Shown here in pieces: positions 1 through 64,000 of a stretch of 64,000 nt of DNA. The translations under genes were made by a program, and so were the position numbers. How positions within the stretch are numbered: position 1 is the first letter of the stretch; the number at the start of each line of letters is the position of its first letter. Under the pieces are notes generated by a model that was not told the DNA's origin, ran no database searches, and saw only the letters and a program-made list of their open reading frames with translations. Source of the DNA: Luteimonas sp. JM171 (lineage in GTDB: Bacteria > Pseudomonadota > Gammaproteobacteria > Xanthomonadales > Xanthomonadaceae); the NCBI RefSeq assembly GCF_001717465.1, contig NZ_CP017074.1, forward strand, positions 1,640,873-1,704,872, in the 5' to 3' direction.

Positions 1-2
1 TC

Positions 3-548
3 CAGGTCGAGGGCGCGGCCGCAGCGCCGGCTGCCGGCCCGGGGTCGCCCGATGCCGGCCCGGGCGAGCGCTGGATGAAGGTGCCGGGAGTCCAGGGCGA
101 AGTGCGCCCCTGGGCCGTGGCGGCGGCCGCGTTCGCGCTGCTGTGGTTGGCAACGCTGATCTGGGCGCTGCACCGCCGGCCGCCGTCCAGCAAGGACGCC
201 CCGGCGCCGGAGGCGGGCCGGTCGCTGCGGACGAACGACACCGCGCGCGCGAAGCTGCGCCACCTGAAGCTGATGCTTGACACCGGGGACCTGGGCGAAG
301 TGGAGCATGCGCTGTGTGCGCTGGCAGAGCCGCCGGTTGCAGACCTCGACAGCCTGGCGGCACAGCTTGGCGACCCCGCGCAGCGGGCCGCGCTGGAACA
401 GCTGCAGCGCGCGCGCTGGGCCGATGGCGATCCGGTGTCGGCGCGGTCCGCCCTGCGTGCGGCCTTCGCGAAGGGACCGCGCTGGGCGGGCGCTGGCACA
501 GGCAAGGGGGCAGCCGAGCCCCTGCCCCCGCTGTATCCGCGCCAATGA
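3..548 (+). CDS. BatD-like protein, C-terminal part (5' end outside the window)
   Basis: The reading frame is open from the left edge of the window, so this is the 3' end of a longer gene. The visible part has an Ala/Pro/Gly-rich linker, then one hydrophobic segment (about residues 35-56 of the visible part, ending WALHRRPP), then a cytoplasmic-looking tail with short helical repeats. This linker-membrane anchor-helical tail layout matches the end of BatD proteins of the aerotolerance (Bat) operon, which sit in the inner membrane with a large periplasmic part. The identification is by layout only, because the diagnostic N-terminal domains are not in the window. The first Met in this frame (position 75) is internal, not a start. 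Confidence 0.5.
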   Translation, partial: QVEGAAAAPAAGPGSPDAGPGERWMKVPGVQGEVRPWAVAAAAFALLWLATLIWALHRRPPSSKDAPAPEAGRSLRTNDTARAKLRHLKLMLDTGDLGEVEHALCALAEPPVADLDSLAAQLGDPAQRAALEQLQRARWADGDPVSARSALRAAFAKGPRWAGAGTGKGAAEPLPPLYPRQ

Positions 549-639
549 CCTCGGCCCCGGGGCCAGCCTTTGGGCCATTTTGTGGCGTTGCGGCTTTGTT
601 AAGCTGCGCCGTTCCCTGCCCGAGCGGAGCCTGTTGCCA

Positions 640-1971
640 ATGACCCCGAACGCAGCCGCACGGCGCAAGATGCCGCTGCACACCCAGATGCTGATCGGCT
701 TCGTGGTCGGCGCCGTGCTGGGCATTGCCGCCAACCTGTGGATCGGCCAGGCCGGCTGGCTGGACGGCGTAATCGAATACGTCACCGAGCCGATCGGGCA
801 GCTGTTCCTGCGCCTGCTGTTCATGCTGGTGGTGCCGCTGGTGTTCTCGGCGCTGATCCTGGGCGTGGTGGAGATCGGCGATCCACGTTCGCTGGGGCGG
901 CTCGGCTTCAAGGCCTTGCTGTGGGTGGTGGGCTCCACGACCATCGCGGTGACCATCGGCCTGGTGGTGACCCACATCATGCAGCCCGGGGCCGGCATCG
1001 ACCCGGCCCTGCGCGACGCCTTCATGGCCGACGCGGCGGCCGTGGTGCCAACCGGCAGCGAGCCGCTGGGCGTGATCGACATGCTGCTGAACATGGTGCC
1101 GCGCAGCCCGGTGCAGGCGGCCGCCGACAACGACCTGATCGCGGTGATGTTCTTCTCGCTGATGTTCGGCGTGGCGGCGACGGTGGTGAACAGCGCCGGC
1201 ACACGCAGCTTCGTGGACGCCGTGCAGGGCGTGTTCGACATCAGCCTGAAGCTGATCGACTGGGTCATCCGCACCGCCCCTTACGCAGTGGCCGCGCTGC
1301 TGTTCACGCTGACCGCGCGCATGGGCCTGGACCTGATGGTGCAGTTGGGCTGGTTCGTGCTCACGGCCGTGGTGGCGCTGTCCGTGCAGTTCTTCGGCAC
1401 CTATTCGGTGCTGCTGGCGACCCTGGCCCGACGCAACCCGCTGGAAGTGCTGCGGCGCGCGCAGCCGGCGCTGCTCACCGCGTTCTCCACGTCCTCAAGT
1501 GCCGCCACGCTGCCCACCTCACTGAAGGTGGCCGAGCACAACCTGGGCGTGCCGCGGCGGGTGGCGCGGTTCGTGTGCACGCTCGGGTCGACCATGAACA
1601 TGAACGGCACCGCGCTCTACGAGGGCGTGACCGTGCTGTTCCTGGCCCAGCTGTTTGGCGTGGACCTGACCCTGACCCAGCAGGTGATGATCCTCATCAT
1701 GTGCATCCTGGGCGGGATTGGCGCGGCCAGCGTGCCGGGCGGTTCGCTGCCGGTGATCGCCGCGATCCTGGTGATGTTCAACATCCCACCCGAAGGCCTG
1801 GCGATCATCCTGGGCGTGGACCGGTTCCTCGACATGTGCCGGACCACGGTCAACATCGGCGGCGACATGGTGGGCGCGGTGGTGATCGGCCGCAGCGAGA
1901 GCCGGCACGAGCGCGACGACATCGCCCTGGACGAGCCGCCACCGGCGGGGCAGGGGCCCGGTCCGGCCTGA
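640..1971 (+). CDS. dicarboxylate/amino acid:cation symporter (DAACS/SDF family)
   Basis: Secondary transporter of 443 residues in the inner membrane that imports C4-dicarboxylates or acidic amino acids with protons or sodium. Family marks are visible in order: an N-terminal TM block, the serine-rich hairpin FSTSSSAATLPTS (about residue 280), MNMNGTALY (about 315), the GIGAASVPGG hairpin (about 355) and DRFLDMCRTTVNIGGD (about 390), which together form the substrate and cation site. The frame is open far upstream, but position 640 is chosen because the product then starts with a short basic tail followed by the first TM helix. DctA and GltP share these motifs, so substrate cannot be assigned. 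It is followed after 60 bp by transketolase. Confidence 0.9.
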   Translation: MTPNAAARRKMPLHTQMLIGFVVGAVLGIAANLWIGQAGWLDGVIEYVTEPIGQLFLRLLFMLVVPLVFSALILGVVEIGDPRSLGRLGFKALLWVVGSTTIAVTIGLVVTHIMQPGAGIDPALRDAFMADAAAVVPTGSEPLGVIDMLLNMVPRSPVQAAADNDLIAVMFFSLMFGVAATVVNSAGTRSFVDAVQGVFDISLKLIDWVIRTAPYAVAALLFTLTARMGLDLMVQLGWFVLTAVVALSVQFFGTYSVLLATLARRNPLEVLRRAQPALLTAFSTSSSAATLPTSLKVAEHNLGVPRRVARFVCTLGSTMNMNGTALYEGVTVLFLAQLFGVDLTLTQQVMILIMCILGGIGAASVPGGSLPVIAAILVMFNIPPEGLAIILGVDRFLDMCRTTVNIGGDMVGAVVIGRSESRHERDDIALDEPPPAGQGPGPA

Positions 1972-1985
1972 TCGTGGGACAATAC

Positions 1986-2009
1986 GCGCCCCGGTTTCCG
2001 CCGGGGCGC
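1986..2009 (+). promoter_or_regulatory. perfect 9-bp hairpin in front of tkt
   Basis: GCGCCCCGG and CCGGGGCGC pair perfectly around a 6-nt loop in the 60-bp gap between the symporter gene and tkt. No T tract follows, so it is not a clear intrinsic terminator. It may lie in the tkt 5' leader, because the AT-richer ACAATAC just before it could be a -10 region. Confidence 0.4.
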
Positions 2010-2031
2010 CGCCCATATTGATCCGGATCCA

Positions 2032-4032
2032 ATGACCAAGCCGACCCGCCGCGACCTCGCCAACGCCGTCCGTTTCCTCTCCATTGACGCGGTCGAGGCC
2101 GCGAAGTCCGGCCACCCCGGCATGCCCATGGGCATGGCCGACATCGCCGAGGTGCTGTGGAACGACCACCTCAGCCACAACCCGGCCAACCCGAAGTGGT
2201 TCAACCGCGACCGCTTCGTGCTCTCCAACGGCCACGGCTCGATGCTGCTGTATTCGCTGCTGCACCTGACCGGCTATGACCTGCCGATCGGGGAGCTGGA
2301 GAACTTCCGCCAGCTGGGCCATCGCACCCCGGGGCATCCGGAAAACTTCGTCACCGACGGGGTGGAGACCACCACCGGGCCGCTGGGCCAGGGCTTCGCC
2401 AACGCGGTGGGCTTCGCGCTGGCAGAGAAGCTGCTGGCGCAGCGCTTCAACCGCCCCGGCCACGAAATCATCGACCACCGCACCTGGGTGTTCCTGGGCG
2501 ACGGCTGCCTGATGGAAGGCATCTCCCACGAGGCGGCTTCGCTGGCCGGCACCTGGGGCCTGGGCAAGCTGGTGGCGTTCTGGGACGACAACCGCATTTC
2601 CATCGACGGCGACACCGCCGGCTGGTTCACCGACGACACTCCGGCGCGCTTCGAGGCCTACGGCTGGAAGGTGATCCGCGGCGTGGACGGGCATGACGCC
2701 GACGCGATCCGCGCGGCGATCGACGACGCCATCGCCGGCGATGACCGTCCGGTGCTGGTGTGCTGCCGCACCACCATCGGCTTCGGCTCGCCCAACAAGG
2801 CCGGCAGCGAGGCCACCCACGGCGCGCCGCTGGGTGCCGACGAGATCAAGGCCACCCGCGAGGCGCTGGGCTGGGAACACGGGCCGTTCGAGATCCCGCA
2901 GCCGATTGCCGAAGGCTGGGACGCGCGCGAGGCCGGGCGCGAGCGCGAGGACCAGTGGAACCGCGCGATGGAAGCCTATGCCGAGGCCTTCCCCCAGGAG
3001 GCTGCGGAACTGCGCCGCCGCGCGCGCGGCGAGCTGCCGGAAGGTTTTGCAGCCGTCGCCCACGAGTACATCGCCAGGCTGCAGGCCGAAGGCCCGAAGG
3101 TGGCCTCGCGCAAGGCCTCGCAGATGGCCATCGAGGCCTTCGCCCCGCACCTGCCGGAGCTGGTGGGCGGTTCGGCCGACCTGGCCGGCTCCAACCTGAC
3201 CATGTGGAGCGGCAGCAAGGACGTGGCCGGCGATGACGCCGATGCCAATTACGTCTATTACGGCGTGCGCGAGTTCGGCATGACCGCCATCAGCAATGGT
3301 TTGGCGGTGCACGGCGGCTTCCTGCCCTACGACGCCACCTTCCTGGTGTTCTCCGACTACGCCCGCAACGCCGTGCGCATGAGCGCGCTGATGGGCGCGC
3401 AGGCGATCCACGTCTACACCCACGACTCCATCGGCCTGGGCGAAGACGGGCCGACCCACCAGCCGATCGAGCACCTGGCCTCGCTGCGCGCGATCCCGCA
3501 CAACGACGTGTGGCGGCCGTGCGACGCCGTGGAGTCGGCGGTGGCGTGGAAGGCTGCGATCGAGCGCGGCGACGGGCCCAGCTGCCTGGTGTTCTCGCGC
3601 CAGACCCTGGCCCACCAGCCCCGCACCGACGCGCAGGTGCGCCTGATCGAACGCGGCGGCTATGTGCTGGCCGACGCCGAAGGGGGCGCGCCGGACATGA
3701 TCCTGATCGCCACCGGCTCGGAAGTCGGGATCGCCATGGAAGCCAAGGCCAGGCTCGACGCCGCGGGCACCCGCACGCGTGTGGTGTCCATGCCGTCGAC
3801 CAATGTGTTCGACCGCCAGGACCCGGAGTACCGCGAATCGGTGCTGCCCGATGCGTTGCGCAAGCGGGTGGCGGTGGAAGCGGCGGTGAGCGACTTCTGG
3901 CGCAAGTACGTGGGCCTGGATGGCGCGGTGGTCGGCATCGACCGCTTCGGCGCCTCGGCGCCCGGCGACGTGCTGTTCCGGCACTTCGGCTTCACTGCGG
4001 ACGCCATCGTCGAAGCCGCGCAGGCGCTTTGA
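2032..4032 (+). CDS. tkt: transketolase
   Basis: Thiamine-diphosphate enzyme of the pentose phosphate pathway that moves two-carbon units between sugar phosphates. At 666 residues it has the usual full length. It starts with the family opening [16 protein letters not shown]; then come [11 protein letters not shown], the TPP/Mg motif [15 protein letters not shown]...DDN (about residues 157-190), and the central pyrimidine-binding domain with YGVREFGM (Glu activating TPP) and [15 protein letters not shown] (about 465). It lies a few kilobases before gap, pgk, pyk and fba on the same strand, fitting a shared central-carbon role, although BolA and the envelope genes intervene so it is probably transcribed alone. 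Confidence 0.97.
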
Positions 4033-4064
4033 CGCCGCGGGGGCAGCGGCCGCGGCCCGGGCGC

Positions 4065-4373
4065 TTACCGGTCGTGTTTGCTGCCACCGCGGCAGCGCGG
4101 TGAATCCGGCGCGGCGCCCTGCGCCGCCCATTCTTCCGGCGTGTACGTGTGCAGCGCCAGTGCGTGGATTTCCTGCATCAGCGGGCCCAGCGCCGCGTAC
4201 ACGGCCTGGTGGCGGCGCACCCGCATCTGGCCGCTGAACGCGTCGCTGGCAATCACCGCCTTGTAGTGGGTCTCCAATCCGCGGCTGTGCATGTGGCTTT
4301 CATCCAGCACTTCCAGGTGCGCGGGGTTGAAGGCCTGCAGCGCGTCGCGGATGCGATCAAGCTTGGTTTCCAT
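4065..4373 (-). CDS. bolA: BolA family protein
   Basis: Protein of 102 residues with the BolA fold, a family that works with monothiol glutaredoxins in iron-sulfur trafficking and influences cell shape and envelope gene expression. Visible marks are the opening helix TKLDRIRDALQAF, the strand LEVLDESHMHS and the invariant histidine region ETHYKAVIASDAFSG, followed by RVRRHQAVYAALGPLM and HALALHTYTPEEW. The frame extends upstream, but family length and the METKLDRI opening fix the start at 4373. It converges with tkt, and no glutaredoxin gene is near. Confidence 0.93.
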   Translation of the reverse strand: METKLDRIRDALQAFNPAHLEVLDESHMHSRGLETHYKAVIASDAFSGQMRVRRHQAVYAALGPLMQEIHALALHTYTPEEWAAQGAAPDSPRCRGGSKHDR

Positions 4374-4431
4374 GCGGCCATTATCGCCGATGCTCCGTGC
4401 GCGGCGCTCTGCGAGTGCCATCCCCCGCACC

Positions 4432-4563
4432 ATGCAGGCCTCCGGGATGCAGGGCACGCCGACGCTGGTGCTGGTCGATGCCGACGGCAACCTGCGCGGC
4501 CAGCATTTCGGCCAGGTCAGCGACCTCGCGCTCGGCGCCCGCATCGCCACCCTGCTGGCGTAG
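4432..4563 (+). pseudogene. remnant of a thioredoxin-fold (thioredoxin/DsbA-like) protein, C-terminal part
   Basis: The last 43 codons of an open frame read GMQGTPTLVLVDADGNLRGQ, then FGQVSDLALGARIATLLA and a stop. This is the cis-proline loop, the two last strands and the final helix of a thioredoxin-like domain. The frame continues upstream for about 47 codons as a shadow of bolA with no CxxC motif, so the N-terminal half with the active site is missing. I read it as a decayed gene or the tail left by a deletion. It lies between bolA and the blaI-like promoter. Confidence 0.5.
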
Positions 4564-4592
4564 GGCGAAGCTCCGCCCCGCTTTCCCCCGGG

Positions 4593-4646
4593 TTGACACG
4601 AGCATTTACAGATGTAATCTGCAGGCAGGATTGATTACGGGTGTAA
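4593..4646 (+). promoter_or_regulatory. promoter with two BlaI-type operator dyads
   Basis: A TTGACA -35 box (4593-4598) is followed at 16-bp spacing by TAATCT (4615-4620). The dyad TTACA-GA-TGTAA (4606-4617) overlaps the -10 box, and a second, looser dyad TTAC-GGGT-GTAA (4635-4646) ends 3 bp before the repressor ATG. Both fit the TACA/TGTA half-sites of BlaI/MecI operators. Placement implies autorepression of the repressor-peptidase pair. The second dyad takes the place of a normal ribosome-binding site. Confidence 0.7.
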
Positions 4647-4649
4647 ACG

Positions 4650-5018
4650 ATGCAGGTCAGCGAGGCCGAGTCGGTGGTGATGGAAGTGCTGTGGGGTCGC
4701 AGCCCGCTGGGGTCTGACGAGGTGGTGGCGGCGCTGTCCGCGCGCAGCGATTGGGCCGAGCCCACCATCAAGACCCTGCTCAACCGCCTGTTGAAGAAAG
4801 GCGCGGTGCGCGCGGAGCGCGACGGCCGGCGCTACCTGTATTCGCCTGTGCTCACCCGCAACGCCTGGGTCGCCAGCCAGAGCGAGGGCGTGCTGGATCG
4901 GCTGTTTGGCGGCCGGGTGGCGCCCCTGGTGGCGCACTTCAGCGAACGCGGCAAGCTCAGCCAGGAAGACATTGACGAGCTGCGCCGGCTGATCGGGGAG
5001 ATCGACGATGAGCGCTGA
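4650..5018 (+). CDS. BlaI/MecI/CopY-family transcriptional repressor
   Basis: A 122-residue winged-helix repressor. It starts with the family opening SEAESVVMEVLW, has the recognition region WAEPTIKTLLNRLLKKGAV (about residues 36-54) and the wing RDGRRYLYSPVL, then a dimerisation tail with LDRLFGG and LSQEDIDELRRLI. Family members bind as dimers to TACA/TGTA dyads and are inactivated by proteolysis triggered by a partner M56 peptidase. That partner is encoded next, overlapping by 11 bp, so the two are translationally coupled. The name BlaI describes the family only; no beta-lactamase gene is present. Confidence 0.93.
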   Translation: MQVSEAESVVMEVLWGRSPLGSDEVVAALSARSDWAEPTIKTLLNRLLKKGAVRAERDGRRYLYSPVLTRNAWVASQSEGVLDRLFGGRVAPLVAHFSERGKLSQEDIDELRRLIGEIDDER

Positions 5019-6264
5019 AGCCCTGCTGCGCTGGATGATCGACGGGACGCTGGCAGCCAGCATTGCCGCGGCGATGGTGCTGGTGATGCGGATACCGCTG
5101 CGCCGCGCCTTCGGACCGCAGGTCGCGTATGCGGCCTGGGCGCTGGTGCCGGTGGCGCTGCTGGTGGCGATGCTGCCACGGCCGGTCGCGCCTGCGCTCG
5201 CTCCGGACCTGCTGGCGATGCACCCCGGCGTGCTGGTCGCTGCCGCAGGGGAGGGTGCGGTTGCCGGCGCAATTTTTGACATCCGGCACGCGGTGGCCGC
5301 CATCTGGCTGCTGGGAATCCTGACGTCCGGGATCTGGTTCGGCAGCAAGCAGCGCCGGTTCGTAGCGAGCCTTGGCCGGCTGCATCGCGGCGCCGACGGG
5401 GCCTGGCGCGGCAAAGGCGTGGCTTCGCCCGCGGTGGTGGGGGCGCTGCGCCCGCGCATCGTCCTGCCAGTGGATTTCGAAGCACGTTTCGGCCGCGAAG
5501 ACGCCGCACTGGTCCTGGCCCACGAGCGGGCGCACGTTGCACGCGGCGACACCCGCGCCAACCTGGTCGCCGTCGCCGTGCGCTGCCTGCAGTGGTTCAA
5601 CCCCCTGCTGCACATCGCCGCGCGCAGCTTCCGGCTCGACCAGGAACTGGCCTGCGACGCCGCGGTGGTCGCGCGCCATCCCCATGCCCGCCGCCGCTAC
5701 GCGGGTGCCATGTTGAACGTGCAGCTGGCCGTCCCTGGACTGCCGGTCGGCTGCCATTGGCAGTCCAGCCAATCCCTGAAGGAGCGAATCCTCATGTTGA
5801 AGCAATCCCAACCGGCCGCGTGCCGGCGCCGGGCCGGTGCCCTGGCGGTATGCGTGCTCGTATCGGCCACCAGCTACACGGCCTGGGCATTCCGGCCGGC
5901 CGACACCGCCGTGACGCCGGTGCTCGCCGCGCAGGCAACCGCCCCGGCCGCGGACCGCGATGCAAGCGTGGACGTCCAATCCAGGCAACTGGCGCCGCCA
6001 CGCTACCCGGCGAGCGCAATGGAATCCGGGCTGAGTGGAAAGGTCGTGATGCGCATCCTCGTCGGCGTCGACGGCAGCGTGCGCGATGTGGTGGTGGAAG
6101 ACTCGCAGCCAGCCGGCGTCTTCGATGCCTCCGCCGTAGAGGCTGCGCGCGGCTGGCAGTTCGAGCCGGCCATTGAAGACGGCCAGGCGGTGGAGGGCTG
6201 GATCCGGGTCCCGATCGAATACGAGTACGAGCCCAAGGCGGAGCAGCCCGCCGGCGAGGGCTGA
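5008..6264 (+). CDS. M56 (BlaR1-like) membrane metallopeptidase fused to a TonB C-terminal domain
   Basis: 418 residues. The N-terminal half has several TM segments and the zinc motif HERAH (residues 172-176) with the downstream acidic ligand region ELACDAAVV (about 213-221), as in BlaR1/MecR1 peptidases. A further TM helix (about 270-290) leads into a periplasmic part of about 110 residues that ends in a TonB_C domain (PPRYPASA, GKVVMRILVGVDGSV, AARGWQFEPA, about residues 330-410). Classical BlaR1 carries a penicillin-binding sensor in this position, which is absent here. By family logic it cleaves the adjacent repressor when activated; the TonB_C module suggests sensing of the envelope rather than of beta-lactams, which is inference. 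Confidence 0.88.
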   Translation: MSAEALLRWMIDGTLAASIAAAMVLVMRIPLRRAFGPQVAYAAWALVPVALLVAMLPRPVAPALAPDLLAMHPGVLVAAAGEGAVAGAIFDIRHAVAAIWLLGILTSGIWFGSKQRRFVASLGRLHRGADGAWRGKGVASPAVVGALRPRIVLPVDFEARFGREDAALVLAHERAHVARGDTRANLVAVAVRCLQWFNPLLHIAARSFRLDQELACDAAVVARHPHARRRYAGAMLNVQLAVPGLPVGCHWQSSQSLKERILMLKQSQPAACRRRAGALAVCVLVSATSYTAWAFRPADTAVTPVLAAQATAPAADRDASVDVQSRQLAPPRYPASAMESGLSGKVVMRILVGVDGSVRDVVVEDSQPAGVFDASAVEAARGWQFEPAIEDGQAVEGWIRVPIEYEYEPKAEQPAGEG

Positions 6265-6438
6265 CGCCGGGTGGTGTCCCGGGCCGCGTCGACAGCGGCC
6301 CGGGGCGCGGGGTGGGGGCAGATGCCGTGGGACGTTGGGCAGGTCCGGTATTGGTGAGGGACTGCGATGATGAACAGGCGCGCGGTGATGCACCGGCCCC
6401 GATTGGCAGCGCGTAGCCGGCCCCTTTTCGAAGACCCG

Positions 6439-6636
6439 ATGAACCGATTGATCCGTTTTTCAGTCTTGCTGCTTGTCTGCCTTTTCGCTGGCTACGGACG
6501 CTGGGTTTCGCTGGCGATCTCGCTCGCGGTTTTCGGGTTCAGCCTCCTGCTGGCCGGGATGCTCCGAGGCGGTCACTCGAGGCGGTGGACGGCGTCGGCG
6601 AGCTGGCGGACTTCCCCGGCGTGGTGGCTGACATAG
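6439..6636 (+). CDS. possible small two-TM membrane protein of unknown function
   Basis: This covers the 308-base stretch between the M56 gene and modC (6265-6572), where nothing else is recognisable. From the ATG at 6439 the frame encodes 65 residues with two hydrophobic stretches (IRFSVLLLVCLFAGYG and VSLAISLAVFGFSLLLAGML) joined by a short polar turn. The last 20 residues are read antisense to the modC 3' end, so the true stop or the gene itself is doubtful. The Shine-Dalgarno (GAAGA) is weak. I do not recognise a family. Confidence 0.3.
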   Translation: MNRLIRFSVLLLVCLFAGYGRWVSLAISLAVFGFSLLLAGMLRGGHSRRWTASASWRTSPAWWLT

Positions 6637-7226
6637 AGCATCGGCAGCCGGGTTGCGTCGCGCACCCGCAGCAGCCAGGGGATCAGCTCGCGGCGCCGGG
6701 CCTCGTCCAGGGCTGACAGCGGTTCGTCGAGCAGCAGGATCGCCGGCTGCGAAAGCAGGGCCCGGCCAATGGCCACGCGCTGCGCCTCGCCGCCGGAGAG
6801 GTTGGCCGTGCGGCGCCCCAGCAGGGCCCCGATCCCCAGCAGGTCCACCACCGCGTCCAGTTCAAACCGGCGTTCCTGGCCGCGCGCGCCATGCCGGCCG
6901 TAAAGCAGGTTGCCGCGCACGTCCAGGTGCGGGAACAGGCGGGCGTCCTGGAAAACGTAGCCCACCTGCCGGCGGTGGGCGGGAAGGTCGATGCCGCGCG
7001 CGCTGTCGTACAGCACCCGGCCGTCCACTTCGATCCGGCCCGACTGCGGGCGCAGCAGCCCGGCGATGGCGTTGAGCACCGTGGTCTTGCCCGCACCCGA
7101 CGGCCCCACCAGGGCAACGATGCGCGCGTCCTCCTCGATCCGCACGTGGCGCGCGAAACCGCCGCGGCGAAGATGGACGTCCAGGCTCAGCACGCAGATG
7201 CCTCCACTGCGGAAGTCATGGCTCAT
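6573..7226 (-). CDS. modC: molybdate ABC transporter ATP-binding protein ModC, short form
   Basis: ATPase of the molybdate importer, 217 residues. It shows Walker A GPSGAGKTT (about residues 42-50), the Q-loop VFQDARLF, the signature LSGGEAQRVAIGRAL (about 142-157) and Walker B ILLLDEPLSALD, and ends soon after the H-loop (SHHAGEV). Standard ModC is about 350 residues because of a C-terminal Mop/TOBE oxyanion-binding domain, which is completely missing here although the ATPase core is intact. It overlaps modB by 11 bp in the order modA-modB-modC. A related oxyanion such as tungstate cannot be excluded. Confidence 0.88.
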   Translation of the reverse strand: MSHDFRSGGICVLSLDVHLRRGGFARHVRIEEDARIVALVGPSGAGKTTVLNAIAGLLRPQSGRIEVDGRVLYDSARGIDLPAHRRQVGYVFQDARLFPHLDVRGNLLYGRHGARGQERRFELDAVVDLLGIGALLGRRTANLSGGEAQRVAIGRALLSQPAILLLDEPLSALDEARRRELIPWLLRVRDATRLPMLYVSHHAGEVRQLADAVHRLE

Positions 7227-7902
7227 CCTCCGGCCCGCGCTGGCGGCGGACCAGCCATTCGGAGGCGAGCAGGGCGAACAGGGAGATGGCGATCGCCACC
7301 GCGGCCAGGCGCCAGATTGCCGCTTCGCCGCCGGGAACCTGCATCAAGCCGTAGATGGCCGAGGAAAGGGTCCGTGTTTCACCCGGGATCGCAGACACGA
7401 AGGTGATGGTGGCGCCGAACTCGCCAAGGGCCTTGGCAAAGCCGAGCACGGCGCCGGCCACCAGCCCGGGCCATGCCAGCGGCAGGGTGATGGTGAAGAA
7501 CCGCCGCCACGGCGAAGCGCCGAGCGTGGCCGCGGCCTGTTCCAGCCTGCGGTCCACGTTCTCGATCGACAGCCGGATGGTCCGAACCATCAGCGGGAAG
7601 CCCATGATCCCGGCCGCCAGCGCTGCGCCTGTCCAGCGGAACGCGAGCTCGATGCCGAACTGCCCAAGGAACCGTCCGGCCGGCCCCTGGCTGCCGAAGG
7701 CCACCAGCAGCGCATAGCCGACCACCACCGGCGGCAGCACCAGCGGCAGGTGCACCAGCGCGTCAAGCAGCGCCTTGCCCGGGAAGCGCCGCCTTGCCAG
7801 CAGCCAGCTCACGGCGACTGCAAGGGGCAGCGCACCCAGCGACGCCAGCGCGGCAACCCGCACGCTCAGGGCGATGGTGGTGAGTTCCTCGGGGGTGAAC
7901 AC
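7216..7902 (-). CDS. modB: molybdate ABC transporter permease ModB
   Basis: Inner-membrane channel subunit, 228 residues, with about five TM helices. The EAA loop that docks on the ATPase reads AAATLGASPWRRFFTITLPLAWPGLVAG (about residues 128-155 region), and the family stretch PLVLPPVVVGYALLVAFG is present near residue 55. The start is a GTG at 7902 (FTPEELTTIALSVRV follows). Its stop overlaps modC, and modA ends 21 bp upstream, so the three genes form one transcript. Confidence 0.93.
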   Translation of the reverse strand: MFTPEELTTIALSVRVAALASLGALPLAVAVSWLLARRRFPGKALLDALVHLPLVLPPVVVGYALLVAFGSQGPAGRFLGQFGIELAFRWTGAALAAGIMGFPLMVRTIRLSIENVDRRLEQAAATLGASPWRRFFTITLPLAWPGLVAGAVLGFAKALGEFGATITFVSAIPGETRTLSSAIYGLMQVPGGEAAIWRLAAVAIAISLFALLASEWLVRRQRGPEDEP

Positions 7903-7923
7903 CGGCAGCCGTCCGCGCCCGGG

Positions 7924-8712
7924 TCAGAGGACGGTGAAGCCGTGGCGGCGGAAGATTTCCCCGGCGTCCGGCGCCGCCAGCCACGCAATGAAGTCAGCGG
8001 CGGCCGGATGGCCGCTCGCCGAGACCTTCGCCACCGGGTAGACGATCGCTGGATGGGAAGCGGCCGGGAAGCGTGCCACCACCTGCACCCGGGGCTCGGC
8101 GCGCGCGTCGCTCGCGTAGACCACGCCCAGCGGCGCCTCGCCGCGGGCCACCAGCATCAGCGCGGCGCGCACGTTGTCGGTCTCGGCGGCGCGTGGGGCA
8201 AGGGCTTCCCACACGCCCAGGGCGGTGAACGCCTGGCGCGCGTACCTGCCGGCGGGAACGCTCCGGGTCATGGCAATCGCCATCCGGCCGTCACCCAGCC
8301 GGGCGAGCAGGGCGCCCGCGTCGCCGGGATCGACCGGCCCGGCGTCGGCATCCGCCGGCGCGACCAGCACCAGCGCGTTGCCCAGCAGGTCGCGGCGGCT
8401 GGCGGCGTCGACCAGCCCGCGTTGCCCGGCCCAGTCCATCCATTCCACGTCGGCTGGAACGAAAACATCGGCGGGTGCGCCGCTTTCAATCTGTCGGGCC
8501 AGCGCGGAGCTGGCGGCGTAGGAGACCTCGACCTGCGCGGCGCCGGTGGCTTCATACGCGGCTGCGGCCTCGTCCATGGACTCCTTGAGGCTGGCCGCGG
8601 CGAACACCAGCAGCGGATCGCGCTGCGCATCCGGGGGCCCGGCGTGCTCGGCGCAGGCGGCCAGCGCCAGGCACGTCAGGGCGGCGAACAGGAGTCGGCA
8701 GGCGGCGGACAT
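7924..8712 (-). CDS. modA: molybdate-binding protein ModA, lipoprotein form
   Basis: Substrate-binding protein of the importer, 262 residues from the chosen ATG at 8712 (an in-frame ATG at 8730 is possible). The signal sequence ends in the lipobox LALAAC, so it is probably a lipid-anchored protein rather than a freely soluble periplasmic one. The mature domain shows ModA family marks: [40 protein letters not shown], and the later [10 protein letters not shown]. First gene of modABC. Confidence 0.9.
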
Positions 8713-8753
8713 GCGGCAAAGGTAGCGCATTGCCGCGGGCGGTTTGCCCGGGC

Positions 8754-9569
8754 TCAGTGGCCGGGATCCAGGACCTGGTTGAGGAGCCGGGCCAGGCGCT
8801 GGCCGCCAATGACGATCTGCTTCTCGGCCACCGGGCGCCAATGGTCGACGTAATCCGAATTGATCTTGGTGCCGGGCTCCGTGACGCCCTGCTCAACGAC
8901 GATCTGGCAGGACTCTTCTGCCCAGCGTGCTGGCTGGGGTTCGAGCTCGGCGTCCCTGGGCAGTTCCGGCAGGTCGGCCAAATGCTGCTCTTCGCCCCCC
9001 TGCAGTCCGCGGAACAGGCCGCTGTCCCACAGCGCGTGCAGGTTAGTGCCGAAGCCGTTCCGGCTGCCGTCGCGCAGGTTGACCTGTGTACTGTTGCCAC
9101 CGCGGTCGTGCGCGTAGCCGGCATGCATCGGCTGGTGTACGTCGCCTACGAAGTGGACGACGAATTTCAGCGCCTGCAGGCGCTCCTGGCTGCTGCGGCT
9201 GCGGTCGCCCAGAATCGCGGCCTGGTCGTTGATCGCTTCGACCACGCAGTCGCTGCCATCCGGGCAGTCGCGCTCACGCTCGTAGCGGCAGGCGTTTTCG
9301 CCGATGTTCACGTAGTGCCAGCGCGCGCTGCGCCGGCCCAGGTCCGGATCGTGGGCGCGCAGTTCGTCGGCCCAGGTGGAGATGCCCGCCAGCGAGCGCT
9401 GGTCCGGGTCCTCCACCCCTTCCAGCAGCCTTTCGACTTCGGCCCGGGCGGCGGGGGTGAGCGCCGCTTCGGCGACGTGCCCCACCAGGCGGTGGCCGCG
9501 CGGGCCCCAGGCGTGGGCGGGGGAGGCAATCAGGAGCAGGAGGGCGGCGCCCAGCAGCAATTTTTTCAT
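8754..9569 (-). CDS. S1/P1-type zinc-dependent nuclease, secreted
   Basis: Exported nuclease of 271 residues. The signal peptide [20 protein letters not shown] is followed by WGPRGH; in this family the N-terminal Trp of the mature protein and the His ligate the trinuclear zinc cluster. Other ligand motifs are [14 protein letters not shown] and [21 protein letters not shown], with the C-terminal HALWDSGLF. Family enzymes cleave single-stranded DNA and RNA and often remove 3' phosphates, which suits phosphate scavenging. The start at 9569 is fixed by the signal peptide. Probably its own transcript. Confidence 0.9.
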
Positions 9570-9594
9570 GGGCGCGATTCTACCGGCCCCGGAT

Positions 9595-9630
9595 GATGCG
9601 CGCGCCGCGGTGCCGGCGGCGGCGCGCATC
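9595..9630 (-). other. GC-rich imperfect hairpin between ompW and the nuclease gene
   Basis: GATGCGCGC and GCGCGCATC pair around a nearly self-complementary CG-rich centre in the gap after the ompW stop. There is no clear T tract, so it could be a terminator-like block or simply a stable GC hairpin. Confidence 0.3.
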
Positions 9631-9650
9631 GGGCGCACGGCCCGGGAGGG

Positions 9651-10271
9651 TCAGAACTTCAGTACGTACGCGGCGCCGTACACCAGCGGATCGATGTTGG
9701 CGGTGCCCAGTTTCACGCCGTCCACCTTGACGTCGCTCTCGATGTCCATCCAGCGCACGTCCACGCGGATCGCGCCGCGGTCGCCCACGTCGAAGTCGAT
9801 GCCGGCGTGCGCCGCCACGCCCCAGGAATCACCCAGTTCCAGATCGGCGCCTTCCAGCGCGCCGGTGGTGCCTTCGCTGAAGAAGGTGGTGTAGTTCACG
9901 CCCACGCCCAGCAGCGGCCGGACCCGGCCGTCCCGGTTGAAGTGGTACTGCAGGCTCACGGTCGGGGGCAGGTGCTTGGTGCTGCCGACCTTGCCCAAGC
10001 CGTCGATGTTGATGTCGTGGCTGAACGGCGTGGCGGCCAGCACTTCCAGGCCCAGTCCGTCGGCGATGAAGTATTCGAAAGCGATGGTCGGGCGGACGCT
10101 GTCGCCGATGTCCAGGTCCATGGTGCCGCCGGCCAGCGAGCCGTTGTCGCTCTTGGGGGCGACCTGGTGGGCGCCGATGGCCAGGGTCCAGTCGCCGGCC
10201 GACTGGGCGGCGGCGGGCAGGGCGAAGCAGGCCGCGGCAACGGCGAGGAGGGTGGGGGAGAGCAGTTTCAT
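9651..10271 (-). CDS. ompW: OmpW family outer-membrane protein
   Basis: Eight-stranded outer-membrane beta-barrel of 206 residues. The signal peptide (MKLLSPTLLAVAAACFALPAAAQ) is preceded by a good AGGAA ribosome-binding site. OmpW marks are W(T)LAIGAHQVAPKSDNG, the strand LGLEVLAATPFSHDI, KHLPPTVSLQYHF and RPLLGVGVNYTTFF, ending in the terminal aromatic YVLKF used for barrel insertion. OmpW proteins form hydrophobic channels and in enterobacteria respond to oxygen and redox state. A possible FNR-type dyad lies 63 bp upstream. Confidence 0.95.
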   Translation of the reverse strand: MKLLSPTLLAVAAACFALPAAAQSAGDWTLAIGAHQVAPKSDNGSLAGGTMDLDIGDSVRPTIAFEYFIADGLGLEVLAATPFSHDINIDGLGKVGSTKHLPPTVSLQYHFNRDGRVRPLLGVGVNYTTFFSEGTTGALEGADLELGDSWGVAAHAGIDFDVGDRGAIRVDVRWMDIESDVKVDGVKLGTANIDPLVYGAAYVLKF

Positions 10272-10333
10272 GTGGTTCCTTTTTGGCGGTTGAAACATCC
10301 CTGCCAATGTCCTGTTTCCGGCACGCTCTGTCG

Positions 10334-10347
10334 TTGATCGGGGTCAA
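10334..10347. promoter_or_regulatory. FNR-like dyad between ompW and gap
   Basis: TTGAT-CGGG-GTCAA matches the FNR consensus TTGAT-N4-ATCAA at 9 of 10 defined positions. It lies between the divergent ompW and gap genes, 63 bp upstream of the ompW ATG. Only the sequence match and the known FNR control of ompW in enterobacteria support it. Confidence 0.4.
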
Positions 10348-10376
10348 GGCGGGGACGGGCCGCGGGTGTGTACAGC

Positions 10377-10385
10377 TGCTAAAAT
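10377..10385 (+). promoter_or_regulatory. gap: extended -10 promoter of gap
   Basis: TGC-TAAAAT is a good extended -10 element 62 bp upstream of the gap ATG. No convincing -35 box is seen, which is usual for extended -10 promoters. Confidence 0.45.
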
Positions 10386-10387
10386 GA

Positions 10388-11449
<1,062 letters not shown>

Positions 11450-11473
11450 CAGGCCCAGCAATACGCTGCTTCC

Positions 11474-11504
11474 GAAGCCCCGCCATGAGCGGGGCTTCTT
11501 TTTT
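11474..11504 (+). terminator. intrinsic terminator after gap
   Basis: A perfect 10-bp stem GAAGCCCCGC / GCGGGGCTTC with a 5-nt loop is followed directly by TTTTTT. It ends the gap transcript 25 bp after the stop codon. Confidence 0.95.
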
Positions 11505-11549
11505 GGTTGCCGGGTTGCTCCTTCGCCTTGTTGAGCGGTGAGCTGAGGG

Positions 11550-11655
11550 GCCCCGCCGTGGCCGGGAGGCCTTTTCGCTCCATGTCCCCCGGCCTCCGCT
11601 GCGCTCCGGCCTCCTCCTTTACTTACGCGAAAAGGCCTCCCAGCCACGGCGGGGC
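11550..11655. repeat. palindromic repeat element A: conserved 48-bp core with self-complementary arms
   Basis: The left arm (11550-11578) and the right arm (11627-11655) are inverted copies, 28 of 29 bases matching. They enclose a 48-bp core (11579-11626) that begins TCCATGTCCCCCGGCCT and ends CCTTTACTTAC. The same core occurs in inverted orientation in element B with 45 of 48 identities, but the arms there are unrelated in sequence. This 438-base stretch (11505-11942) between gap and pgk holds no gene that I can support. Unknown family; possibly a REP-like or MITE-like element. Confidence 0.8.
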
Positions 11656-11715
11656 TTGGCTTGCGGAAAGCGCGGGCCTCGCTTCGCTCGCGGCTCCTTG
11701 CCTACGAAAAATGGA

Positions 11716-11815
11716 GCGCCGGGTGGGGGCACTCTCCAGTCGTAAGTAAAGGAGGAGGCCGTAGCGAAGCGCAGGCCGGGGGACATGGAGACTGGAGGGT
11801 GCCCCCACCCGGCGC
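11716..11815. repeat. palindromic repeat element B, inverted relative to element A
   Basis: The left arm (11716-11741, GCGCCGGGTGGGGGC at its start) and the right arm (11790-11815) are inverted copies with 25 of 26 matches; the one mismatch still allows a G-U pair. The enclosed core (11742-11789) is the reverse complement of the element A core with three substitutions. Element B lies 128 bp upstream of pgk. Confidence 0.8.
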
Positions 11816-11942
11816 CCCGCGAACGGTTTGCTACTGCCGGGCAAGAGGCGGACAATGCGCGGCCTGTGGCGGGAGTCACGCGCCTGGGGCCGGGAACACC
11901 GGCCGACGCGTCGCCGAAACCCCTGATCGCGAGCAGAACACA

Positions 11943-13133
11943 ATGGCAATCCTGCGAATGACCGACCTCGACCTGTCCGGAAAGCGCGTGCTGATCCGGC
12001 AGGACCTCAACGTGCCGCTGGACAACGGCCGCATCACTTCCGACCAGCGCATCCTGGCTTCGCTGCCCACCATCCGGCGGGCGCTGGAGCAGGGCGCCGC
12101 GGTGATGGTGATGGCGCACCTGGGCCGGCCGGTGGAAGGCGAGTGGAGTGAGGAGTTTTCGCTCGGGCCGGTGGCGCGGCGGCTGTCGCTGCTGCTGGAG
12201 ACCGAGGTGCCGCTGGTGCGCGACTGGGTGGATGGCGTGGACGTCAAGCCCGGCGAGATCGTGCTGCTGGAAAACTGCCGGATGAACGTGGGCGAGAAGG
12301 CCGACGACCCGGCGCTGGCGAAGAAGTACGCCGCGCTGTGCGACGTGTTCGTGATGGATGCCTTCGGCAGCGCGCACCGCGCCCAGGCCTCCACCCATGG
12401 CGTCATCCTGCAGGCGAAGCAGGCCGCGGGCGGCCCGCTGCTGATGTCCGAGCTCGATGCGCTGGCCAAGGCGCTGGACGATCCCGAGCGCCCGCTGCTG
12501 GCGATCGTGGCCGGCAGCAAGGTCTCCTCCAAGCTGCAGCTGCTGACCAACCTGTGCGGCAAGGTCGACCAGCTGATCGTCGGCGGCGGCATCGCCAACA
12601 CCTTCATCGCCGCGTCCGGGCACCCGGTCGGCAAGTCGCTGCACGAGCCGGACCTGATCGACACCGCGCGCGAGATCATGGAGCGCGCCAGCGCCCAGCA
12701 CGCCGACATCCCGATCCCGAAGGACGTGGTGGTGGCGAAGGAGTTCGCCCCGGACGCCGAAGCGGTGGTGAAGCGGGTGGACGAGGTCGCCGACGACGAG
12801 ATGATCCTGGACATCGGCCCCAAGACCGCCAAGCGCTACGCCGAACTGGTGGGCCAGGCCGGTACCGTAGTGTGGAACGGGCCGGTGGGCGTGTTCGAGT
12901 TCGACGCCTTCGGCCGCGGCACCGAAACCGTCGCCCGCGCGATCGCCAAGTCGCACGCGTTCTCGATCGCAGGCGGCGGCGACACCCTGGCCGCGGTCGA
13001 CAAGTACGGCATCGCCGGCGACATCGGCTACATCTCCACCGGCGGCGGCGCGTTCCTGGCGTTCCTGGAAGGCAAGCAGATGCCGGCGGTGGCCGCGCTC
13101 AAGCAGCGCGCCGGCGAGCGCAAGGCGGCCTGA
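11943..13133 (+). CDS. pgk: phosphoglycerate kinase
   Basis: Converts 1,3-bisphosphoglycerate and ADP to 3-phosphoglycerate and ATP, cytoplasmic, 396 residues (usual length). Visible marks are the opening [26 protein letters not shown], the substrate loop [25 protein letters not shown], the hinge region [20 protein letters not shown], and the nucleotide loop [16 protein letters not shown] with the C-terminal [16 protein letters not shown]. The frame is open upstream through the repeat region, but [14 protein letters not shown] is the natural start. pyk follows after 57 bp on the same strand and is likely cotranscribed. Confidence 0.98.
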
Positions 13134-13190
13134 AGCCGCGATCGGGTCATCGCGCTGTGCTAGTTTCCCGGCCACGACGGGAGACTTGAA

Positions 13191-14657
13191 GTGACCGAAC
13201 ACCAGCGCCGCACCCGCATCCTCGCCACCCTCGGCCCGGCCAGCGATGGCCCGGGCGTGCTCGACGCCTTGCTCAAGGCAGGCGTGGACGCGGTGCGCCT
13301 CAACTTCTCGCACGGCAGCCGCGACGAGCACCGCGCGCGCGCCGCCGCAGTGCGCGAGGCGGCCAGCCGGATCGGCAAGGAGGTCGGGATCCTGGCCGAC
13401 CTGCCGGGGCCCAAGATCCGCATTGACCGCTTCCGCGATGGCCGCGTGGAGCTGCAGGCCGGTGAGCGCTTCGACCTGGTGGCCGACGGTTCGGTGGAGC
13501 TCGGCGACCAGTCCCAGGTGGGCGTCAGCTATGCGGGTCTGCCGCGCGACCTGTCCGCGGGCGACGTGCTGCTGCTTGACGATGGCATCGTGCAGCTGAA
13601 GGTGGAGGCCATCGACGGCGCGCGCATCCGCACCACGGTGATGAGCGACTGCGTGCTGTCCGACCGGAAGGGCCTGAACCGGCTCGGCGGCGGCCTGTCG
13701 CTGGGCGCGCTCACCGACGAGGATCGCGAGTGGATCGGGTTCGCGGCCGAACTGGGCGTGGATTTCATCGCCGTGTCGTTCTGCCGCAGCGCCGCCGACA
13801 TGGAGGAGGCCCGCGCGCTGGCCCGCGCAGCCGGCTCCGACGCCTCGCTGGTGTCCAAGATCGAGCGCGCCGAGGCGATCGCGAACCTTGCCGAGATCAT
13901 CGACGCCAGCGACGTGGTGATGGTGGCCCGCGGCGACCTGGGCGTGGAGATCGGCGATGCCGAGCTGCCGGGCCTGCAGAAGAAGATCATCCGCGAGTCC
14001 CTGGCCCGCAACCGGGTGGTGATCACTGCCACCCAGATGCTGCAGTCGATGGTGGAAAGCCCGATCCCAACCCGCGCCGAGGTGCTGGACGTGGCCAACT
14101 CGGTGATCGACGGCACCGATGCGGTGATGCTTTCGGCCGAAACTGCCGCCGGCCAGTATCCGGTGCGCGCGGTCGAGGCGATGGCGCGGGTGTGCGTGGG
14201 CGCCGAGCGCCAGTTCACCCACGACATCGATTTCGGCCCGGCCGGGCGCAACCTCGAGCGCGCCGATCAGGCCATCGCGATGGCCGCGATGTTCCTCAGC
14301 GAGCACATCGGCCTGCGCGCCATCGTCGCCATGACCGAATCCGGTGGCACCGCGCGCTACCTCTCGCGGTTCCGCGCCGCGCCGCCCATCTACGCGTTCT
14401 CACGCCACGCCGGCGCCCGCCGGCGCATGTCGCTGATGCGCGAGGTGTTCCCGATCGATTACGACAGCCGCGGCCAGACCCCGCGCGAGGCCGCGCGCGG
14501 CAGCGTGGGGCGGCTGGTGGAGGACGGCCTGCTTTCGCCCGGGGAGCGGATCGTGTTCACCAGCGGCGAGCACATGGAGACCCACGGTGCCACCAACACC
14601 CTGCGCCTGCTGCGGGTGGGTGAGGAAGGCCGCGCCGAGGGGCTGGGCGAACTCTAG
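13191..14657 (+). CDS. pyk: pyruvate kinase
   Basis: Last step of glycolysis, phosphoenolpyruvate plus ADP to pyruvate and ATP, 488 residues. The start is a GTG at 13191 with a GGGAGA ribosome-binding site. Domain A shows RRTRILATLGPAS and VRLNFSHGS (phosphate-binding Arg/Asn), then ADLPGPKIRI. The B domain follows, the catalytic Lys is in LVSKIERAEAI, and MVARGDLGVEIG and MLSAETAAGQYPVRAV are the Mg and substrate loops. The C-terminal allosteric domain (about residues 350-488) is complete. Confidence 0.97.
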   Translation: MTEHQRRTRILATLGPASDGPGVLDALLKAGVDAVRLNFSHGSRDEHRARAAAVREAASRIGKEVGILADLPGPKIRIDRFRDGRVELQAGERFDLVADGSVELGDQSQVGVSYAGLPRDLSAGDVLLLDDGIVQLKVEAIDGARIRTTVMSDCVLSDRKGLNRLGGGLSLGALTDEDREWIGFAAELGVDFIAVSFCRSAADMEEARALARAAGSDASLVSKIERAEAIANLAEIIDASDVVMVARGDLGVEIGDAELPGLQKKIIRESLARNRVVITATQMLQSMVESPIPTRAEVLDVANSVIDGTDAVMLSAETAAGQYPVRAVEAMARVCVGAERQFTHDIDFGPAGRNLERADQAIAMAAMFLSEHIGLRAIVAMTESGGTARYLSRFRAAPPIYAFSRHAGARRRMSLMREVFPIDYDSRGQTPREAARGSVGRLVEDGLLSPGERIVFTSGEHMETHGATNTLRLLRVGEEGRAEGLGEL

Positions 14658-14666
14658 CCCGCCGCG

Positions 14667-16919
14667 TCAGAAACCCCAGCGCAGCTTCACCAGCACCTGC
14701 TCGGCGTCGCGCAGCTCGCCGATGTCGCCGAACAGGTCGCCCAGGCCGCGGTAATCGCCGCGCTGCTGCAGCGCCTGCGCCTGGCCGCCGCGGCCGTAGA
14801 CCACGTACAGATCGCGCTGCTGGCCGAATTCGTAGCGGTAGCGCAGCTGCAGGCCGAAACTGTTGACGGTGAAGGGCGCGACCTCGTCGCCGCTTTCCAC
14901 CAGGCGGCCGCCGGCGCCGATCCGGTACGCCGTGGGATCTCGGGTTTCGATGCCGATCCACTGCGCCTTAAGCCGCAGCTCGTGGCGGGTGAAGGGATAC
15001 CAGCCCAGGTCCACGTCCAGCCGCATCTGCCGGCGCCGATGGCTGGTGAACAGCGTGCCTTCCTCCCACAGCAGCCAGTCCTGCGACCACAGCGGGGAGG
15101 CCAGCAGGCGCAGGTCCAGGTCATCGCGCGGGAACCAGTGCACGGTGGCTTCCGGCTGGATGGCATAGCCGTCGTTGCCTTCCTGCAGCAAGGCGCCGCC
15201 CAGCCGCCAGGTCCAGTTGCCCACCCGCGGGCGCTCGTAATGCTGCTGCAGCGACTGCAGGCGGGCTTCCTGCACAACCACGCCGTTGCCGCGCGAGACC
15301 AGGTCGTCGTAGCCCTCCCAGCTGTACACCAGGCTCCCCTGCCAGGAGGCGCCGCTGCGGGTGCGCAGGTCGTGGCTGAGCTCGAGTTCGGGCGGCAGGC
15401 GCTGGCCGCTGTCGTTCCGGTGCAGCAGGGGCTCGATCTCCCAGGTGAGGCTGCGCCGCCAGTCGCCGTCGTCGAAATCCGTTACCCGCCACAGGCTGCT
15501 CCAAGAGAGCGCGTTGTAGCTGCCGCGCCGCTGGTAGCCGGCGTCGTTGAAATCCAGCCCGCGGCCGAAGTGCACCAGTTCCAGCGCGTGCTCGAACCGC
15601 GCCTCCGGACTGAACGCGGCCGTCACCCAGACGCCCGTCCCGCGCTGGCTGGCGCCGGGCGCGCGGATCGAGCTGGCCAGCACCTGGCCGCTCACCAGCC
15701 AGCGCGGGTCCGGGCGCCAGGTTGCATCCACCGCCTGCACGTTGGCGCGCCGGTCCAGCCAGGGGCGGTCGGCCCACGTGCCCAGCCAGCCCAGGCTCAG
15801 CGCGCCCAGCTCGCGCTGCAGGCGCTGGACGAAGAATGCGCGGCCCAGGTCATCGGCGTGGTCGGATTCCAGCACCGCCATGGTCCCGTAATCAAAGCCC
15901 GCCGCGCTGCCGTTGAGCTTGAGTGCCACGTCGATGTCGCTGGCGCGTCCATCGTGGTCGCTGGCGCCGCCGAACCGGCGCGTGTACACCAGCCGCCCGC
16001 TGTCGGGCGTGCGCAGGTCGAACACGCCCTGGTTCTCGGTGAAGAACGGCCGCTTGTCGGAGAAAAACACCTCGACTGCTTCGAAGTCGACCACCAGGTC
16101 GTCGGCCTCGACCTGGCCGAAATCCGGGTTCAGCGCCGCGCTCAACTGGAAGTGTCCCGACGGCTTCCAGAACACGTCCACGCCGGCACGCCCGTCGTTG
16201 CCGCCGCTGACCAGGTCGTGCTGCATGGACACGTACGGCACTACCGAGAGCCAGCCGCGCGGCGGATATGCTTCGACGTCGACGCGCTGGAATTCCGACA
16301 GGTAGCGCGGGCGGGTGTAGCTCACCGGCCCCGAGGCGCTGCGCTCGCCGCGGCTGGCCAGCACGCGGTCGAAGTTGACGCCGATGGTGCGGGTGGGCCC
16401 GTCGGCCGCGCGCATGGCGGCCACGCTCCACGGGATCAGCATCTCCACCGACCAGTGGTCAACGTCCTCATGCACGGCGTATTCCCACACGCCGTCCCAG
16501 TCCGCGTTGTAGCTGCTCTCGTTGCTGATCACCTCGTCGGCGATGGCGTTGCCAAGGGTGACCATGAAGTTGTAGCCGAGCCGCCCGTCGCCATCGAAGT
16601 CCACCGAGAAGTTCACCCGGTCCGCGTCGACGTTGGCATCGCGGCCGGCGCGCGGCTTCAGGCGCGGCACGTCACGCGGCTGGTGGGCAATGATCGCCAC
16701 GGCCAGGCCCTCGGGCAGTGAGCGCAACAGGGCGCGGGTCGGATGGGTCGCCGGATCCAGCGTGTAGGGCGACGTGACGCGGAAATCGTCGAACACCTGT
16801 GCTTCGCGCCACAGCGGCTCATCCGGGATGCCGTCCAGCCGCAGCCCTTCGGCAGCACCGGCGGAGGCGGTGGCCAGCGACAGGCAGGCGGCGGCGAGAC
16901 AGCGTGGGGACAGCGGCAT
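14667..16919 (-). CDS. DUF5916 / carbohydrate-binding family 9-like outer-membrane protein
   Basis: Exported protein of 750 residues. A signal peptide (to about residue 22, ATASAGAAEG) leads into a CBM9-like sandwich: DGIPDEPLWREAQVFDDF, then VNFSVDFDGDGRLGYNF and the family segments PFFTENQGVFDL and LVYTRRFGG. The C-terminal 450 residues are alternating amphipathic strands ending KLRWGF, as in an outer-membrane barrel. This is the DUF5916 architecture, widespread in Lysobacterales and Bacteroidota. Its function is not established; sugar or peptide handling at the surface is possible. It is inserted antisense between pyk and fba. Confidence 0.8.
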   Translation of the reverse strand: MPLSPRCLAAACLSLATASAGAAEGLRLDGIPDEPLWREAQVFDDFRVTSPYTLDPATHPTRALLRSLPEGLAVAIIAHQPRDVPRLKPRAGRDANVDADRVNFSVDFDGDGRLGYNFMVTLGNAIADEVISNESSYNADWDGVWEYAVHEDVDHWSVEMLIPWSVAAMRAADGPTRTIGVNFDRVLASRGERSASGPVSYTRPRYLSEFQRVDVEAYPPRGWLSVVPYVSMQHDLVSGGNDGRAGVDVFWKPSGHFQLSAALNPDFGQVEADDLVVDFEAVEVFFSDKRPFFTENQGVFDLRTPDSGRLVYTRRFGGASDHDGRASDIDVALKLNGSAAGFDYGTMAVLESDHADDLGRAFFVQRLQRELGALSLGWLGTWADRPWLDRRANVQAVDATWRPDPRWLVSGQVLASSIRAPGASQRGTGVWVTAAFSPEARFEHALELVHFGRGLDFNDAGYQRRGSYNALSWSSLWRVTDFDDGDWRRSLTWEIEPLLHRNDSGQRLPPELELSHDLRTRSGASWQGSLVYSWEGYDDLVSRGNGVVVQEARLQSLQQHYERPRVGNWTWRLGGALLQEGNDGYAIQPEATVHWFPRDDLDLRLLASPLWSQDWLLWEEGTLFTSHRRRQMRLDVDLGWYPFTRHELRLKAQWIGIETRDPTAYRIGAGGRLVESGDEVAPFTVNSFGLQLRYRYEFGQQRDLYVVYGRGGQAQALQQRGDYRGLGDLFGDIGELRDAEQVLVKLRWGF

Positions 16920-17001
16920 CAGGGGTCCGGCACGCGGCCGGGGGAAGGGCGCGGCGCAGGACTATACTGGCAGGCCTCCTGCGGCGAACCACCTGGAAGT
17001 C

Positions 17002-18012
17002 ATGAGCATCGAAGATCTGGCACACACTGCACAGGCCCTGGTGGCCGCCGGCAAGGGCATCATCGCCATCGACGAATCCCCGGACACCATCGGCAAGCGC
17101 TTCGGCGCCGTGGGGGTCGCCCACAGCGAATCCAACCGCCGCGCATGGCGCGAACTGCTGCTGACCACGCCCGGCCTTGGCGAGTACATCAGCGGCGCGA
17201 TCCTCCAGGACGAGACCATCCGCCAGTCCACTGCCGCCGGTGTCCCGTTCGCAAAGGTGATGGACGATGCCGGCATCATCCCGGGCATCAAGGTCGATGC
17301 GGGGACCCATCCGCTGGCCGGCTTCCCGGGCGAAGTGGTCACCGAAGGGCTGGACGGCCTGCGCGGCCGGCTGAAGGAGTACTACCGCCTGGGTGCACGC
17401 TTCGCCAAGTGGCGCGCGCTGATCCACATCGGCGAGGACACGCCGTCGGGCACCTGCATCGAGGCCAATGCCCACGCGCTGGCGCGCTATGCCGCGCTGT
17501 GCCAGGAGCAGGGCCTGGTGCCGATCGTGGAGCCGGAAGTGCTGATGGAAGGCGATCACGACATCGAGGCCTGCTACGAGGTCACCGAAGTCACCCTGCG
17601 CGGCGTGTTCGACGCGCTGTACAACCAGCAGGTGATGTACGAGGGGGTGATCCTGAAGGCGTCGATGGTGCTGCCGGGCAGCCGCTGCGCCGAGCAGGCG
17701 GAGGTGGACGAGGTGGCCGAGGCCACGCTGATGTGCCTGAAGTCCGCGGTGCCGGCGATCATCCCCGGCATCGTGTTCCTTTCCGGCGGGCAGTCCGACG
17801 AGGATGCCACCGCCCACCTGGATGCGATGAACCGCCTGCGCCCGCACCCCTGGCCGCTCTCCTTCTCCTATGGCCGCGCCATGCAGCAGGCGGCGCTCAA
17901 GGCCTGGGCGAAGGATCCGTCAGGGAACGTCGCGAAAGCCCAGGAAATCGTCCTCGGCCGCGCTCGCGCCAACAGCCAGGCCGCCCTCGGGGAATGGGAC
18001 GGCCAGGGCTGA
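17002..18012 (+). CDS. class I fructose-bisphosphate aldolase
   Basis: Schiff-base aldolase of glycolysis and gluconeogenesis, 336 residues. Family marks are LVAAGKGIIAIDESPDTIGKRF near the N-terminus, FAKVMDDAGIIPGIKVD, FAKWRALIHIG, PIVEPEVLMEGDHDIE, and the lysine-bearing YEGVILKASMVLPG (about residue 215), which carries the Schiff-base Lys. The tail FLSGGQSDEDATAHL and PWPLSFSYGRAMQ is typical. The open frame extends upstream, but MSIEDLAHTAQAL is the natural start. A TATACT -10-like box lies at 16963-16968. Bacteria more often use the class II metal enzyme, so a class I enzyme next to gap-pgk-pyk is notable. Confidence 0.95.
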   Translation: MSIEDLAHTAQALVAAGKGIIAIDESPDTIGKRFGAVGVAHSESNRRAWRELLLTTPGLGEYISGAILQDETIRQSTAAGVPFAKVMDDAGIIPGIKVDAGTHPLAGFPGEVVTEGLDGLRGRLKEYYRLGARFAKWRALIHIGEDTPSGTCIEANAHALARYAALCQEQGLVPIVEPEVLMEGDHDIEACYEVTEVTLRGVFDALYNQQVMYEGVILKASMVLPGSRCAEQAEVDEVAEATLMCLKSAVPAIIPGIVFLSGGQSDEDATAHLDAMNRLRPHPWPLSFSYGRAMQQAALKAWAKDPSGNVAKAQEIVLGRARANSQAALGEWDGQG

Positions 18013-18042
18013 TCGGGCGCGCGTCAGGGGCGCAGCCCCGGC

Positions 18043-18996
18043 CTACAGCCCGGCCAGCCACTCGTCGTCCGAGCCCTCGCTGACGTCCTGGAACAGCGGG
18101 GTGGAGAAGTAGCGCTCGCCGGTGTCGGGCAGCATGGCCAGGATCACCGCGCCTTCCTCCGCGTCGCGCGCCACCTCCAGGGCCGCGGACACCGTGGCGC
18201 CGGCCGAGATCCCGGTGAAGATGCCTTCCTCCGCCGCCAGCCGGCGCGCCGAGGCAATCGCCTCGTCGTCATCCACCGAGACGATCCGGTCGGCCACCTC
18301 GCGGTTGAGCACCTCGGGCACGAAGTCCGGCGTCCACCCCTGGATCTTGTGCGAATTGAATTCCCGGCCCTGCAGCATCGCCGCCTTGGCCGGTTCGGCC
18401 GCGATGACCTTCACTTCCGGCCGCGCCACCTTGAGCACCTCGCCCACGCCCGTGAGCGTGCCGCCGGTGCCCCAGCCGGTGATGAAGTGGTCCAGCCGGC
18501 GCCCGGCGAAATCCTCGAGGATCTCGGCGGCCGTGGTCTGGCGGTGCCAGGCCGGGTTGGCCGGGTTGGTGAACTGGCTGGCCAGGAACCACCCGTGTTC
18601 CTCGGCGAGCTCGCGCGCCTTGCGCACCATGCCGGTGCCGCGCTCGGCTGCGGGCGTGAGGATCACCCGGGCGCCGTACGCGCGCATCAGCTTGCGCCGC
18701 TCCATCGAGAAGGTTTCGACCATCGTGGCCACGAACTTGTAGCCGCGCGCTGCGCAGACCATTGCCAGCGCCACGCCGGTGTTGCCGGAGGTGGCCTCCA
18801 CGATGGTGTCGCCGGGCTTGATCAGGCCCTTGTCTTCGGCATCGAGTACGATCGCCAGCGCCAGTCGGTCCTTGACCGAGCCGCCGGGGTTGAAGCTCTC
18901 CACCTTCGCGTACAGCTTGACGTGCCCAGGCGCCAGGCGCTGCAGGCGCACGACCGGCGTGCGGCCGATCGTGTCCAGGATCGATTCGTGGATCAT
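18043..18996 (-). CDS. cysK: cysteine synthase A (O-acetylserine sulfhydrylase)
   Basis: PLP enzyme joining sulfide to O-acetylserine to make cysteine, 317 residues. The PLP lysine is Lys42 in NPGGSVKDRLAL, the substrate loop is EATSGNTGVALAMV, and the phosphate loop is GWGTGGTLTGVGEVL. The C-terminal ISAGATVSAALEVA and MLPDTGERYFSTPLF are typical of CysK. The open frame extends upstream, but MIHESILDTIGRTPVVRL is the family start. It is divergent from the efflux operon. Confidence 0.96.
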   Translation of the reverse strand: MIHESILDTIGRTPVVRLQRLAPGHVKLYAKVESFNPGGSVKDRLALAIVLDAEDKGLIKPGDTIVEATSGNTGVALAMVCAARGYKFVATMVETFSMERRKLMRAYGARVILTPAAERGTGMVRKARELAEEHGWFLASQFTNPANPAWHRQTTAAEILEDFAGRRLDHFITGWGTGGTLTGVGEVLKVARPEVKVIAAEPAKAAMLQGREFNSHKIQGWTPDFVPEVLNREVADRIVSVDDDEAIASARRLAAEEGIFTGISAGATVSAALEVARDAEEGAVILAMLPDTGERYFSTPLFQDVSEGSDDEWLAGL

Positions 18997-19158
18997 GTGC
19001 GGGCTCCGGATATATGTGGGGGGCCACCGGGCCATCGCCACGGTGGTGGCTGGCCGAGTGTAACGCGCACGATGGCAATCGGTTGACACGGGCCAGGTGC
19101 GCTTCCCCATGCCTGACGACACAGGGCGACGACATCCCCAAGCCCTAGAATCGACCGG

Positions 19159-20316
19159 ATGATCGTCCGCGTCCCCCCGTCCATGTCCAAATCCCCGATT
19201 TTGCGCCTGCCCACCGTGGCAACGCTCCTCCTGGCCGCTTTCCTGGCCGCTTTCCTGGCCGCCTGCGGCGGCACCAATTCGCCGCTGGGCGCCGGCCCCG
19301 ACGCGGGGGTGACCGTCACCACCGCAGTGGTCGAGCAGCAGCCGTGGAGCGATACCATCGACGCGCTGGGCACCGTGGCCGCGCGCGAGTCGGTGGTGGT
19401 CACGGCCAAGGTCAGCGAGATCGTCGAAGGCGTGCACTTTGAAAGCGGCGACGTGGTGGCGGAGGGCTCGGTGCTGCTGACCCTCAGCGGCGAGCAGCAG
19501 CAGGCGGCGCTGAATGCGGCGGAGGCCGCTGCCGAGGAAGCCGAGCGGCTGTACCGGCGCCAGGCGCAGCTGGCCGAGCAGCAGCTCATCGCCACGTCCC
19601 AGCTCGACAGCCAGCGCGCCATCCGCGATTCCGCCCGTGCCCGGGTGGCCGAGATCCGCGCCAACCTGCGCGACCGGGCCATCCGCGCGCCGTTCGCCGG
19701 GGTGCTTGGCATCCGCCGGGTCAGCCCGGGCGCACTGGTGCAGCCGGGCACCGAGATCGCTTCACTGGATGACGTGGAAGAGGTGTACGTCGATTTCCCC
19801 GTGCCCGAGGTGCAGCTCGCCCACCTCGCGGAAGGCCAGCAGCTCACCGGCCGCAGCTCGGCCTGGCCCGGCCGCGAGTTCGACGGCGTGGTGACGATGA
19901 TCGATTCCCGGGTGGATCCCAACACGCGCGCGGTCACCGTGCGCGGCACCTTCCCCAACGCCGACCACGCGCTGCGCCCGGGCATGCTGGTGCGGATCCG
20001 CCTTGAGCGCCCGGCGCGCGAGGCGCTGGTGGTGCCGGAGATCGCGGTGGTGCAGGTGGGCCGGGACACCTTCGCCTGGCGGGTGCGTGAAGACGCCACC
20101 GTCGAGCAGGTGCGCATCCAGGTGGGTGCCCGGGTCGCGGGGCTGGCGGAGGTGTCGGACGGGCTGTCGGCCGGAGACCGCATCGTGGTCGATGGCACCG
20201 CCAAGCTGCGGCCGGGCCTGGAGGTCAGGGACGTGAGCCCGGCCGACTATTCCGAGGAACCCGAACGCGCCGCGGACATCCCCGCCGAGGCCGGCCCCGA
20301 GTTGCAGTCGATCTGA
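19159..20316 (+). CDS. RND efflux periplasmic adaptor subunit, lipoprotein
   Basis: Membrane-fusion protein of 385 residues linking the inner-membrane pump to an outer-membrane channel. The leader ends in the lipobox FLAAC (about residue 35), so it is lipid-anchored. It then shows the barrel-sandwich half VTAKVSEIVEGVHFESGDVV, a coiled-coil hairpin (about residues 110-170, rich in Ala/Glu/Arg), the second lipoyl half RAPFAGVLGIRRVSPGALV and the beta-barrel domain with IDSRVDPNTRAVTVRGTFPN. An in-frame ATG at 19183 is an alternative start. The pump gene follows after 3 bp. No outer-membrane factor is encoded nearby, so a TolC-type channel from elsewhere must serve. Confidence 0.94.
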   Translation: MIVRVPPSMSKSPILRLPTVATLLLAAFLAAFLAACGGTNSPLGAGPDAGVTVTTAVVEQQPWSDTIDALGTVAARESVVVTAKVSEIVEGVHFESGDVVAEGSVLLTLSGEQQQAALNAAEAAAEEAERLYRRQAQLAEQQLIATSQLDSQRAIRDSARARVAEIRANLRDRAIRAPFAGVLGIRRVSPGALVQPGTEIASLDDVEEVYVDFPVPEVQLAHLAEGQQLTGRSSAWPGREFDGVVTMIDSRVDPNTRAVTVRGTFPNADHALRPGMLVRIRLERPAREALVVPEIAVVQVGRDTFAWRVREDATVEQVRIQVGARVAGLAEVSDGLSAGDRIVVDGTAKLRPGLEVRDVSPADYSEEPERAADIPAEAGPELQSI

Positions 20317-20319
20317 CCG

Positions 20320-23300
20320 ATGCGCATTTCCGACCTCTCGATCAAGCGGCCCGTGTTCGCGGTGGTGATGAGCCTGCTGCTGGTGGTACTGGGGGTGATG
20401 TCGTATTCGCGGCTGACGCTGCGCGAGATGCCCAACATCGACCCGCCGATCGTCTCCGTGGACGTGACCTACCCGGGCGCCTCGGCGGCGGTGGTGGAAA
20501 CCCGCATCACCCAGATCCTCGAGGATGCGCTGGCCGGCATCGAGGGGATCCGCACGATCCAGTCGCGCAGCCGCAACGGACGCTCGGACGTCACCATCGA
20601 GTTCAACATCACCCGCGACATCGAGGCGGCCGCCAACGATGTGCGCGATGCCATCAGCCGGGTCGCCGACCGTCTCCCGATCGAAGCCGAGGCGCCGGAC
20701 ATCTCCAAGGTGGAGGCGGACGCCGACGCGATCCTCTGGCTCAACATGCGCTCGAGCACCATGGACACCATGGAGCTGAGCGATTACGCGGACCGCTACG
20801 TCGTCGACCGGCTCTCGGCGCTCGACGGCGTGGCGCGGGTGCAGCTCAGCGGCAGCCAGCGCTACTCCATGCGCATCTGGCTCGACCGCGATGCGATGGC
20901 CGCGCGCGGGATCACCGCCAGCGACGTGGAGGCCGCGCTTCGCTCGGAGAACGTGGAGCTTCCGGCGGGGCGGATCGAATCGCTGACCCGCGACTTCACC
21001 CTGCGCGTGGAGCGCGGCTACCAGACGCCGGAGCAGTTCGCCTCGATCCCGCTGGGCAAGGGCGAGGATGGCTACGTGGTGCGGCTGGGTGACGTGGCCC
21101 ACGTGGAGATCGGGCCGCGGGAGCGGCGCTCCTACGCGCGCAGCAATTCGATCCCCAACGTCGGCCTGGGCATCGTGCGAACCTCCACTGCCAACGCGCT
21201 GGAAGTCGCCCAGGCCGCGCGCGAGGAGGCGGTGCGGATCCAGGAGTCGCTGCCCGAGGGTACCGACATCTTCGTGGCCTCGGACAACACCCAGTTCATC
21301 GAGGCGGCGGTGGACCGGGTGTACTGGACGCTTGGTGAGGCCATGCTGCTGGTGTTCCTGGTGATCTGGCTTTTCCTGGGCCGGCTGCGGGCGGCGCTGA
21401 TCCCGGCGGTGACGGTGCCGGTGTGCCTGGTGGCCGCGTTCATCGCCCTGTATGCGTTCGGGTTCTCGATCAACCTGCTGACCCTGCTGGCGCTGGTGCT
21501 GTGCATCGGCCTGGTGGTCGACGACGCGATCATCGTGCTGGAGAACGTGCAGCGGCGCGCGGACCTGGGCGAGCCGCCGATGGTGGCGGCCAAGCGCGGC
21601 ACCGAGCAGGTGGCCTTCGCCGTGGTCTCGACCACCGCCGTGCTGGTGGCCGTGTTCCTGCCGGTGGGCTTCATGGAGGGCAACAGCGGGCGGCTGTTCC
21701 GCGAACTCTCGGTGGCCCTGGCCTCCGCGGTGGCGCTGTCCGCGTTCGTCGCGCTCACGCTCACGCCCATGATGTGCTCCAAGCTGGTGCGCCCGCACGG
21801 CAAGGAGAACCGGTTCAACGCCTTCATCAACCGTTGCCTGCAGAGGGCGAGCGCCGGCTATGGGCGGAGCATCGGCAGGCTGGTGGCGCTGCCCACCGGC
21901 CGGCTCGCGCTGCTGGTGGGGGCGGCGATGGCGGCGTGCCTGGTGGTGACCGCGCTGCTGTTCCTGCGCGTGCCCAGCGAGCTGTCCCCGGCCGAGGACC
22001 GCGGCCGGTTCTTCGTCGCGGTGGACGGGCCGGAGGGCGCGGGCTTCGATTACACCGTGGCCCAGATCCAGCAGGTGGAGCAGATCTTCGCCGAGCACAT
22101 CGGGGATGACGGCCCGATCGAGCGCGCCAACTCGCGCGTCCCGCGCGGCTGGGGCGGCAGCGAGGAGATGCATTCTGGGGCGGTGATCGTGTTCCTCAAG
22201 GACTGGCGCGAGCGCGAGGAAAGTACCGCCGACGTGGTGGCCTCGGTGCGCGACAGCTTCTCCGAGCTGCCCGGCGTGCAGGTGCGGGCCAACGTGCCCG
22301 GCGGCCTGATCGGCGCGCGCGGCCAGCGCTACCAGCTGGTGCTGGGCGGGCCCAACTACGAGGACCTGGCCGAGTGGCGCGACCGCATGCTGGTGCGCAT
22401 GGAGGAGAACCCGGGCATCCAGGATCCGGACTCCGATTACAAGGAAACCCGGCCGCAGATGCGGGTGGAGATCGACCGCGCGCGTGCCGCCGACCTGGGC
22501 GTGTCGGTGCAGGAGATCGGCCGCACCCTGGAAACCATGATGGGCTCGCGCCAGGTGACCCGCTACATCGACGACGGCGAGGAATACGACGTCATGCTGC
22601 AGGCGGCCCGCGACGACCGCATGGAGCCCGACGACCTCTCCAACACCTGGGTGCGCGGCCGCGACGGGACGCTGGTGCCGCTGTCGAACCTGGTGACGCT
22701 GCAGGAGGTCGCCGAGCCGGGCAGCTTCAACCGCTTCAACCGGCTGCGCGCGATCACCATCAGCGCCGGCCTGGCCCCGGGTTACACCATGGGCGAGGCG
22801 ATCCAGTGGACCTACGACGTGGCGGCCGAGGAGCTGCCGGGCCACGCCCAGATCGACTGGAAGGGCGAGACCCGCGAATTCCAGGAGGCCGGCGGCGCCA
22901 TCGTGCTGACCTTCCTGCTCGCGCTGGCAGTGGTGTACCTGGTGCTGGCGGCGCAGTTCGAGAGCTTCCTGCATCCGCTGGTGATCATGTTCACGGTGCC
23001 GCTGGCGGTGCTGGGGGCGCTGCTCGGGCTGTGGATCACCGGCGGCACGCTCAACCTGTTCAGCCAGATCGGCATCGTCATGCTGGTGGGCCTGGCGGCC
23101 AAGAACGGCATCCTGCTGGTGGAGTTCGCCAACCAGCTGCGCGACGGCGGCCGCAGCGTGCACGAAGCGATCGCCGAGGCCTCGGCGGTGCGCCTGCGCC
23201 CGATCCTGATGACCATGGCCGCCACCATCATGGGGGCGATCCCGCTGGTGGTCGCCGGCGGGCCCGGGTCGGCCAGCCGCGCCACCATCGGCGTGGTGAT

Positions 23301-23454
23301 CATCTCGGGCGTGGCGTTTGCCACCCTGCTGACGCTGTTCGTGGTGCCGTCGCTGTATGCGCTGTTGGCGCCCTACACCCGCTCGCCCGAGACCCTGGCG
23401 CGCAAGCTGGAGGAGCTGGAGGCGAGGACGCCGGCGGTGGGCGGGCAGGCCTGA
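20320..23454 (+). CDS. RND-family multidrug efflux permease
   Basis: Inner-membrane proton-driven pump of 1044 residues, full length for the HAE1 class. It has twelve predicted TM helices in the usual 1+6 pattern and two large periplasmic loops. The opening SDLSIKRPVFAVVMSLLLVVLG, ITQILEDALAGIEGI, and the proton-relay helix 4 motif GLVVDDAIIVLENV (two Asp about residue 405) are visible, as is the repeat 2 motif MLVGLAAKNGILLVEFANQLR. It is the partner of the adaptor encoded just upstream. Substrates cannot be predicted from the sequence. Confidence 0.95.
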   Translation: MRISDLSIKRPVFAVVMSLLLVVLGVMSYSRLTLREMPNIDPPIVSVDVTYPGASAAVVETRITQILEDALAGIEGIRTIQSRSRNGRSDVTIEFNITRDIEAAANDVRDAISRVADRLPIEAEAPDISKVEADADAILWLNMRSSTMDTMELSDYADRYVVDRLSALDGVARVQLSGSQRYSMRIWLDRDAMAARGITASDVEAALRSENVELPAGRIESLTRDFTLRVERGYQTPEQFASIPLGKGEDGYVVRLGDVAHVEIGPRERRSYARSNSIPNVGLGIVRTSTANALEVAQAAREEAVRIQESLPEGTDIFVASDNTQFIEAAVDRVYWTLGEAMLLVFLVIWLFLGRLRAALIPAVTVPVCLVAAFIALYAFGFSINLLTLLALVLCIGLVVDDAIIVLENVQRRADLGEPPMVAAKRGTEQVAFAVVSTTAVLVAVFLPVGFMEGNSGRLFRELSVALASAVALSAFVALTLTPMMCSKLVRPHGKENRFNAFINRCLQRASAGYGRSIGRLVALPTGRLALLVGAAMAACLVVTALLFLRVPSELSPAEDRGRFFVAVDGPEGAGFDYTVAQIQQVEQIFAEHIGDDGPIERANSRVPRGWGGSEEMHSGAVIVFLKDWREREESTADVVASVRDSFSELPGVQVRANVPGGLIGARGQRYQLVLGGPNYEDLAEWRDRMLVRMEENPGIQDPDSDYKETRPQMRVEIDRARAADLGVSVQEIGRTLETMMGSRQVTRYIDDGEEYDVMLQAARDDRMEPDDLSNTWVRGRDGTLVPLSNLVTLQEVAEPGSFNRFNRLRAITISAGLAPGYTMGEAIQWTYDVAAEELPGHAQIDWKGETREFQEAGGAIVLTFLLALAVVYLVLAAQFESFLHPLVIMFTVPLAVLGALLGLWITGGTLNLFSQIGIVMLVGLAAKNGILLVEFANQLRDGGRSVHEAIAEASAVRLRPILMTMAATIMGAIPLVVAGGPGSASRATIGVVIISGVAFATLLTLFVVPSLYALLAPYTRSPETLARKLEELEARTPAVGGQA

Positions 23455-23559
23455 TTCCCGCATGGGGGCCGGGCTGGTTTCGCGGTGCGGCGGGATCGGT
23501 AAGAATCGGCCGGTCGCGCCGTCGCTGGCCGCGGCGCCACACAAACGGGGAGAGAGTGC

Positions 23560-25005
23560 GTGGAGCAGTTCGTTGAAACCTTGAACGGGTATGTGTGGAG
23601 CATGCCCCTGATCATCCTGTGCCTGGGCGCGGGCCTGTGGTTTTCCATCCGCACGCGCTTCCTGCAGTTCCGGCAGGTGCCGGAGATGGTGCGGCTGCTG
23701 CTGGCGGGCACGAAGTCCGAGGCGGGCGTGTCCTCGTTCCAGGCCCTGGCAATGTCGCTTTCCGGTCGGGTCGGCATCGGCAACATCGCGGGCGTCGCCA
23801 CCGCCATCGCCTTCGGCGGGCCGGGCGCGGTGTTCTGGATGTGGGTGATGGCAGCGCTCGGGGCGTCCACCGCGTTCGTTGAGTCCACGCTGGCGCAGAT
23901 CTACAAGGAAAAGGACGAGTCCGGGAAGTACCGGGGCGGCCCGGCGTACTACATCGAAAAGGCTATGGGCCAGAAGTGGTATGCGTGGATCTTCGCCCTG
24001 GTCACGATCGGCGCCGCCGGCTTCCTGATGCCCGGCGTGCAGGCCAACGGGATCGCCTCGGCGGCCGCCAACGCCTGGGATGTGCCGCCGACCGCCACCG
24101 CCGTGGTGCTGGTGATCGGCCTGGGCTTCATCATCTTCGGCGGGGTCAAGCGCATCGCCAGCTTTGCCGGCTTCGTGGTGCCGTTCATGGCCCTGGCCTA
24201 CATCCTCACGGCGCTGGTGATCATGTTCCTCAACATGGCGCAGATCCCGGCCATGTTCCTGCTGATCTTCGAAAGCGCGTTCGGGGTTCACGCCGGCTTT
24301 GGCGCCATGCTCGGCCTGGCGGTGGAATGGGGCGTCAAGCGCGGCATCTATTCCAACGAGGCCGGCCAGGGCACGGGGCCGCACCATGCCGCCGCCGCCG
24401 AGGTCTCGCATCCGGCCAAGCAGGGGTACGTGCAGGCCTTCTCGGTGTATGTCGATACGCTGGTGGTGTGTTCGGCCACTGCCTTCATGATCCTGTCCAC
24501 CGGCATGTTCAACGTCACCCGCAACGGTGAGATGGTGGTCGAGGCCCTGCCGGGGGTGGAGCCCGGGCCGGGCTTCGCCCAGTTCGCGGTGGAAGCGGTG
24601 ATGCCCGGATACGGCGCCGGCTTCGTGGCGGCGGCGCTGTTCTTCTTCGCCTTCACCACCATCATCGCCTACTACTACATGGCCGAAACGAACATTGCGT
24701 ACATCAACCGCAGGATCCACCGCCCCTGGATGATCTTCGCCCTGCGGATCCTGATCCTGGCGGCGGTCACCTTCGGCTGCGTGCGCACCGCCGGGATGGC
24801 CTGGACCCTGGGCGACATCGGCGTGGGCCTGATGGCGTGGCTGAACCTGATCGCGATCCTGATCATCCAGAAGCCGGCGCTCATCGCGCTGCGCGACTTC
24901 GAGGCGCAGAAGAAGCTGGGGCTGGATCCCACCTTCGATCCGCTCAAGCTTGAAATCCGCAACGCGGACTTCTGGACTGGCCAGTCCGGGCCGAAGCCGG
25001 AATGA
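23560..25005 (+). CDS. sodium:alanine (AGCS family) amino-acid symporter
   Basis: Inner-membrane symporter of 481 residues with about eleven TM helices that imports alanine or glycine with sodium. The start is a GTG at 23560 behind a GGGGAGAG ribosome-binding site. Family marks are GAGLWFSIRTRFLQFRQV near the N-terminus, SLSGRVGIGNIAGVATAIAFGGPGAVFWMW (about 65-95), YRGGPAYYIEKAMG, and KRGIYSNEAGQGTGPHHAAAAEVSHP (about 265-290). Its stop overlaps the next start as ATGA, so the methyltransferase gene is translationally coupled. Confidence 0.95.
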   Translation: MEQFVETLNGYVWSMPLIILCLGAGLWFSIRTRFLQFRQVPEMVRLLLAGTKSEAGVSSFQALAMSLSGRVGIGNIAGVATAIAFGGPGAVFWMWVMAALGASTAFVESTLAQIYKEKDESGKYRGGPAYYIEKAMGQKWYAWIFALVTIGAAGFLMPGVQANGIASAAANAWDVPPTATAVVLVIGLGFIIFGGVKRIASFAGFVVPFMALAYILTALVIMFLNMAQIPAMFLLIFESAFGVHAGFGAMLGLAVEWGVKRGIYSNEAGQGTGPHHAAAAEVSHPAKQGYVQAFSVYVDTLVVCSATAFMILSTGMFNVTRNGEMVVEALPGVEPGPGFAQFAVEAVMPGYGAGFVAAALFFFAFTTIIAYYYMAETNIAYINRRIHRPWMIFALRILILAAVTFGCVRTAGMAWTLGDIGVGLMAWLNLIAILIIQKPALIALRDFEAQKKLGLDPTFDPLKLEIRNADFWTGQSGPKPE

Positions 25006-25880
25006 GCAACGCCGGAGGCGATGGCGGACCCTGGAAGCCGCGCGGCCGACGAACGGCCGGCGGCCGCGGCGGCACCCGTCCGCCGCGGCGCAGGGAACCT
25101 TCCAGCGCCTCCGCGGCGCCGCAGGTTCCAGCGCCCCGGCCAGACCGCCGCGCTGAGGTCCGCCTGCACGGCATGAATGCCGTGCAGGCCGTGTTTGCCC
25201 GCCGGCCGGAGGCGATCCGCAAGCTCTACCTCACCGGCCCGCGCATCCCGCAGCTGCAGCCGCTGCTCAAGTGGTGCGTCGCCAACCGCGTGGGGTATCG
25301 CGTGGTGGACGACGAGGCCGAACTGGCCCGGCTTGCCGGCAGCGACCGGCACGAAGGCGTGGTGGCCGACGTCCTCCGCCAGCCCGAGCCGGCGTTGGCG
25401 GACTGGCTGTCCTCGCTGGAGCAGGGGCCCCAATGCCTGCTGTGGCTTGATGGCGTGGGCAACCCGCACAACCTGGGCGCGATCCTTCGCTCCGCGGCGC
25501 ACTTCGGCATCGCCGGCGTGCTTCTTCCCGAAGCCTCGGAGCTGGCGCTCTCGGGCGCCGTCGCGCGGGTGGCTGAAGGCGGCGCCGAGGTTGTTCCGCT
25601 GGTTCGCATGGGCGCCGCGGAGGGTGCCATGCAACAGCTGCGTGGCGCTGGCTTCACGCTTGCGGCCACGGTCGTTGCCGGTGGCCAGGATCTGTTCGCC
25701 GGGCGCCTGCCGCCGCGGCTGGTCTATGTCATGGGCGCGGAAGGCGAAGGGATGGACCGGGGCCTGGCGCAGGCGTGCGACCTGCGCGTTTCAATCCCCG
25801 GCACAGGAGCGGTGGAAAGCCTCAACGTGGCCGCCGCCACGGCGGTCTTCCTCGCCTCCTGGGCCCGCTCCCGCGCCTGA
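25002..25880 (+). CDS. TrmH/SpoU-family RNA 2'-O-methyltransferase
   Basis: SAM-dependent SPOUT methyltransferase of 292 residues acting on rRNA or tRNA ribose. The first 50 residues are a basic Arg/Pro/Gly-rich tail of low complexity, followed by the SpoU substrate-binding domain (LHGMNAVQAVFARRPEAIRKLYL). The catalytic knot runs from about residue 140 (LDGVGNPHNLGAILRSAAHFG) to VMGAEGEGMDRGLAQACDLRVSIPGTG and ESLNVAAATAVFLASW, all three SPOUT motifs. The target nucleoside is not known. It overlaps the symporter gene by 4 bp. Confidence 0.93.
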   Translation: MSNAGGDGGPWKPRGRRTAGGRGGTRPPRRREPSSASAAPQVPAPRPDRRAEVRLHGMNAVQAVFARRPEAIRKLYLTGPRIPQLQPLLKWCVANRVGYRVVDDEAELARLAGSDRHEGVVADVLRQPEPALADWLSSLEQGPQCLLWLDGVGNPHNLGAILRSAAHFGIAGVLLPEASELALSGAVARVAEGGAEVVPLVRMGAAEGAMQQLRGAGFTLAATVVAGGQDLFAGRLPPRLVYVMGAEGEGMDRGLAQACDLRVSIPGTGAVESLNVAAATAVFLASWARSRA

Positions 25881-25897
25881 GGCTGGCCGGAAACCTT

Positions 25898-27295
25898 TTA
25901 CCGGTCGTCACCGGCGCGCGGCGCGCTGCCGAAATCGCCCTCCGCCTCGGCGGCCAGGTAGGCGAGCACCACATACGCGGCGGTGTTCTGCGCCAGGTCC
26001 TGCGGGTCGACCTTGTCGAGGGTGTCGTTGGCGTTGTGGTGCAGGTCGAAGTATTGCGTGCCGTCCTGGCCCAGCCAGGCCCAGGTCACGCCCGCCTGCA
26101 CCATCGGGATGATGTCCGGCCCCGGGCCGCCCTGGTCGTCCATGTGTTCGATGCCCAGGGGTGCCAGCGCCTGGGCAATCTGGCGCGTAGCCGCGCGCGC
26201 ATGCTCCGGCGCGCCGGTATTGAAGCCGTAGATGCGCCCGGCGCCGAAATCGCTCTCGGCCGCGAGCAGGTGCAGCCCGATGTGGTCCGCGTGCCGCTGG
26301 GCATACTGCCGCGCCCCGATCAGCCCCTGCTCCTCGTTGGCAAACGCGATCACCCGGATGCTGCGCCGGGGGCGCTGCTCCAGCTGCCCGATCAGGTGCC
26401 CGGCCGCCATCGTGATTCCCACGCCCGAGGCGTCGTCGATCGCGCCGGTGCCCAGATCCCAGGAATCCAGGTGCGAGGCGATCACCACGAATTCGTCGCT
26501 GCCGCCGCTGCCGGTGATCTCGCCGATCACGTTGTGCGAGGTGTATTCCCCGTCGAAGCCGACGTCGAGCGACAGCGACACCGTCACCGGCCCGCGCTCG
26601 AGCAGGCGGTTGAGCTGGTCGGCGTCGGGAAGGGACAGGGCCGCGGCGGGAATGGGCTCCACGCCCTCGGCGAAGCGGGTGATGCCGGTATTGGCCACGC
26701 GCGCGTGGCTGGTGCCCAGCGAGCGCATCAGGTAGCCCACGGCGCCCTTGCTGCTGGCCACCGACGGGCCGCGGCTGCGCACCGGGCCGGCGTCGCCGTA
26801 GCCGCTGCCGTCGGCGGTGCGCTCCATCTGGAAATCCATGAACGCGATGCGGCCGGCAAGCGAACCATCCGGTGCGGCTTCCAGCGCGGCGAAGTCCGCG
26901 AAGCGGACGATTTCCGCTTCCACGTCACCGCCGGGGCTGCCGCCCAGGGCGGTGACCACCAGCGGCTGCGCGTGCGCGCCCACCACGCGCGCGCTCTCGC
27001 TGTTGCGCACCCAGCGCGGGAAGGTCACCGGCTCGGTCCAGACCCGGTCAAAGCCCAGCGCCCTGAACTTCGCCTCGGCCCAGGCCACCGCACGGGCATC
27101 GGCCTCGCTGCCGGGCAGGCGCGGCCCGATCTCGGTGGTGAGCGATTCGGTCACCCGCCAGGAGGTGTCGTCGGCGAGCGCCTGTTCGCGCAGCTGCGCC
27201 GCGGTTTCAAGCGCGGCCTCCGGGATCGTGGTCTGATCCTGGGCGATGGCGGGCGAGGCAACGGCGAGGCAGAGCAGCAGCGAGGCAAGGCGCAT
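25898..27295 (-). CDS. M28 family zinc aminopeptidase, secreted
   Basis: Exported metallopeptidase of 465 residues with signal peptide MRLASLLLCLAVASPAIAQ. After an N-terminal domain with a PA (protease-associated) like insert (about residues 130-260), the catalytic part has the co-catalytic zinc ligands in IASHLDSWDLGTGAIDDASGVG (His and Asp), the catalytic Glu pair in FANEEQGLIGARQYA and later ligands in ESDFGAG and the C-terminal HHNANDTLDKVD. Such enzymes remove N-terminal residues from peptides. It sits between TrmH and mscL and looks monocistronic. Confidence 0.93.
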   Translation of the reverse strand: MRLASLLLCLAVASPAIAQDQTTIPEAALETAAQLREQALADDTSWRVTESLTTEIGPRLPGSEADARAVAWAEAKFRALGFDRVWTEPVTFPRWVRNSESARVVGAHAQPLVVTALGGSPGGDVEAEIVRFADFAALEAAPDGSLAGRIAFMDFQMERTADGSGYGDAGPVRSRGPSVASSKGAVGYLMRSLGTSHARVANTGITRFAEGVEPIPAAALSLPDADQLNRLLERGPVTVSLSLDVGFDGEYTSHNVIGEITGSGGSDEFVVIASHLDSWDLGTGAIDDASGVGITMAAGHLIGQLEQRPRRSIRVIAFANEEQGLIGARQYAQRHADHIGLHLLAAESDFGAGRIYGFNTGAPEHARAATRQIAQALAPLGIEHMDDQGGPGPDIIPMVQAGVTWAWLGQDGTQYFDLHHNANDTLDKVDPQDLAQNTAAYVVLAYLAAEAEGDFGSAPRAGDDR

Positions 27296-27314
27296 GGAGA
27301 CTCCGGGCGTGCAG

Positions 27315-27351
27315 AAAAAGCGAAGCCGCGAGCTTAGCAGCCCGCGGCTTC
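27315..27351 (-). terminator. intrinsic terminator after mscL
   Basis: On the minus strand a 9-bp stem (GAAGCCGCG/CGCGGCTTC) with a 12-nt loop is followed by a short T run (complement of AAAAA at 27315-27319). It lies 35 bp after the mscL stop and just upstream of the M28 gene start. Confidence 0.75.
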
Positions 27352-27386
27352 GATGCCTGTGCCGGATGGCCCGGTGCGACGGACCG

Positions 27387-27815
27387 TCAGGGTGCCGGGC
27401 GTTCCTTCAGCGCATCGCGGATCTCTCGCAGCAGCAGCACGTCTTCGGCCGGCTGCTCGGGCGCCTCTTCCACTTCCGCCACCTGCTTGCGCTTGAGGCG
27501 GTTGATGGTCTTGATCACCAGGAAGATCGCGAACGCGATGATCACGAACTGCACCAGCGCGTTGAGGAACTCGCCAATGCCGATCACCACGGCGGGGATT
27601 TCCTCGCCCGCGGCGTCCACGGTCGCCTCGCGCAGGGTGATCACCCAGTCGGCGAAATCGACCCCGCCGATCAGCAGGCCGATCGGCGGCATGATCACCT
27701 TGTCCACGAACGCGGTGACGATGTTGCCGAACGCGGCACCGATGACGACGCCGACCGCAAGGTCGACGACGCTGCCGCGCATGGCGAATTCCTTGAACTC
27801 CGAAGCGATGCTCAT
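27387..27815 (-). CDS. mscL: large-conductance mechanosensitive channel
   Basis: Inner-membrane osmotic safety valve of 142 residues, homopentamer. The family N-terminus [42 protein letters not shown] forms the S1 helix and TM1 with the tightly packed Gly/Ala face. TM2 is about residues 80-100 ([24 protein letters not shown]), and the C-terminal tail with [23 protein letters not shown] forms the cytoplasmic helix bundle. Terminated by the hairpin just downstream. Confidence 0.97.
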
Positions 27816-27837
27816 CCGTTACCGGCCCCCTGCCGTG

Positions 27838-28551
27838 TCATGTCAACGGCGGAAGGATAGCGCAGTCCAGGCGGAGCAGGTCATCCAGCCGGGCGGTGCA
27901 GCGGTCGCCGGGTTCCAGCGCGGCGACGCCGGCCGGCGTGCCCATGAATACCAGGTCGCCCGCGCGCAGGCGATAGAGCTGCGAGAGCTCGTGCAGGATC
28001 TCGGCCACGTTCCAGATCATCCGCCCCAGTTGCGATGACTGGCGCAGGCTGCCGTTGACCTCCAGCGACAGCGTGCGGCTTTCGAGGTCGCCGGCTTCGG
28101 CGGCGCGGACGAGTTCGCTCACGGGCGCGGAATGATCGAAGCCCTTGGCGATGTCCCATGGCAGCCCGCCGGCCTTGGCCTGCGCCTGCAGGTCGCGGCG
28201 GGTCAGGTCCAGGCCGATGGCATAGCCGAACACCAGGCCCTGGGCATCCGCGGGGTCAAGGACGCCGGGGCCCGGGTCGCGGCCGATCGCCGCCACCAGT
28301 TCCACCTCGTGGTGCAGTTCCTTCGTGGCCGGAGGGTGGGGCACGCGCCCGTCGAGCACGAGCGCGTCGGCAGGCTTGGAGAAGAACACCGGGCGGCCGC
28401 GGGCTTCGCGCGACGCCGGGGCCTGGGCGCCCATCTCACGCGCGTGGTCGGCGAAGTTGCGGCCCACGCAGTGGATCCGGCGCACCGGGAAGGTCCCGCC
28501 GCCGCGGACCTGCAGGCGCGGCGGTTCGGGGGCGGGGATCACGTCCGCCAT
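27838..28551 (-). CDS. fumarylacetoacetate hydrolase (FAH) family protein
   Basis: Probable metal-dependent hydrolase, decarboxylase or isomerase, 237 residues. Family marks are the opening RRIHCVGRNFADHAREMG, PVFFSKPADALV, the acidic metal site LHHEVELVAAIG (written HHEVELV, about residue 75), the substrate segment GYAIGLDLTRRDLQ, AKGFDHSAPVSEL, and the second metal-site region ILHELSQLYRLRAGDLVFMGTPAGV. Such proteins degrade fumarylpyruvate, oxaloacetate or related acids. The substrate here is open. It lies 7 bp after the small membrane gene on the same strand, which suggests cotranscription. Confidence 0.92.
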   Translation of the reverse strand: MADVIPAPEPPRLQVRGGGTFPVRRIHCVGRNFADHAREMGAQAPASREARGRPVFFSKPADALVLDGRVPHPPATKELHHEVELVAAIGRDPGPGVLDPADAQGLVFGYAIGLDLTRRDLQAQAKAGGLPWDIAKGFDHSAPVSELVRAAEAGDLESRTLSLEVNGSLRQSSQLGRMIWNVAEILHELSQLYRLRAGDLVFMGTPAGVAALEPGDRCTARLDDLLRLDCAILPPLT

Positions 28552-28558
28552 CGCAGGA

Positions 28559-28852
28559 TCAGCGCAGCAGCGGCTTGTCGACGACGCGGTAATCGCCGTC
28601 CAGCACCGTTCCACCGCCCGCGGCGGCGGCCGCGCCCTTGCGCCCGGCAAGCATCCGGATCGCCAGCCCGGCGACCAGCATCGCCGCCCCGATCACCACG
28701 CCGAACACCAGCAGCACTGCGAGCAGCGCGATGCCGGCCAGGCCGAACAGCAGCCGGGTCAGCGGATGGCGGGGCTTGCGCGGCTCGAACACGGCGTTGA
28801 AACCGGTGGTGCGCCAGCGCAGGAGCATGTTTTGCATGAAACGTCGGATCAT
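28559..28852 (-). CDS. small two-TM membrane protein of unknown function
   Basis: 97 residues from the ATG at 28852 (MIRRFMQNMLLRW); an upstream in-frame start at 28912 adds a Cys-rich stretch that looks non-coding. A basic N-terminus with PRKPRHPLTR is followed by two adjoining hydrophobic segments (FGLAGIALLAVLLVFG and VIGAAMLVAGLAIRMLA), a short Ala/Gly linker and the tail LDGDYRVVDKPLLR. I do not recognise the family. Seven bp separate it from the FAH gene, so they are likely one transcript. Confidence 0.7.
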   Translation of the reverse strand: MIRRFMQNMLLRWRTTGFNAVFEPRKPRHPLTRLLFGLAGIALLAVLLVFGVVIGAAMLVAGLAIRMLAGRKGAAAAAGGGTVLDGDYRVVDKPLLR

Positions 28853-28955
28853 CAGGTAATACGTCGTGACACAATGCGGCTCGCAGCCGGGGCACCACGA
28901 TATCGTGTCCACGGGGCGTGAATTGTAATTTTACTGTTAATTTCCGAGGTTCAAT

Positions 28956-29318
28956 GTGTCCCTGATCGCGCTGGAGCAGATTGCCGATGACGGCTTCGCG
29001 GAAGTGGAGGCCATGGTGGACGGGGCCGCGGAGTCGGTGATCGTGCACCGTAGGGGCGAGAGCGTCCGGGCCTGGCTCAACGTCTGCCCGCACGCCGGAC
29101 GGCGCCTGGATTTTGCGCCCGGCCAGTTCCTGAAATCGAAGGAGGGCCTGCTGGTATGCGCGGTGCACGGCGCGAGCTTTGAGCTTGGCGCCGGCGAATG
29201 CGTGGCCGGCCCCTGCAAGGGAGACCGCCTGCGCGCGGTCGCGGTCGCCGTCCGGGACGGACACGTGGTGCTCGAAGAAGGCGTACCGGACGCCGGCGCG
29301 GTCAGGACAGCAGGTTGA
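28956..29318 (+). CDS. Rieske [2Fe-2S] ferredoxin-like protein
   Basis: A single-domain protein of 120 residues with a Rieske cluster site: CPHAGRRL (C-x-H) and CAVHGASF (C-x2-H), about 18 residues apart, the usual pattern with two Cys and two His ligands. No membrane anchor or oxygenase domain is attached, so it may be a soluble electron carrier or a redox subunit. The start is GTG at 28956 with GAGG upstream. It converges with the SLC13 permease (overlap 17 bp). Confidence 0.9.
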   Translation: MSLIALEQIADDGFAEVEAMVDGAAESVIVHRRGESVRAWLNVCPHAGRRLDFAPGQFLKSKEGLLVCAVHGASFELGAGECVAGPCKGDRLRAVAVAVRDGHVVLEEGVPDAGAVRTAG

Positions 29319-31143
29319 CCATCAGCACGATGATCAGGATGTAGGCCAGCGACAGCGGGCCGCACACGATCCACAGCTCCTTGGCCCGGTAGCCGCCGGG
29401 CCCGGTGATCATCGACATCACCGGGTTGGACTGGGTCATGAAATTGTTCGATGCCGCCAGCGCCACCACCAGCGCGAACGAGGTCGGGTCGGCGCCCACG
29501 GCCAGCGCCAGGTTGATGGCCAGCGGCACCATCACGATCGTTGCGCCGACGTGGCTGATCACCAGCGAGAAGCCCGCCGTCAGCACCGCCACCGCGAACT
29601 CGATCAGCCACACCGGCAGCCCGTCGGGCAGCTGCTCGATGGTGGCGCCGGCGACCCACGCCGCAGCCCCGCTGCGGTCCATCGCCCACCCCAGCGGGAT
29701 CAGGCAGGCCATCAGGAACACGGTCTTCCAGTTGATCGCCCCGTAGGCCTCGTCCATCTTCAGCACGCCCGTCACCAGCATGCCGGCCACGCCCGTCATC
29801 AGCGCGATGGCCGTGGGGACGCGGCCCGAGAGCGCGATCAGGATGGTGACCGCGAAGATCACCATCGCGATCTTGAACTTGTGCGGCCGCTGCTCGCCCT
29901 TGGGGTAGTCGGTGACCACCACGAAGTCGCGGTCGGCGGCGGTCTCGGCCAGGTTCTTCCAGAAGCTGTGCAGCACCAGCATGTCGCCGGCGCGCAGCGG
30001 CAGGTCGCGCACGTTCTCGCGGATCACCTTGTCCTTGTCGCGGTTGACCGCCAGCAGCCGCAGCCCGTGCTGGCGGCGCAGCTGCAGTTCGTTGGCGGTC
30101 TTGCCCACGAAGTCGGAGTTCGGCGGCACCACCGCCTCGGAAATCCCGGCGCGGCTGGGATTGAACAGGTCGCCGAAGTGCCGTAGCCGGGTGCTCATGC
30201 GCAGGAAGTTGTTCTGGGCGAAGTCGGACACCTGCTGGCGCGTGCCCATCGCGCCGATCACGCTGCCCACCCAGATCCGCACGTCGGCCGCGGGCGCCAG
30301 GCGCGCTTCGTCCTCCACCTTCAGCGCCAGCAGCACCGGAGCGTTGTGCAGTGATTCCGCCTCGCCGAAGGTCATGCCCACCAGCGGGCTGTCGGCGGTG
30401 ACGGTCAGTTCGAACACGTCGCCCTCGATGCCATAGACCCGGGCGAAGTAGCTCTGGGTGCGTCCGGGGGCCACGCTCGCGTCCTTGCCGCCGCGCAACT
30501 GGCGGTTGCCCCAGAAGTGGAAATACGCCAGCCCGGCCAGCAGCAGCGCCAGGCCGATCGGCGCCGGCGCGAACATGTTCAGCGGGGTCAGGGTGGCCGC
30601 GCCGGAGGGCAGGTTGGCGTTGGCCGAAACCAGCAGGTCGTTGAGCATGATCAGCGGCGAGTTGCCGACCATGGTCAGGGTGCCGCCCATCACGATCGCC
30701 ACGCCCACCGGAAGCAGCATCCGCGACAGGCTGATGCCGGTTCGCGATGAAAGCCGCGAGATCACCGGCAGGTACAGCGCCATGACCGACGGGTTCTGCA
30801 TGATCGAGGAGTTGACGCCGGCGATCGCCGAGGTCAGCAGCAGCAGCCGTTCCTCCACCCCGCGCGCGCGCCGCAGCAGCCAGCCGGCCAGGCGGTTGAG
30901 GGCGCCGGTGCGGTCCAGGCCCAGGCCCAGGATCATGGTGGCGATGACGCTGATGACCGCGTTGGACGAGAAGCCGTTGAACACGTCCTCGGGCGCGACT
31001 TGGCCGGTCAGCCCCAGCAGCACCAGCATCACCAGCGCCACCAGGTCGGCACGCACGCGCTGGAACAGGAACAGCACCATCGTCAGCGCCACCAGACCGA
31101 GGACGATCTTCATGTCGGTGGTGAGCGCGAGTGCGGTGTCCAT
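29302..31143 (-). CDS. SLC13/DASS-type transporter with two TrkA-C domains
   Basis: Inner-membrane permease of 613 residues. TM segments fill the first 200 and last 200 residues, with GVNSSIMQNPSVMALYLPVI and SNNFMTQSNPVMSMI matching the two cation-binding SNP-type motifs of the DASS family. Between them (about residues 230-400) sit two RCK-C/TrkA-C ligand-binding domains (for example FELTVTADSPLVGMTFGEAE). This class moves sulfate, dicarboxylates or similar anions with sodium. The RCK-C domains suggest ligand control. It is the last gene of a thiS-thiG-trmB-permease run, 23 bp after trmB. Confidence 0.88.
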   Translation of the reverse strand: MDTALALTTDMKIVLGLVALTMVLFLFQRVRADLVALVMLVLLGLTGQVAPEDVFNGFSSNAVISVIATMILGLGLDRTGALNRLAGWLLRRARGVEERLLLLTSAIAGVNSSIMQNPSVMALYLPVISRLSSRTGISLSRMLLPVGVAIVMGGTLTMVGNSPLIMLNDLLVSANANLPSGAATLTPLNMFAPAPIGLALLLAGLAYFHFWGNRQLRGGKDASVAPGRTQSYFARVYGIEGDVFELTVTADSPLVGMTFGEAESLHNAPVLLALKVEDEARLAPAADVRIWVGSVIGAMGTRQQVSDFAQNNFLRMSTRLRHFGDLFNPSRAGISEAVVPPNSDFVGKTANELQLRRQHGLRLLAVNRDKDKVIRENVRDLPLRAGDMLVLHSFWKNLAETAADRDFVVVTDYPKGEQRPHKFKIAMVIFAVTILIALSGRVPTAIALMTGVAGMLVTGVLKMDEAYGAINWKTVFLMACLIPLGWAMDRSGAAAWVAGATIEQLPDGLPVWLIEFAVAVLTAGFSLVISHVGATIVMVPLAINLALAVGADPTSFALVVALAASNNFMTQSNPVMSMITGPGGYRAKELWIVCGPLSLAYILIIVLMVNLLS

Positions 31144-31166
31144 GCCCGGTGGGGTGTCTCAGATGG

Positions 31167-31895
31167 TCAGGTGCGTCCGTCGGCCACGCGGTCGTAGATC
31201 AGGTCCCAGACCCCGTGGCCGAGCCGTTGGCCGCGGGTCTCGAAGTGGGTCTGCGGCCGCCATTCCGGCCGCGGCAGGTAGCCGCGCGGCCCGGCGCGGT
31301 TGCGCAGGCCGGCGGTGGCGTCGAGCACGTCCCACATGTGCTCCGCATAGTCCTGCCAATCGGTGGCCAGGTGCAAGCGTCCGCCCGGCACCAGCTTGCG
31401 CACCAGCAGCTGGGCAAACGGTGGCTGCACGAGCCGTCGCTTGTTGTGGCGCTTCTTGTGCCAGGGATCGGGGAAGTAGATCCGCACCTCATCGAGGCTG
31501 GCGTCGGTGATTTCGTTCTCCAGCACCTCGACCGCATCGTGGTGGTAGACGCGGGCATTGGTGCTGCCGTCTTCCGCAAGCGCGTTCAACAGCCGGCCCA
31601 CGCCGGGGGCGTGCACCTCGATGCCGATGTGGTTGCGGTCCGGATCGTGCGCGGCGGCGAAACGCAGGGCCTCGCCGTTGCCGGTGCCGATCTCCAGCAC
31701 CAGCGGCGCGGTGCGGCCGAATTCGGCCGCGAAGTCGCGGGGCGCGCCCTGGTAATCCAGCCCGAAGCGCGGCCACAGTTCGTCGAACGCGCGCTGCTGG
31801 GCCTCGGTGAAGCGGCCCTGGCGCAGCACGAAGCTGCGCACCCGCCGCCTGTCGGGGCCCTCGGTGTAAGGCTTTCCGCGCCCGGCCTGCGTCAT
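31167..31895 (-). CDS. trmB: tRNA (guanine(46)-N7)-methyltransferase
   Basis: Methylates N7 of G46 in the variable loop of tRNA, cytoplasmic, 242 residues. SAM motif I reads [15 protein letters not shown], the family signature [17 protein letters not shown] follows strand 4, and the C-terminal [19 protein letters not shown] is the typical tail. The N-terminal extension is basic ([21 protein letters not shown]). It lies 36 bp after thiG and 23 bp before the SLC13 gene, in one apparent transcript. Confidence 0.97.
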
Positions 31896-31931
31896 GTCAG
31901 GGCGCGCTCCTGCGGCGGTGCAGCCCGGCCA

Positions 31932-32729
31932 TCAGCTGACCAGGCCGTCTTCGGGCGAGGATGCGCTGGCGTAGCGGCGGCGCGGGATGCGGCCGGCGAG
32001 GAAGGCGTCGCGGCCGGCGCGCACCGCGAGCTTCATCGCCCGGGCCATGCGCACCGGATCCCTGGCCCCGGCGATGGCGGTGTTCATGAGCACGCCGTCG
32101 CAGCCCAGTTCCATTGCGATCGCGGCGTCGGAGGCGGTGCCCACGCCGGCGTCCACCAGGATCGGCACCTTGGCGTTGTCCACGATCTCGCGCAGGTTCC
32201 ATTCGTTCTGGATGCCCAGGCCCGAACCGATCGGCGCGGCCAGCGGCATCACCGCCACGCAGCCGATCTCTTCCAGCCGCTTGCACAGCAGCGGGTCGTC
32301 GCTGGTGTACACCATCACGTCGAATCCGTCGGCCACCAGCATCTCGGCGGCCTTGAGGGTCTGCACCACGTCCGGATAGAGGGTGCGCTGGTCGCCCAGC
32401 ACCTCGAGCTTGGTGAGGTTGTGGCCATCGAGCAGCTCGCGGGCCAGGCGGCAGGTGCGCACCGCTTCCTCGGCGGTGTAGCAGCCGGCGGTGTTGGGCA
32501 GGATCGTGTAGCGATCGGGCGGCAGCACGTCGAGCAGGTTGGGCTCGCCAGGGTCCTGGCCGATGTTCGTGCGGCGGATCGCCACGGTGACGATCTCCGC
32601 GCCGGCGGCCTCGGTGGCGCGGCGCGTCTCATCCAGATCCTTGAACTTGCCGGTGCCGGTGAGCAGGCGCGAGGAGTAGGCCTTGCCGGCGATGACAAGG
32701 GCGTCTTCGGTGGTGTGCTTGTCGGTCAT
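31932..32729 (-). CDS. thiG: thiazole synthase
   Basis: Makes the thiazole phosphate of thiamine from deoxyxylulose phosphate, dehydroglycine (or glycine) and the sulfur of ThiS thiocarboxylate, 265 residues. A TIM barrel with [21 protein letters not shown] near the start, the catalytic Lys in [61 protein letters not shown] and the final [28 protein letters not shown]. Its partner thiS lies 103 bp upstream. Confidence 0.97.
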
Positions 32730-32832
32730 CGCGCGATTATCGCGCAGAAGTGGGGTTGGGGCTGCCGGCCGCTTGGACGCGGTTCATCGCGGCCTTCCGT
32801 GTGGCCGTATCGGATTACCGGATCCTGCTTGC

Positions 32833-33033
32833 TCAACCGCCGCCCAGCGCATGCACGATCTCGACGGTGTCGCCGGCCGCCAGCACGTGTTCGGCGTGCC
32901 GGCCTCGCGGCACGATCTCGCCGTTGATTTCCACCGCAACCCGCCGCTCACCCAGCTGCTGCGACTCGAGCAGGGCCGTCACGGTGGTGCCGTCCTGCAG
33001 GGGGAGGGGGTTGCCATTGAGCATGATTTCCAT
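32833..33033 (-). CDS. thiS: ThiS sulfur carrier protein
   Basis: Ubiquitin-like sulfur carrier of 66 residues whose C-terminal diglycine is adenylated and thiocarboxylated to deliver sulfur to ThiG. It reads [22 protein letters not shown] at the start, with [13 protein letters not shown] in the middle and [14 protein letters not shown] at the end. The start at 33033 is fixed by the beta-grasp N-terminus. No TPP riboswitch (THI box) is visible upstream. Confidence 0.95.
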
Positions 33034-33226
33034 GCCGGTATTGTCCCCTTTCGGGCCGGGGCCCGCCAATCGGCCGGTTCAGCTCCGGGCCCGTGCACCG
33101 TCCGTTGCGCCTACCATGGCGGGGATGCCGCACTGCGGCGTGAGCGCCGTCCGCCTTCATGGAAGGATGCGCGGCCATGCGCCGGCGTATGCAAGCGCCG
33201 CACGTCAACACGATCAGGAGCAGTCC

Positions 33227-35053
33227 ATGAGCCAACGCCGTTCCCGCCTCGTCCCCGCCATCCTTGCCAGTGCGGTCGCCCTCGCGGCCAGCCCGGCGTT
33301 TGCCGCGGAAGGCCAGTTTTCACGCACCGTGTTTTTCGGCGACAGCCTGACCGACGGCGGGTTCTTCCGGCCGCTGCTGCCGCCGGAGGTGCAGGCGGTG
33401 ACGGGGCAGTTCACCACCAACCCGGGCTGGGTCTGGGCGCAACACCTGGCCGAGCGCTACGGCACCGACGCGTCTGCCAACGGAAATGGCCAGTCTGGCG
33501 ACAACTATGCCGTTGGGGGAGCGCGGGTGGCCGAAGACGTGATTGGCGACCTGGGGCCGACGCCGTCGGTGGTCAGCCAGGTGCAGTCCTTCATGGGTGC
33601 GGGCGGGGTTGATCCGGACGCGCTGTACACGGTGTGGGGCGGCGCCAACGACGTGTTCGCGGTGGCCGCGGGCGCGCCGCCGGAGCAGACCATCGGCACC
33701 GCGGTCGCGGCGCAGATCGGCGCGATCGGCGCCCTCCAGGGCGCCGGTGCGCGCTACGTGCTGGTGCCGAACCTGCCGGACATGGGCATCACCCCTGCCG
33801 CGCGCGCCCAGGGCCCGGTCGCGCAGGGGCAGCTGACCGCCCTCGCCTCGGCCTACAACGACGCGCTGTTCGGCGGCCTGGCGGCCAACAACCTGCGGGT
33901 GATCCCGCTGGATACCTTCAGCTTCCTGCGCGAGGTGGCGGCGAACCCGGCCGAGTTCGGCTTTGCCAACGTCACCGCCAGCGCCTGTGATCCGGCCAGC
34001 GCGCCCTCGGCGCTGCTCTGCAGCCCCGCCAGCTATGTCCAGCCCGATGCAGCCAAGACCTGGCTGTTCGCCGATGGCGTGCATCCGACCGACGCTGGCC
34101 ATGCGGCGCTGGCGGACTTCGCGGCGTCGGTGCTGGAGGCACCGGCGCTGGTGGCGGCAATGCCGCAGGCGGCCGGTGCCACGGGGCGGGCCCGCATCGA
34201 GCGCGTGGCCTGGCACCTGGACGGCCTGCCTGAGGCCGGAGGCTGGTGGTTCGACGTTTCCGGCAACTACCTGCGCCGCGGCGACGGTGAATTTCACGAT
34301 GGCTTCGGCCCGGCATTGACGGCGGGCGTGGACTGGGTGAGCGGCAACGCGGTGTTCGGCGTGTACGCCGGCTACGGCGAGACGCGCCAGCACTGGGGCC
34401 TGAACCGCGGGGATTTCAGCTATGAGGACGTGGGCATCGGGGCCCACGCCAGCTGGTTCGCCGACAACGGCGCGTGGGTCACCGGCCAGGCCGGCTGGTC
34501 GGAGCTGGAGTTCGACGCCCACCGGCGGGCGGTGATCGGCGGCGGCGCGCGCAGCCACCGCGGCTCCACCGACGGCGAGCGGCTGGCGCTGGCGGTGCAC
34601 GGCGGCTGGGATTTCCAGCGCGGCAACCTTCGCCACGGGCCGGTGGCTTCGCTGGTGTGGCAGCAGATCGACATGGACGGCTTTGCTGAAAGCGATGCCG
34701 CCCTGTCCACCTCGCTGGCCTATCCGGACCAGGACTTTGATTCGCTGATCGGCAGCCTGGGCTGGCAGGTGGCGCGGGCCGGCGAGGGCGCGGTGCGTCC
34801 GTATGCCCGCTTCACCTGGGACCATGAATTCGAGGATGCGCCGGAAGACGCCTTCGCCATCGCCCAGACCATGGCCGGCACCGGTGTGTACGCGGTGCCG
34901 ACCCATGGTGCCGACGACAGCTATGGCACCGTGACCCTGGGCGCGCGCATGGGCATGTTCGGCCTGGATGCCAACGTGGGCATCAGCGGCACCGTCAGCC
35001 ACGCCGGCGGCGGCAACGCCGCCGTGTTCCTCAGCCTGGGCCGCGGTTTCTGA
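33227..35053 (+). CDS. autotransporter GDSL esterase (EstA/EstP type)
   Basis: 608 residues. Signal peptide MSQRRSRLVPAILASAVALAASPAFA is preceded by a strong AGGAG site. The passenger is an SGNH/GDSL hydrolase: catalytic Ser40 in FFGDSLTDGG, the oxyanion Asn in WGGANDVF (about residue 145) and the Asp/His pair D283-H286 in DGVHPTDAGH. The last 270 residues form an autotransporter beta-barrel (SGNAVFGVYAGYG, FGLDANVGISGTVSH) ending LSLGRGF with the aromatic C-terminus. It should be surface-anchored and hydrolyse lipids or esters outside the cell. Divergent from thiS. Confidence 0.95.
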   Translation: MSQRRSRLVPAILASAVALAASPAFAAEGQFSRTVFFGDSLTDGGFFRPLLPPEVQAVTGQFTTNPGWVWAQHLAERYGTDASANGNGQSGDNYAVGGARVAEDVIGDLGPTPSVVSQVQSFMGAGGVDPDALYTVWGGANDVFAVAAGAPPEQTIGTAVAAQIGAIGALQGAGARYVLVPNLPDMGITPAARAQGPVAQGQLTALASAYNDALFGGLAANNLRVIPLDTFSFLREVAANPAEFGFANVTASACDPASAPSALLCSPASYVQPDAAKTWLFADGVHPTDAGHAALADFAASVLEAPALVAAMPQAAGATGRARIERVAWHLDGLPEAGGWWFDVSGNYLRRGDGEFHDGFGPALTAGVDWVSGNAVFGVYAGYGETRQHWGLNRGDFSYEDVGIGAHASWFADNGAWVTGQAGWSELEFDAHRRAVIGGGARSHRGSTDGERLALAVHGGWDFQRGNLRHGPVASLVWQQIDMDGFAESDAALSTSLAYPDQDFDSLIGSLGWQVARAGEGAVRPYARFTWDHEFEDAPEDAFAIAQTMAGTGVYAVPTHGADDSYGTVTLGARMGMFGLDANVGISGTVSHAGGGNAAVFLSLGRGF

Positions 35054-35072
35054 GCGGCCCCTGCGGCCGGGG

Positions 35073-36353
35073 TCAGGCGGCCTTCGCCTGCTCCGGCTGC
35101 AACTGCGGGTGGCGCACCTGGCCGTCGCCGCGCACCACCCAGCGTTCGATGGTGAGCGATTCCAGGCCCATCGGGCCATAGGCGTGCAGGCGGGTGGTGG
35201 AGATGCCGATCTCCGCGCCCAGCCCCAGCTGGCCGCCATCGTTGAAGCGCGAGGAGGCGTTGACCATCACCGCCGAGCTGCGGATGGCGGAGACGAAGCG
35301 GTCGGCCGCGCGCTGGTCGGTGGTGCAGATGGTCTCGGTGTGGTCCGAGCTGTGGCGCTGGACGTGGGCGATGGCGTCATCGATGGAATCGACAACGCGT
35401 ACCGCAAGCACGGGCGCCAGGTATTCGGCGTCGAAGTCCTCGTCCGCTGCTGCCTTGGCCTCGGGGAACAGGGCGCGGGTGCGCTCGCAGCCACGGATCT
35501 CCGCGCCGCCCCTGGCCAGGGTGGCCAGCGCGTTGGGCAGCCACTCCCTGGCGATGTCTGCGTGCACCAGCATCGTTTCCAGCGCGTTGCACACCCCCGG
35601 GCGTGAGAGCTTGCCGTCCACTGCCAGGCGGGTGGCGGTGTCGTGGTCGGCGGCGGCGTCCACGTACAGGTGGCACACGCCCTTGTAGTGCTTGATCACC
35701 GGCACCCGGGCGTTCTCGGCCACGAAGCGGATCAGGCGCTCGCCGCCGCGCGGGATCGCCAGGTCCACCAGGTCGGTGAGCTGCAGCAGCTCCAGCACGT
35801 GTTCGCGCGCGGTGTCTTCCACCAGCGCCACGGCCTCGGCCGGCAGGTCGAATTCGGCCAGCGCCGCATGCAGGCAGCGGGCGAGCGCGATGTTGCTTTC
35901 GCGCGCTTCCGAGCCGCCGCGCAGCAGCACCGCGTTGCCCGCGCGCAGGCACAGCGCGGCGGCATCGGCGGTCACGTTCGGGCGCGCCTCGTAGATCATG
36001 GCGATCAGCCCCAGCGGGATGCGCACCTTCTCGACCTTCATCCCGTTGTCGTGGGTTTCGCTGCGGGTGACCTGGCCGACCGGGTCGGGCAGGTCGGCGA
36101 TTTCGTTGATCGCCTGCACGATGCCGTCGATGCGCGAATCATCCAGCATCAGCCGGTCGAGCATCGCACCGGTGGTGCCGGCGGCTTCGGCGCGCTGCAT
36201 GTCTCCGGCGTTGGCGGACAGGATCTGCGCGCGGCCGGCATCAACGGCCCTGGCCATGGCGCGCAGCAGGCCTGCGCGGCGTTCGGGTTCAAGCGCGGCG
36301 ATCGCGTGGGAAGCCTCGCGCGCACGCGCTGCAAGGGAGCGGATATAGGACAT
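35073..36353 (-). CDS. proA: glutamate-5-semialdehyde dehydrogenase (gamma-glutamyl phosphate reductase)
   Basis: NADPH-dependent reduction of glutamyl 5-phosphate in proline synthesis, 426 residues, full length. It has the opening [62 protein letters not shown], and the catalytic Cys in [14 protein letters not shown]. The C-terminal [34 protein letters not shown] is the family signature. It lies 14 bp after proB, so the two are in one operon. Confidence 0.97.
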
Positions 36354-36367
36354 TTCGAAAAACCTCG

Positions 36368-37525
36368 TTAATGGGTGGCAGCGGCTTGGTCGAACAGGAC
36401 CAGGTCGTCGCGGCGGATGACGGTGTCGCCATTGTGGAAACCGAGCACGTCTTCGATTTCCTCGCTGTGGCAGCCGGCGATGCGCTGCAGGTCGCTGGCG
36501 TGGTACTGCACCAGCCCGCGGCCGATGCGCCGGCCCTGTTCACTGACCAGGTCGACCACGGCGCGGCTGCTGAAATCGCCTTCCACGCCGGTCACGCCGC
36601 CCGGGAGCAGAGAGGCGCCGCGCGAGGCCAGCGCCTGGCAGGCGCCATCGTCGATCCGCACCCGGTTGCGGCTGGCCGGCTGGTGGCGCAGCCACAGCTT
36701 GCGCGCCAGCAGGCGAGGGCCGTGCGCGGGAATGCGGGTGCCGAGCAGCCGGTCGTCGGCCAGGGCGCCAAGCGCCCGCGGATCGTGCCCGCAGAACAGC
36801 GCGGTATCGATCCCGGCGGCCGCGGCCTTGCTCGCGGCCTCGAGCTTGGTCGCCATGCCGCCGGTGCCCAGGCGGCCGGCCCCGCCGGAGGCCATGGCCA
36901 TCACCTCGGGAGTGATGCACTTCACCAGCGGCAGCGGCCGTGCGCTGGGGTCGCGTCCAGGATGGCCGCTGTACAGGCCGTGGATGTCGGTGGCGATCAG
37001 CAGCACGTCGGCGTCCACCAGGGTGGCCACGGCGGCGGCCAGGTTGTCGTTGTCGCCCAGCTTCAATTCGTCCACGGCCACGGTGTCGTTCTCGTTGACG
37101 ATCGGCAGGGCGCCGTGATGCAACAGCTCCTGCAGCGTGGCCTGGGCGTTGAGATAGCGGCGGCGGTTGCGCAGGTCGTCGTGGCTCAACAGCACCTGGG
37201 CCACCGGCTCGTCGATCAGGTCCTGCCACAGTGCCAGCATCGGGGTCTGGCCGAGCGAGGCGAGCGCCTGACGCTGGATCATGCCGCCGCGGCGCTGGGC
37301 CATCAGGCCGCGGCCGGCAGCGACCGCGCCCGAGGACACCAGCAGTACTTCGCGGCCCTGGTCGCGGAAGCGCGCGATCAAGCCGGCGAGGGCAGCGGCA
37401 TTGTGGCGGCCGAGCTCGCCGCGGCCGTCGGTCAGCAGGCTGCTGCCCACCTTGATGACGGCGCGCCGCCACGGGGGCAGCGCCTGCTCGGGGAATGGGT
37501 GGGGTTGTGGATCGTCTTCCTGCAT
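36368..37525 (-). CDS. proB: glutamate 5-kinase with PUA domain
   Basis: First step of proline synthesis, glutamate to glutamyl 5-phosphate, 385 residues. The kinase domain starts at [15 protein letters not shown], with [37 protein letters not shown] and [29 protein letters not shown]-terminal PUA domain covers about residues 285-385 ([31 protein letters not shown]). It starts at [11 protein letters not shown], behind a strong GGAGGAAA site. The frame stays open to 37792, but that part lacks any family similarity. Feedback inhibition by proline is known for the family. Confidence 0.96.
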
Positions 37526-37828
37526 GGGTGGGTTTCCTCCTTCCTGTTCAAGGGGTCCCGGTGCCGGACGCAGCACGCACGGTCCCTGGCAGGCCACGAG
37601 GGCCCGCGGGACACGGCGGACGCACACGAAACAAACGCGCACGAAGAAGGACCGGCCAAGGATCCTGGTACGCAAACGATCGGGGAGATCACAAGCGCAG
37701 TGCGGCGCGAGAGCGGACTCGATCGCGCGCCTGGTTGTGGGGGCCCGGGCCCTGCCGCAGCGGATGGAAAACGTGTGGGCAGGTCGAACCAAACGCCGGC
37801 CAGTTTAACACACGCCCCATTCACATGC
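37526..37828. other. gene-free stretch upstream of proB
   Basis: This stretch of about 300 bases separates proB from the tRNA-Gly promoter. I see no RNA gene, repeat or strong hairpin in it. The proB frame is open through most of it but encodes an Arg/Cys/Pro-rich, family-unlike sequence, so I treat it as leader and promoter DNA for proBA. Confidence 0.5.
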
Positions 37829-37858
37829 TTGGCAAAACAGGGGGGCCGGCCCTAGACT
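37829..37858 (+). promoter_or_regulatory. promoter of tRNA-Gly
   Basis: TTGGCA (37829-37834) and TAGACT (37853-37858) with an 18-bp spacer make a recognisable sigma-70 promoter ending 11 bp before the tRNA. Confidence 0.65.
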
Positions 37859-37869
37859 GGCTGCTTCAG

Positions 37870-37943
37870 GCGGGTGTAGCTCAATGGTAGAGCAGAAGCT
37901 TCCCAAGCTTAAGACGAGGGTTCGATTCCCTTCACCCGCTCCA
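37870..37943 (+). tRNA. tRNA-Gly(CCC)
   Basis: A 74-base cloverleaf with acceptor stem GCGGGTG/CACCCGC, a D arm with AGCTCAATGGTAGAGC, an anticodon loop TTCCCAA with anticodon CCC on the stem AAGC/GCTT, the T arm GAGGGTTCGATTCCCTT and an encoded CCA end. It decodes GGG. The DUF6165 coding region begins 14 bases after the CCA, so both should be on one primary transcript. Confidence 0.97.
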
Positions 37944-37957
37944 GCGTCGCCCCGGAG

Positions 37958-38380
37958 ATGAAAGTGGGTTCGATCCTGATGCCGATGTCGATCGGCGAAC
38001 TGCTCGACAAGATCACCATCCTGGAGATCAAGTCCGAGCGCATCGCCGACGACAACAAGCGTCGCAACGTTGAAACCGAGCTGCACGGCCTGACCGCGAT
38101 CTGGGACGGGCTGCGCGGGCGGTACCCCGGCGTGGAGGAACTCAAGCAGGGGCTGAAGGCCGCCAACGAGGCGATGTGGGACGTGCAGGATGGCCTGCGC
38201 GAGCGCGAGGCGGCAAAGAACTTCGACGACGAGTTCATCCGCCTGGCCTGCGCCGTCGGCCGCGAGAACGCGGTGCGCGTGGGGATCAAGAACGACATCA
38301 ACCGGCTGGTGGGCTCTTCCTTCATCGACGAAAAGGAATACCAGGCGGACGCCGGCCGGCCGCAAGGCAAGGATTCCTGA
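37958..38380 (+). CDS. DUF6165 family protein
   Basis: Cytoplasmic protein of 140 residues, unknown function. It contains the family signature MSIGELLDKITILEIKSERI (about residues 10-29), NVETELHGLTAIWDGL and a helix-rich middle, with ENAVRVGIKNDINRLVGSSFIDEK at the end. Sequences like this are found in many Proteobacteria, often near envelope glycan genes (from memory, not tested). The GGAG motif abuts the ATG, so the ribosome site is unusual, but homolog N-termini support this start. It directly follows tRNA-Gly. Confidence 0.85.
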   Translation: MKVGSILMPMSIGELLDKITILEIKSERIADDNKRRNVETELHGLTAIWDGLRGRYPGVEELKQGLKAANEAMWDVQDGLREREAAKNFDDEFIRLACAVGRENAVRVGIKNDINRLVGSSFIDEKEYQADAGRPQGKDS

Positions 38381-38414
38381 GCGCGATAGCGGCTGACAGC
38401 GGGCTTCGGCTACT

Positions 38415-39812
38415 GTGCCCGCAACACCGCCCCCGCCCCCAGCTGTGACCAGTCCCGTGCCACCTGCATCCCGTTTCGGGCGTTTCCGCTCGGCGCTTTC
38501 GGCGTCGCCGCCCCTGTGGTGGGCGCTGCTGTACTTCTTCTGCCTGCTGTGCGGCTACTACGTCCTGCGGCCGGTGCGCGATGCCATGGGCGCGTCCCGC
38601 GATCCGGCGGCGGTCTTCCCCGCCTGGCTGCTGGAATGGGCGGCCGCGCGCGGCGTGGACCTGGGCGAATACACCCTGCAGGCGCTGTTCTCCGGCACCT
38701 TCATTGCCATGCTGGCGCTGCAGCCCGTGTACGGCGGGCTAGTGGCGCGGTTCCCGCGGCGGGTGTTCCTGCCGGTGGTGTACCTCGTCTTCATTGCCTG
38801 CCTGGTCGGGTTCTGGTGGGCGTTCGACACCGGCACCTCCGGACGCGGCGCGGTGTTCTTCATCTTCATCGCGGTGTTCAACCTGTTCGCGGTGATGGTG
38901 TTCTGGAGCTTCATGGCCGACGTGTTCGACAACGAGCACGCCAAGCAGGTCTACGGCTACATTGGAGCCGGCGGCACCATCGGAGCGCTGTCCGGGCCGG
39001 CGATCACGCGCCTGCTGGTCGAGCACATCGGGGTGGCGAACCTGCTGTTGGTGTCTGCCGGATTCCTCTCGCTGTGCCTGCTGTGCATCATCAAGCTGCG
39101 GCCGTGGGCGGTGAAGCGCGAGCTCGAAAACGCCGAGCAGAGCGGCGAACAGGCCATGGGCGGTTCGGTGTGGGCGGGACTGGTGCTGGTGTGGCGCGAC
39201 CCGCTGCTTCGCGCGCTGGCCATGCTGATGTTCTTTGGCGTGGGCATCGGCACCCTGCTGTACAACGAGCAGGCGGCGATCGTGCGGGCCTATTTCCCCA
39301 CCGCCGAGGCGGCCACCCGGTTCTACTCCACGCTCGACTGGGCGGTGAACGGGCTGACCATCGTGATCCAGCTGTTCGCGACCCGCTGGCTGCTGCGCCG
39401 CTACGGCGTGGCGCCGCTGCTGCTGCTGCCGGCGATCGCGATCCTCATCGGCTTCTCGCTGCTGGCGATGTCGCCGCTGCCGCTGCTGGTGGCGGCGGTG
39501 CAGGTGATGACGCGCGCCAGCGAGTTCTCGCTGAACAAGCCGGCGCGCGAGACGCTGTACACGCGCATGGACCGGGAGTCGCGCTACAAGGCCAAGGCGG
39601 TGATCGATACCGCGATCTACCGCGGCGGCGACGTCACCTTCGTGTGGATCCACAAGGCCCTGGCGGCGTTTGGGTCGGGCATCGTGTTCCTGTTCGGCGT
39701 GGGCATCGCGCTGGGCTTCAGCTTCAGCGCCTGGCGCGTGGTGCGCGAACAGCGCCGCCTGCCGGAGCAGAGCAGCGAGGCGAAGGGGGAAGCCGCGCGC
39801 CCGACTGCCTGA
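38415..39812 (+). CDS. NTP/NDP exchange transporter-like MFS protein
   Basis: Inner-membrane protein of 465 residues with about twelve TM helices. The opening helix PLWWALLYFFCLLCGYYVLRPVRDAMG carries the RPVRDAMG motif known from the nucleotide-exchange (ATP:ADP antiporter-like) families in non-obligate bacteria. MVFWSFMADVFDNEHAKQVYGYIGAGGTIGALSGP (about residues 155-190) and SEFSLNKPARETLYTRM are typical later motifs. The start is GTG at 38415 (an in-frame GTG at 38445 is an alternative). Real substrates of the free-living members are not known, and nucleotide exchange is not proven. Confidence 0.85.
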   Translation: MPATPPPPPAVTSPVPPASRFGRFRSALSASPPLWWALLYFFCLLCGYYVLRPVRDAMGASRDPAAVFPAWLLEWAAARGVDLGEYTLQALFSGTFIAMLALQPVYGGLVARFPRRVFLPVVYLVFIACLVGFWWAFDTGTSGRGAVFFIFIAVFNLFAVMVFWSFMADVFDNEHAKQVYGYIGAGGTIGALSGPAITRLLVEHIGVANLLLVSAGFLSLCLLCIIKLRPWAVKRELENAEQSGEQAMGGSVWAGLVLVWRDPLLRALAMLMFFGVGIGTLLYNEQAAIVRAYFPTAEAATRFYSTLDWAVNGLTIVIQLFATRWLLRRYGVAPLLLLPAIAILIGFSLLAMSPLPLLVAAVQVMTRASEFSLNKPARETLYTRMDRESRYKAKAVIDTAIYRGGDVTFVWIHKALAAFGSGIVFLFGVGIALGFSFSAWRVVREQRRLPEQSSEAKGEAARPTA

Positions 39813-39827
39813 GCGCGGGCGCGACGC

Positions 39828-39899
39828 TCAAGGCAGCAGCGGCAGCGCGAACAGCAGCGCCCCGAGTGCGAAGAGCAGCAGGACGAACCCGGAGTCCAT
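39828..39899 (-). CDS. possible 23-residue single-TM peptide downstream of fadE
   Basis: An ATG at 39899 lies 14 bases after the fadE stop codon, with an AGGG motif in front. It opens a frame MDSGFVLLLFALGALLFALP ending LLP and stop. The product is almost entirely a hydrophobic helix with a short polar N-terminus, which fits a small membrane peptide cotranscribed with fadE. It is too short to recognise by family. Coding status is unproven. Confidence 0.45.
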   Translation of the reverse strand: MDSGFVLLLFALGALLFALPLLP

Positions 39900-39913
39900 G
39901 CGCCGCCCTGTCG

Positions 39914-42379
39914 TCAGGCCGTCTCGCGCTCTTCCCGCGTGGCGCGGTAGCCCGCCGAGCGCAGCTCTTCAGTGTCGAAGTCGTCCACGCTGATTGCATC
40001 CAGGGTGAGCTCGCGCAGTTCCTGCAGCTGCTCGCGCTCGGCTTCGGTGATCCAGCCTTCGCGCACGCCTTCTTCCAGCTGGGACGCGAAGTCCAGCGCC
40101 TCGATGTCGCTGTTCTTCAACGCCTTGAGGAACTTGCGTTCCACCGGCTCGGCAGCGATGGCCTTGGCCAGGTAGCTGTTGATGCGGCCGCCGGGGTTGT
40201 TGGGGGCTGGGGTGAGATAGACCCCCTGGCCGAGGCGCTCGCGCGCGGGGCCGGGATTCATCAGCAGCGAGGCGACCCGATGGCTCAGGCGGTCGCCCGG
40301 GGCCACCGCGCGGCGGCCCAGTGGGAACACCAGCGCCCACATCAGCCAGCCCACCGGGCGGATCGGGAAGTTGCGCAGGGCGGCCGAGAGCGCGGTCTCG
40401 ATCTTGTGGACGCTGTCGTGGAACGCCCAGGCCAGCAGCGGCTGCTCGGCCTCGGGCGCGCCCTCGTCGTGATAGCGCTTGAGCATGGCGCTGGTCATGT
40501 ACAGGTGGCTGAGCACGTCGCCCAGGCGCCCGGACAGCGACTCCTTGAACTTGAGCTTGCCGCCGAGCATCAGCATCGACACGTCGGCCATCAGCGCCAG
40601 GTTGGCGGAGTAGCGGTCCAGCTTGCGGAAGTAGCGGCGGGTGTAGCCGTCGCCCGGGGCCTTGCCGATCTTCGAGCCGGTGATGCCGAACCAGAACGAG
40701 CGCACCGCGTTGGAGATCGCAAACCCGATGTGGCCGAACAGGTTGCGGTCGAACTCCACCAGCCCGCGCGCCTCGTCCGGATCCTGCGCCGCCTTCATTT
40801 CCTTCATCACCCACGGGTGGCACAGGATCGCGCCCTGCCCGAAGATCAGCAGGCTGCGGGTCATGATGTTGGCGCCTTCCACGGTGATCGCGATCGGCGA
40901 GGCCTGCCAGGCGCGCCCGCCGATGTTGCGCGGCCCCAGGATGATGCCCTTGCCGCCGACGATGTCCATGAAGTCGCCGGCCACCTGGCGGCCCATCTCG
41001 GTGCAGTGGTACTTGGCGATCGCCGAAGGCACCGACGGCACGTCACCGCGGTCCACCGCGGCCGCGGTCGCCTGCGACAGCGCGCTGGCCGCGTAGGCCT
41101 TGCCGCCGATGCGCGACAGCGCTTCCTCCACGCCCTCGAAGCGGCCGATCGACAGCCCGAACTGTTTGCGGATGCGCGCATAGGCGCCGGCCACCACCGC
41201 CGCGAACTTCACGCCGCCGCTGGCGGTGGAGGGCAGGGTGATCGAGCGGCCCACGGCCAGGCACTCGTTGAGCATGTTCCAGCCCATGCCGGCCATGTCC
41301 ACGCCGCCGATCAGCTGGCTGAGCGGGATGAAGACATCCTTGCCACGCACCGGCCCATTCTGGAACGGCGAGTTGAGCGGGAAGTGGCGGCGCCCGGCAT
41401 CCACGCCCGGGGTGTCACGCGGCATCAGCGCAAGGGTGATGCCGATGTCGCGCCTGTCGCCGATCAACCCGTCCGGGTCGTACATGCGGAAGGCCAGCCC
41501 GATCAGCGTCGAGACCGGCGCCAGGGTGATGTAGCGCTTGTCGAAGGTGAGCCGCACGCCCAGCACCTGGGCACCGTTCCACTCGCCCTTGCAGACGATG
41601 CCGAAGTCCGGGATCGAGGTCGCGTCGGAGCCGGCGAACGGGCCGGTCAGGGCGAAGCAGGGCACTTCTTCGCCAACGGCCAGGCGCGGCAGGTAGTACT
41701 CCTTCTGCTCGGGCGTGCCGTAGTGCATCAGCAGCTCGCCGGGGCCCAGCGAGTTGGGCACGCCCACCGTCGAACTGACCACGCTGGAAGCGGTGGACAG
41801 CTTCTGGATGACCTTGTGGTGGGCGAGCGCGGAAAAACCCAGCCCGCCGTATTCCTTCGGGATGATCATGCCGAAGAAGCGGTGTTTCTTGATGAAATCC
41901 CAGAGCTCGGGCGGCAGGTCGGCCTGGACATGGTTGATCTGCCATTCGTCCACCATCCTGCACAGTTCTTCCACCGGGCCATCGAGGAACGCCTGCTCCT
42001 CCGCGGTCAGCTCGGGCTTCGGATATGACAGCAGGGTCTCCCAGTCGGGATCGCCGGTGAACAGCTCGCCCTCGAATCCGACCGAGCCGGTTTCCAGCGC
42101 AATCCGCTCGGTCTGCGACAGCGGCGGCAGCACCTTGCGGAAGAACTTCAGCAGCGGCGCGGTGATGAGCGCCTTGCGCACCGGCGCCAGCAGCAGCGGC
42201 AGGCTGACCAGGGCCAGCAGCACCGCCGCCACTGCGGTGGCCGTGGTGCTGGCGCCAAGCAGCCAGCCGGCGACGAGCGCCGCCACCGCGATCGCGACCC
42301 ACGTGGCCAGGCGCAGGCGGTGGTAGGCGGCAAACGCGCCGGTGAGGATCAGGAGGAGGAAGGGAACCACAGCGCTCAT
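39914..42379 (-). CDS. fadE: acyl-CoA dehydrogenase, FadE type
   Basis: FAD-dependent first step of fatty-acid beta-oxidation, 821 residues (FadE-type length, about twice ordinary acyl-CoA dehydrogenases). N-terminal TM segments (residues 1-65) anchor it to the inner membrane. The dehydrogenase domain spans about 90-560 with FFGMIIPKEYGGLGFSALAHHKVIQKL, CFALTGPFAGSDATSIPD, and YITLAPVSTLIGLAF; the DUF1974 C-terminal domain follows (ALLFG..., YHDEGAPEAEQPLLAWAFHDSVHKIETAL, INSYLAKAIAAEPVERKFLKAL). The MSAVVPFLL start is chosen because the upstream frame reads the promoter region. A TetR regulator lies divergently. Confidence 0.96.
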   Translation of the reverse strand: MSAVVPFLLLILTGAFAAYHRLRLATWVAIAVAALVAGWLLGASTTATAVAAVLLALVSLPLLLAPVRKALITAPLLKFFRKVLPPLSQTERIALETGSVGFEGELFTGDPDWETLLSYPKPELTAEEQAFLDGPVEELCRMVDEWQINHVQADLPPELWDFIKKHRFFGMIIPKEYGGLGFSALAHHKVIQKLSTASSVVSSTVGVPNSLGPGELLMHYGTPEQKEYYLPRLAVGEEVPCFALTGPFAGSDATSIPDFGIVCKGEWNGAQVLGVRLTFDKRYITLAPVSTLIGLAFRMYDPDGLIGDRRDIGITLALMPRDTPGVDAGRRHFPLNSPFQNGPVRGKDVFIPLSQLIGGVDMAGMGWNMLNECLAVGRSITLPSTASGGVKFAAVVAGAYARIRKQFGLSIGRFEGVEEALSRIGGKAYAASALSQATAAAVDRGDVPSVPSAIAKYHCTEMGRQVAGDFMDIVGGKGIILGPRNIGGRAWQASPIAITVEGANIMTRSLLIFGQGAILCHPWVMKEMKAAQDPDEARGLVEFDRNLFGHIGFAISNAVRSFWFGITGSKIGKAPGDGYTRRYFRKLDRYSANLALMADVSMLMLGGKLKFKESLSGRLGDVLSHLYMTSAMLKRYHDEGAPEAEQPLLAWAFHDSVHKIETALSAALRNFPIRPVGWLMWALVFPLGRRAVAPGDRLSHRVASLLMNPGPARERLGQGVYLTPAPNNPGGRINSYLAKAIAAEPVERKFLKALKNSDIEALDFASQLEEGVREGWITEAEREQLQELRELTLDAISVDDFDTEELRSAGYRATREERETA

Positions 42380-42437
42380 GTCGGGACTCCGGCAGCGGCG
42401 GCGCGCTGGCGGGCTTGCCTGCGAACCGCCGGATAGA

Positions 42438-42528
42438 CCATACGCGGCAGTATGGGAAGGCCCGGCGACGCTGTCAAACGGCCTGCGCCTCCGGGCGGCG
42501 GCATGACGAAACGCCCCCGTATGGATAC
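42438..42528. promoter_or_regulatory. two palindromes in the fadE-tetR divergent region
   Basis: CCATAC-GCGGCA-GTATGG (42438-42455) is a perfect 6-bp-arm dyad, and GTATGGATAC (42519-42528) repeats the GTAT/ATAC half-sites 9 bp before the tetR ATG. Both share the GTATGG half-site, so a single dimeric regulator, most likely the adjacent TetR protein, could bind both. No other basis than symmetry and position. Confidence 0.5.
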
Positions 42529-42537
42529 ACTCGCCGC

Positions 42538-43146
42538 ATGGAAAAAGCCGCTCCGGGCAAGAAGAAGCCGACCAACAAGCCAAAGGAGCGCAACAGCCGC
42601 CTCAGCGCCGAAGACTGGGCCCAGGCGGCGCTTGACCTGATCGCCGAGCAGGGCGTCGCCGCGGTGGCGGTGGAGCCGCTCGCGCGCCGGCTGGGTGTCA
42701 CCAAGGGCAGCTTCTACTGGCATTTCCCTTCCCGCGATGCGCTGCTGCAGGCTGCGCTGGAGCGTTGGGAAACCGGGGAGCAGGAGGCGATCTTCGGCGC
42801 CCTGGAAGCCATCACTGATCCCCATGAACGCCTGCGCGGCCTGATCCTGATGGTCGCGTCGGAAATGCAGACGCACGTGATCTACAGCGCGCTGCTGCAG
42901 GCGCTGGACCACCCGATCGTGCAGCCGGTGATCGGCCGGGTATCCGAGCGCCGGCTGGAATACCTCACCGCTTCCTTCCGGCAGGTCGGCTTCGACCGCC
43001 CGCAGGCGCAGCATCGCGCGCGCCTGGCGTACAGCGCCTACGTCGGCTTCCTCCAGCTGCAGCTCCAGCTGCCGCAGTCGCGGCTCGACCACGAGACCTA
43101 CGAGCAGTACATCGGCCACGTGATGCAGACGCTGATCCCGGCCTGA
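42538..43146 (+). CDS. TetR/AcrR-family transcriptional regulator
   Basis: 202 residues. After a Lys-rich tail (EKAAPGKKKPTNKPKERN), the HTH domain reads WAQAALDLIAEQGVAAVAVEPLARRLGVTKGSFYWHFPSRDALLQAAL (about residues 24-72), a textbook TetR motif with SFYWHF. The rest is the helical ligand-binding and dimer domain. It is divergent from fadE, 158 bp between the two starts, with dyads between them, so fadE control by an acyl-CoA or fatty-acid signal is a likely guess. ATG at 42538 is chosen because the upstream frame is not family-like. Confidence 0.92.
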   Translation: MEKAAPGKKKPTNKPKERNSRLSAEDWAQAALDLIAEQGVAAVAVEPLARRLGVTKGSFYWHFPSRDALLQAALERWETGEQEAIFGALEAITDPHERLRGLILMVASEMQTHVIYSALLQALDHPIVQPVIGRVSERRLEYLTASFRQVGFDRPQAQHRARLAYSAYVGFLQLQLQLPQSRLDHETYEQYIGHVMQTLIPA

Positions 43147-43216
43147 AGCCTTCGGCGGGGCCATGCTGCGATGCAACGCGGCGCCCCGGTGCGCGAGCGG
43201 TTAAGCTTGCCGCTTT

Positions 43217-43233
43217 CCCGCATGTGGTGCGGG
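43217..43233 (+). other. hairpin in the pckG leader
   Basis: CCCGCA-TGTGG-TGCGGG forms a perfect 6-bp stem 26 bp upstream of the pckG start. There is no T tract. It may be a leader structure or chance. Confidence 0.3.
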
Positions 43234-43259
43234 CTTTGGCAGCATTTTCCGGAGGCAAG

Positions 43260-45065
43260 ATGAATGCAGTTCCCGCAGCACGGGCCACGCCCGTGAACGG
43301 CAGCGCGCTGGCGGCGCTGAACGACTGGGTGGCCGAAGTGGCCGAACTCACCCGTCCAGACGCGATCCACTGGTGCGACGGCAGCGACGCCGAATACCAG
43401 CGGTTGCTGGAGGCGATGCAGGCCGACGGAACGCTCCTGCCGCTGAACCAGGACACGCATCCGGGCTGCTGGCTGCATCGCTCCGATCCGCAAGACGTTG
43501 CGCGGGTGGAGCACTTGACCTTCGTGTGCACGTCCGCCCGCGAGGATGCCGGGCCGAACAACCACTGGATGGCGCCCGACGAAGCGCACGCGAAGATCGA
43601 CGGCCTGTTCGACGGCTGCATGCGCGGACGCACCCTCTACGTGGTGCCGTATTGCATGGGGCCGATCGATTCCCCGCTGGCCCGCTGCGGCGTTGAAATC
43701 ACCGACTCCCCGTATGTGGTCGCCAACATGCGGATCATGACCCGCATGGGCGCCGACGCGCTTGCGCGCATCGAGCGCGAGGGGGCGCAGGGCAAGCCGT
43801 TCGTCAAGGGCCTGCACTCCACCGGCGAACTTGATCCAGACCGCCGCTTCATCATGCACTTCCCCGAGGAGCTGGCCATCAAGTCCTACGGATCCGGCTA
43901 CGGCGGCAACGCCCTGCTGGGGAAGAAGTGCCACGCCCTGCGCATCGCCTCCTGGCAGGCGCGCCAGGAAGGCTGGCTGGCCGAGCACATGCTGATCGTG
44001 GGCGTGGAAAACCCGCAGGGCGAGACGCACTACATCGCCGCCGCCTTTCCCAGCGCCTGCGGCAAGACCAACCTCGCCATGCTCATCCCGCCCGAAGGCT
44101 ACCGCGCAAAAGGCTGGAAGGTGTGGACCGTGGGAGACGACATCGCCTGGATGCACCGCGGCGAAGACGGGCGGCTGTGGGCGATCAACCCGGAAGCGGG
44201 GTTCTTCGGCGTTGCCCCGGGCACGTCGGCCAAATCCAATCCCAATGCGCTGGCCTCCATCCAGCGCGACACGATCTTCACCAACGTCGCGGTGACCGCG
44301 GACAACCAGCCCTGGTGGGAAGGCCTGGATGACCGCGTGCCGGCGATCGATTGGCAGGGGCGCCCATATGACCCGGCCAATGGCCCGGCCGCGCACCCCA
44401 ATGCGCGATTCACCGTCAGTGCCAGCCAGTGCCCGACGTATTCACCGCACGCCGAGGACGCGCAGGGTGTTCCAATCAGCGCCATCGTCTTCGGCGGCCG
44501 GCGTGCCTCCCTGGTGCCGCTGGTGTTCCAGGCCCGTGACTGGGCGCATGGCGTGCTGGTGGGCGCGGCCATGGCCTCGGAGACCACGGCCGCGGCCACC
44601 GGGAAGGTGGGCGTGGTCCGCCGCGACCCGATGGCGATGAAGCCGTTCTGCGGATACCACTTCGGCGACTACTTCAGCCACTGGCTCTCGTTCGACCAGC
44701 CCGGTTCGAAGCTGCCGGGCATCTTCCACGTCAACTGGTTCCGCAAGGACGAGGAAGGCCGCTTCATGTGGCCGGGCTTTGGCGACAACATGCGCGTGCT
44801 GGAGTGGATCATCGGCCGGGTCACGGGCGAAGCCGGCGCGGTGGAGAGCGCGATCGGGCTGGTGCCCGAAGCATCGTCTCTGAACCGGGATGGCCTGGAC
44901 CTGGACGGGCAGACCCTGCGCAGCCTGCTGCAGGTGGATCCCGCCGGCTGGCGCCACGAATACAAGGCGATCGCGGAGTTCATCGGCGAATTCGGGGAGC
45001 GCCTGCCCGGGAAACTCAAAGCGGAAGCGGATCGGACCGCCCGGGCACTCGACGCCCTCGCCTGA
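43260..45065 (+). CDS. pckG: phosphoenolpyruvate carboxykinase (GTP)
   Basis: Converts oxaloacetate and GTP to phosphoenolpyruvate, GDP and CO2, the entry step of gluconeogenesis, 601 residues. The start follows a GGAGG site. Family marks are FVCTSAREDAGPNNHWM, GRTLYVVPYCMGPIDSPLA, the substrate loop KSYGSGYGGNALLGKKC, the P-loop FPSACGKTNLAML (about residues 263-275), and GDDIAWM for metal binding. The later PEAGFFGVAPGTS is the kinase-2 region, and VNWFRKDEEGRFMWPGFGDNMRVLEWI is typical of GTP-type enzymes. With class I aldolase and gap-pgk it gives a gluconeogenic route. Confidence 0.98.
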   Translation: MNAVPAARATPVNGSALAALNDWVAEVAELTRPDAIHWCDGSDAEYQRLLEAMQADGTLLPLNQDTHPGCWLHRSDPQDVARVEHLTFVCTSAREDAGPNNHWMAPDEAHAKIDGLFDGCMRGRTLYVVPYCMGPIDSPLARCGVEITDSPYVVANMRIMTRMGADALARIEREGAQGKPFVKGLHSTGELDPDRRFIMHFPEELAIKSYGSGYGGNALLGKKCHALRIASWQARQEGWLAEHMLIVGVENPQGETHYIAAAFPSACGKTNLAMLIPPEGYRAKGWKVWTVGDDIAWMHRGEDGRLWAINPEAGFFGVAPGTSAKSNPNALASIQRDTIFTNVAVTADNQPWWEGLDDRVPAIDWQGRPYDPANGPAAHPNARFTVSASQCPTYSPHAEDAQGVPISAIVFGGRRASLVPLVFQARDWAHGVLVGAAMASETTAAATGKVGVVRRDPMAMKPFCGYHFGDYFSHWLSFDQPGSKLPGIFHVNWFRKDEEGRFMWPGFGDNMRVLEWIIGRVTGEAGAVESAIGLVPEASSLNRDGLDLDGQTLRSLLQVDPAGWRHEYKAIAEFIGEFGERLPGKLKAEADRTARALDALA

Positions 45066-45091
45066 TGGGCCCGGCGCAGTCTGGAGGCTGC

Positions 45092-45122
45092 GCGGCCGGG
45101 GTGTGTTGACGCCCCCGGCCGC
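45092..45122. terminator. possible bidirectional terminator hairpin
   Basis: GCGGCCGGGG and CCCCGGCCGC pair over 10 bp around an 11-base loop between the convergent pckG and TPR-methyltransferase genes. There is no T tract on either side, so termination would be weak or factor-dependent. Confidence 0.4.
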
Positions 45123-45126
45123 CCGG

Positions 45127-47220
45127 TCAACGGGAACCGGCGGGGCTTTGGCGCTTCCGCACCCAGAACACGTACATTCCTGAAAACAGTTCGGGTCGCT
45201 GCCGCTCGTGCGCATCCCAGGCGGCAAGATCACGCAGCGCTTCCGGCTGCGGGTGCTGGCGCCTGAAGCCCGCCACTTCCCGGGCGCCCAGTTCAAATCC
45301 GGCGAACTCCAGCGAGAAGCGGTCCAGCAAGGCCTGGATGCCAGGCAAGGTGAAGCGGTGCTCCTGCACGTGGAAGAGCAGGTCCCGGCACTCGCTCATC
45401 GAATAGAAATCCGTGAATTTCGCCACTTCCCCGCGCGGATCGGACAAGCCGAAGGCTGCCAGCTCTCCGCGCAGGCGCCGGATGTCCTCCGCAACCGGCT
45501 GGTAGCCGCGCTCTGCGATGTACTGCCTGGCGGCGACCACGGATTGCCGCGCGCGTTCGCTGTAGAGCGCAAGGCGCATGAGGCCACCCTCGCGCAGCAG
45601 GCCGGCCAGGACGGACAGTCCCTGCGCCGGATCGGCGAGATGGTGCAGGACGCCGGTCGACTCGATCAGGTCGAAGCTGCGTCCAACCGACCCGAGTTCG
45701 AGGATGTCCGCCTGGGCAAATTCAATGCCCTGCGTCCCCAGCGCCTGCGCCATGCGCTTGGCATAGGCGAGGCTGGACAGGCTCAGGTCCACGGCCAGCA
45801 GCTCCAGGCCTTCGATGCGCTGGACCATGTCGATGGGATGTTGGCCCGTGCCGCAGCCGGCATTGAGCGCCTCGATCCCACCCCGGGAGGCCGTTGGCAG
45901 CTTATGGGGGAGGGGTGCCGCAAGGCGGGATGCGAGGAAGGCCGGCAGGTCCGTCCGCACCGTGTCGCGCGGCAGCTTGCTCCAGCGCGGATAGGGATTC
46001 TGCTCGTACTGCTTGCGGACCTCGACCGAAACGCTGTCCCGGATGGGGGTGATGGCGGGGATGGTGCCGCGCAGTTCCTGTTCGGCCCAGGGCTCGGCGA
46101 CCTGTTGCTGGATCAGGCGATGCAGGTGCGGCGGCCAGTCCTTTCCAAGCAGCCGGTCGGCGCTTCCAATGGTGTGTAGCGGCACGTAACAGGCAACTGC
46201 GGCAAGCCAGGATGCCGGCACCGCCTCTCCGCCGGCAAGCGCCCGCGATACGCGCGACGCAAGCTCCTCCATGGTGTCGCGCTCGCCCTGCGGTTCGGCA
46301 TACACGTACTCGTTGAGGAAGCACTGCATGGCCAGCGCGCAGTGCAGGACTTCACTGTAGGAAGCCGCCGGTTGGGGAGCGGGCTGGGCCAGCGCCTGTT
46401 GCAGCAGGGAAGTCCGGAGGCGGACCAGCCCCTGTTCAAGCCGTGGATCCGTCACCACCGCGTTGCACAGCAGGGCGACGGGCAGGTCGACCTGTCGTGC
46501 CGGGTCGTTCGAGGCCACGCCAAGGTAGGCCTGGGCGAGTGGGGCGATGGACTGTGGCCGTGCCCAGGGGCGCTCCAGGGCGGTGGCCAGCAATGCCTCA
46601 TAGCCAGGGTCGGCCGCAGGAGGCACGAACTCCGCTTCAATCGCTGCGTTGATGAAACCCACTCCCGCAGGCTCGTGGTCCGGGTCCAGTTGCAGCGCGT
46701 GCCGGTAATCCTCCATCGCCCGGGTCGGCTCGCCCATCACCTCCCATGTGCGGGCGCGGTTGGTCAGGATGCCCGGATTGTCCGCTTCAATGCCCAGTGC
46801 AAGTCCGAAACTGGCAAGCGCGTCGGCATGGCGGCCGAGCTCATGCAGCAGCACGCCGCGGTTGTTCAGCAGGCCCGCATCGCGGGGGCGCTGGGAAAGC
46901 TGCCGCTCAAGCAGCTGCAGGCGCGCAGCGGGTTCCAGCGCCGCCTGCCGGCAGGCGGCCAGGTGTTCGCTGGCATCCGGATGCCCCGGTTCCAGTTCCA
47001 GTGCGCGCTGGCAATATTCCAGGGCCTCCTCGGCCCGGCCCTGGGCGATCAGCACGGCACTGAGGTTCACCAACAGCGAGATGCGGTCGGGAATCAGCTC
47101 CAGCGCCTGGCGGTAGAGCTTTTCGGCCGCTTCCAGCCGCTGCCGGCCGTGGTGCTCCAGCGCCTGCTCGAAAAGCATGCGCGCCCGTTCCATTGGATCC
47201 ATGTAACCAACCTCGTTCAT
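45127..47220 (-). CDS. TPR-repeat class I SAM-dependent methyltransferase
   Basis: Fusion protein of 697 residues. The first 200 residues hold TPR repeats (LYRQALELIPDRISLLVNLS, EYCQRALELEPGHPDASEHL, NRGVLLHELGRHADALASFG). A helical linker follows, with QYEQNPYPRW at about residues 404-413. The Rossmann methyltransferase occupies about 445-650, motif I being ALNAGCGTGQHP (451-462), VDLSLSSLAYA the acidic strand-2 loop, and SFDLIESTGVLHHL the strand-4 motif. The target is unknown; TPRs usually bind a protein or peptide. The ATG overlaps the sulfotransferase stop (ATGA), so the pair is translated together and the start at 47220 is secure. Confidence 0.9.
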   Translation of the reverse strand: MNEVGYMDPMERARMLFEQALEHHGRQRLEAAEKLYRQALELIPDRISLLVNLSAVLIAQGRAEEALEYCQRALELEPGHPDASEHLAACRQAALEPAARLQLLERQLSQRPRDAGLLNNRGVLLHELGRHADALASFGLALGIEADNPGILTNRARTWEVMGEPTRAMEDYRHALQLDPDHEPAGVGFINAAIEAEFVPPAADPGYEALLATALERPWARPQSIAPLAQAYLGVASNDPARQVDLPVALLCNAVVTDPRLEQGLVRLRTSLLQQALAQPAPQPAASYSEVLHCALAMQCFLNEYVYAEPQGERDTMEELASRVSRALAGGEAVPASWLAAVACYVPLHTIGSADRLLGKDWPPHLHRLIQQQVAEPWAEQELRGTIPAITPIRDSVSVEVRKQYEQNPYPRWSKLPRDTVRTDLPAFLASRLAAPLPHKLPTASRGGIEALNAGCGTGQHPIDMVQRIEGLELLAVDLSLSSLAYAKRMAQALGTQGIEFAQADILELGSVGRSFDLIESTGVLHHLADPAQGLSVLAGLLREGGLMRLALYSERARQSVVAARQYIAERGYQPVAEDIRRLRGELAAFGLSDPRGEVAKFTDFYSMSECRDLLFHVQEHRFTLPGIQALLDRFSLEFAGFELGAREVAGFRRQHPQPEALRDLAAWDAHERQRPELFSGMYVFWVRKRQSPAGSR

Positions 47221-48824
47221 TGCACGGCAATGCCGGCGTCGGACAACAGCTCGCGCAGGGGCCCGAGGTGGGCTTCGTAGTGCTTCCACCTCTGCAGCGC
47301 GTCCCGGTACACCGGACGCCTGACCTGGGCAGCGCTTGCCGTGGAGACCGGCGTGGTGTTGTGTTCAAAGCGGAGGCAGGACCCGTCCCACGGCAGACCG
47401 CAGAAATCCAGCAGGCCCCGGGTCACCGCTTCCTGGTCTTCCACCAGTGCTTCGTACCCGACCTCAAGGATCCGGCCGGGAATCACCCGCTTCCAGTGCG
47501 CCATCAACCTGTCGAACAGGATGTAGTAGCGGCCGGTGTCGAGCAGGTCGTACGAGTAATCAAACCACGGCGATTCGGGTCCGAACAGCACGCGGAAATT
47601 GCCCAGGCAGGTGTCCAGCGGATTGCGGCGTAGCAGCACCAGTCGCGCGTTTGGAAACGCGTGCGCGATGAAACCCGCGTAGAGGAAGTTGTGGGGAAGC
47701 TTGTCGATGAACCGTGGCAGCTGGCCCGTCAATGGCCGGGTACTGGACAGATAGACTTCACCCAGGCGCTCCCAGTCCACCCCCGCCAGGTCCAGGTTGC
47801 GCAGCGGGCGGTCGTCGACGCCGTTGAAGGCGCCTTGCGCCACCACGTCGTTGAGCGCCGCGGGAAAGTTGAACAGCTCGCCGGCCGACTGCACCTGCGG
47901 ATGGCTGGAGAGGATCCGGTCCACCAGCGTGGTGCCCGAGCGGGGCATGCCGAAGATGAAGATGGGCTCGTCCGAGCCATGTCCGGCCGGGGCGGGATCA
48001 AGTGGTCCGGGAAACAGGTCCATGAGCGCCTGGAACAGCCTGCCGTCACGCGCGCTGTCGTAACGGGTCAGCCGGCGCGGCCCGGCCTTGCCGGTGCGCA
48101 TGTGCTCGAACGCCGCCGCATGATCGCCGAGGTCCTCGTGTTCCTTGGCCAGTGCCATGTGCAGGTACGCGGAGGCCGTTGGCTTGCCCTGCGCGGCCGG
48201 GACCAGCGATTGCAGCCGGGGGATGTGGTTGCGCGACGGCGTCTGCCTGCGCAGCTGCGCGAGCGAGTGGTGCGCGCGCCAGTGCATCGGCGCCAGGCCG
48301 ATGCACGCTTCGAACTCTTCCTCGGCGCCATCCGCATCGCCGTGGTGGGCAAGGGCGGTGGCGAGGTTGTAGCGGAAGCCGGCGTTGTCCGGGGCGAGCC
48401 GGACGGCTTCCCGGAACGCATCCATGGCCTGCGTCAGCAGTCCACAGCGGTAGTACACCTCGCCGATCGTATCCAGGACCAGCGGATCGTCCCCGGCCAG
48501 GCGACGGGTCCGCTCAAGCTCCGCGGCCGCCGCTCCCAGTCGGATGGCCGAGGCGAGCGCGCGCGCGTGGTGCACGCCATACGCCACGTTTGCAGGGTCC
48601 ATGGCCGCCGCGTGCGCGAGGTGCCCGATAGCGGCCTGGGGCTGGTGAAGCCCAGTCAGGGCCACGCCCGCCAGGAAGTGGCCATGGGCGAGATCGGGCT
48701 GGGCCTCGATCGCCCGGAGGGCGAAATCATGGGCCTCATTCCATCTGGCCGCCCGGGCGGCGCTGGCGCTGGCGTCCAGCAGGGAAGGCAGGTGCTGCTT
48801 CATCGGCGACGCAGTATCGCCCAT
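47217..48824 (-). CDS. TPR-repeat sulfotransferase
   Basis: 535 residues. The N-terminal third has about five TPR-like repeats (for example VLDTIGEVYYRCGLLTQAMD, YNLATALAHHGDADGAEEEF). The sulfotransferase domain starts near residue 285: FGMPRSGTTLVDRILSSHPQ (291-310) is the 5'-phosphosulfate loop, GELFNF (315-320) puts Glu316 where tyrosylprotein sulfotransferases have their catalytic Glu, and RRNPLDTCLGNFR (399-411) is the 3'-phosphate loop. PAPS should be the donor. The acceptor is unknown; TPRs suggest a protein. The start at 48824 has a GGAAG site. It overlaps the methyltransferase start by 4 bp and lies 75 bp after the TonB receptor stop, separated from it by an intrinsic terminator. 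Confidence 0.92.
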   Translation of the reverse strand: MGDTASPMKQHLPSLLDASASAARAARWNEAHDFALRAIEAQPDLAHGHFLAGVALTGLHQPQAAIGHLAHAAAMDPANVAYGVHHARALASAIRLGAAAAELERTRRLAGDDPLVLDTIGEVYYRCGLLTQAMDAFREAVRLAPDNAGFRYNLATALAHHGDADGAEEEFEACIGLAPMHWRAHHSLAQLRRQTPSRNHIPRLQSLVPAAQGKPTASAYLHMALAKEHEDLGDHAAAFEHMRTGKAGPRRLTRYDSARDGRLFQALMDLFPGPLDPAPAGHGSDEPIFIFGMPRSGTTLVDRILSSHPQVQSAGELFNFPAALNDVVAQGAFNGVDDRPLRNLDLAGVDWERLGEVYLSSTRPLTGQLPRFIDKLPHNFLYAGFIAHAFPNARLVLLRRNPLDTCLGNFRVLFGPESPWFDYSYDLLDTGRYYILFDRLMAHWKRVIPGRILEVGYEALVEDQEAVTRGLLDFCGLPWDGSCLRFEHNTTPVSTASAAQVRRPVYRDALQRWKHYEAHLGPLRELLSDAGIAVQ

Positions 48825-48841
48825 CGACGCTTCCAACGCAC

Positions 48842-48872
48842 AAAAAACTACGGCCCCGTGAGGGGCCGTAGT
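48842..48872 (-). terminator. intrinsic terminator after the TonB-dependent receptor
   Basis: On the minus strand a perfect 10-11 bp stem (CTACGGCCCC/GGGGCCGTAG, GTGA-type loop) is followed by TTTTTT (complement of 48842-48847). It sits 27 bp after the receptor stop. The sulfotransferase and methyltransferase would need read-through or their own promoter. Confidence 0.9.
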
Positions 48873-48898
48873 AAACAAGCACGAATGCCTGCGGACGA

Positions 48899-51736
<2,838 letters not shown>

Positions 51737-51757
51737 CTCTCTCTCCAAGTGAGTCTT

Positions 51758-51775
51758 GGGAAATTCCCATGGGAA
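51758..51775 (-). promoter_or_regulatory. three-half-site palindrome in the receptor leader
   Basis: GGGAA-A-TTCCC-AT-GGGAA contains two overlapping dyads; TTCCCATGGGAA (51764-51775) is a perfect 12-bp palindrome. It lies 21-40 bp upstream of the receptor ATG, downstream of the proposed -10 box, so it could be an operator or a leader structure. Confidence 0.4.
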
Positions 51776-51824
51776 CCCGCCGCTGGCGACAATGCTGACG
51801 CCAAATTCGGCAAGGCCGAGGCCG

Positions 51825-51853
51825 ATACTAGCCCCCTTGCGAGAGAAATTAAA
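51825..51853 (-). promoter_or_regulatory. possible promoter of the TonB-dependent receptor
   Basis: On the minus strand TAGTAT (51830 to 51825) follows TTTAAT (51853 to 51848) at 17 bp. The -10 is plausible, the -35 weak. Confidence 0.35.
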
Positions 51854-51907
51854 GTGTCGTTAACAAACCGTCCCGGTTGCGGTAAACCGGCGGGAAAACA
51901 GCAGGAA

Positions 51908-52762
51908 TCAGAGGTCCTGCTCGTAGCGGACGTAGGGGATGGTGCCCTCGTCCTCGCCATTCTCGCCGCGTGGTGAGAAGGGGTTCTTGCCCCGGGTGAC
52001 GACGTTTTCGGCGCCCACCGTGAGCTGCCCGCTCCAGGGGGTGCGCCAGGTCAGGCCCAGCCCGACGCTGTCGAAACGGCCCTGGCCCGGGGTCTCGGTG
52101 ACCTGGCCGACGATGCTGGCGCCAAAGTTGCCGTAGCCGCCGCCCAGTTCGAGGCTGCGGCTGTCCCAGCGGTCCGCCATGCCGGCCGGTGCCTGGGCGT
52201 AGGGGATCAGGCGGGCCTTGGCCACGGTGCCTGCAATCGAGACGTAGCCCTGGTCACTGATGTTGCGCTGGGCGAACACCGTGAGGTCGTTGCCGTCCAC
52301 CTGGCCGGCGGTGCCAGCCGCCCCCGGGGTCAGCCACGCCGGCAGGTTGCCCTGGGTTTCGCCGATGGTCACGCCGACCCGGTTTTCACCATGATTGAAC
52401 GCCGCCGTGGCGGTGCCGCGCTGGGCGGCAGGCGCATCCCCGCCATCCAGGGAAGCGAGCATGCAGTTGTTGGCCAGATTGCCCAGGGCCGCAGCCAGGC
52501 CGCCCTGGTGGTTGCAGAGCAGGGCCAGCGAATCACCGGTTTCCAGGCCAAAGCGGGTATCGAGCGAGCTGCCGCCAAAGCGCAGGCGGGCGCCGGGGCG
52601 GGGGTCGTTCTCGGTGGGCTCAAGGACCAGCAGCGCTTCGATCTGGCCGCTGTTGTTCCAGACCGGCAGGACGGCCTGGTCGCGTTCCTGCGCATGCGCA
52701 CCCGCCGCTGCGCCCAGGGCGAGCAGGGCGGGAAACACGAGCTTGGCCATGCGCAGCGACAT
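51908..52762 (-). CDS. exported protein with TonB-receptor-like C-terminus (putative receptor partner)
   Basis: 284 residues with signal peptide (MSLRMAKLVFPALLALGAAAGAHAQ). The mature protein has beta-rich segments PVWNNSGQIEALLVLEP, RPGARLRFGGSSLDTRFGL, VGVTIGETQGNLPAW, ELGGGYGNFGASIVGQVTE and VGLGLTWRTPWSGQLTVGAEN, and ends PYVRYEQDL. The last part resembles the end of TonB receptors (compare RWNAPWNATISVGANNV in the neighbour). I recall a similar Lysobacterales family next to TonB receptors, but it is not characterised. Likely an outer-membrane or surface partner of the receptor, 171 bp upstream of it on the same strand. Confidence 0.65.
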   Translation of the reverse strand: MSLRMAKLVFPALLALGAAAGAHAQERDQAVLPVWNNSGQIEALLVLEPTENDPRPGARLRFGGSSLDTRFGLETGDSLALLCNHQGGLAAALGNLANNCMLASLDGGDAPAAQRGTATAAFNHGENRVGVTIGETQGNLPAWLTPGAAGTAGQVDGNDLTVFAQRNISDQGYVSIAGTVAKARLIPYAQAPAGMADRWDSRSLELGGGYGNFGASIVGQVTETPGQGRFDSVGLGLTWRTPWSGQLTVGAENVVTRGKNPFSPRGENGEDEGTIPYVRYEQDL

Positions 52763-52814
52763 ATGAATGGTCGACCCGTCTGCGGGCCGGAGGTTCCTTC
52801 TCCAGGAGCCTCCG

Positions 52815-52843
52815 ACTCTATCCGGTTTATGTTTCCTTAACAA
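52815..52843 (-). promoter_or_regulatory. possible promoter of the exported receptor-partner gene
   Basis: On the minus strand TTGTTA (52843 to 52838) and TAGAGT (52820 to 52815) are separated by 17 bp, a recognisable sigma-70 arrangement 53 bp upstream of the ATG at 52762. Confidence 0.5.
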
Positions 52844-52862
52844 TCCCCCGACGCCACCATAT

Positions 52863-53768
52863 CTATTGCAGACCTGGCGGAGCCTCCATTGGAGCCTGCC
52901 TCGTGGTGAAGAGTGCGTCAATATCGTCCTGCCGGAAGTGATACGCCTGTCCGCAGAACTCGCAGCGCACGGTGGCCTGCCCGTCGATCACGGCGGCATC
53001 GGCCTCTTCGCGGCCCAGTGCAGTGAGCACGTCGGCCACCCGCTGGCGCGAGCAGGAGCATCCAAACCTCAGTTCGCGTCCCCCCATGGCCTCGGGCGAT
53101 TCCTCGTGGAACAGCCTGTGGAGCAGGGTGTCGGCGTCCAGGCCGAGCAGCTCGGCCGGGGTGAGGGTGTCGAACAGCGTCGAGGCGCGGTTCCAGCCAT
53201 CGGCATCGCCGTCGCTGCCCGGCAGCTGCTGCAGCATGAGGCCGGCGGCGGCATCGTCATCCGCGGCGAGCAGGATCCGGGTCGGGAGCTGCTCGGAGCG
53301 CAGGAAGTAGTCCTCGAACGCGCCGGAGAGCGATTCGGACGCCATCTCCACCAGGCCCTGGTAACGCACCGGCTCGCGCTGGCCGTGGGCGGGATTCTCG
53401 ATCGTGATGGCCAGGGTGGCGCCCTTGCCGGCCTGGCGCAGGTCGGCGGGAACTGAGTCCGTACCCTCTGCCAGGCGGACGATCCCGCGCAGCGTGCCCT
53501 TGGCGGTGCATTCGGCGAACAGCGTGCGCAGTGCGCCGTCGCTGCGCAGGTGGATGGACAGGCGGCCGTCCACCTTCACGTGGGCGGTGAACAGCGCGGA
53601 GGCGGCGGCCGCCTCCCCGAGCAGGATGGCTGCCTGCTGGGGCAGTTCGTCCACGCGGGAACGGATCTGGGCCCAGGTATCCCCCAGGTGCACCCGCACG
53701 CCGCGCACGGCGGCCTGTGGCAGGAGGAAGCGGTCGAGGCGGTCGGAATCAGGTTGGGTTGGGCTCAT
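52863..53768 (-). CDS. hslO: Hsp33 redox-regulated chaperone
   Basis: Holdase chaperone switched on by oxidation, 301 residues. The substrate-binding domain contains [20 protein letters not shown] and [26 protein letters not shown]. The zinc redox switch has the usual four cysteines in [11 protein letters not shown] (CxC) and [10 protein letters not shown] (CxxC). It protects proteins under oxidative stress. The long upstream frame is a shadow; [18 protein letters not shown] is the family-type start. Divergent from mtgA. Confidence 0.97.
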
Positions 53769-53884
53769 GGTTTCGTGACGGGCGCGCGCGGGAACGCGGC
53801 AATAATGGGGCCACGTCGACGCTGAGAATGGGAAGTGTGCTGTATGGGGATGCAAGGGCGGGTGTACAAGCGGAGCGCCCGGCG

Positions 53885-54595
53885 ATGACACGATCGCGGG
53901 GACGCCGGCGCTGGCTACGCCGCCTGCTGGTCTTGCCGGTGGCATTGGTATTGCTGAGCGTGCTGCAGGTGGCCGCGCTGCGCTTCGTGGACCCGCCGGT
54001 CTCGATGGTGATGGTGGAGCACCGGCTCCGGGCGTGGGTGGAGGGCGACGGGGACTTCCGGCTGCGCTACCAGTGGCGGGACCTCGGACAGATCTCCACC
54101 TCACTGCCGCTGGCGGCGATCGCGGCCGAGGACCAGCGATTCGCCGAACACCGCGGCTTCGACCTCGAGGCCATCGAAAAGGCACGCGAGCAGCATGCGC
54201 GTGGCGGCCGCCTGCGCGGTGCCAGCACCATCAGCCAGCAGACCGCCAAGAACGTCTTCCTCTGGAGTGGTCGAAGCTGGGTGCGCAAGGGCCTTGAGGC
54301 CTGGTACACCGTATTGATGGAGCTGATGTGGCCCAAGCAGCGGATCCTGGAGATGTACGTGAACGTGGCCGAGTTCGGCCCAGGGATCTACGGCGCCCAG
54401 GCGGCCGCGCAGGCGTTCTTCGGCAAGGATGCAGATGCGCTGACTGCCGCCGAGGCCGCGCGCCTGGCCGCGGTGCTGCCCAGTCCCCGCCGCTACAGCG
54501 CCTCCAACCCCGGCCCGTACGTGCAGCGGCGCACGGGCCAGATCCAGCGCCAGATGCGGCAGATTGGCGGCGAGTCCTACCTGGAAAAGCTCTGA
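53885..54595 (+). CDS. mtgA: monofunctional biosynthetic peptidoglycan transglycosylase
   Basis: Polymerises lipid II into glycan strands, 236 residues. An N-terminal membrane anchor ([19 protein letters not shown]) is followed by the GT51 domain: [17 protein letters not shown] with the catalytic Glu (about residue 80), [53 protein letters not shown]. No transpeptidase domain is present. Start alternatives exist upstream (ATG at 53828). Confidence 0.96.
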
Positions 54596-54641
54596 CCGCG
54601 GCCAGTGCGCGCGCATGCGCGCTTGTCGCTACGATGGCGCG

Positions 54642-55667
54642 ATGACAGATCAGTTGACGATCGTGGTGGCCGCCTGGAACGAAGCCGAGGCGCTGCCGGA
54701 GCTGCACCCGCGCATCAGCGCCGTGCTCGATGGGCTGCGCCGGGACCAGGGCATTCGCGGCCGGGTGCTGTACGTGGACGATGGCAGTACCGACGCCACG
54801 TGGGAGGTGATGCGGCAGATCGCCGCCGGGGATCCGCGTGTGTCCTTGCTGCGCCTGTCGCGCAACTTCGGCAAGGAACTCGCGCTGACGGCCGGCCTGG
54901 ACGCGGTGACCGAGGGCGCGGCGCTGATCCTGGACGCGGACGGCCAGGACCCGCCGGAGCTGGCGCCGCAGTTCGTGGCGCGCTGGCGCGAGGGCTATGA
55001 CGATGTCTATGGCACCCGCACCGTGCGCGAGGGCGAGGGCTGGTTCAAGCGCGCTTCCGCCCACGGCTTCTACCGGGTGATGCAGCGGCTGTCGAAAACG
55101 CCGATCCCGGTCGATACCGGGGATTTCCGCCTGCTGTCACCGCGCGCCCTGGCCGCGCTGCGGCAGCTGCGCGAGCGGCACCGGTTCATGAAGGGCCTGT
55201 TCGGCTGGGTCGGCTTCAACCGGATCGCCATTCCCTACGAGCGCCAGCCGCGCTCGGCCGGCCGCAGCAAGTACAACGTGTGGAAGCTGTGGAACTTTGC
55301 GCTGGAGGGCGTGACCAGCTTTTCCACCGCGCCGCTGCGCGTCGCCACCTATGCGGGGCTCGCCACCGCGCTGCTGGCATTCGGCTACGGGGTGTGGATC
55401 GTGGCCAAGGCGCTGCTGTATGGCGACGCGGTCCAGGGCTGGCCCACGATGATGGCCGTGATCCTGTTCCTGGGCGGGACCCAGCTGATGGCGCTGGGGT
55501 TCATTGGCGAATACCTGGGCCGGCTGTACCTGGAGTCCAAGCAGCGGCCGCTCTACCTCGTGGACACCTGGCTGCCCGCGGAAGGGGTAGAGTCGGAGCC
55601 GACCCTGTCAGGCGGAGGAGTGCACGATGCGTACCGTGAGGCACCTGCTGGAGGAGAAGGGGCATGA
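54642..55667 (+). CDS. GT2 glycosyltransferase, polyprenyl-phosphate (GtrB/ArnC-like) type
   Basis: Inner-membrane-associated transferase of 341 residues. The GT-A domain opens TIVVAAWNEAEALPELHPRI, with VLYVDDGSTDATWEVM, LDADGQDPPELAP (catalytic DAD region) and GTRTVREGEGWFKR. The family segment YERQPRSAGRSKYNVWKLWNFALEGVTSFSTAPLR is followed by two TM helices (LATALLAFGYGVWIVAKALL, MMAVILFLGGTQLMALGFIGEYLGR). Such enzymes place a sugar on undecaprenyl phosphate. The sugar is unknown. Overlaps the CBS gene by 41 bp. Confidence 0.93.
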   Translation: MTDQLTIVVAAWNEAEALPELHPRISAVLDGLRRDQGIRGRVLYVDDGSTDATWEVMRQIAAGDPRVSLLRLSRNFGKELALTAGLDAVTEGAALILDADGQDPPELAPQFVARWREGYDDVYGTRTVREGEGWFKRASAHGFYRVMQRLSKTPIPVDTGDFRLLSPRALAALRQLRERHRFMKGLFGWVGFNRIAIPYERQPRSAGRSKYNVWKLWNFALEGVTSFSTAPLRVATYAGLATALLAFGYGVWIVAKALLYGDAVQGWPTMMAVILFLGGTQLMALGFIGEYLGRLYLESKQRPLYLVDTWLPAEGVESEPTLSGGGVHDAYREAPAGGEGA

Positions 55668-56058
55668 GGTCCACGCCATCGACCCGGACGCCGCGGTCCT
55701 GGATGCGATCCGGCTCATGGCGGAGAAGCAGGTTGGCGCCGTCCTGGTGATGCGCGGGCGTGAACTGGTCGGCATGCTGTCCGAGCGCGACTACGCGCGC
55801 AAGGTGATCCTGGCCGGGCTGTCGTCACGCGACACCCCGGTGCGGGACATCATGACCGGCGATGTGGTGACGGTGGGCCTGGACGACCATGTGCCCGGCT
55901 GCATGGAGATCGTCACCCGCAAGCGCATCCGCCACCTGCCCGTGGTGGACGCCGCCGGGACGGTGCTGGGGCTGGTGTCGATCGGGGACCTGGTCAAGGC
56001 GGTGATCGCCGACCAGCAGACCGAACTGGAACACCTGCACAGCTATATCGCCGGCTGA
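55627..56058 (+). CDS. tandem CBS-domain protein
   Basis: Cytoplasmic protein of 143 residues consisting of two CBS motifs (about residues 8-65 and 75-135). The first contains AVLDAIRLMAEKQVGAVLVMRGRELVGMLSERDYARKVI and the second VGLDDHVPGCMEIVTRKRIRHLPVVDAAGTVLGLVSIGDLVKAVI. Such pairs bind adenosine nucleotides and regulate partner proteins. A good GGAGGAG site lies inside the glycosyltransferase gene, which it overlaps by 41 bp, so the two are cotranscribed. Confidence 0.93.
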   Translation: MRTVRHLLEEKGHEVHAIDPDAAVLDAIRLMAEKQVGAVLVMRGRELVGMLSERDYARKVILAGLSSRDTPVRDIMTGDVVTVGLDDHVPGCMEIVTRKRIRHLPVVDAAGTVLGLVSIGDLVKAVIADQQTELEHLHSYIAG

Positions 56059-56064
56059 CCGCGC

Positions 56065-58023
56065 CTAGAGCGCGTATTCGCCGCCGCAGTCGGCGTCTTC
56101 GCCGGGCCCCAGCTCGATGGTGGCCAGCAGCGCGGCCGGCGGGGCGATGCTGCCCAGGGCGAGCGCGATCGCGCCGCGTACGCCCAGCCGGCCCATGTCC
56201 GGGCGGATGCCGGGATCGGCAAAGCTGCCGTCGATCACCAGCGGCGAGCGCAGGGCCAGCAGGCTGCGGTCCTTGGGGCGCGGCCGCAGCTCCAGGTCCA
56301 GCGTTTCCCCGCCAAGGTCCACGGTGCCTTCGCCAACGATGATGGTATCGGAGGTGTCGAACGCCAGCGCCCGCGCCTCCATCACGCCTTCCTGCACCGC
56401 AAAGTCGGCGAACGCGCAGCGGATGGGCACTTCGCGGTCGCCCGCGATCAGGAAGCGCAGCGCTTCAAGCACATCGATGCCGGCGAGCTCCAGGATCAGG
56501 TTGCTGATCTGACCGCGGCCCATCCCGGCCATCACTTCCCCATTGGCCGAGCCAAGCATCCCGGCAATGGAATTGCCGCGCCCGGTAAGGTCGATCTCCC
56601 CGCCGATCGCGCCAAGGGCGTCTTCGGCCAGGGTGGCATCGGGGAACATCTGCGGCAGCTGCAGGTTGCGCAGGCTGGCATCCAGCCGGGTTTCGATCAC
56701 TTCATTGCGCGCGTCCATCCGCACGTGTGAGCGGATGGTGCCGCCGGCGACGCCGAAATCCAGGGGGTCGAGGGTGAGCAGCCCGGACTCCAGCGCCAGG
56801 CTGGCGTCCATGTCATCCAGCGGCAGGACCGGGGAGTCGATCCGTGCCGCCCGCAGCCGCACATCCGCGTCCATGGCGCGCAGCTTTTCCAGCGCATAGG
56901 GGGTATCGGGCAGGACCCGGCCGCTGGCGGCGCGTTCGGCGGCCCGCGCCTCGAGTTCCGGGTTGCTGGTGTCGCCCTCGCCTGTGTCCGGCGCGCCGCC
57001 CACCAGGCCGGCAAGGTCATCGAAATCCAGCAGGTCGGACACCAGGTCGGCGCGGAAATGGGGCCGGTCGCCGCCCACGGTCACGGTCACGTTGCCACCC
57101 AGGTCACTGTCTCCGACGGTGCCGTCGAATTCCTCGTAGGTCCATACATTGCCGTTGCGGCCCAGCCGTCCATCGAGGGTATAGGCGGGGGTGTGCGGCA
57201 GGGCGATGCCCAGCAGCGGGTACAGGTCGTGCAAGTTGGCGCCTTCCAGCTGCATCTGCACGTCGAAGCGCTGGAACTGGAACGGGTTGAACAGGCGCCC
57301 GCGCGCATGGGTGCTGGTGCGCCCGGCCCGGGCCCGCAGGTCGACACCGTAGCCCGCGCCCGCGTCTGGCTGCTGCAGTTCCAGCAGCGAAGCGATCTGG
57401 CCCTCCAGGCTGAAGTCGTTGCCGCGCCACTGGCCGGTGCCCTCCACAAGGACCGGAGGCGCGACTCCCTCGCGCGCGGCCTCGCGGCTTTCCATGCGCA
57501 CGTCGACGCGGGTGTCCTCCGCCGGGTGCAGGAAGACCAGTTCACCGCCCTCGATCCACAGCCGCTCGATGTTCGGCGGGGTTCCATCCCCGGACGCCTC
57601 GCCAAACAGGTTCCAGTTGCCGCCTTCCCCGCTGGTTTCCAGCCGGACCTTTGGCTGGATGAGTGTGATCTCCGGGATGCGGGTCTCGCGCCGGAACAGC
57701 AGCGACGGCAGATGCACCCGGACCGCGGCCCGCTCCACCCGGGCCATCTCGTCTTCATCCGACCATTCCGCGTTTCCCAGGCGCAGCCTGTCGGCGCGGA
57801 TGGCGACCGTCGATCCCAGGTCCACATCGAGGTCGCCACCGATGTCGAAGCTGCGGCCGGTGCGCGCTTCAACCGCGCGCTCAATGGGGCCCTTGAACCA
57901 GTTCCAGTCCCAAACCAGGAACAGGACCAGCACCGCGAGTGACGCCGCCACCGCTGCCGCCAGCCATGGATGGCGGGCGATCTGGCCAACGAAGGCAGGC
58001 CGGCGGCGGTCGGATGCTGGCAT
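56065..58023 (-). CDS. AsmA family protein
   Basis: Large inner-membrane-anchored periplasmic protein of 652 residues. One N-terminal TM (HPWLAAAVAASLAVLVLFLVWDWNWFKGPIERAVEARTG) is followed by DIGGDLDVDLGSTVAIRADRLRLGNAEWS, the N-terminal AsmA hallmark. Strand-rich repeats run to the C-terminus, where the AsmA_2 domain has IAGMLGSANGEVMAGMGRGQISNLILEL and ILELRPRPKDRSLLALRSPLVIDGSFADPGIRPD. AsmA-like proteins are thought to carry phospholipids between membranes. Converges with the CBS gene. Confidence 0.92.
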   Translation of the reverse strand: MPASDRRRPAFVGQIARHPWLAAAVAASLAVLVLFLVWDWNWFKGPIERAVEARTGRSFDIGGDLDVDLGSTVAIRADRLRLGNAEWSDEDEMARVERAAVRVHLPSLLFRRETRIPEITLIQPKVRLETSGEGGNWNLFGEASGDGTPPNIERLWIEGGELVFLHPAEDTRVDVRMESREAAREGVAPPVLVEGTGQWRGNDFSLEGQIASLLELQQPDAGAGYGVDLRARAGRTSTHARGRLFNPFQFQRFDVQMQLEGANLHDLYPLLGIALPHTPAYTLDGRLGRNGNVWTYEEFDGTVGDSDLGGNVTVTVGGDRPHFRADLVSDLLDFDDLAGLVGGAPDTGEGDTSNPELEARAAERAASGRVLPDTPYALEKLRAMDADVRLRAARIDSPVLPLDDMDASLALESGLLTLDPLDFGVAGGTIRSHVRMDARNEVIETRLDASLRNLQLPQMFPDATLAEDALGAIGGEIDLTGRGNSIAGMLGSANGEVMAGMGRGQISNLILELAGIDVLEALRFLIAGDREVPIRCAFADFAVQEGVMEARALAFDTSDTIIVGEGTVDLGGETLDLELRPRPKDRSLLALRSPLVIDGSFADPGIRPDMGRLGVRGAIALALGSIAPPAALLATIELGPGEDADCGGEYAL

Positions 58024-58128
58024 GGTGGGCTCCGCGGGATGCGTGCCATCAGCATCCCGGCGCCCGGGTTGAACCCGGGTGAACGCGTTGCCGGTGATTC
58101 AGGCGCAGGCAGCGGCGCCCGGCCGGAC

Positions 58129-58521
58129 TCACATCGGTTTGCAGGAGAGGCCGTACTCGCCGTTGGTCTGGGCCAGCTCGATGAAATCGCCGTCGATCAC
58201 GAAGCGAAGGCCCACGTCCGACCAGGTGGGGGGCGTGCTTCCGGCCATTTCTCCCAGGCGGATGGTGCGGCCATCGCTGAGCGACGCGCGGGCGACGCGG
58301 CCCTCGCGCACCAGTTCGACCGTGTTGCCGCCCTCGCAGGCGTACCCCGCCACCACCGGCCCGTCGTTGGCACGCTCGGGATCGGCTTGGGCAGGGGCGG
58401 GTGCCACCTGCGGCGCGGCGGCCTCCGGGGCGTCGGCCTCCGGGGCGTCGGCCTCCGGGGCGTCGGCCTGGCAGGCGCCGAGCAGCAGGGCGGCGCAGAG
58501 CAGCAGCAGGGATCTGGTCAT
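58129..58521 (-). CDS. MliC-like lipoprotein
   Basis: Exported lipoprotein of 130 residues. The signal sequence ends LLLGAC (about residue 17), then a repeat-rich linker (PEADAPEADAPEAAAP) joins a small beta domain of about 75 residues starting at GYACEGGNTVELV and ending NGEYGLSCKPM, with two Cys likely joined. The layout and the YxCxxG start resemble MliC/PliC lysozyme inhibitors (C-type), but the central SxGxxY signature is weak, so inhibitor activity is a guess. Confidence 0.6.
   Translation of the reverse strand: MTRSLLLLCAALLLGACQADAPEADAPEADAPEAAAPQVAPAPAQADPERANDGPVVAGYACEGGNTVELVREGRVARASLSDGRTIRLGEMAGSTPPTWSDVGLRFVIDGDFIELAQTNGEYGLSCKPM
58421..58465 (-). repeat. three exact 15-bp tandem repeats in the lipoprotein linker
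   Basis: The unit GCCTCCGGGGCGTCG (plus strand) occurs exactly three times in a row at 58421-58465 and encodes the Pro/Glu/Ala/Asp repeat of the lipoprotein linker. A phase-preserving (15 bp) tract like this can change copy number without a frameshift. Confidence 0.95.
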
Positions 58522-58569
58522 GGCAAAAGGGGCGGCGGGGGCTCGGCTTCAAGCATAGACCGGTTACGG

Positions 58570-59223
58570 TCAGGACGGTGTGGCCACCTGGGCCAGTACC
58601 GCCACGTAATGGCACAGGCTGCCGCCGATGCAGAACAGGTGCCAGATGGCGTGCGCGTAGGGCAGCGATTCGCGGTGGTAGAACACCGTGCCCAGCGTAT
58701 AGAACAGCCCGCCGGCGACCAGCCATCCGAACGTCCAGGCATCAAGGGCCACCATCACCGGCTTGATCGCCACGATCACCAGCCACCCCATGGCCACGTA
58801 GACCAGGGTCGACAGCATCCGGAAGCGCCCGGTGTAGAACAGCTTGAACACCACCCCGGCCAGCGCCAGCGACCAGATGGCCGCGAACAGGCTCCAACCC
58901 AGCGTGCCGCGCAGGCCCACCAGGGTGAATGGGGTGTAGGTCCCGGCGATCAGCAGGTAGATCGCACAGTGGTCGAAGACTTTCAGGCGGCGCTTGACGA
59001 GCGGGTCGTGGAACGAGTGGTACACCGTGGAGGCCAGGTACAGCAGCACCAGGCTGATGGAGAACACGATGGCCGATGCCAGCTGCCAGCCGTCGCCGCG
59101 CAGCGCCGCCAGGGTGACCAGGACGATACCCGCAACCAGCGCGGCGGCGGTGCCGGCGGCATGGGTGAGGGCGCTTGCGCGCTCCTCCCGCAGCTGCAGC
59201 GGCGTCAGCTCAAGGGTGTGCAT
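58570..59223 (-). CDS. trhA: hemolysin III (TrhA/YqfA, PAQR) family membrane protein
   Basis: Inner-membrane protein of 217 residues with seven TM helices and the PAQR motifs: EERASALTHAAGTAAALVAGI, ASTVYHSF with the zinc-region His, RRLKVFDHCAIYLLIAGTYTP and the C-terminal HAIWHLFCIGGSLCHYVAVL with conserved His. In E. coli TrhA keeps membrane fluidity balanced. Name follows the family; hemolytic activity is not implied. Monocistronic. Confidence 0.95.
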   Translation of the reverse strand: MHTLELTPLQLREERASALTHAAGTAAALVAGIVLVTLAALRGDGWQLASAIVFSISLVLLYLASTVYHSFHDPLVKRRLKVFDHCAIYLLIAGTYTPFTLVGLRGTLGWSLFAAIWSLALAGVVFKLFYTGRFRMLSTLVYVAMGWLVIVAIKPVMVALDAWTFGWLVAGGLFYTLGTVFYHRESLPYAHAIWHLFCIGGSLCHYVAVLAQVATPS

Positions 59224-59291
59224 CTCGGGGCCCGGGGGAGGCAGGGCCCCTGATTAAACCACGCGCCCCGCAGGGACGGCATGGACCTGCG

Positions 59292-60884
59292 TCAAGTGTG
59301 GGCCTGCTCCCGGGTGGCGTCGAAGCGGATGTCCGGCCAGCGCTCCTGGGCCAGCTGCAGGTTGACCCGCGTGGGCGCCAGGTAGACCAGTTCGCCGGCC
59401 GCATCCAGGCCGAGGTTGGAGGCGTTCTTCTCGCGGAACTCCTCCAGCTTCTTCGCATCGTCGCAGTGGATCCAGCGGGTGGTCACCACGCCCACGGGCT
59501 CGAAGATGGCATCCACGCCGTATTCGGCCTTGAGCCGGTAGGCGGCCACGTCGAACTGGAGCACGCCGATCGCGCCCAGGATCAGGTCGTTGGACATCAG
59601 CGGCCGGAAGAACTGGGTCGCGCCTTCCTCGCTCAGCTGCTCCAGGCCCTTCTGCAGCTGCTTGAGCCGCAGCGGATCGCGCAGCCGCGCCCGGCGGAAC
59701 AGCTCCGGCGCGAAGTTGGGAATGCCGGTGAACGTGAGCTGCTCGCCCTCGGTGAAAGTGTCGCCGATGGCGATCGTGCCGTGGTTGTGGATGCCGATCA
59801 CGTCGCCCGGGTAGGCCTCGGCCGCGATCTCGCGGTCGCTGGCCATGAAGGTCAGGGCGTTGGCCAGCTTCATGTCCTTGCCGCTGCGGGTGTGGAAGGC
59901 CTTCATGCCGGCCTCGAACCGGCCCGAGCACACGCGCATGAACGCCACCCGGTCGCGGTGCTGAGGATCCATGTTGGCCTGGATCTTGAACACGAAGCCG
60001 GTGAGCTTTGGCTCATCGGCGCTGACCTCGCGGGTGGTGGTCTGGCGCGGCTGCGGCGCCGGCGCGTGCTTGACGAAGAAGTCCAGCAGCGGCTGCACGC
60101 CGAAGTTGTTCACCGCCGAGCCGAAGAACACCGGCGTCTGCCGGCCTGCGCGGTACGCGTCCAGGTCGAACGGTTCGCTGGCGCCCTGCACCAGCTCCAG
60201 TTCCTCGCGCACCTCGTCCAGCATCGCCTTGCCGATGCGCTCCTCGAGTCCAGGCGCGTCAATGGAAGGGAAGATGGTGGAGTCCTTGCGGGTGAAGTTG
60301 CGGCCCTGTTCGTACAGGTGGACTTCGCCCGAGACCAGGTGCACCACGCCCTTGAGCCGCTTGCCCATGCCGATCGGCCAGGTGACCGGCGCGCACTGGA
60401 TGCCCAGCACGCTTTCCACCTCGTCCAGCAGTTCAATCGGGTCGCGCCCCTCGCGGTCGAGCTTGTTGATGAAGGTCATGATCGGCGTGTCGCGCATGCG
60501 GCACACCTCCATCAGCTTGATCGTCCGCTCCTCCACGCCCTTGGCCACGTCGATCACCATCAGCGCCGAATCCACCGCGGTCAGCACCCGGTAAGTGTCC
60601 TCGCCGAAGTCGGCGTGGCCGGGGGTGTCGAGCAGGTTGACGATGCGCCCGTCGTAGGGGAACTGCATCACCGAGCTGGTCACGGAGATGCCGCGTTCCT
60701 GCTCCAGCTTCATCCAGTCGCTGGTGGCATGGCGCGCGGCCTTGCGCCCCTTCACCGAGCCGGCCATCTGGATCGCGCCGCCGAACAGCAGCAGCTTTTC
60801 GGTGAGCGTGGTCTTGCCTGCGTCCGGGTGCGAGATGATCGCGAAGGTGCGGCGGCGGGCGGCTTCTTTTGAAACGTCGGGCAT
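59292..60884 (-). CDS. prfC: peptide chain release factor 3
   Basis: GTPase that recycles RF1 and RF2 from the ribosome, 530 residues. The G motifs are [16 protein letters not shown] (G1), the switch region [21 protein letters not shown] (G3) and [10 protein letters not shown] (G4). The C-terminal domain with [31 protein letters not shown] is typical for RF3. The open frame extends upstream; [21 protein letters not shown] is the family start. Confidence 0.97.
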
Positions 60885-61045
60885 GGGGTGGGGCGCGCGG
60901 GCGCGCGCCGGGCGGCAGGCGGGGGGCGCGATTATAAACGTTCGCAAAGTGTGACCGGTGTCTGGCCCCGGGGGGTCAAGCGCGGCCGGGACCCGCCGCT
61001 AATGACGGTAGCGGAGGTTGCCGCGGAGCATTGCGAGGAACTGGA

Positions 61046-62110
61046 GTGCACATCGTCGTCGTGGATCCGGGCCCCGGGCTGGTTGCCAGCCTGGAGCATT
61101 CGATTGCCGAATTCGGCCTGGACTGGAGCGTGGAAACCATGGGTGGCCCCGGGCAGCCCGGCGGCCGGGTGGACGTACTGGTCAGCCGCCTGGGCCATGG
61201 GCCGGACCAGGAACGCGCGCTGCGGGAACTGCGTGACCGGCATCCGGACGCCGTGCGGGTGCTGCTGCTTGCCCCGGGCCAGGACGCCGACGCGGCGGCC
61301 CTGCTGGAAGGGGCTCATCGGGTCCTGCAGGAGCCACTGGACCCGGTGGACCTGATCGACGCCGTGGAGCGCGTGGACGAACTGCGCCAGCTGCTCGATG
61401 ACCCACGGCTCAAGCAGTACGTGGGCAGGGTGGACACCCTCCCGGCTGCGCCGCGGATGTATTTCCAGCTGGCGCGCCTGATGCGCGACCCGGAGGTGGG
61501 GCTGGGCAAGGTGGCCGACACCCTGTCACAGGATCCCGCGCTGGTGGCGCGGGTGTTGAAACTGTGCAACTCGGCGTACTTTTCCGCGGGGCGGGAAATC
61601 ACCGATCCGCGCTCGGCCGTGACCCGGCTGGGGTTGCGCACGATGCAGCACCTGGTGCTGGCCAGCGAGGCGTTCGGCCGGGCGCCGGGCATGTCGGCGC
61701 AGGAGCGCGAGGAAATGCAGCAGCGCGCCCTGCGTGTCTCCCGCCTGGCGGGCCGGCTGCTGCCCGGACCCAGCTCGGAGCTGGCCGCCACCGCCGGGAT
61801 GCTGGCGGAAGTGGGGCGGTTGCTGCCACCGCCCGCCAATGGCCTGGACGCCCCCGACCCTCCGCAAGCCGGTGCCTACCTGCTGGGCCTGTGGGGCCTG
61901 CCGATGCCGATCGTGGAAGCGGTGGCGTTCCATCGCCAGCCGCGCCGTCGCCGCGCCGCCGGGTTCTGGGTTACCGGCGCCCTGCACGTGGCCACGGCCC
62001 TGGTCCGTGGCGAACCGGTGGACGAGGCCTACCTGGAATCGGTGGGCATGCGCGACCGGCTGCCGCAGTGGAAGGCGATGCTGGAGCAGGACCTGGCGCG
62101 GGCGGCATAG
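61046..62110 (+). CDS. HDOD-domain protein with degenerate receiver-like N-terminus
   Basis: 354 residues from the GTG at 61046 (AGGAAC site 5-10 bp upstream; an in-frame TTG lies 15 bp before). Residues 1-115 follow the receiver-domain plan (HIVVVDPGPGLVASLEHSI), but the phospho-acceptor Asp is replaced (VDVLVSRLG) and the conserved Lys is Glu (LQEPLDP), so it cannot be phosphorylated normally. The HDOD domain is about 130-320 (RVDTLPAAPRMYFQLARLMRDPEVGLGKVADTLSQDPALVARVLKLCNSAYFS). HDOD proteins act in signalling and are related to EAL/HD-GYP networks. Partner unknown. Confidence 0.88.
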   Translation: MHIVVVDPGPGLVASLEHSIAEFGLDWSVETMGGPGQPGGRVDVLVSRLGHGPDQERALRELRDRHPDAVRVLLLAPGQDADAAALLEGAHRVLQEPLDPVDLIDAVERVDELRQLLDDPRLKQYVGRVDTLPAAPRMYFQLARLMRDPEVGLGKVADTLSQDPALVARVLKLCNSAYFSAGREITDPRSAVTRLGLRTMQHLVLASEAFGRAPGMSAQEREEMQQRALRVSRLAGRLLPGPSSELAATAGMLAEVGRLLPPPANGLDAPDPPQAGAYLLGLWGLPMPIVEAVAFHRQPRRRRAAGFWVTGALHVATALVRGEPVDEAYLESVGMRDRLPQWKAMLEQDLARAA

Positions 62111-62131
62111 CCCTGCCCATGTCCCGGGCCG

Positions 62132-62956
62132 TCATGGCCCCGGCTCATGGAAGCGCAGCACCCCGCCCGGACCGAACATGCGGAACGGGAGTGATTCGAG
62201 CCGCATCCCGCGGTTGGCCTGGACCACGAAGTGGAGGTGCGGCCCGCTGCTGAAGCCGGTGCTGCCCGAAAGCCCCAGCCGCTCGCCGCGGCGCACCCGG
62301 TCGCCGGGGCGCACGAACACCCCGTTGGCGTCCAGGTGCGCGTACAGGGCCATGGTGCCGTCGTCGTGGAGCACGCGCACGAAGTTGGCACGGCCATCCA
62401 GGCGCGGATCGGCCGCACCATGGGTGAAACCTGCTTCCACCTGCATCACCACGCCGTCCCGGGCGGCCACCACGGGCGTGCCGACCGGCGCCGTCAGATC
62501 GATGGCGTGGCGATTGGCCGCATCCCGGTGGCTGCTCGCACCACCCCAGCCCTGTGCAATCCGCACGGGTGCCCCGTCCAGCGGCCAGCCATATTCGACG
62601 TCGCCGGTGCGAACGTTCGGATGGCCGGGCACGGCCCGGAGGTTGAGGTAGGCACCGCGCGCCGGTGAAGGTCCCACGCGCGCCACCAGGGTACGTCCGC
62701 GGGCCGGCACCGTCGCCCGCGCCGGCAGCGCCGGATCGGAAGGCGGCGCATCGCCCGTCGCGTGCAGCATGACCTCGATGGGCCCTGCCAGCCGATTCTC
62801 GGCCCATGCCAGGGTGGCGCCGTCTCGCGGCTCCAGCACGAGTTTCGCGACCGGCGCCGGATCGCCGGATACGTCCGCGGGTTGCCGGCCGTGGGCGGCG
62901 GATGCCAGGCAGCCGATCAGCAGCACCGCGATGGCCCTGGTGGGAAAGCTTCGCAT
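62132..62956 (-). CDS. M23 (LytM) family peptidase, exported
   Basis: Periplasmic peptidoglycan-type metallopeptidase domain, 274 residues. After the signal peptide (FPTRAIAVLLIGCLASAAHG) comes a small beta domain, then the M23 core from about residue 150: NRHAIDLTAPVGTPVVAARDGVVMQV (H and D zinc ligands) and SGPHLHFVVQ (HxH). All catalytic ligands are present, so it may be an active endopeptidase rather than an EnvC/NlpD-like degenerate one. It converges with the HDOD gene (22-bp gap) and lies 7 bp after the diguanylate cyclase stop. Confidence 0.92.
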   Translation of the reverse strand: MRSFPTRAIAVLLIGCLASAAHGRQPADVSGDPAPVAKLVLEPRDGATLAWAENRLAGPIEVMLHATGDAPPSDPALPARATVPARGRTLVARVGPSPARGAYLNLRAVPGHPNVRTGDVEYGWPLDGAPVRIAQGWGGASSHRDAANRHAIDLTAPVGTPVVAARDGVVMQVEAGFTHGAADPRLDGRANFVRVLHDDGTMALYAHLDANGVFVRPGDRVRRGERLGLSGSTGFSSGPHLHFVVQANRGMRLESLPFRMFGPGGVLRFHEPGP

Positions 62957-62963
62957 CGCGGCA

Positions 62964-64000
62964 TTATCGCCGCGCCGGCCCTGCCCCGGTGCCAACGTTT
63001 CCCACCAGCTCAAGCTCGCCATCACGCAGCAGCCGGGCCAGGTCGCGCTGGAGATCCGCCATCAGTGTCTCCATCCGGGTCGTCGGGGTGGGGCGGAACA
63101 TCGCCCAGCCATCGCGACCGTTGCGCTTGACGTGGTAGAGCGCCTGGTCGGCCAGTTCCACCATCGCTTCCCAGCCCAGCGGGGCGCCCTTGTCGCGGAA
63201 CAGCGGGTATTCGGACAAGCCCACGGAGGCAGTCACCTTGACGCTGCGGCCGTCGCCGATGTCGAACGGCGCATGGCCGATGGCGTGGCGCAGGCGCTCG
63301 CCCATGGCCGCCACCTGCGAGGGCGACATCGGCCGGAACACCAGCAGGAATTCTTCGCCCCCCCAGCGCACCACGTAGTCTCCCGCGCGCACCAGCCGCT
63401 GCAGGCGCACTGCCGCTTCCGACAGCACACGGTCGCCGGCGGCGTGGCCGTGGACATCGTTGACCTGCTTGAAATGGTCCAGGTCGAGCAGCGAGAACAC
63501 GACCACGTCCGCGGCCGGGGCCGCGAGCTGGCGGTCGTAGTAGTTGAGATCGGCCGGGATCTGCTGCACCAGGTAGCGGCGGTTGTGCAGGCCGGTGAGC
63601 GGGTCGGTCAGGCTGGCCAGTTCCAGCTGGCGGTTGGATTCGGCCAGCTCCGCGGTGCGCTCGTCCACCAGCCGCTGCAGCTCGGCCTGGCGCAGGCGGT
63701 AGCGGTGGCGCTGGTAGCGGAAGCCCGCGTAGACCAGCAGCAGCGCCGCAGCGGCGAGCAACAGGCGGAAGGCGGCGGTCTCGTGGAACCAGGGGCGGAT
63801 GCTGAATTCCAGGCGCGTCGGCTCGTCCGTCCAGAGGCCGGAGTTGTTGCTGCCCATCACCTCGAAGGCGTAGTCGCCCGGCGGCAGGTTGGTGTAGCGC
63901 ACCTCGCGCACCAGCGGCTCGACCGGGCGCCACGCGCGGTCGTAGCCGTGCAGGCGGTAGCGGGCATGGTTGCTGCGCGGTTCCTGGAAACTGAGGACAT
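62964..64000 (-). CDS. diguanylate cyclase with Y_Y_Y sensor, C-terminal part (5' end outside the window)
   Basis: The frame is open through the right edge of the window, so only the C-terminal part is seen. Before the first visible Met-like codon the frame reads YRLHGYDRAWRP and then VREVRYTNLPPGDYAFEVMG, a Y_Y_Y domain, followed by a TM helix (LLLAAAALLLVYAGFRY), a coiled-coil (about 25 residues) and a GGDEF domain: DPLTGLHNRRYL, LDLDHFKQVNDVHGHAAGD and RWGGEEF, the active-site motif intact. It should make cyclic di-GMP. The missing part probably holds a beta-propeller sensor. Seven bp lie between its stop and the M23 start, so they may be cotranscribed. Confidence 0.9.
   Translation of the reverse strand, partial: VLSFQEPRSNHARYRLHGYDRAWRPVEPLVREVRYTNLPPGDYAFEVMGSNNSGLWTDEPTRLEFSIRPWFHETAAFRLLLAAAALLLVYAGFRYQRHRYRLRQAELQRLVDERTAELAESNRQLELASLTDPLTGLHNRRYLVQQIPADLNYYDRQLAAPAADVVVFSLLDLDHFKQVNDVHGHAAGDRVLSEAAVRLQRLVRAGDYVVRWGGEEFLLVFRPMSPSQVAAMGERLRHAIGHAPFDIGDGRSVKVTASVGLSEYPLFRDKGAPLGWEAMVELADQALYHVKRNGRDGWAMFRPTPTTRMETLMADLQRDLARLLRDGELELVGNVGTGAGPARR

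Follow-up and report, generated by a model that had tools for sequence, protein, structure and literature searches.

A replaceable TonB-dependent receptor and its rotating, often TPR-fused enzyme neighbours in Luteimonas and its family

Why should a sulfotransferase and a methyltransferase, each fused to a TPR array, follow the gene for a TonB-dependent receptor (TBDR), and what might they act upon? A locus of Luteimonas sp. JM171 raises this question; it lies in a stretch of 64,000 nucleotides that we analysed whole and call the window (contig NZ_CP017074.1, positions 1,640,873 to 1,704,872). Our answer, towards which we lean while conceding considerable doubt, is that this is one allele of a slot for receptor exchange, present family-wide, and that the enzymes modify the receptor before its export. 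The four genes concerned fill a slot between the core genes hslO (Hsp33)-XOO1806 and PEPCK, and they are not a conserved pathway.

What does the locus contain? A first-pass annotation had put an exported protein, a receptor, a TPR-sulfotransferase (ST) and a TPR-methyltransferase (MT) on the minus strand, and Pfam and NCBIfam matches bear out all four, including the TPR arrays of both enzymes (Table 1). The receptor has the plug and barrel of its class, and the first gene product belongs to the XOO1806 family, with a signal peptide seen by eye and a C-terminal part that resembles the end of a TBDR (NF052276 weakly matches residues 893-947 of the window receptor); its predicted structure, at pLDDT 58, was too poor for a fold search. 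The gaps measure 171 nt before the TBDR, 74 nt between TBDR and ST, and 61 nt between MT and the convergent gene that we take from its sequence to be PEPCK (phosphoenolpyruvate carboxykinase), while ST and MT overlap at ATGA, the TGA stop of one running into the ATG start of the other. The translational coupling proposed earlier therefore stands for the two enzymes but not for receptor and ST, between which lies a terminator-like hairpin. With its 11-pair stem followed by T5, this is the strongest such site in the scanned region, in a scan that found five sites against a mean of 5.0 in shuffles, i.e. no excess. Thirteen other slots, picked from the 92 and taken without a shuffled control, all have a hairpin of -21 to -29 kcal/mol with a T-rich tail downstream of their first TBDR (13 of 13). 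Since a terminator precedes their coupled message, the cell probably makes less ST and MT than receptor.

Table 1. Coordinates of the slot genes, the hairpin and the core flanks within the window
Feature	Position	Strand	Evidence and role
hslO / Hsp33 chaperone	52863..53768	-	PF01430 8.4e-66; left (upstream) core flank of slot
XOO1806-family small exported protein	51908..52762	-	NF052276, 385.5 bits (cut-off 280); left slot edge, single-copy core gene
TonB-dependent receptor (TBDR)	48899..51736	-	Plug (PF07715) 1.1e-20 and barrel (PF00593) 9.8e-32; swapped slot allele
Intrinsic terminator-like hairpin, then T run	48847..48872	-	3' of TBDR stop
TPR-sulfotransferase (ST), 535 aa	47217..48824	-	PF13469 (Sulfotransfer_3) 5e-49, and TPRs
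TPR-methyltransferase (MT), 697 aa	45127..47220	-	Methyltransf_31 2.5e-15, and TPRs
PEPCK	43224..45065	+	Right core flank, convergent with MT; name taken from the sequence

What, then, might such enzymes bind? A shared TPR-bound substrate had been suggested, be it a peptide ligand, the receptor itself or another envelope protein, and a protein is indeed the best reading, since both enzymes carry TPR arrays and each catalytic domain has protein-modifying enzymes as its closest relatives of solved structure; the receptor was one of the three options. The closest solved structures to the ST are tyrosylprotein sulfotransferases (8w5z at 9.5e-12, 3ap1 at 4.5e-10); its PAPS-binding loop, PRSGTT, aligns with that of TPST, and the Glu of AGEL and the Lys of DKLP align with the second Glu of GEE and the Lys of NKDP, which we take to be E99 and K158 of human TPST2. 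It is in the catalytic domain's best solved kinship, this loop and these two residues that the likeness to human TPST2 consists, for TPST is a Golgi enzyme and, unlike the window ST, is not known to carry a TPR array, and RaxST of Xanthomonas differs too, acting on a secreted peptide and not being known as TPR-fused. PAPS supply genes, which the first-pass annotation proposed looking for, are absent among the genes named at the locus, and two APS kinase matches lie elsewhere in the genome.

The MT catalytic domain lies nearest to protein-lysine methyltransferases (PKMTs), namely Rv2067c and rickettsial PKMT1/2, and has the catalytic fold of the latter, while its TPR array matches that of O-GlcNAc transferase (OGT). 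Because PF10119 (MethyTransf_Reg) and PF21782 (PKMT_2nd) are both absent from the 20 Pfam families that match it at 1e-3, the window MT is not filed as a PKMT, though it may work like one; these absences and the N-terminal TPR array distinguish it from PKMT1/2 and from Acinetobacter KmtA. A PKMT in the slot of G199 (L182, 11467-13065) has both domains. There is precedent for PKMTs that methylate outer-membrane proteins: for PKMT1/2 and KmtA, two papers name as substrates OmpB, OmpA and ScaI as well as a porin and the adhesin AtaA, rather than TBDRs (PMC11784438; PMC10739865).

Is this a fixed set of four genes, as had been supposed? It is not, and the edges of the slot prove far more constant than its contents. 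XOO1806 has one match per genome in 52 of 52 genus genomes whatever the cargo, and is present in 194 of 198 family genomes, from which 41 family slots were taken (our alignment A2 holds 56 of 93 XOO1806 sequences). Hsp33 adjoins it in all 51 other genus slots, and matches to PEPCK, 75-82% identical, form the right edge wherever found; stretches of 4-20 kb reached PEPCK in 24/51 cases in the genus and 26/41 in the family (not in 27/51 and 15/41). TBDR sequence occurs in the slot of 51/51 other genus genomes, directly after XOO1806 in 50, and in G214 an ST sits between the two. Receptors of the window type fill 32 of the 41 family slots; the remaining nine have barrel receptors of another type, all with an ST, and show PF25183 in 8/9 and PF00593 in 8/9 (Pfam, one long ORF each). 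The cargo rotates among often TPR-fused enzymes: STs, 2OG-oxygenases, AspH, OGT-like GT41 (TPR-GT41 enzymes in four genus slots) and methyltransferases, a small set with known relatives that modify proteins. Slot genes come from an ORF script of our own and take their names from phmmer matches of at least 25 bits, fragments counted, with Pfam applied to 20 chosen cargo ORFs and three genus slots (G227, G205, G226) cut at contig ends; with ORFs of at least 200 aa only, an enzyme is retained in 27/51 genus and 34/41 family slots. Ten of the 51 genus slots hold receptor and PEPCK with none of the enzymes, seven of them without any other gene between.

The MT occupies the slot in the window's genome only, among those of the genus. 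Its homologues in five other genus genomes lie off-slot (four follow amtB and an amidase, one precedes zwf), which for the MT rules out a conserved four-gene pathway. Elsewhere, receptors stand near at least two of 40 named TPR-MT loci, one of them weakly, and this is a lower bound because the receptor profile misses other receptor types, such as the TonB barrel that Pfam finds about 7 kb from the MT of G194. Public MT orthologues at 59-76% belong to Luteimonas sp. A277 and to metagenomes, among the best 120 of 577 matches; alignment A1 holds 39 of 50 MT sequences. As to the ST, searches of its genome with PF00685 and with the ST sequence itself match this gene alone, its nearest relatives are found at a gumN-mutL site as well, several genes away from a TBDR, and G223 and G201 have same-clade receptors but no ST match at 1e-30 genome-wide. 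The first-pass annotation had held that unlinked receptors and enzymes in other genomes would make the association one of chance; they are unlinked for the MT but not for the ST. That receptors occur without the enzymes, and TPR-MTs without a linked slot, also counts against receptor modification.

How do we know that the receptor is replaced? In 19 of 30 close pairs of genomes the slot receptors are less than 60% identical. For example, G203 and G216 share Hsp33 at 98%, XOO1806 at 99% and a control TBDR paralogue at 92%, with slot receptors only 53% identical, and the slot of G203 has an ST where that of G216 has none; slot receptor identity falls to 28% for G206/G208 (control 99%) and to 30% for G202/G228. 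Even in the sister genome G227 the slot TBDR is 44% identical to the window's over q1-314, against 98% for the control. Breakpoints are located at the stop codon of XOO1806, ahead of the receptor start, or close to receptor codon 51 or 190, so that, as read from these alignments, replacement is an exchange of the receptor, or of just the part behind the plug, along with the downstream genes. In addition, the receptor tree (FastTree, with a long-branch warning) needs 41 changes for the next gene against at least 66 in 100 label shuffles, and 11 for enzyme kind against at least 23, meaning that receptor clade predicts the next gene. In G204, G215 and G240, moreover, a receptor occurs with ST, 2OG, ST and AspH at a second chromosomal site; this receptor shares 68-70% identity with those in the slots of G233 and G028, and it is in the cassettes of one or other of these two genomes that the compared ST and 2OG copies find their best matches.

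That receptors and modifier-like enzymes are swapped together between close relatives suggests that the cell itself chemically modifies the receptors on its surface. The enzymes would work on the receptor made beside them while it is still in the cytoplasm, its unfolded chain being held by the TPR array; within the window, the ST would sulfate tyrosines and the MT methylate lysines before export, and barrel sequence and surface chemistry would change together, perhaps evading phages, bacteriocins or ligand mimics. A more ambitious version, that the slot changes one receptor's barrel and covalent chemistry simultaneously through cassettes with cognate TPR-guided enzymes (for tyrosine sulfation, lysine methylation, Asp/Asn and other hydroxylation, and O-glycosylation), we put forward tentatively, as rather less probable than even. 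Co-transfer by linkage alone would also pair receptors with enzymes. Tyrosine differences between five same-clade receptors with an ST and four without, in groups that are not clean clades and include the window receptor as a long branch, gave no excess (19 columns one way and 27 the other, with one and three Tyr), leaving no signal in this column comparison for tyrosine sites specific to ST-linked receptors. Nor do counts of Lys, Tyr or acidic-Tyr differ between 13 ST-followed receptors and 84 others.

Might the enzymes serve something other than the receptor? Their target could be a peptide or protein ligand that is secreted, has its gene elsewhere and is then recognised or imported by the receptor; polypeptide substrates in general are indicated by the TPR arrays and by the closest solved structures, and small exported proteins sharing a C....TGSR.....C motif occur in 7/92 slots (G219, G199, G213, G028, G162, G233, G012). 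A precursor peptide gene, for which the first-pass annotation had suggested looking, is nevertheless not seen in the window locus, where the 171-nt gap was covered for ORFs of at least 60 aa and the 74 nt, the overlap and the 61 nt leave no room among TBDR, ST, MT and PEPCK, and a receptor is the one partner common to all examined slots not cut by a contig end, so we regard a secreted ligand as unlikely. Less likely again is a small molecule or surface glycan that is imported or recognised via the receptor, which we judge quite improbable: nutrient import is a TBDR function and sulfotransferases and methyltransferases commonly act on small molecules, but both catalytic domains here have protein-modifying enzymes as their closest kin, and the slot also accommodates AspH, GT41 and PKMT-type enzymes.

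Between these two in our estimation, and still improbable, comes the idea of a recombination hot spot that ST and MT entered as passengers; their substrates would then be unrelated and their proximity to the receptor without functional meaning. The MT, found in this slot just in the window's genome and elsewhere in the genus beside unrelated genes, fits that idea, as do matches to IS transposase queries in 5/92 slots (that of G220 being an ISL3 transposase by Pfam). A random hot spot would not, however, gather one functional class, and within the slots lie 26 of 42 genus matches to the oxygenase (2OG-FeII_Oxy_5), 15 of 37 to AspH and 19 of 60 to ST, each against an expectation below 0.3 for even placement in 3.5 Mb, of which slots make up about 0.4%; slot matches are related by descent, so these counts are not independent. 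Receptor-enzyme sets also stand together at the second site. With this enrichment, the label shuffles and the second-site cassettes, the linkage of receptor and enzymes exceeds chance, in support of the first-pass annotation.

Which known systems does a receptor-modifying slot resemble? For TPR-guided protein modification our working analogy is OGT and SPINDLY (TPR-GT41), given the match of the MT array to OGT and the presence of TPR-GT41 enzymes among the cargo, although the catalytic chemistry of OGT differs from that of the window enzymes. OGT substrates are nuclear and cytosolic proteins. At loci of the pyoverdine receptor FpvA, TBDR alleles are likewise replaced at a fixed site together with linked genes, but there the linked cargo is siderophore synthesis, whereas here it consists of rotating, modifier-like enzymes. 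A literature search by titles and abstract openings, with subscription papers and preprints outside its scope, found no description of the slot.

Why does this matter? TPR-sulfotransferases, TPR-2OG-oxygenases, TPR-AspH and TPR-methyltransferases recur in proteobacteria, and a literature search that covered some of these classes found no assigned substrate for them; the slot, which ties these TPR enzymes together as a class to a surface receptor open to replacement, names a testable one. If the reading is true, outer-membrane receptors would bear eukaryote-like modifications that vary from one receptor allele to another, which would bear on the specificity of phages and bacteriocins and on the evolution of receptor genes; on the more ambitious version, post-translational diversification of a receptor would be a general tactic across a whole bacterial family.

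Compared genomes carry G numbers here and DNA stretches from them L numbers. The four minus-strand genes of the first-pass annotation, for an exported XOO1806-family protein, a TonB-dependent receptor (TBDR), a TPR-sulfotransferase (ST) and a TPR-methyltransferase (MT), are present as claimed; hslO (Hsp33) precedes them on the same strand, and they are followed by a plus-strand gene that, by its sequence, we take to be phosphoenolpyruvate carboxykinase (PEPCK). XOO1806 was found in all 52 sampled genomes of the genus and in 194 of 198 family genomes, and we fetched the region behind it, which we call the slot, from the 51 other genus genomes and 41 family genomes. A TBDR sequence occurs in 51 of 51 genus slots, immediately behind XOO1806 in 50, and the first slot receptor shares 26–62% identity with that of the window (87% in G205, which retains just 45 residues of it), while the flanks share 58–84% (Hsp33), 53–87% (XOO1806) and, where found, 75–82% (PEPCK). 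Computed over one set of 153 pairs among 18 genomes, the median identities are 62% (Hsp33), 60% (XOO1806), 62% (a TBDR paralogue at another genomic site, taken as control) and 42% (slot receptor). Slot receptors are less than 60% identical in 19 of the 30 pairs whose identity is at least 90% in XOO1806 and at least 80% in Hsp33, and between the window and its sister genome G227 the control receptor is 98%, XOO1806 87% and the slot receptor 44% identical, the last across the 314 residues that the G227 contig holds.

The edges of these swaps are sharp when genome pairs are compared at the nucleotide level. For example, G203 and G216 are 96–97% identical on both sides and diverge from about receptor codon 190, roughly the plug end, into the 3' end of PEPCK; the break falls near codon 190 in G229/G231, near codon 51 in window/G227, just upstream of the receptor start in G202/G228, and at the XOO1806 stop in G206/G208 and G194/G224. 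Of the 41 family slots, 32 contain a same-profile receptor; long barrel proteins belonging to a different receptor type (PF25183 in eight, PF00593 in eight) occupy the other nine, each of which also has an ST. These replacements for the usual TBDR, CarboxypepD_reg plus OMP_b-brl_4 proteins (Oar-like) or other barrel receptors, point the opposite way, with at least one ST. The G097 slot is seemingly split over two contigs, C33 with XOO1806-TBDR-ST and C27 with TBDR-small protein-2OG-AspH-PEPCK (L075 and L270).

Features of the receptor slot and related loci
Feature	Stretch	Position	Strand
hslO	window	52863-53768	-
XOO1806-family exported protein	window	51908-52762	-
TBDR	window	48899-51736	-
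ST	window	47217-48824	-
MT	window	45127-47220	-
PEPCK	window	43224-45065	+
XOO1806/TBDR C-terminal likeness (XOO1806 family model)	window	51908-52090 and 48908-49072	-
Second receptor-ST-2OG-ST-AspH site	L267	702-10633	
Same	L268	4142-14998	
Same	L269	3568-13645	
C....TGSR.....C proteins	L185	3484-3774	
Same	L178	9740-10087	
Same	L179	7281-7616	
Same	L182	6321-6803 and 6922-7425	
Same	L169	8979-9485 and 8207-8692	
345-aa gene	L174	6138-7175	
Replacement barrel receptors (examples)	L228	5580-8588	
Same	L232	7091-10210	
Same	L246	5222-8263	
Same (and others)	L257	6979-9999	
MT-homologue loci with other TPR or protein-modifying enzymes	L110, L114, L115, L116, L118, L120, L121, L137, L142, L147		

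The downstream slot genes come from a narrow set of enzymes. Pfam searches of 20 chosen slot genes gave Sulfotransfer_3, 2OG-FeII_Oxy_5 (2OG) and Asp_Arg_Hydrox (AspH), the latter two with or without TPR, TPR plus OGT-like GT41, stand-alone methyltransferases and one protein-lysine methyltransferase (PKMT) with PF10119 and PF21782; some of the 20 were flank genes or matched no family. One or more of these enzymes is present in 28 of 51 genus slots (27 counting only ORFs of at least 200 aa) and 35 of 41 family slots (34 likewise). The genus slots comprise ST in 16, 2OG in 17, AspH in 13, methyltransferase in six, GT41 in four, and PKMT and an ST-like protein in one each, in 24 arrangements with three cut slots set aside; ten have receptor and PEPCK without any of these enzymes. 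In whole-genome searches of the genus, 15 of 37 AspH, 26 of 42 2OG and 19 of 60 ST matches fall in the 15 kb that follow XOO1806, where even placement would give 0.16, 0.18 and 0.26. These counts, which include the window, are not independent events, since the matches are related by descent.

Small exported proteins sharing a C....TGSR.....C motif occur in seven of the 92 slots scanned (two copies in G219, G199 and G012), and are possible ligands or substrates; their VTGSR core resembles the N-terminal VTGSRI of slot receptors. Separately, a 345-aa gene type, without a Pfam match at 1e-5 and with one stretch resembling a sulfotransferase P-loop by eye, recurs beside or near ST in nine of 41 family slots and one of 51 genus slots.

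Receptor and enzymes move together. When mapped onto a tree built from 98 slot receptors, the next-gene state shows 41 changes, and each of 100 label shuffles gave at least 66; for the 48 receptors with an enzyme next, the enzyme kind shows 11 changes, against at least 23. G204, G215 and G240 have, at another chromosomal site, a receptor 68–70% identical to the slot receptors of G233 and G028, beside ST, 2OG, ST and AspH. Among the enzymes compared (all four in G204, ST1 and 2OG in G240, ST1 in G215), the ST and 2OG copies best match the G233 or G028 cassette, and the G204 AspH best matches, at about 60%, the slot AspH of G213, G237 and others. Five members of the window's own receptor clade (window, G097, G203, G232 and G158) are followed by ST, which is absent beside the copies in G223, G201, G239 and G231.

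In the window, ST and MT are one coupled pair downstream of a terminator-like site and no simple extension of the receptor message, because they overlap at ATGA and the 74-nt receptor-ST gap holds an 11-pair hairpin with a T run; the first receptor has a comparable hairpin behind it in all 13 other slots picked for this test. The ATGA junction also suggests that ST and MT work as a pair. ST has one match, and APS kinase two, in this genome (a single 2.99 Mb contig). MT occurs in six of 52 genus genomes, downstream of amtB and an amidase that overlaps it likewise in G178, G194, G204 and G224, and upstream of zwf in G222; since it sits in the slot only here, it is probably a later addition to a receptor-ST cassette. 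Among the matches listed, a relative at 59% identity is found in Luteimonas sp. A277. Of 40 named loci of MT homologues in other bacteria, mostly proteobacteria, at least two have a receptor nearby by profile search, and ten have a second enzyme of these kinds on the same stretch (ST, GT41, AspH, methyltransferase or an extra copy; 11 if a 28-bit match in L127 is counted), so clustering of this class of enzymes is not confined to the receptor slot. The XOO1806 family model also matches the C-terminal end of the adjoining receptor (TBDR 893-947, E 2.7e-4), so XOO1806 could be a truncated relative of a TBDR barrel.

Some results speak against modification of the receptor itself, and the pairing would also be expected from plain linkage in cassette transfer. 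Receptors with and without ST show no excess of tyrosine differences and no difference in the numbers of Lys, Tyr or acidic-Tyr, and the existence of receptors without any enzyme counts against the receptor as substrate. In several genus genomes the nearest STs adjoin gumN and mutL, with a TBDR several genes off (by Pfam in G215 and G240, by the same gene order in the others).

Each part has known kin in exchangeable TBDR loci, OM-PKMTs, TPSTs and OGT, and the literature searched (titles and abstract openings) describes no receptor slot whose protein-modifying cargo rotates. A categorically new reading would be possible if receptor modification were shown.
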